This document shows, one piece after another, positions 1 to 48,985 of a stretch of 48,985 bases of DNA (within the stretch, counting starts at the first letter, position 1; every line of letters starts with the position of its first letter). The stretch is taken from positions 1 through 48,985 of the forward strand of contig CAMQSH010000002.1 in assembly GCA_947036575.1 (NCBI GenBank). The letters are read 5' to 3'. The notes below the pieces were generated by a model. The model was not told where the DNA came from. It was given only the letters and a program-made list of their open reading frames with translations, and made no database searches. Source of the stretch: an uncultured Brevinema sp. (GTDB taxonomy: Bacteria; Spirochaetota; Brevinematia; Brevinematales; Brevinemataceae). A program made the position numbers and the translations under genes.

Positions 1-127
1 TTGTATTTAAAGACAACTCTTGAATAATACATCCATAATCTAAAATATTTACTTTGATAAAATCATTAGCTAAACTATACATATGTGTATCTTTTTGTTG
101 TTTTGTTGTTCCGAAGAATTTTTGCAT
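1..127 (-). CDS. galM: Aldose 1-epimerase (galactose mutarotase) N-terminus, truncated by window edge
   Basis: Reverse strand from ATG at 127 reads MQKFFGTTKQQKDTHMYSLANDFIKVNILDYGCIIQELSLNT, matching the GalM N-terminal 'N..gm.v.llDYGaii.sl' pattern; next to lacZ. Confidence 0.6.
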   Translation of the reverse strand, partial: MQKFFGTTKQQKDTHMYSLANDFIKVNILDYGCIIQELSLNT

Positions 128-278
128 AAAATTACTCTCTATAATATTAATCAAAAAAAGTTCAATTACATCATTATATGCCTATAACATGTTTTTGTCA
201 ATACATGTTTTATTACTAGTGATTTATTAGATAAAGGTATTATATATAATAAAATATACTGTGTTGGGGATACTTATA

Positions 279-314
279 ATGATAACTTGACTAAGTTATC
301 ATAAATGCTATAAT
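279..314 (+). promoter_or_regulatory. Promoter TTGACT-N16-TATAAT with perfect inverted repeat ATGATAACTT-gact-AAGTTATCAT over the -35
   Basis: Read directly: IR at 279-302, -35 at 287-292, -10 at 309-314, upstream of the permease-lacZ operon. Confidence 0.6.
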
Positions 315-395
315 AATATAGTTATATTAGGATTTTGCCAAATTAATTCTATACTATATTAAAACATTTTTTATTTAATAAATAGGAGGATAAAA

Positions 396-1844
396 ATGTC
401 TCGAAAAACGTTGAATTCAGGAGCATTATTAATGCTTACTTTTACAGCTATTTTTAGCTTTGGTCAAGTTATTAATAATAGTGTTGCTATTGGGCTAGCA
501 TCGATTCCGTCATTTGCATTTGCAACGCTTGCATATTTTTTACCATTTTCTTTTATGATTGCAGAATTTGCATCAGCAAATCCAGAAAGTGAATCTGGAT
601 ATACAAAATGGATAGAAGGATCTCTTGGTCCGAAATGGGCATTTTTGGCATCATGGACATACTTCTTTGTAAACTTGTTTTTCTTTTCATCATTGTTACC
701 AGGAATGTTGATTTCTGCTTCATATGCATTTACAGGAGCAAATCTTTGGGGATCAGAAAATCAATTACTTATTTCTATAATTTCTATTATATTATTTTGG
801 ATTGCAACTTGGATTACCACACAAGGGGCAAAGGGAATATCAGTTGTTACTAATGTTTCTGGTATTGCTCGTTTTTCAATGGGTTTAATTTTTATAGGAT
901 TTACTTTTATTTTAATTGTATTTATGAAAGAGCCAGTAGCTCAAGAATTTACAGTAGCAACAGTAACTCCAAAATTTAATTGGGCATATTTTGCAACATT
1001 TGCTTGGATTTTACAAGCTGTTGGAGGTGCAGAAAGTATAGGTGTCTATATCAAAGATCTTAAGGGTGGGACTAAAGCATTTGTCAAAACAATGATTTTT
1101 TCAGCTGTTTTTGTCGGTATAATGTATGTCGTCGGTTGTATAGCTGTAGGAATGATTATCCCAGCAGATGTGCTTATTGGAAACTATAGTAATGCTATTT
1201 ATATTGCTTTTGAATTATTAGGTGCTAAATTAGGTATCACAACAGGATTGACTAATTTTGTAGGTGTTGTTCTCTTCCTTGCTTCTGCAGGTAGTGTAGT
1301 ATTATGGGCATCAGCACCTGTTAAAGTCTTTTTCTCAGAAGTGCCTAAAGGAATTCTCCCAGGTGGTGTAGATGAAATTGACGAGAATGGTACTCCTGTT
1401 AAAGCTTTGTATTTACAAGCTGTAGTTGTTACAATTCTTCTTTTAATTCCAGGATTAGGTATTGGACAAATTGATACATTTCTTCACTTTCTTATTAATA
1501 TGACAGCTGCAACATCATTACTTCCTGTATTGTTCTTTGTTGTTGCTTATATTAATTTTCGCCTTAATCATGATGATACCCCTCGTGATTTTCGTCTTTC
1601 CAAAAATCCTAAAATTGGTATAGCTTGTGGTGTTTTATTATTAGTATTATTTTCTATAACATTTATTACTGCTATTCTTCCTGATCCAGAATTAATTATG
1701 CGTGTATTTTCAGGTGGGGCTTTACAAGCTGGTGAAACACACCCTGCGTTCTCTTTACTATATCAAGTTGGTGGTGTTGTACTATTCTTAGGTTATGCAT
1801 GGATGCTTTGGTCTAAATACGAAAACAAACAAACAAACAAATAA
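396..1844 (+). CDS. APC superfamily amino acid permease (glutamate:GABA antiporter-like)
   Basis: 482 aa, about 12 hydrophobic segments, N-terminal 'IFSFGQVINNSVAIGLASIPSFAFATLAYFLPFSFMIAEF' typical of APC transporters; RBS aggagg. Confidence 0.75.
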   Translation: MSRKTLNSGALLMLTFTAIFSFGQVINNSVAIGLASIPSFAFATLAYFLPFSFMIAEFASANPESESGYTKWIEGSLGPKWAFLASWTYFFVNLFFFSSLLPGMLISASYAFTGANLWGSENQLLISIISIILFWIATWITTQGAKGISVVTNVSGIARFSMGLIFIGFTFILIVFMKEPVAQEFTVATVTPKFNWAYFATFAWILQAVGGAESIGVYIKDLKGGTKAFVKTMIFSAVFVGIMYVVGCIAVGMIIPADVLIGNYSNAIYIAFELLGAKLGITTGLTNFVGVVLFLASAGSVVLWASAPVKVFFSEVPKGILPGGVDEIDENGTPVKALYLQAVVVTILLLIPGLGIGQIDTFLHFLINMTAATSLLPVLFFVVAYINFRLNHDDTPRDFRLSKNPKIGIACGVLLLVLFSITFITAILPDPELIMRVFSGGALQAGETHPAFSLLYQVGGVVLFLGYAWMLWSKYENKQTNK

Positions 1845-1868
1845 AATTAAATAATTTAATAGAGGTAA

Positions 1869-5018
<3,150 letters not shown>

Positions 5019-5043
5019 GACTATTTTATAAGGATATTAAATT

Positions 5044-5073
5044 AGAAAAACCAAGTGTAAGCTTGGTTTTTCT
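5044..5073 (+). terminator. Rho-independent terminator after lacZ
   Basis: AGAAAAACCAAG-tgtaag-CTTGGTTTTTCT followed by T-rich sequence. Confidence 0.8.
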
Positions 5074-5230
5074 TTTTGATATAACGATAGATAGTAGAGA
5101 TAAATTATTTTGCCTTAAAATCAATCATCTTACATTTTTCTGATCTTTTTTTATGCAAGTATTGACATGGAGCTTAAAAAGTGGTACAATCTAAGATATA
5201 GTTTGTCGAAATAAAAAATAGGAGTACATC

Positions 5231-6466
5231 ATGTGGTATAAAGACACTTTAGTGGAGAGATTTTTAAAATATACTGCTATTTCAAGTCAGAGTAATAGTG
5301 AAGAAAAAATACTACCTTCTTCCTCAGGGCAAATGGAACTTGCCGAAGTCTTAAAAAAAGAATTAGAAAAAATGAATCTTAGTGATATTAAATTGACAGA
5401 AAATGCCATTTTAACAGCACGATTAAAAGGTACTGATACTAGTTTTCCTACCGTAGGCTTTATTACTCATTTGGATACCTTTGATGGAGGATTTAGCCCT
5501 GATGTTAAGGCTCAAATCAAAAAATTTACAGGTAGTGACATACTTCTCAATGAAAAAGAAAAGATTTTCTTGACGATAGAAGAGAATCCAGAGATTCTTA
5601 AATATCTTGATGAAGATATTCTTGTTACTGATGGAACCAGTGTTTTGGGGGCTGATGATAAAGCTGCTGTAGCAGTAGTGATGATGAGCTTGGAATATCT
5701 TATTAAAGAGAAGCCAGAACATGGAGATATTGTTGTAGCTTTTGTTCCTGATGAAGAAATAGGCTTGAGAGGAGCAAAAGCTTTGAATCTAGATGATTTT
5801 AAAGCAGATTTTGCTTACACTTTAGATTGTTGTGAATTAGGGGAAGTTACTTGTGATAATATCAATTCAGCTTCTTGTATTGTCAATATAGAAGGAGTTG
5901 TGGCACACTCTATGTCTACCAAATCTGATAGAGTTAATCCAATTTTAGTGGCAGTTGATCTAATAAATAGAATAGAAACAAATGATAATCCCAAAGAAAG
6001 AGAAGCTATGTTTAATATTAGAGAATTTAGTGGGGGAGTGAGAAATTCTCGTATAAGAGTAGCAATAGGATCTTTTGATAAAGTAGAATTTCAACAACAA
6101 AAAGATTTAATAACTCGACACCTTAAAGACCTTCAAGATCTATATCCAAAGGCCAAAATATCTTATGAGATTTTTGATAATTTTCTTAATATGAAAGATG
6201 GTATAGGAGATAAAACACATAGTGTTGATCTCATTTATGCTTGTATGGAAAAATTGCATATTACTCCTAAAACAATTTCTATGAGAGGAGGAACAGATGG
6301 TTCGGATATTTCTAATAGAGGAATTCCAACCCCAAACTATTTCACAGGGGCTCACAACTTTCATTCAAATTTTGAATTTCTACCGATTTCTTCTTTTATA
6401 AAAGCCTTTGAACTCACTATAGAAATTATTAAAAGTGCAAATCAAAATATCAATAAAAAGGACTAA
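5231..6466 (+). CDS. pepT: Peptidase T (tripeptidase, M20)
   Basis: TVGFITHLDTFD, GTSVLGADDKAA, PDEEIG, CELGEVTCDNINSAS, RGGTDGSDISNRGIPTPNYFTGAHNFHS are PepT signatures. Confidence 0.92.
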   Translation: MWYKDTLVERFLKYTAISSQSNSEEKILPSSSGQMELAEVLKKELEKMNLSDIKLTENAILTARLKGTDTSFPTVGFITHLDTFDGGFSPDVKAQIKKFTGSDILLNEKEKIFLTIEENPEILKYLDEDILVTDGTSVLGADDKAAVAVVMMSLEYLIKEKPEHGDIVVAFVPDEEIGLRGAKALNLDDFKADFAYTLDCCELGEVTCDNINSASCIVNIEGVVAHSMSTKSDRVNPILVAVDLINRIETNDNPKEREAMFNIREFSGGVRNSRIRVAIGSFDKVEFQQQKDLITRHLKDLQDLYPKAKISYEIFDNFLNMKDGIGDKTHSVDLIYACMEKLHITPKTISMRGGTDGSDISNRGIPTPNYFTGAHNFHSNFEFLPISSFIKAFELTIEIIKSANQNINKKD

Positions 6467-6469
6467 AAT

Positions 6470-7948
6470 ATGTTTAAAAATTATTATATCATACTCTTCA
6501 GCTTTTTTATTGTAGCTTGTGGATCAACAGAATCGGAGAAAAAATTAACAGTTGCTTTAGGGATAGAACCGATATCATTAACTCCTTTTGAATCTAATGA
6601 TATTCCTTCTTATAAAGTAAGATGGCAAATCTATGATAGATTAATTTCTGTTTCTCCAGAAGGGGAAGTAATTCCTGAGCTAGCAGAAACTTGGACTAAT
6701 ATTAATTCTACAACTTTACAAATTACTATAAAAACAAATGTTTTATTTCATAATGGTAAATTATTTACTGTAGAAGATGCTGTTTATAGTGTTAATTCAG
6801 CTATAAAATCATCTTTTTTATCTACAATTTTAGGAGTTATAGATAGTGCAACCGTCATAAATGATAATACTTTTCAAGTTAATTTATCAAAACCTTATGC
6901 TCCAGCACTTGCTCTATTATCTCACTCAGGAATGTTGATGACTAGTGAAGAATTTAATACAGAAGAGTTAAAATCCTTAGAAATAGGGACAGGTCCTTTT
7001 CAATTAGTAGAATGGAATAGAGGGCAAAATATTGTCTTGAAAAAGAATGAAAATTATTGGGGTGAAATAGCTGAGGTAGAGACTGTTAATTTTATTGTTG
7101 TTCCTGATGCTTCTGTCCGTTCTATTATTGTAGAAACAGGTGAAGCTGATGTTGCCTATGATCTTGATGGATCTGATAGAGAGCGTTTACTAGCTTCTAA
7201 AGATATTATTTATAAAGAAGCATCTTTTCCTACAGTGCATTATCTAGGTTTTAACACTAGTAAAGGTCCTTTAACTAATCAGACCCTAAGGCAGGCTATT
7301 GCTATGGCTATAGACTTTCAAGGGGTTGTAGATACTGTTACTTTTGGAGCAGGAGAAACAGCGACATCTCTTTTACAAGAATCTATTTTTGGATCTTATA
7401 CACGATTGCCTAAAAGAGAACAAAATATAGAAAAAGCAAAAGCTCTTTTGGCACAAGCAGGAATTGCATCAAACACCAAACTCTCTCTCTATGCTACGGA
7501 AGGACCTCGTAAAAAAATAGCAGAAATTCTTCAAGCTAATTTAAGAGAAATAGGATTAAATGTAGAAGTAAGTATTTTAGAATGGGCAACTATGCTTGAC
7601 TATGCACGAAAAGGTAATCTTGAGATGTTTGTCTTAGGATGGACTAGTATTCCAGCAGATGCAGATATTGGCTTATATTCTCTTTTAAATAGTAATACTC
7701 ATGGGTCTGGTGGTAACTATACTTTTTATAACAACCCTAAAATTGATCAGTTACTAGAACAAGGACGAGCAGTTCAAGATAGTGAAAAAAGAAAATTAAT
7801 TTATAAAGAAATACAAGAAATTATCTATATAGAATTACCAATGATTCCTATTTATCATCCTTATCATAATGTTGTAATGAATAAAAATATTAAGTTTTTT
7901 GATATGAATTTATATTCTGTTCATCGTTTAAATAAAATTAAGTATTAA
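6470..7948 (+). CDS. ABC transporter substrate-binding lipoprotein, family 5 (peptide-binding)
   Basis: Lipobox FFIVACGS; SBP_bac_5 features (LAETWTNINSTTLQITIKTNVLFHNGKLFTVEDAVYSV, GTGPFQLVEW, LRQAIAMAID). Confidence 0.88.
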   Translation: MFKNYYIILFSFFIVACGSTESEKKLTVALGIEPISLTPFESNDIPSYKVRWQIYDRLISVSPEGEVIPELAETWTNINSTTLQITIKTNVLFHNGKLFTVEDAVYSVNSAIKSSFLSTILGVIDSATVINDNTFQVNLSKPYAPALALLSHSGMLMTSEEFNTEELKSLEIGTGPFQLVEWNRGQNIVLKKNENYWGEIAEVETVNFIVVPDASVRSIIVETGEADVAYDLDGSDRERLLASKDIIYKEASFPTVHYLGFNTSKGPLTNQTLRQAIAMAIDFQGVVDTVTFGAGETATSLLQESIFGSYTRLPKREQNIEKAKALLAQAGIASNTKLSLYATEGPRKKIAEILQANLREIGLNVEVSILEWATMLDYARKGNLEMFVLGWTSIPADADIGLYSLLNSNTHGSGGNYTFYNNPKIDQLLEQGRAVQDSEKRKLIYKEIQEIIYIELPMIPIYHPYHNVVMNKNIKFFDMNLYSVHRLNKIKY

Positions 7949-7969
7949 TTATACTCACTAAGGATAAGT

Positions 7970-8019
7970 CTTATAAAATATACCCCATCATAAATTTATG
8001 GTGGGGTATATTTTATAAG
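7970..8019. terminator. Bidirectional terminator between convergent genes
   Basis: Near-perfect 50-bp palindrome CTTATAAAATATACCCCATCATAAATTTATGGTGGGGTATATTTTATAAG. Confidence 0.8.
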
Positions 8020-8041
8020 GCTCTAACAATAGAGTTTTATA

Positions 8042-8764
8042 CTATAGTTGATTTTTTAAACGATAGGTTTCTATCATAATATCATATTTTTGAGGATTTC
8101 TAATTGCTTCTGTGTATTCAAATAACGTTCCATCATTTAAAAAACTTTGAGTTTTGATACATACTGCAGGCATATTAGGGACAGTATTTAATAAGTCGGC
8201 TATTTCTTCATCAAGTATGATAGGACTAAAGTGAATATGACTATTTTTAATAATCATTTGTTTTTGTTTTTCTATATAATCATATTTAGATTTTGACATT
8301 ACTTCAAAGGATAAATCTGGAAATAAATATACAGGCATGTATCCAATTTCAAATACTATAGGCTCTTCATCTAATAGACGTAATCTTTTAGTATGATAAA
8401 CTGGAATTTTTTCTTCTATATGAAGTAGTTGTGCTACTTCTAGAGGTGCTGGAATAATTTCAAATATAGATACTTTAGTCGTTGGTATACCTCCAACTTG
8501 TTGAGCATATTCAAAAAAATTATCCAATTGAGTTATTTTAAAGTCTTTACGCTGAGCTTTAACAAAAGTACCACTTCCTTGTATAGAATAAACAATGTTT
8601 TCTTTAATTAATTGTTGAATACTATTACGTAAAGTAGTTCTACTAACTTTATAATATTCTATCAAGAAATGTTCTGTAGGAAGAACATCACCAGGTTTTA
8701 GTTTGTTTTGAATAAATTCCTGATAGATTGATTGAGCTATTTTGATGTAAGAAAATTGTTTCAT
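8042..8764 (-). CDS. GntR family transcriptional regulator with UTRA domain
   Basis: N-terminal wHTH (LKPGDVLPTEHFLIEYYKVSRTTLRNSIQQLIKENIVYSIQGSGTFV) and UTRA-like C-terminus. Confidence 0.92.
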   Translation of the reverse strand: MKQFSYIKIAQSIYQEFIQNKLKPGDVLPTEHFLIEYYKVSRTTLRNSIQQLIKENIVYSIQGSGTFVKAQRKDFKITQLDNFFEYAQQVGGIPTTKVSIFEIIPAPLEVAQLLHIEEKIPVYHTKRLRLLDEEPIVFEIGYMPVYLFPDLSFEVMSKSKYDYIEKQKQMIIKNSHIHFSPIILDEEIADLLNTVPNMPAVCIKTQSFLNDGTLFEYTEAIRNPQKYDIMIETYRLKNQL

Positions 8765-8856
8765 ATTTTCTCCTCTCTATTAATTATTATAACACAAAAT
8801 AAGGCATTTAGTCAAAATAAAGTATATATTAGATAAACTAGTATAGTTGTTATCAT

Positions 8857-8886
8857 AAAAGCCACCTCATTATAAGGTGGCTTTTT
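8857..8886 (-). terminator. Terminator-like hairpin between the M42 peptidase and gntR
   Basis: AAAAGCCACCTCATTATAAGGTGGCTTTTT. Confidence 0.75.
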
Positions 8887-8915
8887 GCTTTGAGTTATAT
8901 AAGATTTATTGAGTC

Positions 8916-9962
8916 TTATTTGGGAGGAATAGGGAGTATACTTTTGAATGTTTCTTCATTAATTGATTGAATAACAAGAGTTAATAAATCAATTTCGTTT
9001 TTAATATCATCCATATGAACAAGGCTTGTTGCTGTATGACAGTAGCGAACAGGGGTGATCAATGCCATTGCCGGGATTCCTATTCCGTAAAGAGCTACAG
9101 AACCTGTATCTGTCCCACCACCACCTAAGATATCATATTGATAGGGAATATTGTGCTTATCTGCTATTGTTGAGAATAATTCAATGAGAGAACGATTACC
9201 AAGTGCTGATTTATCTGCAACACAGAGACAAGGCCCTTTTTTCATGACACGTGTTTGCTGAGAAAATTGAGGAGTGTCTTTACAAGAGGCAACATCTAAG
9301 ATAATAGCAATATCAGGTTTTACAAGATTTGTAGCAGTTTTTGAACCTCTAGTGCCAACTTCTTCTTGAGCTGATCCTATAAAAACTAAATTACAGTCAA
9401 GTTGTTGTTCTGCTAAATTTTTGAAAACTTCCATTCCAATAAAACAAGAAACCCTATCATCTAAAGCTTTTGCTGCAATGATACCTTGATCTTCCCAATA
9501 TTCTGTTGTTGAACGAAGAGAGACACTATCTCCAATATGGATTTTATAAGCTAATACTTCTTCTTTATTAGAAAAACCAGCATCAACATATAAATTATCT
9601 ATACTAATATGTTGAGCAGGGTCTTTATCAGCATAGATACAACCTAAATATTGATCTTTGATAAGAACTCGAGATCCAATTACTTGATAAGGAGATATTC
9701 CACCAAGACTATGAAGACGAATAAATCCATTTTTATCAATATCTCGGACAATAAATCCTACTTCGTCAATATGAGCAACAAGAGCTACCGTTATTTTTTT
9801 TGGATTACCCTTTTTATGACAAATAATACTTCCAAGATTGTCAAATTGAATCTTTTGAGAAGAAGGGGTGAGATCATCTTTTATCAAAGATTGTACAATC
9901 CCCTCATCTCCAGGGATTGCACAGGCTTCTGTTAATTTTTTTAATAAATTATATTGTATCAT
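8916..9962 (-). CDS. M42 family metallopeptidase (FrvX/SgcX/CelM-like)
   Basis: VALVAHIDEVGFIV, ALDDRVSCF, GSAQEEVGTRGSKTA, GGGGTDTGSV, HTATSLVHMDD motifs of M42. Confidence 0.9.
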   Translation of the reverse strand: MIQYNLLKKLTEACAIPGDEGIVQSLIKDDLTPSSQKIQFDNLGSIICHKKGNPKKITVALVAHIDEVGFIVRDIDKNGFIRLHSLGGISPYQVIGSRVLIKDQYLGCIYADKDPAQHISIDNLYVDAGFSNKEEVLAYKIHIGDSVSLRSTTEYWEDQGIIAAKALDDRVSCFIGMEVFKNLAEQQLDCNLVFIGSAQEEVGTRGSKTATNLVKPDIAIILDVASCKDTPQFSQQTRVMKKGPCLCVADKSALGNRSLIELFSTIADKHNIPYQYDILGGGGTDTGSVALYGIGIPAMALITPVRYCHTATSLVHMDDIKNEIDLLTLVIQSINEETFKSILPIPPK

Positions 9963-9971
9963 TATTTAGTC

Positions 9972-11342
9972 CTAGAAATCTAAATCTAGTTTATCTAATG
10001 TTTTTTGATCTTCTTCTGAAAAATGAGAATTAGTTTGACCAGAGTCCAAAATAGCTTGGTTTTCTTTTTCTTTTTCTAATTCTTGTTTTTCAAGAATTCT
10101 AAAGAAAGGATTATAAATACAGAAAGAAAGTACTAATTGCATACACTGAACAAGAGGTGTTTTCCAGTCAAAATTCAATAAATATCCTTCAAAAAATAGG
10201 GGAAGATAAGGAGGGTCAAAGAATGGTCTCCCTAGAAATCCCATTTGCATTAATGCTAGAGGGAAGAGCCCACAAAGAGATCCACCAATAATAAAAGGAA
10301 TAAGAAGGACAGGGTTTAAGATCACAGGGACACCAAACAATACAGGCTCATTAATACCAAAACAGGCTGGAATTAAAGAAATCAGTCCAATTTTTCTATA
10401 GCGTTCACTTTTACTTAATAGCATGGAGATAATGAGCCCCATTGTTACCCCAGATCCTGTGAAGTTTACAAAAGCGGAAAAAGCACCACCTGTAACATAG
10501 TGAGGAAGAGCTAAGCCAGCTTCTTTAGCAACAATATTCTCAGCAAGATATTGAACAAATATAGGAGAGAGGATAGGACTAAGCACAGCAGAGTGAATAC
10601 CAAAAAACCAGAATGTTAAACGAAGCATAATAACGAACCATACGATTAAAAGATTGTCCATACCGTTAATAGCAGGAGCAAGAACAGACATAACTAATTC
10701 AGGAAGAAGAAGTCCGCCAGACCATTCAGAAATAAAATGACGAGCTGATACAAAAATAAAACCAATAAATGCTGCTGGTGTAATTAATTCAAAAGAACGA
10801 GAAACAAAATCAGGTACTCCTTCAGGCATCTGAATAATTAGTTTATGGATAGTGAAAAACCGATAAATCTCAACAGCAAGAATAGCTACAAAAATACCTG
10901 TAAATAATCCCTTGGAATCAAGATAAGTAGGATCAAGCATCCCATCAGCAGTGTAGGTAACTGTTAAAATTAAAAATGCAAAAACAGATAAGATAACAGA
11001 ACCAACAATATAAATTTTATAAATTTCACTCAAAAAATATGCTATTCCTATGACAGCATAAATAGCAACAAGACCTAAAGAAAGCTTAATTAATAGATCT
11101 ATTAGATAAGAATTATTTAAAAACCAATCTTGAACAGCGACAGAATTTGGGAAAACATTTTTGATAGTTTTTAATGGGTAGGCTAAAGAACCTAAAAGAA
11201 GAATAGGGGTTAATACAACCATTCCCTTTTTAACAGAACTCAAGTGAGGCTGTTTATCGATTTTTTCTGCAATAGGAACTAAGGTGCGGCGAATTATTTT
11301 ATCAAATTTTTCAAACATTGATTCAAAAACTGTTTGACTCAT
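9972..11342 (-). CDS. PTS sugar transporter EIIC (cellobiose/lactose type)
   Basis: 456 aa membrane protein; GINEPVLFGVPVILNPVLLIPFIIGG is characteristic of Lac-family EIIC. Confidence 0.9.
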   Translation of the reverse strand: MSQTVFESMFEKFDKIIRRTLVPIAEKIDKQPHLSSVKKGMVVLTPILLLGSLAYPLKTIKNVFPNSVAVQDWFLNNSYLIDLLIKLSLGLVAIYAVIGIAYFLSEIYKIYIVGSVILSVFAFLILTVTYTADGMLDPTYLDSKGLFTGIFVAILAVEIYRFFTIHKLIIQMPEGVPDFVSRSFELITPAAFIGFIFVSARHFISEWSGGLLLPELVMSVLAPAINGMDNLLIVWFVIMLRLTFWFFGIHSAVLSPILSPIFVQYLAENIVAKEAGLALPHYVTGGAFSAFVNFTGSGVTMGLIISMLLSKSERYRKIGLISLIPACFGINEPVLFGVPVILNPVLLIPFIIGGSLCGLFPLALMQMGFLGRPFFDPPYLPLFFEGYLLNFDWKTPLVQCMQLVLSFCIYNPFFRILEKQELEKEKENQAILDSGQTNSHFSEEDQKTLDKLDLDF

Positions 11343-11379
11343 TGGTCACTCCTAATTTATATATATTTATATAATTATT

Positions 11380-11712
11380 TTATTTATTATGATATTTATG
11401 ATGTGCGATTAGAGCTTGCTTGAGGACAGTAGCTCCGTCCATTGCTCCATAAACATCTGCTGCCAATACGTAAATTGGTATACCATGTTCATCTGCTAGG
11501 CGCTGTACTTCTTCTTTTTTGTGACCTACTTGTGGTCCTAATAAAACAATATCAAATTGATCTATCTTGGAAGATAAAGCATCTACGGGAATTGCTTCCA
11601 TAGGGGTGAAATCTTTGATATCTAATTTCTCACTATTTTCGATGGTTTTCTTAATAGAATTCATCATCATAGTTGTGGAAAAACCACCTGCACAAACTAA
11701 TACAATTTTCAT
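11380..11712 (-). CDS. PTS EIIB (cellobiose/lactose type)
   Basis: 110 aa; MKIVLVCAGGFSTTMMMNSIKK (active-site Cys) and DIVLLGPQVGHKKEE. Confidence 0.92.
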   Translation of the reverse strand: MKIVLVCAGGFSTTMMMNSIKKTIENSEKLDIKDFTPMEAIPVDALSSKIDQFDIVLLGPQVGHKKEEVQRLADEHGIPIYVLAADVYGAMDGATVLKQALIAHHKYHNK

Positions 11713-11753
11713 TATATCTACTCCTTAGTTTATTATTTTATACATTCTAACAC

Positions 11754-11801
11754 AAAACTTGATTATATATTATAGCATATAATTTTATATAATCAAGTTT
11801 T
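11754..11801 (-). promoter_or_regulatory. EIIB operon promoter flanked by a perfect 16-bp inverted repeat
   Basis: AAAACTTGATTATATA...TATATAATCAAGTTTT; the minus strand contains TTGATT-N16-TATAAT between and within the arms. Confidence 0.6.
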
Positions 11802-11893
11802 TTTTTACTAAAATTTAGAAATTCTGTTAATCATTGTAATTCTTAGTGATATATAATATAATATAATGTGTTGTAGAAATGTGAGGAGTTGTA

Positions 11894-12490
11894 ATGAAAA
11901 AGTATGATTTTATTTTTCTTTTTTTACTTTTAATTATACTAATCTTAATGTCTTTTGGTTTTTCTGTTTTTGTAGTTAAAGATATTTGGGATAATGGAGA
12001 AATACTTGATAAAGCTATTGGTTATTTCGGGGCATTAGGACTACCTGCTGTGTTGTTCTATTGGGAATGGAAAAGAAATAGAGATAAAAAAGAAGAGTTA
12101 GATCAAAAAATTTATGATCATGTAAACAAGCTTCAAAAAGATTTAACAGATTGTTTTCAATATACAAGTATTCACTTTCTACATAATAAAATAACAACAA
12201 TACCTATTATTACACTAACGAATATGTTTAGTATTTTTAATGAAAGACTAAGCTATTTGTATCCTAGTTTAAGTCAACAAAAGATGATATATGAGATTTT
12301 AGCTGAATGTAAAATAGTTGCTCAACGTGATGGTGAATATTTTTTGTATGAAGAATATCATATGTTGAGTGATGTGAAAGATGTAGGGCTAACATATCAA
12401 AATATTTGTAATGAGATAACTCATAAAATTGAGAATAATGATTATTATGATAAGATTAAACAATATTTAGAAGTTAATTTTTATAAATAA
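11894..12490 (+). CDS. Hypothetical membrane protein with two N-terminal TM segments
   Basis: 198 aa ORF, RBS gaggag, hydrophobic N-terminus then charged cytosolic region. Confidence 0.65.
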   Translation: MKKYDFIFLFLLLIILILMSFGFSVFVVKDIWDNGEILDKAIGYFGALGLPAVLFYWEWKRNRDKKEELDQKIYDHVNKLQKDLTDCFQYTSIHFLHNKITTIPIITLTNMFSIFNERLSYLYPSLSQQKMIYEILAECKIVAQRDGEYFLYEEYHMLSDVKDVGLTYQNICNEITHKIENNDYYDKIKQYLEVNFYK

Positions 12491-12524
12491 TCACTTAAAA
12501 ATTGAAGTTTGAGGAGGTGTTAAG

Positions 12525-12773
12525 ATGACGATTAAAAATCGTATAAAAATGGTTAATTTAATAAATAAATGTAAGTTTCATACTCTTTTTATAATCTTCA
12601 AAAGCTTCTATACTATGAAAAATTACTTATCCATACTAATTCTTATAATCGTAAATGGTGTTCTATCAGTATGCCTTTTTATCTATAGACTTACCAAAAG
12701 ATTTCTCTTAGCATTCGTCATTGCTGTTTGTAGATTGATTCTAGCGATACGATCAATTAATGATAGCGATTAA
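12525..12773 (+). CDS. Small hydrophobic basic protein, hypothetical
   Basis: 82 aa ORF preceded by gaggaggtgttaag and followed by a terminator; TM-like centre. Confidence 0.4.
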   Translation: MTIKNRIKMVNLINKCKFHTLFIIFKSFYTMKNYLSILILIIVNGVLSVCLFIYRLTKRFLLAFVIAVCRLILAIRSINDSD

Positions 12774-12784
12774 AACAATACTAT

Positions 12785-12817
12785 AAAAAAAGCCCCTAAA
12801 TTAATAGGGGCTTTTTT
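12785..12817. terminator. Bidirectional terminator
   Basis: AAAAAAAGCCCCTAAATTAATAGGGGCTTTTTT. Confidence 0.85.
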
Positions 12818-12865
12818 AGCTAAATAATTTAGTTAAATATTTTAATAATCATTCTAAGTTAATAA

Positions 12866-14197
<1,332 letters not shown>

Positions 14198-14220
14198 CTA
14201 ACTATAATAAGATTTATATT

Positions 14221-15798
14221 TTATTTTTTTAATAATTCTTCAAATTTAGATCGTACTTGTGGTACAGATAATCCTACAATTACTTGTACAGAGTGACCTT
14301 CTTTCATGATTCCATGGGCTTTTGCTTCTTTAAAAATATTTGGACTCTGTACAATATTTGGATTTTTCACCATTACACGAAGTCTAGTAGCACAATTAGT
14401 TACAGAATCAATGTTCTCAGCTCCTCCAAGAGCACTTAAAAAAGCTATAGCTTGATCGGCAAAGGTAGAGTTAGAACCTTTTTTCTTACTCTCAACATCT
14501 TCTTTTGTATAAAGTTTTATAGTTTCTGCATTATCTTCTCTACCTGGAGTTTTTAGATCTTGTTTGAGGATAATAAATCGGAATACAACAAACCAGATGA
14601 CGGTAAAAGACAATCCTATAATAATATGTAGAAACACTAGTTCTGGATAATTTTTGAAAGTAAAAATCCAATTGGCAGTTATTAGCTCTAATAAACCAGC
14701 TCCTTGATTACCAACAATACCAGCCATATAGAGACACATAGCCAAGGTAGCAGCTAATAAAGAATGTATTAAAAATAATACGGGTGCGATAAATAAGAAA
14801 GTAAATTCTAATGGTTCTGTAATACCAACGATTATTGCCGTTAGTGTTGCTGGAATTAGTAATGCAGCAATTTTTTTCTTATTTTCTGGTTTAGCGGTAG
14901 TATATAGAGCCAAGGCAATACCCACACTACCAAAAACTTTAGAATTTCCATGTAGTGCAAATCCACCTTCAGGAAAGACTTCTTTTAAAGGTAGCCCTGA
15001 ATTAACAAAGGTGTTAACATTTTCAAACCATGCTACGACTATACCATTTTCTACAACAGCTGGTCCAAAGGCAAAAGGTCCATAAATAAAATGATGTAAT
15101 CCTGTTGGGATTAAAATACGTTCTAAGAAAGTAAATATCCATACACCTATAGCCCCAGAACTAGCTAAGAATCCTTGCATAGCTTCTATACCTCTTTGTA
15201 TAGGAGGCCAAATCCAACAAGTAGTAAAAGCCAAGGCAAACATCGCAAAAAATCCTATTAGATGAACCAAAGATGTTCCTTGAAATACGCCTAGATAGTC
15301 AGGTAATTGTAATTCATAATAACGATTATGAATGGCAGTTACAATACCACCCACTAAAATTCCACCAAGGATACTAGTATCTAATGTTTTAATCCCAGCT
15401 ATTAAAGTGAGTCCACTAACGCCACCCACTGCTTGATTAAAATCAACTCCAAAGTTTGGTCCCCAAAATCCAAGAATTGCAGCAATAAAATAATTAAAAC
15501 TTAAGTAACAAATAAAAGTAGCTAGTACAGCTCTTTCGGGAGCTGTCTTTGATAATCCTATAGGGATTCCTAAACAGAAAAATAGAGGCATGTTACGAAA
15601 AATAGTCCACGCACCTTCCTCGAGAATCACAAGGATCTTGTAAAAAAAACTATCTGGATTTGCAATAGAACCAACGATATTTGGATCCTTAAAAACAATA
15701 GTCAAACCGACTAAAAGCCCTGAAAAGGAAAATAGTAGCACAGGTACGAACATTGCAGCACCAAATCGCTGCATTCCTTCTTTAATATTAATACTCAT
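14221..15798 (-). CDS. PTS alpha-glucoside-type EIICB
   Basis: N-terminal EIIC (GITEPLEFTFLFIAP) and C-terminal EIIB (AFLSALGGAENIDSVTNCATRLRVMVK); next to GH4 CDMP enzyme. Confidence 0.92.
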   Translation of the reverse strand: MSINIKEGMQRFGAAMFVPVLLFSFSGLLVGLTIVFKDPNIVGSIANPDSFFYKILVILEEGAWTIFRNMPLFFCLGIPIGLSKTAPERAVLATFICYLSFNYFIAAILGFWGPNFGVDFNQAVGGVSGLTLIAGIKTLDTSILGGILVGGIVTAIHNRYYELQLPDYLGVFQGTSLVHLIGFFAMFALAFTTCWIWPPIQRGIEAMQGFLASSGAIGVWIFTFLERILIPTGLHHFIYGPFAFGPAVVENGIVVAWFENVNTFVNSGLPLKEVFPEGGFALHGNSKVFGSVGIALALYTTAKPENKKKIAALLIPATLTAIIVGITEPLEFTFLFIAPVLFLIHSLLAATLAMCLYMAGIVGNQGAGLLELITANWIFTFKNYPELVFLHIIIGLSFTVIWFVVFRFIILKQDLKTPGREDNAETIKLYTKEDVESKKKGSNSTFADQAIAFLSALGGAENIDSVTNCATRLRVMVKNPNIVQSPNIFKEAKAHGIMKEGHSVQVIVGLSVPQVRSKFEELLKK

Positions 15799-15968
15799 TA
15801 TTAACTCCTATGTTTTAATTTGTATCTAAATTTGTATTTATATTATAATTCATATCTTAAATTAAACAACACTTTATTTGATATATAAATATAATTGTTT
15901 AAAATGTTATATTATATATAATTATAAAATCGATAATAAATCTTTTATCAAAAAATTATAAATACCTA

Positions 15969-16001
15969 TTGACATATTATACTATGTGTTATATAGTATA
16001 A
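15969..16001 (+). promoter_or_regulatory. padR promoter TTGACA-N17-TATAGT with perfect 9-bp inverted repeat over the -10
   Basis: -35 at 15969-15974, -10 at 15992-15997, TTATACTAT-N7-ATAGTATAA at 15977-16001. Confidence 0.7.
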
Positions 16002-16019
16002 TTGATACGGAGGTATTAT

Positions 16020-16337
16020 GTGGATATACAATTAAAACGAGGTTTACTTGAGATTTGTGTGCTTGCCTCTATGACAAAGGAAGACGTATACGGTTATAAG
16101 CTGATAAAAGCTGTATCTGCCTATATTGAGATATCAGAATCAACGCTTTATCCTATATTAAAACGTTTAGAAAGTGCAGGAGCTGTGAATACCTATTCTA
16201 TAGAACATAATAGCCGTCTGAGAAAATATTATAAGATTACTCCTTCAGGAAGAGATCGTATAAAAGATTTTTTACAAGATTGGGAAAATGTAATGCGTGT
16301 TTATAAATATATTGAGGGAGAATATGACAATGACTAA
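16020..16337 (+). CDS. PadR family transcriptional regulator
   Basis: LLEICVLASMTKEDVYGYKLIKAV...ESTLYPILKRLESAGAV...RKYYKITPSGR. Start moved from track TTG 16002 to GTG 16020 because the track start contains its own RBS (acggaggta). Confidence 0.92.
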   Translation: MDIQLKRGLLEICVLASMTKEDVYGYKLIKAVSAYIEISESTLYPILKRLESAGAVNTYSIEHNSRLRKYYKITPSGRDRIKDFLQDWENVMRVYKYIEGEYDND

Positions 16338-16848
16338 AACTGAATTTTTAAAAAAATTAGCTAAGGCTTTATCAGATTTAGAAAGCGATGAGCGAGAAAA
16401 ATTCTTATCCTACTACAGGGAAATTATTGAAGATAGAATAGAAAATGGACTAACAGAAATAGATGCCGTAGCAGAAATGGAAAATATCACTATAATTGCA
16501 GAAAGAATCCTCAACGATGTTTCAGCTATAGAAATACCAAAAATAAAGCATCATCCTCTAACTTTAGTATTTGTTATTATTAGTTTTCCTTTATGGGGTT
16601 CTATCAATATCGCTCTACTTATTACTATATGTTTGTTTCTATTTGGTGGTTTTGTCTCTTGTTTGAGCTTTTTTGCATTTATATTTAAGGAACAAGCAAC
16701 AGCATTTATGTTTTTAGGAGTGGGATTGATGGGGCTTGGATTTGGGGTGTTTATGTTAATAGCTTTTATTGCACTGTCAAAAGGCATAAAGCATGTTTTA
16801 CACAATATAGACAACAAACTTTTTAATAGGAAAGGTATTTTAAAATGA
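16324..16848 (+). CDS. HAAS/DUF1700-domain membrane protein
   Basis: MTKTEFLKKLAKALSDLESDEREKFLSYYREIIEDRIENGLTEIDAVAEM is the HAAS signature, followed by TM segments; overlaps padR end. Start could be 16324 or 16330. Confidence 0.88.
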   Translation: MTMTKTEFLKKLAKALSDLESDEREKFLSYYREIIEDRIENGLTEIDAVAEMENITIIAERILNDVSAIEIPKIKHHPLTLVFVIISFPLWGSINIALLITICLFLFGGFVSCLSFFAFIFKEQATAFMFLGVGLMGLGFGVFMLIAFIALSKGIKHVLHNIDNKLFNRKGILK

Positions 16849-17735
16849 AAAAAACAACAAAAAATATCTTGATCGTTTCTGGGCTTTCATTTGTTTTGGG
16901 TAGTATTATTTGTACTATTACTCTATTTTCTATTAATTTTGACCTTACAAAACTATCAGGAATGGGAGCTACTTATGTTGAGCACAAACTTTCTGTTTCG
17001 GATAATATATCTATTGCTAATGATATTTCACCTTATTTGTGTATTGGAGAATCTCCCGACGATAAGGTGTACATCTCTTACTATGATAATCATCGTTTTA
17101 AGTATGAGATTAAACAAAATTCAGAAAAACTTTTATTAGAGCAAGTGATACTTAACAATCAAGATAGACAAATGTCCTTTTTTGAAAAATTACAATTCGG
17201 GATTTTTTCGTGGGGTTTGGGAGTAGTAGTCCTTATTCCTTCTCAATTTGGAGGAACACTCACTGCCAATATTTCAAGTGCTACCATAAGATTTGAAAAC
17301 ATTTCTATAGATAATATGGATTTAAAAATCCATGCTACTGCTGGAATTCTAAGATTTGAAAATATTTCTGTGGATAATATAGATCTACAAGCTAGTACGG
17401 CATTTACAAGATTTGAAAATGTTTCTGCAAACAATATTGATATACTAACCAGTACGGCAATTTCAACATTTAACGATCTTTCTGCAAAGAGTATTGCTTT
17501 AGAATCCTCATCAGGAAAGATTGAATTTAGTAACTTAGATGCTCAAAATATTGACCTTAATTTGAATGGTGGACGTCTGAGTGGTACTATTTTAGGAAAT
17601 AAAAATGATTTTACCATCGTTAATACTTCCCGAAAACACCTCAAGAATATCCCTGAGTCTGGTGGACAAGGAAGCAAAACATTGAACTTAGCTATAAGTT
17701 CTGGTGGTGATGCTAGGATTAGCTTTACAGAATAA
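16845..17735 (+). CDS. DUF4097-like beta-repeat protein, N-terminal TM anchor
   Basis: N-terminal TM, then roughly 20-residue repeats (RFENISIDNMDL, RFENISVDNIDL, RFENVSANNIDI, EFSNLDAQNIDL); downstream of PadR and HAAS genes as in known trios. Confidence 0.82.
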   Translation: MKKTTKNILIVSGLSFVLGSIICTITLFSINFDLTKLSGMGATYVEHKLSVSDNISIANDISPYLCIGESPDDKVYISYYDNHRFKYEIKQNSEKLLLEQVILNNQDRQMSFFEKLQFGIFSWGLGVVVLIPSQFGGTLTANISSATIRFENISIDNMDLKIHATAGILRFENISVDNIDLQASTAFTRFENVSANNIDILTSTAISTFNDLSAKSIALESSSGKIEFSNLDAQNIDLNLNGGRLSGTILGNKNDFTIVNTSRKHLKNIPESGGQGSKTLNLAISSGGDARISFTE

Positions 17736-17769
17736 AGAGCGTTCGCTCTATTCCAAGAGCATTCGCTCT
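17736..17769 (+). repeat. Two tandem short hairpins, 20-bp period
   Basis: AGAGC-gttc-GCTCT (17736-17749) and AGAGC-attc-GCTCT (17756-17769) directly after the DUF4097 stop codon. Confidence 0.7.
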
Positions 17770-17799
17770 AAAAATCACATATATAGGAGGGGATATATT

Positions 17800-18564
17800 A
17801 TGATTAGAACATTTTATTTAAGTACTTTATTTTTATTGTTGCTTACTCCAATTTTCAGTCAAAACAGACAAGAATTAGAAACAAATCTCACAAAGGCACA
17901 CAGTGGAGAGAGTGTTTATACTCTGGAACAACTTATCACCATGTATGATAATATAGCCACAGATGATTATATTATCTTGGCATTATGGGGTAGAATTTCT
18001 ATAAATATATTGAATTTGTATATCACAGAATCATCAGAATCTATAGATACTTTACACGACTTGATAAAAAAAGCCTATAAGCATAGCAAAAAAATATCGT
18101 TTTCTAAAGCATCTTCGGAAGAGCTGTATCATCTAGGATTATTAGCCTATGAACTATCCAACTATACAATGGTTACCAGAACGGTACTAAAGATTGAGAA
18201 ACCTATTAAAACAAGTTGGTTTGATACTTTCTTGCAATTTAAAGATTTTTTTAATGCTGTCGTTCAAAAAGATAAGGCTTATGTAGTAGAGGCAGAAGTC
18301 TTGCTAGCAACATCTTTTGGATATCCGTCTTCAGCGATAACTAGCAATTGGAATTCTTATGTTCTGAGTAAAACAGAGGAAAGTATTCTTCAAAATCTTG
18401 ATCCTTATCTTCAATTTAGAGGATTACTTGCTCGTGCTCAGGTACTTCTCAAACAAGGCGTAGAAGTGAATGGGCTAGAAACCCTAACAAAAGCTATTGC
18501 TATTTTCCCCGATGGTTTTGTTAGTATGGAAGCACAAATGATAGAACAACAGTATGTGGATTAG
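17800..18564 (+). CDS. Secreted TPR-like helical repeat protein, hypothetical
   Basis: True start at ATG 17800 (RBS aggagggg) gives signal peptide MIRTFYLSTLFLLLLTPIFSQ; alpha-helical remainder. Confidence 0.65.
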   Translation: MIRTFYLSTLFLLLLTPIFSQNRQELETNLTKAHSGESVYTLEQLITMYDNIATDDYIILALWGRISINILNLYITESSESIDTLHDLIKKAYKHSKKISFSKASSEELYHLGLLAYELSNYTMVTRTVLKIEKPIKTSWFDTFLQFKDFFNAVVQKDKAYVVEAEVLLATSFGYPSSAITSNWNSYVLSKTEESILQNLDPYLQFRGLLARAQVLLKQGVEVNGLETLTKAIAIFPDGFVSMEAQMIEQQYVD

Positions 18565-18574
18565 GGGGAATACA

Positions 18575-19609
18575 ATGAAAAAACTATTTATTATTTTACT
18601 ATTTTTAGTATCAATGAATTCTTCATTATTTTCTCAAGATTTTAATGTAAATCCCCATAGATACTATCAATCTTCTTTTTATTATGGACCTCCCTTTTTC
18701 TATGAAGGAGGATACGGTTACCAGAAAAGAAATTTTCAATTAGTACTCCCTTATATAGGAGCGATGATGAATCCTATGTCTGGTATTGATATATATGGAG
18801 GATTTAAGTTATTATATAAAACTTTCAAATTTGAAGCTAAGGTAAAACATGAAGTATTTCATTTTGGAGATTCTTTTGGAGCTAGTTACGCTGATAGTAC
18901 TTCAACAGTAGGAGTTTTTGTGTTAGGGTATGCCTTTGATGCTATCTATATCAGCTCTACTACGATAGTGGGAAGTTCCCCCTTTACCAATGTTATCAAT
19001 CAACAAAAGAGTCTAGAAAAAGGATTAGTGATCAAACAAAATCTACAAGTAAGAGGATCTGTTTATAATAATTCTATTACTCAGATAAGTTCAGAAAACT
19101 TTCTAAAGTTTATGTTTATTCCTCATAAAAATGTGGCTACATTTTCTATAGAAACTTATCTTCCTATGATTTTTAGACAAGGATATGGTTGGTTTGAAAT
19201 AGGTATTATGCCTAGTATAGAATATAAAGATTACATTACTAGAGGCGATAGAGATTTTTCTTTTGAAACGAGCCCAAAAGCTTATGATACGAAAATGGCT
19301 TTGGGTAATAGTTCCTCAATTCCTAATTATCAATTTTCAGCCGCATTGGATATAGATCTGCGTTTTTATCTCAAATTCCTTCAAAATATTTCTGCTGGTT
19401 TATCTCGTCTATATATTAATTTTAATGTTGTTACAGGCTATGGAAAAGAATTTGATCAATCACTAAATCAAGGGGAATTTTATTATCTCTATGGAGGCGG
19501 TATCGGTTATAATATCTTTGATGGTGCTGCTATGTCCCTTAATGTACACGCAGATAACAATGGGGAATTGTTCTTGAGCTTTATCAGTTCTATTTTAATC
19601 AGCCCTTAA
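18575..19609 (+). CDS. Predicted outer-membrane beta-barrel protein, hypothetical
   Basis: Start at 18575: MKKLFIILLFLVSMNSSLFSQ signal peptide; alternating aromatic/Gly strands. Confidence 0.6.
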   Translation: MKKLFIILLFLVSMNSSLFSQDFNVNPHRYYQSSFYYGPPFFYEGGYGYQKRNFQLVLPYIGAMMNPMSGIDIYGGFKLLYKTFKFEAKVKHEVFHFGDSFGASYADSTSTVGVFVLGYAFDAIYISSTTIVGSSPFTNVINQQKSLEKGLVIKQNLQVRGSVYNNSITQISSENFLKFMFIPHKNVATFSIETYLPMIFRQGYGWFEIGIMPSIEYKDYITRGDRDFSFETSPKAYDTKMALGNSSSIPNYQFSAALDIDLRFYLKFLQNISAGLSRLYINFNVVTGYGKEFDQSLNQGEFYYLYGGGIGYNIFDGAAMSLNVHADNNGELFLSFISSILISP

Positions 19610-19712
19610 TATAAAATAAAAACCTCTCGACTCTCCAGCTAGAGGAACTTATATAATAAGCTAACAAACTATAAATTTATTATATGAAAATCATAAAATC
19701 AAGGAGTATATT

Positions 19713-20462
19713 ATGAAATATACGATACTAATGATAAGTCTTTTTATAAGCACTTTGTCCTATGGACAAAAACAAGAACTACATAATATCGATAAGGTAT
19801 ATTATTCTAATACTAACGACTATGCTAGTTATGAGGAATTTTTATCAACTTTGTCTAATGTTATTAAAACAGCAGAAAATAATGTTAGCACTCAAGAAGA
19901 AAAATATGTAATCGAAGCTATGAGTTTGTTTTTATTGGATAATCTTTTAAGCTCAAAAAAAGATAAAAAGAAAAATGTAAAACTTTTTAAAGCTCTTTAT
20001 ACAAAAATGAATGATTACGCCAATGAGATAGGAAGAGACAAATTATCTGCAGAATATCTTACAATATTAGCTGTGATTGTTCCTCGTTTTATGGCTAAAG
20101 AACCTGTTATCACCTTAATGAAGTTAAACAAGCAAGGCGACAAAGACTATGAATTGGCTCTGAAAAAAGATAACAAATATTTCTTTGCTTATATCTCTTT
20201 TGGTCAACGCTATATGTTCGCTCCAAAAATTGGAGGAGGTAGTCTCAGTAAGGCTCTCAAATACTATAATGATGCAGAAAAAGTGGCTGTTTATCCTTAT
20301 GAAAAATATCAAGTCTATGCTTGGCGTTCTCAAGTATACTTCAAAGAAAAGAACTTTGAAAAAAGTGAAGAAGAACTCAAAAAAGCAGAAGATATTTTGC
20401 CTGCTGGGGGACTACATAATATGCTAAAAGAGTTGAACAAAAAAGGTAAAACAATGAGTTAA
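19713..20462 (+). CDS. Secreted TPR-like protein, hypothetical
   Basis: Signal peptide MKYTILMISLFISTLSYGQ; C-terminal helical pairs (ALKYYNDAEKVAVYPYEKYQVYAWRSQVYFKEKNFEKSEEELKKAEDILP). Confidence 0.65.
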   Translation: MKYTILMISLFISTLSYGQKQELHNIDKVYYSNTNDYASYEEFLSTLSNVIKTAENNVSTQEEKYVIEAMSLFLLDNLLSSKKDKKKNVKLFKALYTKMNDYANEIGRDKLSAEYLTILAVIVPRFMAKEPVITLMKLNKQGDKDYELALKKDNKYFFAYISFGQRYMFAPKIGGGSLSKALKYYNDAEKVAVYPYEKYQVYAWRSQVYFKEKNFEKSEEELKKAEDILPAGGLHNMLKELNKKGKTMS

Positions 20463-20497
20463 ATAGTTAATATATATTGAATAAAAAAGGAGAATAT

Positions 20498-21163
20498 ATG
20501 TTACTAGTAGAAAATATTACAAAGATCTATCCTAAAGGTCAGATCAAAGCAAATAATGATATTTCTTTTTCTTTAGAGACTGGGCAAATGGTTTGGATTT
20601 CAGGTGCTACAGGATCAGGAAAAACAACTTTGTTAAATGTCTTGGCAGCTATTGATGATGCTAATTCTGGCAATGTGATCTGGGATGACAAAAATATTAC
20701 AATGATGAATAATACAGAAAAAGCAGATTTTCGTTTGCATAAAATGGGATTAGTTTTTCAAGCTCTTGAACTTATTAAAGCTCAAGATGCTTTTAATAAT
20801 GTAGCTTTGCCTCTTCGTTTTGCACAAGTACCAGAAGCTCAAGTAAAAATAGCAGTTGAAGAGATTTTTAATTATTTGGAGATAGAGTTTTTAATAAAAA
20901 AATTCCCTCAAGAGATGTCTGGAGGACAGCAACAGCGTGTAGCTCTGGCTAGGTCTTTAGTTCATAAACCACATTTTATTCTAGGGGACGAAATCTCCTC
21001 TGCTTTGGATAGTCATACGGCTCATTTTATCTACGAGAAAATTCGGAAATATGTTAAAGATACCTCTTCTTTAGCTCTACTTATTTCGCACGATCCTACT
21101 ATAGGAGATTATGTGGATAAACGTTTTAATATGATAGATGGGATTTTGGAGGAAGTAAAATGA
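20498..21163 (+). CDS. ABC transporter ATP-binding protein, LolD/MacB-like
   Basis: Walker A GATGSGKTT, signature MSGGQQQRVALARSL, Walker B ILGDEISSALD. Start at MLLVENITKI, 20498. Confidence 0.92.
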   Translation: MLLVENITKIYPKGQIKANNDISFSLETGQMVWISGATGSGKTTLLNVLAAIDDANSGNVIWDDKNITMMNNTEKADFRLHKMGLVFQALELIKAQDAFNNVALPLRFAQVPEAQVKIAVEEIFNYLEIEFLIKKFPQEMSGGQQQRVALARSLVHKPHFILGDEISSALDSHTAHFIYEKIRKYVKDTSSLALLISHDPTIGDYVDKRFNMIDGILEEVK

Positions 21164-22365
21164 AAATAAGAGAATGGCTTTTAGCCTGGGATAACTTACG
21201 ATTCAACAAATCCCAAACCATAATGTCTATATTTATCATAGCATTAGCAATAGTTTCTATACTACTATTTAGAGGTTATGTTAACTTTGCTAGTGAGGGA
21301 ATGAGAATGGGTTATGTCTCCCAAACAGGTGCATTACAAATTGCTCATAAAGATTTTTGGGCTATAGATTCAGAAATAAAACCCAATTTAAAAACAGATG
21401 ATTATACTTTGTTAGCGAATGTGCTTGATAATACTTATGGTATTGATAACTATCAACAAATCATTGGCATAACAGGAATGATAGGAACAGCACAACGAAG
21501 TAGATTTTTTGCAGGTGATGCTTTTGAAGAAATTTCTGATTCTACTTATCAAATGATAGATCTTGGAAGTGATGATTCTGAATTAAACGAAAATGGTATT
21601 GTAATTGGGGTAGGATTAGCAGATTATCTCAACGTTAATATCAATGATTATGTTTCTATTCTTGGACATGGGAATCAAGGAATTGCTTTTTCTTCTTTAC
21701 CTATTGCTGGTACTATCGATATAGGATATAGAGATGCTAATATGATGTTTTCTTTTATGACTTTACAAACTGCTAGGAATTTTTATGGAATGACAGATGA
21801 GTTTGATCGTTTAAGAGTAGATATTGTTGATATAGAATCTTTAGAAGAAGTAAAAGATATTATCAATAATGAGTTGGAAGGAACTGACTTAGAAATAAGA
21901 GATTGGTTACAACTCAATCCTATGTATACAGATGTTAAAAATATGAATGAAGCAGCATCTTTTTGGTCTACTTTAATGCTGGCTATTTTTATTCTTGCTG
22001 CAATTTCTCAAATGCTACAAATGAACTATTATCAAAGAATGGGAGAGCTTGGTACCCTTAGAGCGATAGGACTAACTCCCAAAAATGTGTTTTTACTTCT
22101 TCTTAGAGAAACCACTTTAATGGCTACTCTGGGAGTAGTTTTTGGATTACTAATTACCTATACACTTTCTTTTGCAATGGATTTTTTTGGGGCAACATTT
22201 ACCCCTCCTATGACAGATACTGCTTATCCTCTTCAGATGATTTTTTATCTTTCTGATATTATTTTTGTTTCTCTAAGTGTCATTGCTGTTGTCATTTGTT
22301 CAGGAATATATCCTGCCTATAAAGCCGTATCTAAGCCTGTTGTGGAGGTAATGAAACATGTATAA
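21160..22365 (+). CDS. ABC transporter permease, FtsX/LolC-E-like
   Basis: N-terminal TM, large periplasmic MacB_PCD-like domain, C-terminal TM block with MGELGTLRAIGLTPKNVFLLLLRETTLM. Confidence 0.9.
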   Translation: MKIREWLLAWDNLRFNKSQTIMSIFIIALAIVSILLFRGYVNFASEGMRMGYVSQTGALQIAHKDFWAIDSEIKPNLKTDDYTLLANVLDNTYGIDNYQQIIGITGMIGTAQRSRFFAGDAFEEISDSTYQMIDLGSDDSELNENGIVIGVGLADYLNVNINDYVSILGHGNQGIAFSSLPIAGTIDIGYRDANMMFSFMTLQTARNFYGMTDEFDRLRVDIVDIESLEEVKDIINNELEGTDLEIRDWLQLNPMYTDVKNMNEAASFWSTLMLAIFILAAISQMLQMNYYQRMGELGTLRAIGLTPKNVFLLLLRETTLMATLGVVFGLLITYTLSFAMDFFGATFTPPMTDTAYPLQMIFYLSDIIFVSLSVIAVVICSGIYPAYKAVSKPVVEVMKHV

Positions 22366-23104
22366 AATATTACTATTATTAATGATTTCCATGCTCAGTC
22401 ATGGCATGCTCAATCATGGTCAATCATCAGAGATCAAAACAAATCCTATTTTAACAGAATTTGTACGACAGCATGAATTTTTTAAGAAAGATCCTAAAGC
22501 TACTTATGAACAAAAAAGTCTTTTTACTGCGATAGTAACAACTACAGATCCAACAAAAAAAAATATCTCTAATGATAGCACCTTAATTTTATCAAAGGAT
22601 TCTGGCGCTGTTTATATAATACAAAACAAAAAACCGATGATTTTCCTAAAAAATCCTCTAGGTTCGTGGTTAGCTCAAGAAAATTCTCCTGTTCCTCTAA
22701 AAATATCAGGAGGCTATACGATGTTTGGGATTATGAATGTTGATGATGTTTTAGGAATTGATTATTATAATTTATATGATATTATAGAAACTAATGCTAA
22801 ATCTGTTTCCTTACAAACTAAAGAAAATAATGTTACTTACCCTTATGTTACCATTACCAAAGAAGCTCAAAACAAATTTTTTGGAATCTTTATGGATAGA
22901 AATAAAGTGCCTATCAAATCTGGGGTTTTTGAATTAGGGACAATTAATAATATTTATACTCTAAAAAAAGCTACTTTTAAAGATCTTATTATGGATACGA
23001 ATAGACAGAGTTCCTTTGAAGTTTTTTCTATTAAGAAATCAAAAATCCCTGCACAGACACTTTTTCCAGAAAGAGTGAAATTAATATTTAATGTTATAAA
23101 ATAG
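22358..23104 (+). CDS. Outer membrane lipoprotein-sorting (LolA-like) protein
   Basis: Signal peptide; FTAIVTTTDPTKKNISNDSTLILSKDSGAVYIIQNKKPMIFLKNPLGSW resembles LolA/DUF-type lipid-binding folds; overlaps the permease gene. Confidence 0.6.
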   Translation: MYKILLLLMISMLSHGMLNHGQSSEIKTNPILTEFVRQHEFFKKDPKATYEQKSLFTAIVTTTDPTKKNISNDSTLILSKDSGAVYIIQNKKPMIFLKNPLGSWLAQENSPVPLKISGGYTMFGIMNVDDVLGIDYYNLYDIIETNAKSVSLQTKENNVTYPYVTITKEAQNKFFGIFMDRNKVPIKSGVFELGTINNIYTLKKATFKDLIMDTNRQSSFEVFSIKKSKIPAQTLFPERVKLIFNVIK

Positions 23105-23127
23105 ATCTAAATAATAGGAATAATAAT

Positions 23128-24186
23128 ATGAAACAGATAATCTTATTTAGTTTATTCTTACTTATTACCTATCCTTTATCTGCAAATACAATAAAATTTG
23201 AAGGGGGGATGGAACACAAATTTAATATTTTGGATTTCTATCCTTCTACTTCTCCCTATATTCCAGACCAAGATCCTATTCTAGCCTATATGGGATTAGT
23301 TTACGGTGGTTTTTCTGCAACTATGTATACTGGATACAATCAATTTACATTAAGCTTACTCCCTAGCTTTACGATTACAAAACCCTTAGATAAGCCAGGC
23401 GAATATGAAGTCCATTTTATGTTTAGAGAAGCGTATTTTAGATTTGATGGCTTAGATGTTTCTCTAGTTGTAGGGAAACGACCTTTAGCATGGGGAGAAG
23501 GGCTTACTAAACAATACTCTTTTTTTGTGAATGAAAGTTTTGCAACAGAGGACAGTCGTTATTACAATGTAGAAGTAATCACTAGGTTGGGGGCTAATCT
23601 TTTATCGATGGGGCTAGCAGTTGATACAGAATCTATTGACTTATTAGAAAAACCTACATGGTATACTCCTTGGATTTATGTACAGTACGATCAAGAAATG
23701 TACACGATACTTTCTTCTCTTACCATGACATGGCATGAAGGTAGTACTTACGATGTAAAAGGGGCTTTGGATTTTCAATATTTTCTCCCAAAAGGATTTC
23801 AACTTTATAGTAGTTTAGCCTATTATATTCTAAAAGAAAGCTCCATAGGACAAGAAGATGAGATACGATTTTTAGCAGGTCTACAACACGAGTATATGCA
23901 CGATAATAATATAATGCTTATCTCTTTTATGGAATATGCTTGGGAAGATCATAAAAATTTATTTGCGATGGGAATGATAGCTTCACTATATCAAGTTTCT
24001 TTACTCTTTGCTTTTAATTATGAAAAAGAGCTTGATCTTGAGGAATCTCCTTCGATTTTAACACGACTAACTTGGACAATGAGCACCAATTTTGAAATGT
24101 ATTTTGAATATTCTCATTACTTCACTCAACAAGAAGATTTTTCTCCAAAAAACACTTATTTTTTGAGTATGTCTACAAGTTTTTAA
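23128..24186 (+). CDS. Predicted outer-membrane porin-like protein
   Basis: Signal peptide MKQIILFSLFLLITYPLSA; VSLVVGKRPLAWGEG motif; ends in aromatic residue (..FLSMSTSF*). Confidence 0.6.
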   Translation: MKQIILFSLFLLITYPLSANTIKFEGGMEHKFNILDFYPSTSPYIPDQDPILAYMGLVYGGFSATMYTGYNQFTLSLLPSFTITKPLDKPGEYEVHFMFREAYFRFDGLDVSLVVGKRPLAWGEGLTKQYSFFVNESFATEDSRYYNVEVITRLGANLLSMGLAVDTESIDLLEKPTWYTPWIYVQYDQEMYTILSSLTMTWHEGSTYDVKGALDFQYFLPKGFQLYSSLAYYILKESSIGQEDEIRFLAGLQHEYMHDNNIMLISFMEYAWEDHKNLFAMGMIASLYQVSLLFAFNYEKELDLEESPSILTRLTWTMSTNFEMYFEYSHYFTQQEDFSPKNTYFLSMSTSF

Positions 24187-24235
24187 GAGGGGGGGACTGT
24201 TAGTCGAATAATACGACCTACTCTACCTCAATTTA

Positions 24236-24552
24236 TTATACTACAAATTTTCTCTTGGTAGCAACTTTTAGAGTTTCTTCAGAAATTGTAGCGTTAGGAT
24301 TAGAAGAAGTAATTGTCATACTAGTACGAGGAACAGAGTATTGATTTAGAAATAAATAAATCACCATACCACCGAGAAGTACACCAACAACAAAACTACA
24401 TAAGATCGTTTTTATCTTAGACTCTTTGAAGCATAACGCCGAATCGTCTGTTAATATCTTCTAAGAGAATATTTCCAGGACAAGATTTTTTATGTACTAA
24501 TAAAGTTGTTACTTGATAAGTTTTGATTATTCTTAATAAGGGTATTTAGAGT
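24236..24552 (-). pseudogene. Decayed small membrane protein gene, split across two frames
   Basis: Manual reverse translation: LLRIIKTYQVTTLLVHKKSCPGNILLEDINRRFGVMLQRV* in one frame and ...CFKESKIKTILCSFVVGVLLGGMVIYLFLNQYSVPRTSMTITSSNPNATISEETLKVATKRKFVV* in the next; no ATG/GTG/TTG start found for either. Confidence 0.4.
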
Positions 24553-24723
24553 TAGATTAGGTATTAAGAGAGAGAATAAGTACAATCTAACTCATAATAT
24601 AATATTGGAAATGCATGTATTATAAGAGGTGTTTTACAGAGAATAAATAATCTATTAAGTTAATAATTATAACATGATTGTTATTAAAACGTAAATGAAT
24701 ATAGTGATAAAAATTTTAATATA

Positions 24724-25527
24724 TTATAAAAGAGTTCCATATTTACAAATATGGCTGTGAGGAATACATAGAGGCGTTTTAAAGATAGGGTCATGGATAA
24801 TAGTACTACTAATATTAAAAATATTCTGTATATGTTCTTCTGTAATAACTTCATCCGGAGTACCTTGAACATAGATATTTTTATCAGCAATAGCAATCAA
24901 CATATCAGCATAACGTGCTGCTAAATTCAAATCATGAAGCACCATTACAATGGTGTTTTTTTTCTTTTGATTGAGTAAAAACAATAAATCTAATACTTCT
25001 ATTTGGTGAGCAATATCAAGATAAGTAGTAGGCTCATCAAGTAGAATAAGATCTGTTTCTTGTGCTAAAATCATAGCAATCCAAGCTCTTTGTCTTTGTC
25101 CTCCAGAAAGTTGGTCAATACGTCTATGTTTTAATTCTGTTAAACCAGAACTTTTTAAAGCTTGATCAACTATCTTTTCATCTGCTACAGTCCATTGCTG
25201 AAAAAGAGACTGATGAGGATATCTACCTTGTTTAACTAATTGAAAAATAGTCATTCCTTCAGGAATAGATTGGGATTGGGGTAAAACAGACATCTTTTTG
25301 GCAAGTTCTTTGGTACATGTTTGTACAATATCTTTACCGTCTATAATGATATTTCCTTCACTAGGTTTTAATAAACGTGCAATAGTTCGTAAAATAGTTG
25401 ATTTACCACAGCCATTACTACCAATTAAAATAGTGATTTTTCCTTTTATAATAGAAAGGTCAAGATTTTTAATAATTTCTGTTTTACCATAGGCAATGGA
25501 GAGTTGATTTGTTAAAATAATAGACAT
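24724..25527 (-). CDS. Iron/siderophore ABC transporter ATP-binding protein (FecE/FhuC-like)
   Basis: GSNGCGKSTILRTIARLLKPSEG, QLSGGQRQRAWIAMILAQETDLILLDEPTTYLDIAHQIEVLDLL. Confidence 0.93.
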   Translation of the reverse strand: MSIILTNQLSIAYGKTEIIKNLDLSIIKGKITILIGSNGCGKSTILRTIARLLKPSEGNIIIDGKDIVQTCTKELAKKMSVLPQSQSIPEGMTIFQLVKQGRYPHQSLFQQWTVADEKIVDQALKSSGLTELKHRRIDQLSGGQRQRAWIAMILAQETDLILLDEPTTYLDIAHQIEVLDLLFLLNQKKKNTIVMVLHDLNLAARYADMLIAIADKNIYVQGTPDEVITEEHIQNIFNISSTIIHDPIFKTPLCIPHSHICKYGTLL

Positions 25528-26549
25528 TAGGAACTCCTTGTGTTATAAGTAAATAAAATATATAAAAAATAGGGTCCTCCTATCAATGTGGTAAACACAC
25601 CGAGAGGATATTCATAAGGAATATTAATTGTCCTAGCAATAATATCAGCACTAAGCGTGAGTATTGCTCCTATAATAAAAGCTAATAATACTAGACAATA
25701 ATAATTATTGGGAATGATTTTTTTAGCACAATGAGGAGCAATTAATCCTACAAAGCTTACAGGGCCAAGATAAGATACACTCAAAGAACTTAATAACACA
25801 GCTATAATTAGAAGTGTTTTTTTATCTTTATCTAGATTCCCACCCAGATTAACAACTAAATCATCTGATATACTATGTATAGATAAAAGTCTTGCTAGTA
25901 GCGGTAATATTAGCAATAATAAAATTACTCCTAAACTCATAACTGAGATATTCAGTAAAGACAATCCATAAGTACTACCAACAGACCAAGTATATAACCC
26001 ATCTCCTGCAAACTCATTAGAAAAAAGCATTAGTCCAGTAATAATAGCACCTAAAATCGTATTCAAGGCTATTCCTGTCAAGATAATCTGAAAAGAATTT
26101 AGACTATTCTTGAGAAAAAATAGTATTAAATAAAGAGTGAGTAAACTCCCCGAAAAAGTAAAAATAGGTAAAGTGTAGTATGGGAAAAAACGAGACAAAT
26201 ACAAAATATAAACAAAAGCACCCAAAGTACCACCAGCACTAATTCCTATAATATCAGGAGAAGCTAGAGGATTTTTGATAATTGCTTGAATAATAACACC
26301 AGAAACTGCCAATAAACCTCCCCCAATAATAGCGCCTAAAATACGAGGAAGCCGTAGTTCTGTAATAATAAAATAATAAGGTGATGAAGGACTAAATATA
26401 AGAGTTATATCATCAAAAGGAATAGCTTGTGCCCCTGATGTGATAGCTATAAATATTAATAAACTGAGTAACAACAAACTAAGTAAAAAATAATAGATAT
26501 ATTTTTTCTCTATAATAATAGATAGATAGGAATTTCTTATAACAATCAT
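25527..26549 (-). CDS. FecCD family iron transport permease
   Basis: LRLPRILGAIIGGGLLAVSGVIIQAIIKNPLASPDIIGISAGGTLGA; VSFVGLIAPHCAKKI. Confidence 0.93.
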   Translation of the reverse strand: MIVIRNSYLSIIIEKKYIYYFLLSLLLLSLLIFIAITSGAQAIPFDDITLIFSPSSPYYFIITELRLPRILGAIIGGGLLAVSGVIIQAIIKNPLASPDIIGISAGGTLGAFVYILYLSRFFPYYTLPIFTFSGSLLTLYLILFFLKNSLNSFQIILTGIALNTILGAIITGLMLFSNEFAGDGLYTWSVGSTYGLSLLNISVMSLGVILLLLILPLLARLLSIHSISDDLVVNLGGNLDKDKKTLLIIAVLLSSLSVSYLGPVSFVGLIAPHCAKKIIPNNYYCLVLLAFIIGAILTLSADIIARTINIPYEYPLGVFTTLIGGPYFLYILFTYNTRSS

Positions 26550-27529
26550 GCTAGATTCTTTTTTTGTGTGAGATATAATAAAAATGGTGCTCCTATAATA
26601 GCCATTGTAAGTCCTATGGGAAGATCAATATTTAATGATAGTGCTCTTGTTAAGACATCTGCTAAGACTAAAAAGATAGCTCCAAAAATCATAGAAAATG
26701 GAATAATAAAACGATAATTTGACCCTATAATATATTTAGTAATATGAGGAACAACTAATCCAATAAATCCAATAGCCCCAGATAAAGATACGGCTATACC
26801 TGCAAAGATAATGATAAGAACAGTAAAAACTATTTTCCATAGTATAAGATTTTGACCTAATGAAGTAGCAACATCATTTCCTAAAATCAAGGTGTTAATT
26901 TGAGGAGACATCAAGAGACTTAAAATCACAGCAATGCCGAGAGTTGAGATAGCTACTATTGGGATAGTATTTTTATCTACCAATGTTCCTGTAATCCAAG
27001 CGAGTACTTCTTGAGGATTTCCCCCATTACTTATAATACCAATAATTGTCATTGATGAAATTAGAGAAGTAATAACCACACCTATTAGTGTTACTTTGAT
27101 AGGATCATTATCACAATAATAACTAGATACGGCAATACAAATAGCAGTGAAGGTACTGCCTAATAAAGAAGCTAATATGATAACATTAATACTAACAGCA
27201 GGTAAAAATAATAAACAAAGTACTATACCCAAGCTTGCACCAGCATTAATACCAAAGATACAAGGAGATGCCATACTGTTATTAGTCAGTGCTTGTACTA
27301 AGACTCCTGAAACACCCAAACTTGCTCCAATGATTAAAGCTAATAAAGTACGAGGAATTCGTAATTGATAAATAATTTGTTGATCTGTATTGGTGAGATC
27401 TAGATTGAAGATTACATCTTTGAGAGTAAGTAAGGAATAGCTTTGATGTCCATATAAAACACTTAATATAATACTAATAATAAGAATTATCATAGAAACA
27501 ATAAAAATTGGTATATACTTATTATTCAT
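26546..27529 (-). CDS. FecCD family iron transport permease
   Basis: LRIPRTLLALIIGASLGVSGVLVQALTNNSMASPCIFGINAGASLGIV; IGFIGLVVPHITKYI. Confidence 0.93.
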   Translation of the reverse strand: MNNKYIPIFIVSMIILIISIILSVLYGHQSYSLLTLKDVIFNLDLTNTDQQIIYQLRIPRTLLALIIGASLGVSGVLVQALTNNSMASPCIFGINAGASLGIVLCLLFLPAVSINVIILASLLGSTFTAICIAVSSYYCDNDPIKVTLIGVVITSLISSMTIIGIISNGGNPQEVLAWITGTLVDKNTIPIVAISTLGIAVILSLLMSPQINTLILGNDVATSLGQNLILWKIVFTVLIIIFAGIAVSLSGAIGFIGLVVPHITKYIIGSNYRFIIPFSMIFGAIFLVLADVLTRALSLNIDLPIGLTMAIIGAPFLLYLTQKKNLA

Positions 27530-27535
27530 AGTGAT

Positions 27536-28480
27536 TTAAAGCCTCTTTTCTGTAAAAAATATCTTTTCAATTTCGTTTAGTATTTCGTATGCGGCAAGGA
27601 TACCATAAGATTTATTCCAAGTATTATTATCAACTTCATAAATATTTATACCTTTATGATCTAAACTAGTAAACAAAGTATTCGTAATGTAATTTGTAGT
27701 ATTTTGATAAGCAGAGGAAGAATTATCTGTAGAAAACACAAAATAAAAAGCTTGTTCTGCATTCATGTTGGGGATTAACTCTTGACTGATCTCATAACTA
27801 AATTGCTCAGTATCGTGATTTTGAGGTCTCTTAAATCCTAACTCTTTAACAATAGATGATGCAAATCCTAAATTCCCATAATATCTTGCTCCTTTAGGAG
27901 TAAAACGATATAAGGCTGTTGTTTTATCTAGGAGTCCCGCTTGTTTGAGTTTTTGTTGAAGAATGTGTTTTTTGGATTCCCAATCTTTCATGATATTAGT
28001 AGCTTTTTCTAATTGATTTACTACTTCTGCTACAGTAAAGAAATTCTTTTTCCATTCTCCATAAAAATTTTCTTTATAGACTGTAGGTGCTATTTTGGAT
28101 AGAATAGGATAAATATTTTCTTGTCTTGCTTTGATACCAATAATAACATCTGGTTGTAATACAGCAAGTTGTTCAAGATTGATTTGTCTTTCTTCGCCTA
28201 TAATCTGTACATTACTCATATAGGATGTAATATGAGGATACCAAGATTTATCAGCAGTATAGGAAGATACAGCAGCTTGTGGTACTATCCCTAAAGCTAA
28301 TAAAGCTTCTGTAGCCTCTCCTGTTAAGGCTACTACTTTTGTTGGTGAAGTGGGTACATATGTTTCTCCCATAATATGGGAGATTTTTTTAGTATCTGAG
28401 GTATTTATATTTTGCAAAATCTCTTGAGGATTGCCACAAGAAGTTATAAAAATAATAAATATAAAAATTATATAGTACAT
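27536..28480 (-). CDS. Iron/siderophore ABC substrate-binding lipoprotein (FecB-like)
   Basis: Lipobox FIIFITSCG; VVALTGEATEALLALGIVPQAAVSSY, LEQLAVLQPDVIIG. Confidence 0.9.
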   Translation of the reverse strand: MYYIIFIFIIFITSCGNPQEILQNINTSDTKKISHIMGETYVPTSPTKVVALTGEATEALLALGIVPQAAVSSYTADKSWYPHITSYMSNVQIIGEERQINLEQLAVLQPDVIIGIKARQENIYPILSKIAPTVYKENFYGEWKKNFFTVAEVVNQLEKATNIMKDWESKKHILQQKLKQAGLLDKTTALYRFTPKGARYYGNLGFASSIVKELGFKRPQNHDTEQFSYEISQELIPNMNAEQAFYFVFSTDNSSSAYQNTTNYITNTLFTSLDHKGINIYEVDNNTWNKSYGILAAYEILNEIEKIFFTEKRL

Positions 28481-28499
28481 TATATGTCCTTAATTTGAT

Positions 28500-28521
28500 T
28501 GTATTAAAATATTTTAACACA
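28500..28521. promoter_or_regulatory. Near-perfect 22-bp palindrome, candidate metalloregulator operator
   Basis: TGTATTAAAATATTTTAACACA, one mismatched pair, in divergent iron-uptake promoter region. Confidence 0.45.
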
Positions 28522-28524
28522 GCC

Positions 28525-28574
28525 AGAATAGCCATTTCAACTTTTTTTATAAAAAAAGTTGAAATGGCTATTCT
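28525..28574. repeat. Perfect 50-bp palindrome
   Basis: AGAATAGCCATTTCAACTTTTTTT-AT-AAAAAAAGTTGAAATGGCTATTCT, 24-bp arms with no mismatch. Confidence 0.95.
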
Positions 28575-28621
28575 CAATATTCTATACTTGAAAAATAGAA
28601 AATATTTCGGGGGTAGAAATC

Positions 28622-29284
28622 ATGAATATTATTTTAGAAATAATAAAGATTATAAATTTAGCAGGGGTTATTGGTTGGATATTACTGTTTTTATACCTTT
28701 TTATAGGAACAATCTGTATAGAAAGAATGTACTATTTCTACTATACAAGATCAGAGTTTAACAAATTATATACTGCTCTATCTCAGACTTCAGAAATTTC
28801 TGAAGAGCTAATCACTCCTTATTGTTTTTCTCAAAATATTAAAATCATACAGAGTTTTCAAAAAAATAATTCTTTGAGTAATAAAATTCTTAATGAGAGA
28901 TTAGAGAGAGAAGTATTTGAATCGATTGAAGAAATGGAAAGTCATATTTGGTTATTATATCAGATTGCTTATGTATCCCCATTACTTGGACTATTAGGAA
29001 CAGTGTTAGGGCTGATTTCCTCTTTTCAAATCATGGCTACTTTAGGAGAGAGTGCAGATGTTGCCGCCTTTGCTAGTGGTATTTGGGAAGCTATGATTAC
29101 AACAGCTTTTGGTTTGATAGTAGCAATTCCTTCTGTTTTGCTTTATAAAACATTTGATAAAATCGTAGAAAAGCGAAGTAATCAAATGACTAAGCTTGTA
29201 TCCTTATTGAATGAGTATCATCAAAACAATCAAGAGATCCAAATCGTTGCTAAACAAGAGAATATATCTTATGAAAACATTTAG
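28622..29284 (+). CDS. exbB: ExbB/MotA/TolQ family proton channel
   Basis: YQIAYVSPLLGLLGTVLGLISSFQIMA...GIWEAMITTAFGLIVAIPSVLLY. Confidence 0.92.
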   Translation: MNIILEIIKIINLAGVIGWILLFLYLFIGTICIERMYYFYYTRSEFNKLYTALSQTSEISEELITPYCFSQNIKIIQSFQKNNSLSNKILNERLEREVFESIEEMESHIWLLYQIAYVSPLLGLLGTVLGLISSFQIMATLGESADVAAFASGIWEAMITTAFGLIVAIPSVLLYKTFDKIVEKRSNQMTKLVSLLNEYHQNNQEIQIVAKQENISYENI

Positions 29285-29666
29285 ATCTAAATCAGAAAAT
29301 CCAGAATTAAATATCACTGCCTTGATAGATATTATTTTTATCTTACTAATCTTTTTTATGGTGAGTTCGTCATTTTTAAAGCCTACTATTAGTGTGAAAC
29401 TTCCTGTCGCTGCCAGTAAGGACAAAATAGAACAGAAAAAATTAAGTGTATATATTTCTGAGAATCTTGAGCTTTACTTAGAAAAAGATATTCTCCCTAT
29501 TAATGAAATTCAAGATCGTTTAGCAGAAGAGATTCTTACAACTCCAGATCTTACTATTATGTTATATAGTGATAAAAATGTTATGTTTGAGCATGTGGTT
29601 AAAGTACTAGATGCTCTAAAATTATCAGGTGTAAAAAATGTTGCAATCAGTCACAACACAATCTAA
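29271..29666 (+). CDS. exbD: ExbD/TolR family biopolymer transport protein
   Basis: MKTFRSKSENPELNITALIDIIFILLIFFMVSSSF; start adjusted to ATG 29271. Confidence 0.92.
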   Translation: MKTFRSKSENPELNITALIDIIFILLIFFMVSSSFLKPTISVKLPVAASKDKIEQKKLSVYISENLELYLEKDILPINEIQDRLAEEILTTPDLTIMLYSDKNVMFEHVVKVLDALKLSGVKNVAISHNTI

Positions 29667-30264
29667 AAAACTAACTTTACCAAAAGCTTTTGGGATTGTT
29701 TGTTTGGTGCATATAGGGTTGTTCCTTAGTGCATTTCCATATTGGAAAAATTATATAAAAAATGATAGTGCGTCTAGTTTACCATCTTCTCAAAAAACGA
29801 TAACCAGTACGATGCTATTAGAAATACCTTTAAAAAAATATCCTGTAAAAATTTTGGATGATGATATTATTGAATTAATAAAAGATCTAATAAAACCTCA
29901 AAAACTTAAACAAAAACAACAAGAAAAAAACAAACAGAATACTGCTCAGAGTGTAGATGTATTAGGGGAGAGTCAAAAAAAGACTTATGTAGGTATGGTA
30001 ATGGCACAACTATCAAAACATAAGCAATATCCAGCTGTAGAAAGGCGTAGAGAAAGAGAGGGTGTTGTAATCGTATACTTTAAAGTTAATCCTGATGGTT
30101 CAGTGAGTGATTTAGGACTTAGAAAGCCTAGTCCTATAGAGTCTTTTAATCAAGAAGCATTGAATACAGTACGAAAAGCAGCTCCTTTTCCTATCGTAGA
30201 AGCTAATAAGAATGGGTTGAGATTAGCTATTTCTATTGATTTTAAAATAGATGAAAATATATAA
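29638..30264 (+). CDS. tonB: TonB family energy transducer
   Basis: N-terminal TM; C-terminal YPAVERRREREGVVIVYFKVNPDGSVSDLGLRKPSPIESFNQEALNTVRKAAPFP. Confidence 0.92.
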   Translation: MLQSVTTQSKKLTLPKAFGIVCLVHIGLFLSAFPYWKNYIKNDSASSLPSSQKTITSTMLLEIPLKKYPVKILDDDIIELIKDLIKPQKLKQKQQEKNKQNTAQSVDVLGESQKKTYVGMVMAQLSKHKQYPAVERRREREGVVIVYFKVNPDGSVSDLGLRKPSPIESFNQEALNTVRKAAPFPIVEANKNGLRLAISIDFKIDENI

Positions 30265-30285
30265 ATATAGGGGAATATAAGTTTT

Positions 30286-32412
30286 ATGAAAGTATTACTA
30301 GTTTTAATGAGTTTAATATATATAAATATATTTGCACAGAACGATACTGTGATTACAGATGATATTGTAGAAGTTTCTACAGAGGAAATAGAGGCAGAAA
30401 TGCAAGTGGTAGCTACAAAAGCCCCAAAAAAAATATCAGATATAGCGGCTGATGTTACGATTATAGGAAAAGAAGATCTCAAAAATACAGGAGCTACATC
30501 TATCGCTGAAGTACTACGTACTAAAGGTATCGTTGCTATGGATTCAGCGTCTAGTGAAAAAGGTGCTGCCTTATATATTAGGGGCTTAGATGTTAGTTAT
30601 ACTCTTGTTATCGTCGATGGACAGAGAGTTAAAGACGGCACACTTACACTAAGTAAATTAAAAATTGAATCTATAGAAAGAATTGAAATAGTAAAAGGTC
30701 CTAGCTCTTATTTATGGGGATCTGATGCAATGGCTGGGGTAATTTATATACAAACGAAACAAGGCAGTAAAAAAGATGGACTTCAAGGTAGTTTTGGAAC
30801 TACTTATGCAAATAATTTTAATGCTGATCCCGACAATCATTTAGTAAGACCTCATATCGATTTATCTTATGGTACTAATGGGATGTCCTTTTTTACAGGA
30901 GGATCATTTGATTGGGGATATGATTGGATGTCTGCTTATAATATGAAAAATAATATAGCTGTTGCTAATGAAAGAAAAGATCATGGTGATTACTCTATCT
31001 ATGGTGGTGCAGATATTGATTTTCTTGATATTCATAATATCAAATTTAAAGTATCTTACAAAGATAGTCTATCTCCATTTAATGATGAAATTAAAGATTA
31101 TAATGGAATTTCTGAATATTATCATCCTGAGAAAGCTGTATATGCTAATATTGGCTATAAAGTATTTCCTACAGATAAACTTGATGTATCATTAAATACA
31201 GGGATTACTTACGAAGAAAACAATAGAATTTTTAGCTATGATGCAGGTGATTTTGATAAAGAAGGTTTTATAGCTAATAATACAGAATTAGTTACAGTGT
31301 ATACTTTTAATGATAGTTTTACGATGAAAAGTGGCTACTCTTTAGAATACTATCGCCGTTCTCAAATGGAAGAACAAGCAGTGGATAATCTACATTACAA
31401 TTCTTTGAACAATGCACTATTTTTAGGTGGGGATTACACTTATAGAGGTGTAGTAGATATAGATATTACTTTGGGTGGTCGTTATCAATATAATCATCGC
31501 TATTCTTCATTAGGGGCAGGTTTGGGAGATGTTACTTCAAAAGCAGATGATGCCCATTCTTTTTCTCCAGAGTTTGGTATCGTTATTAAGCCTCATAATA
31601 CTGTAGCTATAAAAGCTCATGTAGGACATAGCTTTAAAACTCCTGATTTAGAAAGATCTTTTAGAAAAGATAGAGCTACTAGTTCTGGAGATGCAATAGG
31701 TGGGAATCCTAGTTTAATGCATGAAGAAGCTTGGGGTTATAGTGGTACTATAGAATATAATCCTATCCCAGAAATTTTTCTTAGTACAGGTATTTATAGA
31801 ACTGATATTTGGGATTTAATACAATGGCAATATACAGGTGAAAATTTCACGGATAAAGATGGAACTGTATACCCTATGAGAAGACCCAAAAATTTAGGTA
31901 GAGCATATACTTGGGGTGTGAATGCATCTATTGCTACTGCTGTTAAGGTCCCTTATGTGGGTGTTTTGAGTGGTGGTCTGACAGTAGAATATATGGTGGC
32001 TAAAGAACTACGTACAGAGGAAACTGGTACGTATGTTGATGAAAATGGTAATAATATTACTAATCCCCTTTTAGAAGATAGACCACCAATAGTATTAACA
32101 GGATCTATTGGTTGGGCAAAACCAGAATGGGGTACAAGTATTTTATTCTCAGGCTATTACTTCCATAGTATGTATAATTATACAAGTAAAAACAATGTTA
32201 ATCACCTTAGACGGACAGGAAATCAAACAACTTTCGATCTAAAACTTACTCAAAAAATATTATCTGATACAAATGAAAAAAAATACCCTCTTCAAGGTAC
32301 TGTTTTCTTTGAAATGAAAAATTTATTAAATGTACAATTTGATAAAGATTTTGATGGCGATACAGACCAAGAAGAAAGACGTTTTATACTTGGTTTTAAT
32401 ATAGATTTTTAA
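30286..32412 (+). CDS. TonB-dependent receptor
   Basis: Plug domain (VLRTKGIVAMDSASSEKGAALYIRGLDVSYTLVIVDGQRV..IERIEIVKGPSSYLWGSDAMAGVIYIQTK), large barrel, terminal F. Confidence 0.95.
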   Translation: MKVLLVLMSLIYINIFAQNDTVITDDIVEVSTEEIEAEMQVVATKAPKKISDIAADVTIIGKEDLKNTGATSIAEVLRTKGIVAMDSASSEKGAALYIRGLDVSYTLVIVDGQRVKDGTLTLSKLKIESIERIEIVKGPSSYLWGSDAMAGVIYIQTKQGSKKDGLQGSFGTTYANNFNADPDNHLVRPHIDLSYGTNGMSFFTGGSFDWGYDWMSAYNMKNNIAVANERKDHGDYSIYGGADIDFLDIHNIKFKVSYKDSLSPFNDEIKDYNGISEYYHPEKAVYANIGYKVFPTDKLDVSLNTGITYEENNRIFSYDAGDFDKEGFIANNTELVTVYTFNDSFTMKSGYSLEYYRRSQMEEQAVDNLHYNSLNNALFLGGDYTYRGVVDIDITLGGRYQYNHRYSSLGAGLGDVTSKADDAHSFSPEFGIVIKPHNTVAIKAHVGHSFKTPDLERSFRKDRATSSGDAIGGNPSLMHEEAWGYSGTIEYNPIPEIFLSTGIYRTDIWDLIQWQYTGENFTDKDGTVYPMRRPKNLGRAYTWGVNASIATAVKVPYVGVLSGGLTVEYMVAKELRTEETGTYVDENGNNITNPLLEDRPPIVLTGSIGWAKPEWGTSILFSGYYFHSMYNYTSKNNVNHLRRTGNQTTFDLKLTQKILSDTNEKKYPLQGTVFFEMKNLLNVQFDKDFDGDTDQEERRFILGFNIDF

Positions 32413-32510
32413 TAATATTCATTAAATATTATCTTTTACAACATTTTTATGGAAAAGATTTCTAATCTATATTAGTACTAAAAATAGAAATATCCTCTAA
32501 ATTTTTATCT

Positions 32511-32557
32511 GTAAAACGATCACCCCACCTATTTTTTAGGTGGGGTGATCGTTTTAC
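32511..32557. terminator. Strong bidirectional terminator after the TonB-receptor operon
   Basis: GTAAAACGATCACCCCACCTA-ttttt-TAGGTGGGGTGATCGTTTTAC, 21-bp perfect arms. Confidence 0.85.
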
Positions 32558-32782
32558 AAATATCATTAATATTTTTCCTTTTTTATTTAAAAAAGAGGTA
32601 CTTCTTTATAATAAAAAAACCTCCCAAACTCTCTGTTAGAGAAGAATGAGAGGTTTACCTCAATTTTACAGGTTTTATTTAGATAAACAAATGTCACTAT
32701 CAAGCCTAAAACTTACATCACTAGTTATAGTAAAATACCTGATTTAATTTTGATTATATAGTAAGTAGATTTTAACAAGATA

Positions 32783-33886
32783 TTAATTCATTTCTTGTTT
32801 TCTAGTTTTGTCTATTAATTGTTGATGATATACAACTTTTTCATCTAACATGTTAAGCCATGGTTCTATTTCTGATCCATATTCAGCGACTAAAAAACTA
32901 CGAACATCTTTTGTAGCATCTCTAAACATTGTTAACTCTTCTTCAGATGGTGTATAGATTGTACCACCTTTTCTACGAAATTCTTCAAAAGCAGATACTT
33001 GAGCTAATTTAGGATAAGCGTTTAACCAAACTCTCATATCTTCAAAAGAATCTACTACTATTTTGCGAAGATCTTTTGGCATAGAATCTAATTTATCAGT
33101 ATTGATAAACCAAAATGCTGCTAGATAAGAATGATTGTCTAAGACATAATATTTTAAACTTTCATGTAGTTTTGCATTAACAATATCAACAATACTTAAA
33201 TTAGCTCCATCAACAACTCCTGTTGAAAGTGAAGTATATACTTCTGCATAAGGCATAGCTGTAGGAGATCCACCTAAGGCTGTTACTAAGTTTTGTTGAA
33301 CTTTTGCAGGAACAGTACGGATTTTTAATCCTTTAATATCATTGGGGGTTGTTACTTGTTTTTTAGTAGTAGCAAAATTTCTCCAGCCACCACTGGATGC
33401 AATCATCATTAATTTAAGTTTAGGTTGAATTTTTAAAATGTCTTGACGCATTTCGTTAATAAATGCATCATCTCCATAAATTGCTTCTGCCATACGATCA
33501 TCTGGAAAAATATAAGGTAAATCAAAAATAGATGCTGGAGCCCAAAATGTTGATAAATCTCCAGTTACTTTAAAAAAATCTAAAGTTCCATTGATTAAAC
33601 CTGTTACACCTTCTTTTCCACTAGCTGCTAATTGTCCATTAGGGTAAATTTTTACACCAATACGACCATTTGATTTGTTTTCAACAGCAGCTTTAAATAC
33701 TAAAGATGCTAAATGATTGTATCCATCTATGTTGTGATCATGAGATGTTGTCAAGATAAACTCTGCATTTTTAGGCACTTCTAAATATCCAAGACTATTG
33801 GATGTTGAAACGGCGCTTTTATTTTTATTTACTGTTGTACCACAAGATATCAATATAAATAAACAAATAATACTTATTTTTTTCAT
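32783..33886 (-). CDS. TRAP transporter substrate-binding protein (DctP family)
   Basis: Lipobox FILISCGT; NGRIGVKIYPNGQLAASGKEGVTGLINGTLDF, GLKIRTVPAKVQQNLVTALGGSPTAMPYAEVYTSLSTGVVDG. Confidence 0.93.
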   Translation of the reverse strand: MKKISIICLFILISCGTTVNKNKSAVSTSNSLGYLEVPKNAEFILTTSHDHNIDGYNHLASLVFKAAVENKSNGRIGVKIYPNGQLAASGKEGVTGLINGTLDFFKVTGDLSTFWAPASIFDLPYIFPDDRMAEAIYGDDAFINEMRQDILKIQPKLKLMMIASSGGWRNFATTKKQVTTPNDIKGLKIRTVPAKVQQNLVTALGGSPTAMPYAEVYTSLSTGVVDGANLSIVDIVNAKLHESLKYYVLDNHSYLAAFWFINTDKLDSMPKDLRKIVVDSFEDMRVWLNAYPKLAQVSAFEEFRRKGGTIYTPSEEELTMFRDATKDVRSFLVAEYGSEIEPWLNMLDEKVVYHQQLIDKTRKQEMN

Positions 33887-33911
33887 TGTATTCTCCTAAA
33901 GAATATTAGAT

Positions 33912-34598
33912 CTACTTAGTGCTTGTATCTGTTCCATCCCAAGCATTAGTGAAAATGTTGAGTCCTTTGTCAGTAAAAGGATGTAACATAGATTCTTCAT
34001 AAACTGCTAGTCCACAAGTAACAGCATCTGCTCCACTACGGAAAGCATGAGCAATTTGTGCTCCACTACGTAATGCTGCTACTAAAACTTGTGTTTGTGA
34101 ACCACTATTTGCATAAGTTTCGACGATACCTTCAATATAGTCTCTTGTATCTTCTCCATTAGCTTCTTTCCATCCAACAAAAGGGGATACAAATAAAGAT
34201 CCAGCATGTGCTGCATAAAGAGATTGAGCAACAGAAAATACTAGTGTTAAATTAGTACGAATATCCATTTCTTCTAATTTGTGTGCTGCCTCAATTCCTG
34301 CATAAGTACAAGGGAGTTTGATGACAAATAATTTTGACATATCAGCAAGGGATTTTCCCATATCTATCATATCTTGAGCTTTATTAAAGTGAGGATTTAC
34401 TTCAACAGAAATAGGAAAATCTTCCCATGATTTAAATCCTTGTTTTTCTGCCCAAGTATAAATCTCCTTAATTACGGAATAAAAAGGCTTTCCACTTAAT
34501 TCGATATGTCTAGGATTTGTTGTAATCCCGTCTATTCTGAATAACTCATACGCTTTTTGGATTTCATCCATTTTAGCACTATCTAAGAAAAATTTCAT
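33912..34598 (-). CDS. Transaldolase / fructose-6-P aldolase family; predicted 6-deoxy-6-sulfofructose transaldolase
   Basis: MKFFLDSAKMDEI..DGITTNPRHIELSGK, Schiff-base lysine FVIKLPCT; start at 34598 since the RBS (ggaggg) lies inside the track N-terminus. Specific function inferred from neighbours. Confidence 0.85.
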   Translation of the reverse strand: MKFFLDSAKMDEIQKAYELFRIDGITTNPRHIELSGKPFYSVIKEIYTWAEKQGFKSWEDFPISVEVNPHFNKAQDMIDMGKSLADMSKLFVIKLPCTYAGIEAAHKLEEMDIRTNLTLVFSVAQSLYAAHAGSLFVSPFVGWKEANGEDTRDYIEGIVETYANSGSQTQVLVAALRSGAQIAHAFRSGADAVTCGLAVYEESMLHPFTDKGLNIFTNAWDGTDTSTK

Positions 34599-34662
34599 TT
34601 TTCCCTCCATATATTATATATTTTACCTATTTCTAATAGTTCATAAATTTTTTAATTTTTAT

Positions 34663-35727
34663 TTATACCAAAGGTGTCGTCACAGTAACGCCATTGTACG
34701 TTAAGGTAGGGTATCCCCCTGTTATGGTTAACATCTTTATTTCGCCTTGAGTAACGAGTACCGTTTCTTCTGATTTGGATCCAATTAAGGTTGGATTCCA
34801 TGCAATAAGTTGATTTTCTAGCAATGTTTCATTGAGATTAGGACGCAAGATCCACTCCCTTGATTCAAATCCAATAGCTCCACCTTGATGGTGATTCAAA
34901 TACTCCTGTTCAAAATTATGGTTTTTATATGAGTGAAGCATATTGTTCCACAAATCTTTACTATGAGTACCTAGTTTAGAGGCTGCTATCATATCAGCAT
35001 TGATCTTAGCAACAGCTTGATTTTGTAGTTTCTCTTGAGCTGTTTCTGCTCGGAAATATCGGATACGACTAGCTGCTATCATTACACCTTTATATAGAGA
35101 GCAAATAACTACCATTACTTTATCTTTAACAAACTTATTAGTTGCTAAGGGATGTCTATAATTATTAAGATTTTCATCTCCAGCAACTAATAACACAGGT
35201 AATGCTATTCCTTCTTTTTCAAAAAGATATCGTACCTCAGCTTGAATTTGGATTTCAGACATGCCTGATTTTAAATTTTTTAAGCAATTTTCTAGAAATT
35301 CAGCCGAACGTTTAGATAGAAGGGTAGCTATTTCAACTTGTGTTGGATTAAGCTGATAACGGAGTTTTTTTATACTTCCAAAATCTTCTATAGCACCAGC
35401 AAGATTAAAATCACTAACAACTTTTTTGTCTGTTATAAGTTTTTGTAGGTTAGGACCAGGACCCTCTACCCATGAAAAACTTTTTACAGGGAATTTTTCT
35501 TCAAATATTTCATAAGAAATACGTTTTTGTTCATTGTTACTACAATACGCAAAAGCATCATCTTTTGTGACCCAAATAAAGCCTAAGCCTATATCTGTAT
35601 AAAAATTCATAGAGCTTTCACCACCAGAAAACCACGCAAAAGAACTTCGACGTCCTAATAACATTCCATCTAAATCATTTTTAGCTAAATATTTTCTGAT
35701 TTTTTCACATGCAAATTCTACTAACAT
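34663..35727 (-). CDS. M24 (pita-bread fold) family protein lacking canonical metal ligands
   Basis: Prolidase-like layout with NHHQGGAIGFESREW and SEETVLVT, but the usual IDAG...SDITR is VICSLYKGVMIAASRIR and IEPG is WNPT. Confidence 0.8.
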   Translation of the reverse strand: MLVEFACEKIRKYLAKNDLDGMLLGRRSSFAWFSGGESSMNFYTDIGLGFIWVTKDDAFAYCSNNEQKRISYEIFEEKFPVKSFSWVEGPGPNLQKLITDKKVVSDFNLAGAIEDFGSIKKLRYQLNPTQVEIATLLSKRSAEFLENCLKNLKSGMSEIQIQAEVRYLFEKEGIALPVLLVAGDENLNNYRHPLATNKFVKDKVMVVICSLYKGVMIAASRIRYFRAETAQEKLQNQAVAKINADMIAASKLGTHSKDLWNNMLHSYKNHNFEQEYLNHHQGGAIGFESREWILRPNLNETLLENQLIAWNPTLIGSKSEETVLVTQGEIKMLTITGGYPTLTYNGVTVTTPLV

Positions 35728-35735
35728 AGGTACTC

Positions 35736-37727
35736 CTACAAATCTTTTAATGATTTGAATTTTTCTAAAAATAGGGAAGATTTTTTGATGAATACAGGTA
35801 TTTTACCCAAAGGTGCATCTACTGTTACTGTTTGACCGCCTGTGTATTCTTTCCCAGACCATAAATGAATCCATGTATCTTTAGGAAGATAAACATCCCA
35901 CTCTTTTATGTTTTCTTGCCACACAGGAGCTACCAAAATATCAGCACCTAATAAGTACTCATAATCTTGTGTATATGCTTGCTTATCTTGTGGATACTCA
36001 AAAAATAAAGGTCTCATCAAAGGATATCCTTTTTCAGCAGCTTCTTTAATATAAAAATCTTTATATTTGCTTAATGCTTTAAAAACACGAACCATTCTTC
36101 CTAAGAAAGTCATCTGATAAGAGCTTTCATAAAGTTGAATATTTTCTATAGGTCTATTGGTTTCATGAGATCTCATCATACTGGTAAAAGCACAGAATTC
36201 TGTCCAACGAAGGTTTAATTCTACCGTACGTACATTTCCAAATAATGAGGTATATCCACCCAAATCACTATGATGAAAGGCGAATCCACTCACTCCTGAA
36301 GAAAGGGCTGCTGGTATAACACTTGCTAGTCCATCATCTTTAGAAAAATCAACAGATTGATCTCCAGCCCATAAAATAGGGCAATATTTTTGAGTAAAGG
36401 ATCCTGCTGCTCTCATAAAAATACAGGCATCACCTCTTTTATTTCGTGAACGAAGTGCTATATCATTGACTTCAGCCCATAAGGTTGGCCATTCATTATG
36501 TAATTTCATAGCATCACCATTTGCAAGCACACAATCTGTTGGTAGATATTCACCAAAATCTGCCATCCAACCTTCAAGTCCTATATCCAACATTTCTTGT
36601 CCAAGAATTCTTTCTGCAAACCATTCTTGAACTTCTTTAATAGTAAAATCTGGAATACCACAGTAGAATTCACCAAAGTCTACTTCGTAAACTTCGCCAT
36701 CTTTATTTTTGGCTAGATAGCCTAGTTTTTTAGCTTCTGCAAATAAAGGACCATCTATAGCTAAATAACAATTAGAATATCCTAAAAATTTGATTCCTTG
36801 TTTCTGTAAGCCTGTAACTCTGTTTTTGAAGTCAGGATAACGTTTTGAATCATGTTGCCAATCCCACATAAGCCGTTGACCAAAACTAGTCATACGAATA
36901 CCTTCCCAGTCTTGTACCCATACAGAATTAACATCAACACCATGTTCTTGTAAATCTTTTATTTTACTATCTATCTTATCCCATCCACCTTGAATACCAA
37001 GCATAAATCCTTCGTTGAGCCATTTTGGTAAGGTTTCTTGTCTGCCAATAAAACTGGTAAATTGTTCTATTAATGAGTAGTAAGTATCTCCCGCCCAAAA
37101 TAAAATTCTCTTAGGAACTTCCCAAATATGAACTTCATTAAAATTAGGATCTCTAAAATCAAATTCCGCATAAGAAAAGGAATCTGCGAATAAGTAATAT
37201 TTTTGATTAGACATATAAGAAGCTTGAGGATAGTTTGTAGTCCAATAATCACCACCAGACATTCCTGTTGAATCTGATTGCCAGGTAATATAAGTATCTT
37301 TATTACGACCTACACCAGGCTCGGAGCTCCAAATAGGAAACAATTTTCCTCGAAGATTGAAATGACTCATCTGTTCTCCAAGACCATATAGATGTTCTTG
37401 TTTTGTTGCAGATATTCTTGCCCAAAAACGAGAATATTGACGAGGTGTTGAAAAATTCCAACTAATAGCCGTACCTTCTCTACCAAAACTCAAGAGTAAT
37501 TCATCATCTCCATAATAAAATCTAAAATCATCACCTTTTTGCTCTACATGGCGAAGGGGGGTTTTTTCATCAGTTCTATCTGTAATTTTAAAATTACCTC
37601 TATACATTTTAACTTCTTCTGTTCCTTCTCCAACAAAAAAAGTAGGATTTTCTGGGCTATGATCTAAAACTAATATACTTCCTATCCAGATTTTAAGATT
37701 GTTATTGTTTAATTCTGATTTTAACAT
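35736..37727 (-). CDS. GH31 sulfoquinovosidase (YihQ-like)
   Basis: WVQDWEGIRMTSFGQRLMWDW (compare YihQ QDWSGIRMTSFGKRVMWNW), GWMADFGEYLPTD, ILWAGDQSVDFSKDDGLASVIPAALSSGVSGFAFHHSDLGGYT. Confidence 0.9.
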   Translation of the reverse strand: MLKSELNNNNLKIWIGSILVLDHSPENPTFFVGEGTEEVKMYRGNFKITDRTDEKTPLRHVEQKGDDFRFYYGDDELLLSFGREGTAISWNFSTPRQYSRFWARISATKQEHLYGLGEQMSHFNLRGKLFPIWSSEPGVGRNKDTYITWQSDSTGMSGGDYWTTNYPQASYMSNQKYYLFADSFSYAEFDFRDPNFNEVHIWEVPKRILFWAGDTYYSLIEQFTSFIGRQETLPKWLNEGFMLGIQGGWDKIDSKIKDLQEHGVDVNSVWVQDWEGIRMTSFGQRLMWDWQHDSKRYPDFKNRVTGLQKQGIKFLGYSNCYLAIDGPLFAEAKKLGYLAKNKDGEVYEVDFGEFYCGIPDFTIKEVQEWFAERILGQEMLDIGLEGWMADFGEYLPTDCVLANGDAMKLHNEWPTLWAEVNDIALRSRNKRGDACIFMRAAGSFTQKYCPILWAGDQSVDFSKDDGLASVIPAALSSGVSGFAFHHSDLGGYTSLFGNVRTVELNLRWTEFCAFTSMMRSHETNRPIENIQLYESSYQMTFLGRMVRVFKALSKYKDFYIKEAAEKGYPLMRPLFFEYPQDKQAYTQDYEYLLGADILVAPVWQENIKEWDVYLPKDTWIHLWSGKEYTGGQTVTVDAPLGKIPVFIKKSSLFLEKFKSLKDL

Positions 37728-37742
37728 ATTTCACATCCTATA

Positions 37743-39068
37743 TTAACGGTCAGCAATAATAACGGACCATTTATTAATTTTGGCAAATAATTTAAATGTT
37801 TTTGTTTGATCTCCATAAACTAGAGAAATATGATGAGCTAAACCATTCATAATAAGAGTGTCAAATACTTTGTCTGCTCCATTCTCAAATTTAGCTTTTA
37901 AGAAAGTTCCTTTGAGTAATTTTTCCATAGGAAGGACTGTTCCTTTTTCCATAAAGATACGAGTTTCACCAAGAGAGGTGTCAATTCTAAAAGAACTAAA
38001 ATCACCAGTTTTATGAACAAATCCTGCAGTCACACCTCTTCCTCCAGCAAAGAAGGTATCTAATGACTTAGGGCTTTTACCATCGGATAAGGTGTAAGGA
38101 GCATCTCCACCATGCCATAATAATGCTGTATTATCATCGAAAATTTGTGAAAAATCGGCACAAAAAGGGTCTTCAGCCCCAGCAATTTTATTAAGATACA
38201 TTGTTAAGGCAATTTGTGTATCCCCTTCAGGAGCCATGATATATCCTTTAGTTTGAAGTAAGGACATTACCGCACATGGACTTACGCCATAAGCTGGTCC
38301 AAATTCTGGCCAATTACGAACAGTAACCACTTTAAGATTATTAGTATCCATAAATTTTTTAGCACTAGCTGCTAATTTTGAGATAAGATACATTTGATCT
38401 TCAGACATTTCTGAAATATCTTCAAATATTGTTGTAAACTCTTTTTTAAACTCAGCTATTTCTGAGTCAGAGACTTCTTGTCCGTAGAAACTTTCTAAAG
38501 TATAATGTTCTAACATAACTCCAGAAGATTGCAAAAATGGAAGCTCATCAATAGCAAGATCATAAAATCCTTGAGCTCTAGCACCAACCATACCTATTGT
38601 CAAGCCTTTCATAGCTCTACACATGCGAATGGCATCAATCCAATGGGGATCAACGGTATCACTAATACTGTAAGAGAAATTTTTAATGCCCATTTTAGCA
38701 AGATTAGCTCCATCAAGGTGAAGTCCTACCATAGAATTATAACGAATTTTACCACCATTATAAGGTGCTTCTGGTAATGTCCATAGGTAGAGAGGTCTTT
38801 TAACTTTTTGTTCAATAATAAGTGCCAAGTGTCCTAGATGAAATGTTCCACTGCATAGGATCAAAGCATCGAGATTTTGTTCTGCAAAGTAATCTCCAGC
38901 CTTATGAGCATCTTCTGGTTCTATAACAGCTTCTGGATAAATAACAAATTCTACATTTTTATTTTTTTTGAGAAGTTCTAGTTTCTGATTGTATTCAGCC
39001 CAAGCAGATTCCCAATCAAAAGTTTTTCTTAAAAAACATACAACTCCAATTTTTGTAAATCCTTTCAT
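37743..39068 (-). CDS. L-fucose/L-arabinose isomerase-like protein; predicted sulfoquinovose isomerase
   Basis: N-terminal AlaDH-free Rossmann-like FucI/AraA layout (LDALILCSGTFHLGHLALIIEQKVKRPLYLWTLPEAP; GPAYGVSPCAVMSLLQTKGYIMAPEGD). Substrate from operon context. Confidence 0.75.
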   Translation of the reverse strand: MKGFTKIGVVCFLRKTFDWESAWAEYNQKLELLKKNKNVEFVIYPEAVIEPEDAHKAGDYFAEQNLDALILCSGTFHLGHLALIIEQKVKRPLYLWTLPEAPYNGGKIRYNSMVGLHLDGANLAKMGIKNFSYSISDTVDPHWIDAIRMCRAMKGLTIGMVGARAQGFYDLAIDELPFLQSSGVMLEHYTLESFYGQEVSDSEIAEFKKEFTTIFEDISEMSEDQMYLISKLAASAKKFMDTNNLKVVTVRNWPEFGPAYGVSPCAVMSLLQTKGYIMAPEGDTQIALTMYLNKIAGAEDPFCADFSQIFDDNTALLWHGGDAPYTLSDGKSPKSLDTFFAGGRGVTAGFVHKTGDFSSFRIDTSLGETRIFMEKGTVLPMEKLLKGTFLKAKFENGADKVFDTLIMNGLAHHISLVYGDQTKTFKLFAKINKWSVIIADR

Positions 39069-39079
39069 TTTTTAACTCC

Positions 39080-39946
39080 TTATTCTGCTAGATCTTTTAC
39101 AGCTTTGTAAGTTGCTGAGAAATCTTCTTTACCAAGATTCATTTTTAGAGAATGATCGTAAACTTTTTTTGTTACATTTATTCCTGATAATTTTAGTCCG
39201 TATTCTTTAGCAAGCTTTTCAACGATATAAACATCTTTGTGCATATTTTCAACAGAAAAAGCTGTTGCATAAGTATTATCAGCAATGTTTCTATATTTAC
39301 CTGAAAGATAGAAATTTTGACCACCACCATAAGAAATTGCTTTATCAAAAGTTTCTGGATCTATTCCAGCTTTTTGAGCCAATAATATCATCTCATTTAC
39401 ACCATTTTGAATTTGAGAAACAAGATTGTTATGACAAGCTTTCATAACAAGACCTGCTCCATTAGTACCTAAATGAATAACATTGTTACCCATGCAAAGA
39501 AGAAGATCTTTGATTTTTTCAAAAGCTTCTTTATCTCCACCAGCATAGATACCTAAAGTCCCTTCAATGGCAGCAGCTTTGGATTTAACAAGAGGACAAT
39601 CTAAGAATACTGCTCCAGTACTAGCTATTTCTTTAGAAACTTCTACAGAAACAGAAGGATCGATAGTACTCATATCTATCCAAACTTTTCCTTTAGTAAA
39701 GGATGATTTGATCTCTTTACAAAGTTCTTGGACATGCTCACTTTTAGGAATAATAGAAAAAATTACATCAGATTTTTCTACCACTTCCGTTGCTGATTTT
39801 GCTACACTAGCGCCTTCTTTTTTTAATACGTCCATTTGTAGAGCATTACGATCAAATACTAAAATAGTATCATTTTGTCTTTTTTTAAGTAAATTTTTAG
39901 ACATGGGCTCACCCATGATTCCTAATCCTATAAATCCAATAGTCAT
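39080..39946 (-). CDS. Beta-hydroxyacid dehydrogenase (HIBADH/YihU family); predicted 3-sulfolactaldehyde reductase
   Basis: IGFIGLGIMGEPMSKNLL, IDMSTIDPSVS, DCPLVKSKAAAIEGTLGIYAGG, KACHNNLV. Confidence 0.85.
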   Translation of the reverse strand: MTIGFIGLGIMGEPMSKNLLKKRQNDTILVFDRNALQMDVLKKEGASVAKSATEVVEKSDVIFSIIPKSEHVQELCKEIKSSFTKGKVWIDMSTIDPSVSVEVSKEIASTGAVFLDCPLVKSKAAAIEGTLGIYAGGDKEAFEKIKDLLLCMGNNVIHLGTNGAGLVMKACHNNLVSQIQNGVNEMILLAQKAGIDPETFDKAISYGGGQNFYLSGKYRNIADNTYATAFSVENMHKDVYIVEKLAKEYGLKLSGINVTKKVYDHSLKMNLGKEDFSATYKAVKDLAE

Positions 39947-39965
39947 ATTTTCCTCCTACAGAACA

Positions 39966-40691
39966 TTAAATTAATTGATTCACAATTGTCATAATACCAC
40001 CCATGAGTAGTATTATATTTAAAATATAATCGAATACACGTTTTGATATTTTAGATGCCAATACATTACCATACCATACAGCTATAATTAAAAAAGGAAG
40101 ATTCCATAATATCAATGTATTGACTTCTGATGTAAATTGATTGGTCATTAAACTCTGAGTAATTGTTATACTATTTAGTACTAACCATAGCACAGAAAGA
40201 CTAGCTCTAAACTTATTTTTATCTGTTAGAACCATGCTAGCATAAATAACAATTAATGGTCCTCCAGAAACAAAAGCTCCTTGTAATATGCCTCCAATAA
40301 AAACTAAGATAAGTAAAACAATATTAGGAATTGTATTAAACTGAATCCCTTTTAAGCGAGCAAGTCCCATAAAACTTGCAAATAACATTACCACTCCTAA
40401 AGTAATTAACAATATACCTTGTGGAAGGTAAGTATAGAGATAAAATCCTAAGGGTAGTCCAATTCCTGAAAGAATCAAAATAATTTTTAAGATATCCCAA
40501 CGGATATATTTCCTTACGCATACTACTATAAATAAAGGTTGTAATGTACCCATGATAAGGAGTAGAGGCTTTGCAGCTTCTATACCAATTACAGGGATCA
40601 AAAAAGGCATTGCTAAAATCGTACATCCAAATCCTGTTAAAGCACTTAAAAAATGTGTTGCAAATACAACTGTAATAATTAAACCCAGCAT
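39966..40691 (-). CDS. TauE/SafE family sulfonate/sulfite exporter
   Basis: Polytopic; FLSALTGFGCTILAMPFLIPVIGIEAAKPLLLIMG and GGILQGAFVSGGPLIVIYAS; start adjusted to 40691. Confidence 0.85.
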   Translation of the reverse strand: MLGLIITVVFATHFLSALTGFGCTILAMPFLIPVIGIEAAKPLLLIMGTLQPLFIVVCVRKYIRWDILKIILILSGIGLPLGFYLYTYLPQGILLITLGVVMLFASFMGLARLKGIQFNTIPNIVLLILVFIGGILQGAFVSGGPLIVIYASMVLTDKNKFRASLSVLWLVLNSITITQSLMTNQFTSEVNTLILWNLPFLIIAVWYGNVLASKISKRVFDYILNIILLMGGIMTIVNQLI

Positions 40692-40693
40692 TA

Positions 40694-41977
40694 TTAAAAA
40701 CCTACCAAATGAGGAAGTAACAAGCATAAATCAGGGAAGAAGGTGATAATGAAAATTAATATTATCTCTAAAATGATAAATGGGATACACTCTTTAACAA
40801 CTTCTTGAAGGGGAACTTTGGAAATTTCTGAAGATAAAAATAACACTAAACCCATAGGAGGAGTTATCAACCCTATAGTAACATTAATACTCATTACAAT
40901 ACCAAAATGTAAAGGATCTATACCCATAGCCACTAAAGGTGGTGCTAAAATTGGAGCAAAAATCAAAATAGCAGGACCTGCATCTAAGAACATTCCTATA
41001 ATAAAAAGCATGATATTTACAAAGAAGAAAACAAGGTAAGGATTATCTCCAAAGGAAAACATTATTGAATTAACAACTTGTGAAATAGGAGATAAGGATA
41101 CCACAATAGCAAAACCAGCAGCAACAGCAACCATCAATAAGATAGCAGATGATCCAACAGCTACATCTCTAAAGAGTGGATAGATTTTTGTAATAGAAAT
41201 TGATTTGTAGATAAAGATAGAAACAATCAAAGCATACGCTACAGCTATTGCGGCAGCTTCAGTTGGGGTAAAAATACCACCATAGATACCACCTAAAATG
41301 ATAACAGGAGTGAGTAATGCTAAAAAGGAATGCTTTGCTTGGGCAATACGTTCTTTTACTGTAGCTTTTGGTTGTTGAAAATTAAAGCCTTTTTTAATAC
41401 ATAAAAAATAGTTAAGAACCATTAAACAAACAGAGAATAAAAGTCCTGGAATAATAGCACCTATAAACATAGCTCCTACAGATACGTTCATTGTGAAAGC
41501 GTAAATCAACATAATTCCACTAGGTGGGATAATTGGTCCTAAAACAGTTGCAGCAGCGGTTACGGCAGCAGCATAAGGACGAGAAAAGCCTTTTCTAGCC
41601 ATTTCTGGGATGAGCATGTTACCCACCGCAGATGTTGCAGCAACAGCAGAACCTGTTAGTGCTGAAAATAATGTTGCAGATAAAATAACCACATGTCCAA
41701 GAGATCCTTTGATATGCCCAACCATTACTTGAGAAAAATTAATAATTCTTTCTGTGATTTTTCCTTTCCCCATTACAGCACCAGCTAAAATAAAGAATGG
41801 TAATGCTAATAGTGTGAAATTCTCTAAAGAATTATTCATACGGGTAAATAAGGTTGCAATCATTTGAGAATTTCCAGACATTATAACTTCGACTAACGGT
41901 GCAACGGCAAGAGCAAAAAATACAGGAAGTCCTAATAACATTAAAACTAAAAATAATACAAAAAATAAAATTGTCAT
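40694..41977 (-). CDS. TRAP transporter large permease (DctM)
   Basis: LPFFILAGAVMGKGKITERIINFSQVMVGHIKGSLGHVVILSATLFSALTGSAVAATSAVG; PPSGIMLIYA. Confidence 0.95.
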   Translation of the reverse strand: MTILFFVLFLVLMLLGLPVFFALAVAPLVEVIMSGNSQMIATLFTRMNNSLENFTLLALPFFILAGAVMGKGKITERIINFSQVMVGHIKGSLGHVVILSATLFSALTGSAVAATSAVGNMLIPEMARKGFSRPYAAAVTAAATVLGPIIPPSGIMLIYAFTMNVSVGAMFIGAIIPGLLFSVCLMVLNYFLCIKKGFNFQQPKATVKERIAQAKHSFLALLTPVIILGGIYGGIFTPTEAAAIAVAYALIVSIFIYKSISITKIYPLFRDVAVGSSAILLMVAVAAGFAIVVSLSPISQVVNSIMFSFGDNPYLVFFFVNIMLFIIGMFLDAGPAILIFAPILAPPLVAMGIDPLHFGIVMSINVTIGLITPPMGLVLFLSSEISKVPLQEVVKECIPFIILEIILIFIITFFPDLCLLLPHLVGF

Positions 41978-41989
41978 ATAATATACCTC

Positions 41990-42547
41990 TTATAATTCTT
42001 CAGAAGAATCTTGAAGAAAACTTTGGAAAATAGATATATCGTGAAAATCTACTCCCAATAACAAACACACTGATAAAAACAGCTTCTGAGCAGCAATAGT
42101 AATCATAAAAAATAATGATATTGGTACTATTGTTAAAACAACTCCCATACTAATAGGAATCTGACTAAGTGTGATAAGAAAGCCATTTTGCATTCCTTGT
42201 ACGGCAAAAGGATACCAAATTATCCCCGTAAAAAGAATAAACATCACATAGATAATTTCTAAGACATACTGAATTTTAGTGCCCTTAAAATAATCTGGTA
42301 AGAAAGTCATAGATATATTCTGATTGGAATAAATAAGATAAGGTAAGCAAAGATAAGACATCCATAACATCAAATATACAGCAACTTCTTCAGGCCATGC
42401 TAAAGGTGAATTGAAAAAATATCTCAACAACACTTGAACAACAATAATCAATGTCATTATAATTAAACATACCGTGGCAATATTCACAAATATTTTGCAA
42501 ATAACTTTGTGAACTCCATCTATCCCCATTAGGATTTTATATAACAT
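41990..42547 (-). CDS. TRAP transporter small permease (DctQ)
   Basis: VVQVLLRYFFNSPLAWPEEVAVYLMLWMSYL; start adjusted to 42547 after RBS ggaggg. Confidence 0.92.
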   Translation of the reverse strand: MLYKILMGIDGVHKVICKIFVNIATVCLIIMTLIIVVQVLLRYFFNSPLAWPEEVAVYLMLWMSYLCLPYLIYSNQNISMTFLPDYFKGTKIQYVLEIIYVMFILFTGIIWYPFAVQGMQNGFLITLSQIPISMGVVLTIVPISLFFMITIAAQKLFLSVCLLLGVDFHDISIFQSFLQDSSEEL

Positions 42548-42631
42548 ACTACCCTCCATAAAGTTTAATGTAAAACGATTTTCATACATGTAATCATAGT
42601 ATAAAACAATAAAATATTTTTGCAATCATTA

Positions 42632-42676
42632 TTAATATATATAATAAAATCAATATAATTTTATTATATATATTAA
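42632..42676. promoter_or_regulatory. Perfect inverted repeat (19-bp arms, 7-bp spacer) in the dctQ/lacI divergent region
   Basis: TTAATATATATAATAAAAT-caatata-ATTTTATTATATATATTAA. Confidence 0.6.
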
Positions 42677-42780
42677 TTTAAAAATAACAATGCCTCTTAT
42701 ATGAAAAAATATTGTAATAAATTTATTATATAGTCTTGTAATTTTTGAAAATTGTTTTATAATAATAAATAGAGGGATTT

Positions 42781-43800
42781 ATGAAAAAAATTACGATTAA
42801 AGATGTTGCTCAATTAGCCAATGTTTCTACAACAACAGTATCTTTTGTTTTTAACAATCCAAAGAGAGTTAATAATGAAACAAGACAAAAAGTATTGGAA
42901 GCTGCTGGAAAATTGGGATATGCTCCTGATTTTAATGCTGTAGCATTACGAGGGAAATCAACAGCCATAGCTGTAATAATTAATTTTCATTATGACCAAA
43001 CTTTCCATAATCCAACAATTATAGAAGGGATACCTTTTATCGCTCAAAAATTAACACAGAAGGGATTCCATTTTATGCCTTTTTTTATGAAACCTGAAGA
43101 TCAAGAAAATCAACAACTTTTATCACTAATTGATAACAATAGGATTGCTGGAGTTTTGTTTTTAGCATCAAGAAATGACCTACATATTCTTAATGCTACT
43201 CTACAAAGAAAAATACCTCTTGTTGTTGTTGGTACTTTAGATCATTATGATAATCAAATATATAGTGTTGATAATAATAATGTTGAGGACACTTATAAAG
43301 CAACAATGCTAGCTTACGATAGAGGTTATAAATCTATAGCTTACCTTAGTGGAGACTTGGATTATATTGTCTGCCAACAGCGTCTAAATGGGTACAACAA
43401 AGCAGTTGCCGAAAAAAACATTCATACATCTATGGTCTATGGATTTTATGAAGATAGACAATCTATAGAGCAAACTATACAAAATATGATGATAAATTCT
43501 AATCCAGATGCGATTATTGTTAAAGATGATATTAAAGGAATTTATACTATTACTATGTTACAAAAATTAGGGTATATTGTAGGGAAAGATGTTGGGGTAA
43601 TAGGTATTGGAGGAATTACAGCAGGCACGTTTTGCAATCCTCAACTTAGTACCATGAAGATTTCCATGCAAGATATTTTTGAAAATGCTATTGATGTACT
43701 AATAGATCAGATCAGCACAAAATCTACTAAAGTAGGAAGAACTTTTATTACAACAGAATTTATAGATAGAGAAAGTTTACCTACTAAAATAATAGTATAA
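42781..43800 (+). CDS. LacI family transcriptional regulator
   Basis: MKKITIKDVAQLANVSTTTVSFVFNNPKRVNNETRQKVLEAAGKLGYAPDF. Confidence 0.95.
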   Translation: MKKITIKDVAQLANVSTTTVSFVFNNPKRVNNETRQKVLEAAGKLGYAPDFNAVALRGKSTAIAVIINFHYDQTFHNPTIIEGIPFIAQKLTQKGFHFMPFFMKPEDQENQQLLSLIDNNRIAGVLFLASRNDLHILNATLQRKIPLVVVGTLDHYDNQIYSVDNNNVEDTYKATMLAYDRGYKSIAYLSGDLDYIVCQQRLNGYNKAVAEKNIHTSMVYGFYEDRQSIEQTIQNMMINSNPDAIIVKDDIKGIYTITMLQKLGYIVGKDVGVIGIGGITAGTFCNPQLSTMKISMQDIFENAIDVLIDQISTKSTKVGRTFITTEFIDRESLPTKIIV

Positions 43801-44037
43801 AATAAACTTTCTTTTATAATTTTTTCAAAAGCACTCTAGTTTTACGTTTTAATAACAATCGTGAATAGAACTACTCATAAAAAGTTATCTGAATATATGG
43901 ATTTTGTAGGGTTAGAATCGTTATATATTTGATTTTAAAATAGTCTTTATTAATTGCAAAAATCAATTTATCTAGAACAGAAACTTTATAAACTTCTTTT
44001 ACCAGATTAATTGTTCAGTACTTGTCAAAAGGTAATA

Positions 44038-44130
44038 AAAAAGTCAGAATACTAGAGTTAGTAGCAGTAAGCACACATATTTATTGTCCCAAAGTTTATA
44101 ATAACAATGGGTATAGCATTCTGACTTTTT
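44038..44130. ncRNA. Structured element A (candidate ncRNA or large-loop terminator)
   Basis: Perfect 13-bp outer stem AAAAAGTCAGAAT/ATTCTGACTTTTT enclosing an 11-bp hairpin with G-U pairs; shares motif with 48510-48565. Confidence 0.45.
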
Positions 44131-44172
44131 AGAATCATATATTATATATATGACAGTTCATAATTATTACTT

Positions 44173-45657
44173 TTAAAAAAAATTAGGAAGTATATAACAA
44201 AAAATTGAAAACAAAGTAATTATAATAGGTACCCATAAAGCATTATATTGAAATTCCATCTTGGTATCATTTAGAGATGTGTTTTCTTTTCCTTTCATTA
44301 GGAAAAAGAAAATATGAGAAATAACTACACTCACTAATGAACCTACTAATACATTTAACATCCATGACATAGGAGTAAATTTAGCTAAGAGAGCTAATAT
44401 AATAATAGTAACAAAAAAAGAAATAACGGCTTCTCGTTCTTGAATTTTTTTGAAAAATATACCTAATATAAATATACCAAAAATAGATCCTAATAAATAA
44501 GAACCATATTTAGAAATAGCTTCTAGTAATGGGATTTTAATTTCTCCAAATAGAATAGAAGCAATAGCAATAACTATCCCCCATATAACAATCCATTTTT
44601 TGATAGTTTTGTCTTCATTATTACATACTATATTAACAGCAGTAACTGTTGCCATAGAATTTATAAGCGAGTCTAAGCTTGACATAACAGCAGCAAGAAT
44701 AGCGGCTATAACTAATCCAAAGAGCCCTGATGGTATTGATTCTTGAATAAATTTAATAATAATTTGGTTTGGATTAGAGAAATTTGTGCCCTGATATACT
44801 TTAAATAAATAAAATCCTATTAAAATAAAAGCACACATTTGAATAATACTCCAAATGCTACTAAACCATAAAGAACATTGTAGATTTTTAGAGTCTTTTG
44901 CTGTTAACATTCTTTGAACTTGTACTTGATCTGTACCAAAATAAGCAGTGTGAAAAATAGTGCCCCCAACAATACCTGTAAAAAATGTGTTAGATATGTA
45001 CCATTGTTCTGGAATTCGGAATGCATTTAATTTTCCATGATCATTTGAATATGTTAATATCTCAATAATATTTCCATGTTTTTGCATCAATAAAACCAAG
45101 ATACCAATAATAGCACCCCAAAGTACGACCATCTGAAACACATCTGTCCAAATCACAGCTTTAATTCCACCATAATAAGTGTATAAAATTGCAATAGTAG
45201 AAAGTATTAAAATACTAATATATTGTGAAATTCCTGTCAGTTCTTTAATGATTAGAGCAGGTGCATAAATAACAACGCCAGCAACAACAATAGATTTAAA
45301 AATAAATGCTACTGAGATAAGTTTTGTTATATTTTGACCAAATCGTTCTGTTAAGAATTCATATACTGACACATAATTTTTCTTATAAAAATAGGGCAAT
45401 AAAAAATTTCCTGAACACCATAGCCCCAAAGGTATAGTTAAATTAAATACTAGCATTGATAAACCATCAACATAAGCCCAACCTGGAGCTCCTATAAAAG
45501 TAACTGCACTAATTTGAGAGGCAATAATAGACAAAGCTATAGGTAACCAAGAAAGAGAGCGAGTCTGAAATTTTTGCTGTGACTTTTCTAAAACATATCC
45601 TATTAATATTGAAACAATAAAATATACTATAATAATACTATAATCTAAAATACTCAT
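44173..45657 (-). CDS. Sodium:solute symporter (SSS family)
   Basis: IALSIIASQISAVTFIGAPGWAYVDG; YTYYGGIKAVIWTDVFQMVVLW; AAILAAVMSSLDSLINSMAT. Confidence 0.93.
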   Translation of the reverse strand: MSILDYSIIIVYFIVSILIGYVLEKSQQKFQTRSLSWLPIALSIIASQISAVTFIGAPGWAYVDGLSMLVFNLTIPLGLWCSGNFLLPYFYKKNYVSVYEFLTERFGQNITKLISVAFIFKSIVVAGVVIYAPALIIKELTGISQYISILILSTIAILYTYYGGIKAVIWTDVFQMVVLWGAIIGILVLLMQKHGNIIEILTYSNDHGKLNAFRIPEQWYISNTFFTGIVGGTIFHTAYFGTDQVQVQRMLTAKDSKNLQCSLWFSSIWSIIQMCAFILIGFYLFKVYQGTNFSNPNQIIIKFIQESIPSGLFGLVIAAILAAVMSSLDSLINSMATVTAVNIVCNNEDKTIKKWIVIWGIVIAIASILFGEIKIPLLEAISKYGSYLLGSIFGIFILGIFFKKIQEREAVISFFVTIIILALLAKFTPMSWMLNVLVGSLVSVVISHIFFFLMKGKENTSLNDTKMEFQYNALWVPIIITLFSIFCYILPNFF

Positions 45658-45697
45658 ATTTTGTTACTCAAACCTTGTATTTTATTTATTAATTTAT

Positions 45698-45762
45698 TTT
45701 ACTTTACTTTACTTTACTTTACTTTACTTGTTTATTTAATTTATTTATTTATTTATTTATTA
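45698..45762. repeat. Short tandem repeats: (TTTAC)6 followed by a TTTA-type tract
   Basis: (TTTAC)x6 at 45698-45727, then TTTATTTAATTTATTTATTTATTTATTTATTAA. Confidence 0.9.
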
Positions 45763-47054
45763 ATTTTATTGAATGTAGGACCATCTATTGTTGGAATATA
45801 ACCTTTATATAAAATACCTTTTGTAAGAGTTTCTGGAAGAAAAAACCATACTATTGCAGCTAACATCCACACAGCAGGTGCTAATGCCATGCCTGTTACT
45901 AAATTTGTTTTTTCTGCAATTACTGCAACTATTACTGGTGCAAAAAATGATAAGATTCTTGATGCATGAAAAAGTGATGCTCCCATAGATCTAAGATGCT
46001 CTGGAAATATTTCTGTAAAATATCCACCCCAGATAGCACTAGAACCTAAAGAAAAACCATAAACAAAAGCCAAGATACCTATTAAAGTTGGATCAGATGG
46101 TACAATAAAATATAAAACTAGAATAATTCCTGCCATAACAAATCCAATAAGATTCAAAATACGACCCCAAGTGTTTCCAATAAAACTCCATACATAATTT
46201 CCAATGAGTCCACCTGTTGATTGAGCTGAAAATAAAATACCAATAATCGTTGGATCGAACATTCTTACATCTTTAAGATAAGTTGTTACAAATCCACCAA
46301 AGAACTGGTATGCTAAAACATTAAATGCAGCTAAGAATATACATAGTAATGTATATTTTGCATATCCATTAGAAAACATTTCTTTCCATGTTCCTTTTCT
46401 AACAATTCCTGTTTTTTCTTCTTCAGAAATAGCTTCAGTTTGTCCATATGGTATATATTTTCTATCATCAGGCACAACAAAAATCATTAATATTCCTGTA
46501 ATTACAGGTGGTATTCCACCAATCCACATTAATAATTCCCAATTAGAATCTTTTGCAATAAAAGCTCCTAAAATCCCCATAACAATAAGTGCTACAGAAA
46601 ATGTTGCTGAAGCAACACCAGTTGCCAAGACTCTCCATTTTTGAGTAAACATACCAGCTATTATTCCTACAGCAGCAGTAAAATAACCACCTAAAGAAAT
46701 ACCGATAATAAAACGTAGAATCATCCACATATTAAAATCAATAAAACTCATATTAGCAATTGTTGCTAAACCGTTTAATAATGTGATAAAAATCAAAACT
46801 CTTTTGCGTCCAAATTGCTCTGCAAATTGTGCTGTAAATATAGCGCCTATTAAAGCGCCTACACTTTGTGCAGAATAGAATAGAGCAGTTTGTGTTAAAG
46901 ATAAATTGTAAGAATCTCTTAAGTAAGGACGAACAAAGTCAATAATAGAAAAATTATAGCAGTAAAAAAAGTATCCTACTAAAATAACTAAATACGATAT
47001 CACACGGTGTGGTGTTGATAATGTGCTCATTGGCAGTTTTTTTATTTGATTCAT
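45753..47054 (-). CDS. MFS transporter
   Basis: 12 TM; ALIGAIFTAQFAEQFGRKRVLIF and RFIIGISLGGYFTAAVGIIAGMF motifs. Confidence 0.93.
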   Translation of the reverse strand: MNQIKKLPMSTLSTPHRVISYLVILVGYFFYCYNFSIIDFVRPYLRDSYNLSLTQTALFYSAQSVGALIGAIFTAQFAEQFGRKRVLIFITLLNGLATIANMSFIDFNMWMILRFIIGISLGGYFTAAVGIIAGMFTQKWRVLATGVASATFSVALIVMGILGAFIAKDSNWELLMWIGGIPPVITGILMIFVVPDDRKYIPYGQTEAISEEEKTGIVRKGTWKEMFSNGYAKYTLLCIFLAAFNVLAYQFFGGFVTTYLKDVRMFDPTIIGILFSAQSTGGLIGNYVWSFIGNTWGRILNLIGFVMAGIILVLYFIVPSDPTLIGILAFVYGFSLGSSAIWGGYFTEIFPEHLRSMGASLFHASRILSFFAPVIVAVIAEKTNLVTGMALAPAVWMLAAIVWFFLPETLTKGILYKGYIPTIDGPTFNKINK

Positions 47055-47095
47055 GATAAATCCTTTTTATAAATTATTTGATTGTTAGAAAATAT

Positions 47096-47132
47096 AACAA
47101 AAAAGAGTAGTTTTTTACTACTCTTTTTTGTT
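47096..47132 (-). terminator. Terminator between SnoaL-like gene and MFS gene
   Basis: AACAAAAAAGAGTAG...CTACTCTTTTTTGTT. Confidence 0.8.
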
Positions 47133-47141
47133 ATTTTAGTA

Positions 47142-48170
47142 TTAGCCATTATAATCAAAATCTGAGTTGGTGATACCATTTGTTCTATCTAAGATATCTA
47201 ATCCTTGTTGATTGAGCCAATAAGGAAGATCTATGATAACCCAATTTTCAACTAGTTTATCTCCTTCACGACGATAAACATCTACTACTTGCATTTCTAT
47301 GTTTTTAGCTCCACCTGGTAAGCCTAAAAAACCTCCTAATGGACTATTAGAAAGATTTGGCCATCCAAAAAAACAAGCATAATTACCTTCAGCAAAACGA
47401 CAAACATGTCCATTAAATACTTTATCACCTAAATTTTGACGGAAAGGTAATTGATGTCCTCTTTGATATCCTCTGATTGTATAACTTGCTCCAATTCCAG
47501 CAGGTCCATACCAAATCATATCTTTTGACCAAGATTTTTCTAAAATTTCTGGAGGACAAGACATAGAACCACTTTTGTTGAGCTCAGACAACTCATCTAC
47601 CATTTTATTCATCAAATTTAAAGTAATTTCAGCTTCTGTTGATGGAGCATCTTCAAATAACAATCCATCGTGAGTACGAGGACCTGGATAAATAAAATAT
47701 TGCCCTGTTTCTGGTGGTAAAGGATTTACTCCAGCCTGTTGCATAAAACCAATAAGATCAAAGAAAATCCCTGATTTGGTGATTTTTCCATTTTCAACAC
47801 AAGTAAATTCTGCATAACGAAGACTAATCATTTTTTTTGTTGGTTTGATACCTAGCCATTCTTCATTAAAGTTCCCCATAAAATGTCCCATACTCATAGT
47901 CCACTCTTCATGATTACCGTATAAATTATTACCACCAATAAAAATATCTTGGCGTCTTTGCATTCTATGTAAAGATTTTTTTAACGGTCTCCAGAATTTA
48001 TCAACAACAGTCTCTAAATTATTCTGTTCACGAAATGGATATGAAGCTCTCCAATCATAATCTTTTGCAATTAATGGCTTTAGATCTACTAGTAGTGATG
48101 CTTCTGTAGCATTTTCTACAGCCTTAAAATACTCCAAAACGAGCTGTTTTGTTGTTGTATATGTATTCAT
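47142..48170 (-). CDS. Double SnoaL/NTF2-like domain protein
   Basis: Two repeats with ester-cyclase/SnoaL patterns (HEEWTMSMGHFMGNFNEEWLGIKPTKKMISLRYAEFTCVENGKI; MIWYGPAGIGASYTIRGYQRGHQLPFRQNL..VVDVYRREGDKLVENWVIIDLP). Confidence 0.75.
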   Translation of the reverse strand: MNTYTTTKQLVLEYFKAVENATEASLLVDLKPLIAKDYDWRASYPFREQNNLETVVDKFWRPLKKSLHRMQRRQDIFIGGNNLYGNHEEWTMSMGHFMGNFNEEWLGIKPTKKMISLRYAEFTCVENGKITKSGIFFDLIGFMQQAGVNPLPPETGQYFIYPGPRTHDGLLFEDAPSTEAEITLNLMNKMVDELSELNKSGSMSCPPEILEKSWSKDMIWYGPAGIGASYTIRGYQRGHQLPFRQNLGDKVFNGHVCRFAEGNYACFFGWPNLSNSPLGGFLGLPGGAKNIEMQVVDVYRREGDKLVENWVIIDLPYWLNQQGLDILDRTNGITNSDFDYNG

Positions 48171-48200
48171 ATATAACTCCTTCTAAATAGTTATTTATAT

Positions 48201-48228
48201 ATTTTAATCTTTATTGAAAATTTGTCAA
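48201..48228 (-). promoter_or_regulatory. Promoter of SnoaL-like gene
   Basis: Minus strand TTGACA-N16-TAAAAT upstream of 48170. Confidence 0.55.
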
Positions 48229-48464
48229 GTCTTATTTTTTAAAATAGTAATATTAAATACCTTGAGCAGTATTTACCATAATAATCCAGCAAGGGTAGCT
48301 CTACCAAGTATATCTATGTATAACAAATGTAATAAAATATATATAATCTGAATAAGTTTTTTCTATGGCGTCAACTCTATTTAAGGACCTTGTATATATC
48401 TATAACTTGCAAGTTGACTTCAAATTTTCAGTATTTTTCCAGTAGAAGTATAGTAATATAATGA

Positions 48465-48636
48465 TGACAAGTAAGCATTATGCTAATAGATCTAATAAAG
48501 ACATACATAGTAGCGGTAAGCGTGCATACCCATTGTGTACCAAAGGTAAAAATAAACAATGGGTAAGATAGAGTCTCTACACTGTGGTTAGAGACATAAT
48601 AAAGCTAAAGGACAAAGCATTATACTTTGTCCTTTT
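48465..48636 (+). ncRNA. Candidate structured small RNA B, ending in Rho-independent terminator
   Basis: TATAAT at 48457-48462; stem TACCCATTGT/ACAATGGGTA (48527-48536/48556-48565) with inner TACC-aaa-GGTA; stem GTCTCTA/TAGAGAC (48573-48595); terminator AAAGGACAAAG-cattata-CTTTGTCCTTT (48607-48635). Confidence 0.5.
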
Positions 48637-48728
48637 GGGTTTCTATATTTAGTTTAGATTAGGTTGGATTTTTTGTCAAGAGATTTTATTTCATCCACTA
48701 TGCACCTTTAGAAATTTCTGGAGGATTT

Positions 48729-48985
48729 TTAGCTCTCATACTTTCTGAGACAGTCAACGAGATCATGCATATCTTCCATAGTGCTTCTGTCTTCATCACT
48801 TAGAGGGGACTCTTCTTGAAAACTTTCATGCAACTCTCTATCGTATGAGCAAAGTTGCTTATGAGTTTCGTTACCAGCTATGTTTTGAGCAAACTCTTTG
48901 AATTTAGGATTTCTTAGAATATCCTCTATGGTAAGAAATGGCGGTATTTTAAAAGGTGCAATCTCATTTGAAAGTGAGCTAAAAG
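48729..48985 (-). CDS. Partial hypothetical protein (C-terminus), truncated by window edge
   Basis: Reverse strand open frame ...FSSLSNEIAPFKIPPFLTIEDILRNPKFKEFAQNIAGNETHKQLCSYDRELHESFQEESPLSDEDRSTMEDMHDLVDCLRKYES*; absent from the ORF track because its start lies outside. Confidence 0.55.
   Translation of the reverse strand, partial: FSSLSNEIAPFKIPPFLTIEDILRNPKFKEFAQNIAGNETHKQLCSYDRELHESFQEESPLSDEDRSTMEDMHDLVDCLRKYES

What the first reader, a model, noticed from the sequence alone, without database searches (positions are those of the whole stretch)
34663..35727. M24 pita-bread protein without metal ligands embedded in the sulfoquinovose operon
An Xaa-Pro-peptidase-like protein sits between the sulfoquinovosidase and transaldolase genes. 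At least three of the five canonical M24 metal ligands appear replaced: Asp to Cys in VICSL, Asp to Ser in AASRIR, Glu to Asn in AWNPT. The His (HHQGG) and last Glu (SEET) remain. Like creatinase, this could be a metal-independent pita-bread enzyme with a small-molecule substrate. No step in the known sulfo-TAL route needs it, so it may mark an extra or novel reaction on SQ glycosides or another sulfonate.
Basis: partly seen in the sequence, partly recalled or inferred. Interest (0 to 1): 0.75.

Follow-up and report, generated by a model that had tools for sequence, protein, structure and literature searches.

The report
Metal-free M24 protein in sulfosugar operon
A protein that looks like a metal-dependent peptide-cutting enzyme but has lost the residues that would hold the metal is a conserved part of gene clusters that break down the plant sulfosugar sulfoquinovose in several spirochaetes; its relatives sit in xylose, arabinose and rhamnose clusters of bacteria and archaea, so it probably belongs to an undescribed family of sugar-handling proteins misnamed as peptidases.

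Summary
The ORF (34663-35727, minus strand, 354 aa) is real. One detail is wrong: the His of HHQGG aligns with the second-shell His of prolidases, and the metal-binding His has become Gly283. So four of five M24 ligands are lost; only E320 remains. The protein belongs to a well-supported ligand-free M24 branch, separate from prolidase and creatinase, found in Spirochaetota, Thermus, Deinococcus, Pantoea, cyanobacteria and haloarchaea. Its neighbours are mostly sugar genes; in Thermus it directly follows xylA-xylB. In Spirochaetota it sits in or near SQ loci of two different pathways: the transaldolase type (this window, two Brachyspira) and the transketolase type (three other genomes). These share only sugar release, isomerisation and transport, so its role is probably at the level of SQ itself. 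It is under purifying selection (dN/dS 0.12) but not essential to the pathway: most Spirochaetota SQ loci lack it. My best mechanism is a metal-free acid-base catalyst on the free sulfosugar, perhaps ring opening or anomer exchange. The reaction is inferred, and mutarotation has evidence against it. I found no prior report in the open-access papers searched.

The parts
34663..35727 (-). Ligand-free M24/pita-bread protein (354 aa), the subject
   Evidence: ORF; Pfam M24; ligand analysis; conservation; RBS GGAG upstream
35152..35154 (-). codon of H192 (RHP motif; aligns with the His of LPHG in prolidase and the catalytic His of creatinase), invariant 35/35
34879..34881 (-). codon of G283, replacing the metal-ligand His, 35/35 Gly in the family
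34795..34797 (-). codon of N311, replacing the first metal-ligand Glu, Asn in 34/35
34768..34770 (-). codon of E320, the only retained metal-ligand residue, 35/35
33912..34610 (-). transaldolase/FSA-family gene, putative 6-deoxy-6-sulfofructose transaldolase; the true start may be the ATG 12 bp downstream
   Evidence: PF00923; start seen
35736..37727 (-). GH31 sulfoquinovosidase (YihQ type)
   Evidence: NF007746, 891.8 bits (cut-off 553)
37743..39068 (-). putative SQ isomerase (SftI-like, 149 bits, far below the equivalog cut-off of 700)
   Evidence: NF048012
39080..39946 (-). putative sulfolactaldehyde reductase (HIBADH family; below the equivalog cut-off)
39966..40727 (-). TauE/SafE-type exporter, presumably for the C3 sulfonate
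   Evidence: PF01925
40694..41977 (-). TRAP transporter large subunit DctM
   Evidence: PF06808
41990..42625 (-). TRAP transporter small subunit DctQ (TTG start as called)
   Evidence: PF04290
32783..33886 (-). TRAP solute-binding protein DctP
   Evidence: PF03480
42781..43800 (+). divergent LacI-type regulator, conserved beside the Brachyspira operon (45.5% identity)
   Evidence: (L059)

Best explanation
The gene encodes a metal-free pita-bread protein from an undescribed, ligand-free branch of the M24 superfamily that travels with sugar-catabolic operons. In this operon it most likely acts on sulfoquinovose itself, between glycoside cleavage and isomerisation. The proposed mechanism is acid-base catalysis with H192, H279 and E320, with R191, R221 and R290 holding the anionic sugar; opening of the sugar ring or interconversion of anomers before the isomerase is the most likely reaction. 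Shown: metal ligands lost, operon membership, purifying selection, linkage to SQ genes in two pathway types, family-wide link to sugar genes. Inferred: that it is catalytic, that SQ is the substrate, and the reaction.
For: Operon conserved gene for gene in two Brachyspira, M24 56% identical. Same family in transketolase-type SQ loci of three other genomes: transketolase N and C halves, RpiB-type isomerase and SauS-like dehydrogenase with an SftI-like isomerase; G380 also has TauE and YihQ in the cluster. The two pathways share only upstream sugar steps and transport. Ligand-free branch separated from prolidases and creatinase with 100/99 support. Relatives directly follow xylA-xylB in Thermus plasmids, lie near an L-fucose isomerase in Deinococcus and among arabinofuranosidase/sugar-ABC genes in haloarchaea. 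Nearly invariant RHP, HHQGG, R290, N311, E320. Purifying selection, dN/dS 0.124. The six SQ-linked copies share S29 (0 of 29 others) and N41 (3% of others) in the N-terminal domain. No aldose-1-epimerase gene lies in any SQ isomerase locus searched.
Against: No activity is known. The ring-opening/mutarotase reading has real problems: every M24-bearing SQ genome tested (G000, G097, G141, G380) has a GalM-type epimerase elsewhere; the other SQ isomerase loci that could be read lack M24, including two with a transaldolase gene (L063, L066); and in three loci (L024, L025, L114) a relative lies near a RhaM-like mutarotase gene, so a universal mutarotase role is unlikely. Some relatives lie among Tct transporter and Gfo/Idh genes, or beside methyltransferase-like genes (L026), where the substrate is unknown. 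No usable structure model: pLDDT 34.6 from three sequences.
Confidence: 0.38

Rival explanations
1. A metal-free hydrolase of an SQ conjugate, in the manner of creatinase: it cleaves an SQ derivative (for example an amine-, amide- or ester-linked one) so that more forms of SQ can be used.
For: Creatinase is an M24 pita-bread hydrolase with altered ligand positions (its 1CHM sequence aligned), and the DoeA ectoine hydrolases turn up in the same fold family. The gene sits directly after the SQase gene (8 bp gap).
Against: Creatinase branches with canonical prolidases, not with this family. No amidase, aminotransferase or nitrogen-handling gene lies in the operon. Relatives in xylA-xylB operons have no obvious conjugate to cleave.
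Confidence: 0.2
2. A non-catalytic sugar-binding pseudoenzyme that scaffolds or regulates the pathway enzymes or transporter, like other ligand-free M24 proteins (Ebp1/PA2G4, Spt16).
For: Four of five catalytic metal ligands lost; a ligand-free M24 pseudoenzyme, the PA2G4 homologue, is described in PMC3888471; dispensable in most SQ loci.
Against: A polar cluster (R191, H192, R221, H279, Q281, R290, N311, E320) is nearly invariant across bacteria and archaea, more like an active site than a docking surface.
Confidence: 0.2
3. It processes a different sugar or sugar derivative brought in by the same transporter (for example opening an aldonolactone) and is in the operon as an accessory, not as a step of SQ breakdown.
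For: Many relatives lie beside Gfo/Idh, SDR or GMC oxidoreductase genes, where sugar lactones could form; M24 is absent from many SQ operons.
Against: The operon here has no sugar dehydrogenase, and the link to SQ genes appears in two pathway types and several lineages.
Confidence: 0.15
4. An ordinary Xaa-Pro peptidase that happens to lie in the operon.
For: Database annotation of the family as M24 family metallopeptidase; best PDB hit is a prolidase.
Against: Four of five metal ligands absent; the genome has a separate M24 prolidase with all five ligands (G000:C269, L001).
Confidence: 0.03

Closest known systems
Xaa-Pro dipeptidase/aminopeptidase P (M24B), e.g. P. furiosus prolidase 1pv9
   Same: Full-length homology over residues 7-335 (hhalign prob 99, E 1e-19), pita-bread fold by homology, retained H192 and H279 second-shell histidines and E320
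   Different: Four of five metal ligands lost; the second-shell His after the hairpin is R290; five residues deleted around the fourth ligand
Creatinase (1CHM)
   Same: M24 fold, altered metal-ligand positions, conserved catalytic His aligned with H192
   Different: Branches with prolidases, not with this family; its active-site hairpin sequence differs; no creatinase family model matched the window protein
Ligand-free M24 proteins Ebp1/PA2G4 and Spt16 (eukaryotic pseudoenzymes; general knowledge and PMC3888471)
   Same: M24 fold without metal site
   Different: Eukaryotic and macromolecule-binding; here an operon protein with a nearly invariant polar residue set
Sulfo-TAL and sulfo-TK sulfoglycolysis operons (reviewed in PMC12890257)
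   Same: SQase, SQ isomerase, transaldolase or transketolase, sulfonate exporter present
   Different: The described pathways have no M24 protein; a mutarotase SqvB is given for sulfo-TAL (PMC12890257) and SftX/DUF4867 appears in some gene clusters (PMC13219744)

Membership tests
M24 metallopeptidase (prolidase/APP) | five metal ligands Asp, Asp, His, Glu, Glu | tested here: not met
   only the last Glu (E320) is kept
M24 metallopeptidase (prolidase/APP) | sequence homology to the M24 domain | tested here: met
   PF00557 42.1 bits, cut-off 23; hhalign prob 99 to prolidases
Creatinase | clusters with creatinase rather than with other M24 proteins | tested here: not met
   creatinase falls with prolidases, ligand-free family apart, 100/99 (creatinase is a long branch)
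Creatinase | creatine hydrolysis | not testable with these tools
   needs assay
Sulfo-TAL operon | SQase of YihQ type | tested here: met
   NF007746 891.8 bits, above cut-off 553
Sulfo-TAL operon | SQ isomerase, SF transaldolase, SLA reductase | tested here: inconclusive
   right families and order, but all below the NCBIfam equivalog cut-offs; substrates not tested
Sulfo-TAL operon | sulfonate exporter | tested here: met
   PF01925 TauE; substrate not tested
Aldose 1-epimerase / SQ mutarotase (YihR, SqvB) | homology to PF01263 | tested here: not met
   M24 protein matches only M24; no PF01263 gene near SQ isomerase loci
Aldose 1-epimerase / SQ mutarotase (YihR, SqvB) | catalyses anomer exchange | not testable with these tools
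   needs assay
Ligand-free M24 sugar-operon branch (defined here) | motifs RHPxxT, TR, HHQGGxxGYxxRE, WNPSxxGxKxE and loss of four ligands | tested here: met
   branch support 100/99

The most novel reading that the evidence does not exclude
A new, domain-crossing family of metal-free pita-bread sugar enzymes, annotated everywhere as M24 peptidases, supplies an unrecognised aldose-level step (ring opening or anomer exchange) in sulfoquinovose, xylose, arabinose and rhamnose catabolism; a copy specialised for sulfoquinovose serves two different sulfoglycolytic pathways in spirochaetes.
Probability: 0.25. Interest if true: 0.8.

Novelty: new variant of a known kind. Interest (0 to 1): 0.6.

Why it matters
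[quoted passage not shown] A conserved extra protein in its operons implies a step or control that current pathway charts omit. Because relatives sit directly after xylA-xylB in Thermus, which can be grown in the laboratory, the function of a whole family misannotated as metallopeptidases in bacteria and archaea becomes testable.

Tried and rejected
Structure prediction from the three sequences allowed failed (pLDDT 34.6, pTM 0.23), so no fold search was run on it. Scans of viral contigs for more rows got no answer. My first hand alignment made R290 equal to creatinase R335 by equal spacing; ligand spacing showed that H324 of creatinase corresponds to the ligand His, so I dropped it (residue roles in creatinase are from general knowledge). 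Mutarotase replacement by anti-correlation with PF01263 gave no support. A four-row SQ clade was rejected (p-AU 0.009), but that was before two sister rows (L100, L101) proved to lie near SQ genes themselves; the six-row set is not rejected (p 0.34), which does not show a clade. The long-branch rows CREA_1chm, L087 and L104 were left out of that second tree. Literature searches for sulfoquinovose with creatinase, M24, aminopeptidase and Brachyspira found nothing relevant.

Full report
What is there. The ORF at 34663-35727 on the minus strand codes for 354 residues, with GGAG just upstream of its ATG. It is the seventh of nine same-strand genes, in the order DctQ, DctM, TauE, HIBADH-type reductase, SftI-like isomerase, YihQ-type GH31, M24, transaldolase/FSA, DctP. 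Gaps between genes run from -34 to 52 bp. A LacI-type regulator is divergent at 42781-43800. Only the GH31 gene passes its curated equivalog cut-off; isomerase, transaldolase and reductase are divergent members of the right families. The pathway assignment (SQ to a C3 sulfonate by the transaldolase route) is therefore inferred from gene content.

The metal site. The ORF was compared with P. furiosus prolidase (phmmer), with prolidases and creatinase (MAFFT) and profile to profile (hhalign). The correspondences are: first Asp to V207 (or C209; the loop is two residues shorter), second Asp to A218, ligand His to G283, first Glu to N311, second Glu to E320. The stretch VMVVICSLYKGVMIAASRIRYF has no acidic residue or His. 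So the loss is four of five. H192 and H279 stay, and the second-shell His after the hairpin is R290.

The family. A profile search of 395 Spirochaetota genomes and tblastn of plasmids found relatives at about 25-36% identity in Thermus, Deinococcus, Pantoea, Gloeothece, Nostoc and haloarchaea, mostly annotated as M24 family metallopeptidase. All 35 aligned copies have Gly at the ligand-His position and keep E320 and H192; the N311 position is Asn in 34 and the R290 position is Arg in 34. In the tree they form one side of a 100/99 branch, with prolidases and creatinase on the other (creatinase, L087 and L104 are long branches). The window's own genome has a separate M24 prolidase with all five ligands.

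Link to sulfoquinovose. Of 395 Spirochaetota genomes, 22 besides the window's have a close SQ isomerase relative (about 42-52% identity). Around the loci that could be read, some of them on short contigs, M24 was found only in Brachyspira. L063 and L066 have isomerase and transaldolase genes without M24, so it is not essential. Brachyspira pilosicoli T010 and another Brachyspira carry the operon in the same order, the second split over two contigs.

A second pathway type. Independently, G380 carries a ligand-free M24 (29% identical to the window's) between an SftI-like isomerase (158 bits) and TauE plus YihQ GH31 (880 bits). Beside them lie transketolase halves, an RpiB-type isomerase and a SauS-like acylating sulfoacetaldehyde dehydrogenase: the gene set of the sulfo-TK route. 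G295 and G337 have the same isomerase-transketolase-RpiB-dehydrogenase block (about 69-79% identical) with M24 (58-60%) about 6.5 kb away. G131 has the isomerase (63%) but no ligand-free M24 at the threshold used. Seven genomes hold both M24 and an SQ isomerase; in six they lie within about 10 kb (the exception is G374). By chance one expects roughly 0.007 per genome (20 kb in 3 Mb; my arithmetic), and even with only two or three independent events this is far from chance.

What that implies. The transaldolase and transketolase routes share uptake, glycoside cleavage, isomerisation and a TauE-type exporter; their later steps differ. A protein tied to both most simply acts on SQ or its glycosides. 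The six SQ-linked copies share S29 (Asn or Asp in nearly all others) and N41, both in the N-terminal domain; this is suggestive only, with six sequences from two lineages. A single SQ-specific clade of these six is not rejected (p-AU 0.34) but not shown.

Wider context. Ligand-free relatives directly follow xylA-xylB and precede a Gfo/Idh gene in T. brockianus and T. thermophilus plasmids. In haloarchaea they lie among arabinofuranosidase and sugar ABC genes, once near the pentose regulator xacR. One is near an L-fucose isomerase in Deinococcus, one overlaps a malQ gene in Nostoc, and two lie with RhaM-like and GH4 genes in Spirochaetota, one of these also with GH106. About ten others lie with Tct-type transporters, many also with Gfo/Idh genes. 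A few have no evident sugar context (L026 beside methyltransferase-like genes).

Mechanism. A set of H192, H279, E320 and R191, R221, R290, N311 without metal fits acid-base chemistry on an anionic sugar, though without a structure I cannot show that they form one pocket. Because the isomerase-type pathways (SQ, xylose) need no other enzyme, I favour ring opening or anomer exchange ahead of the isomerase. This is the least secure step. GalM-type epimerase genes are never in these loci, but all four M24-bearing SQ genomes tested have one elsewhere, and RhaM-like genes lie near three M24 relatives. A conjugate hydrolase or a binding pseudoenzyme remain open.

Selection. Between the two Brachyspira, M24 has dN/dS 0.124, compared with 0.043-0.096 for the other operon genes tested: constrained, a little less than its neighbours.

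Limits. No usable structure model. Firmicutes and other phyla could not be scanned. The window's genome is a 69% complete assembly. Neighbours in unannotated genomes were identified by BLAST, by eye and by a limited number of family scans.

Noticed in passing
L136 (T. thermophilus HB8 pVV8), 7995-8996; also L110, L137: A ligand-free M24 gene directly follows xylA-xylB and precedes a Gfo/Idh and (in HB8) an SDR gene, flanked by ISTth4 in HB8; a tractable model for the family.
   Followed up: partly
L127, L129, L130, L135: A divergent SQ isomerase clade (about 20% identical to the window's, 63-73% to the G380 copy) in four Spirochaetota, three of them shown here to be transketolase-type SQ loci.
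   Followed up: partly
L125:3604-4998 (G295): A GH4-type NAD-dependent glycosidase gene lies between the M24 gene and the transketolase-type SQ block; no YihQ homologue was seen in that stretch.
   Followed up: no
L026:638-5481 (G080): A deviant M24 relative follows an MttB-like methyltransferase pair and a corrinoid-protein-like gene (named by eye from sequence), beside dipeptide-type ABC genes; perhaps a different substrate class.
   Followed up: no
window 33912-34610: The transaldolase ORF start is probably the ATG 12 bp downstream of the longest start, as GGAGG lies inside the longer reading.
   Followed up: no
window 47142-48170: A 342-aa protein that looks by eye like two SnoaL-like halves, next to an MFS transporter gene; not examined.
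   Followed up: no
L060, L062, L067-L071 and others: About 20 other Spirochaetota carry a close SQ isomerase, most with a GH31 gene nearby but without homologues of the TRAP or reductase genes; different SQ operon types appear to exist in the phylum.
   Followed up: partly
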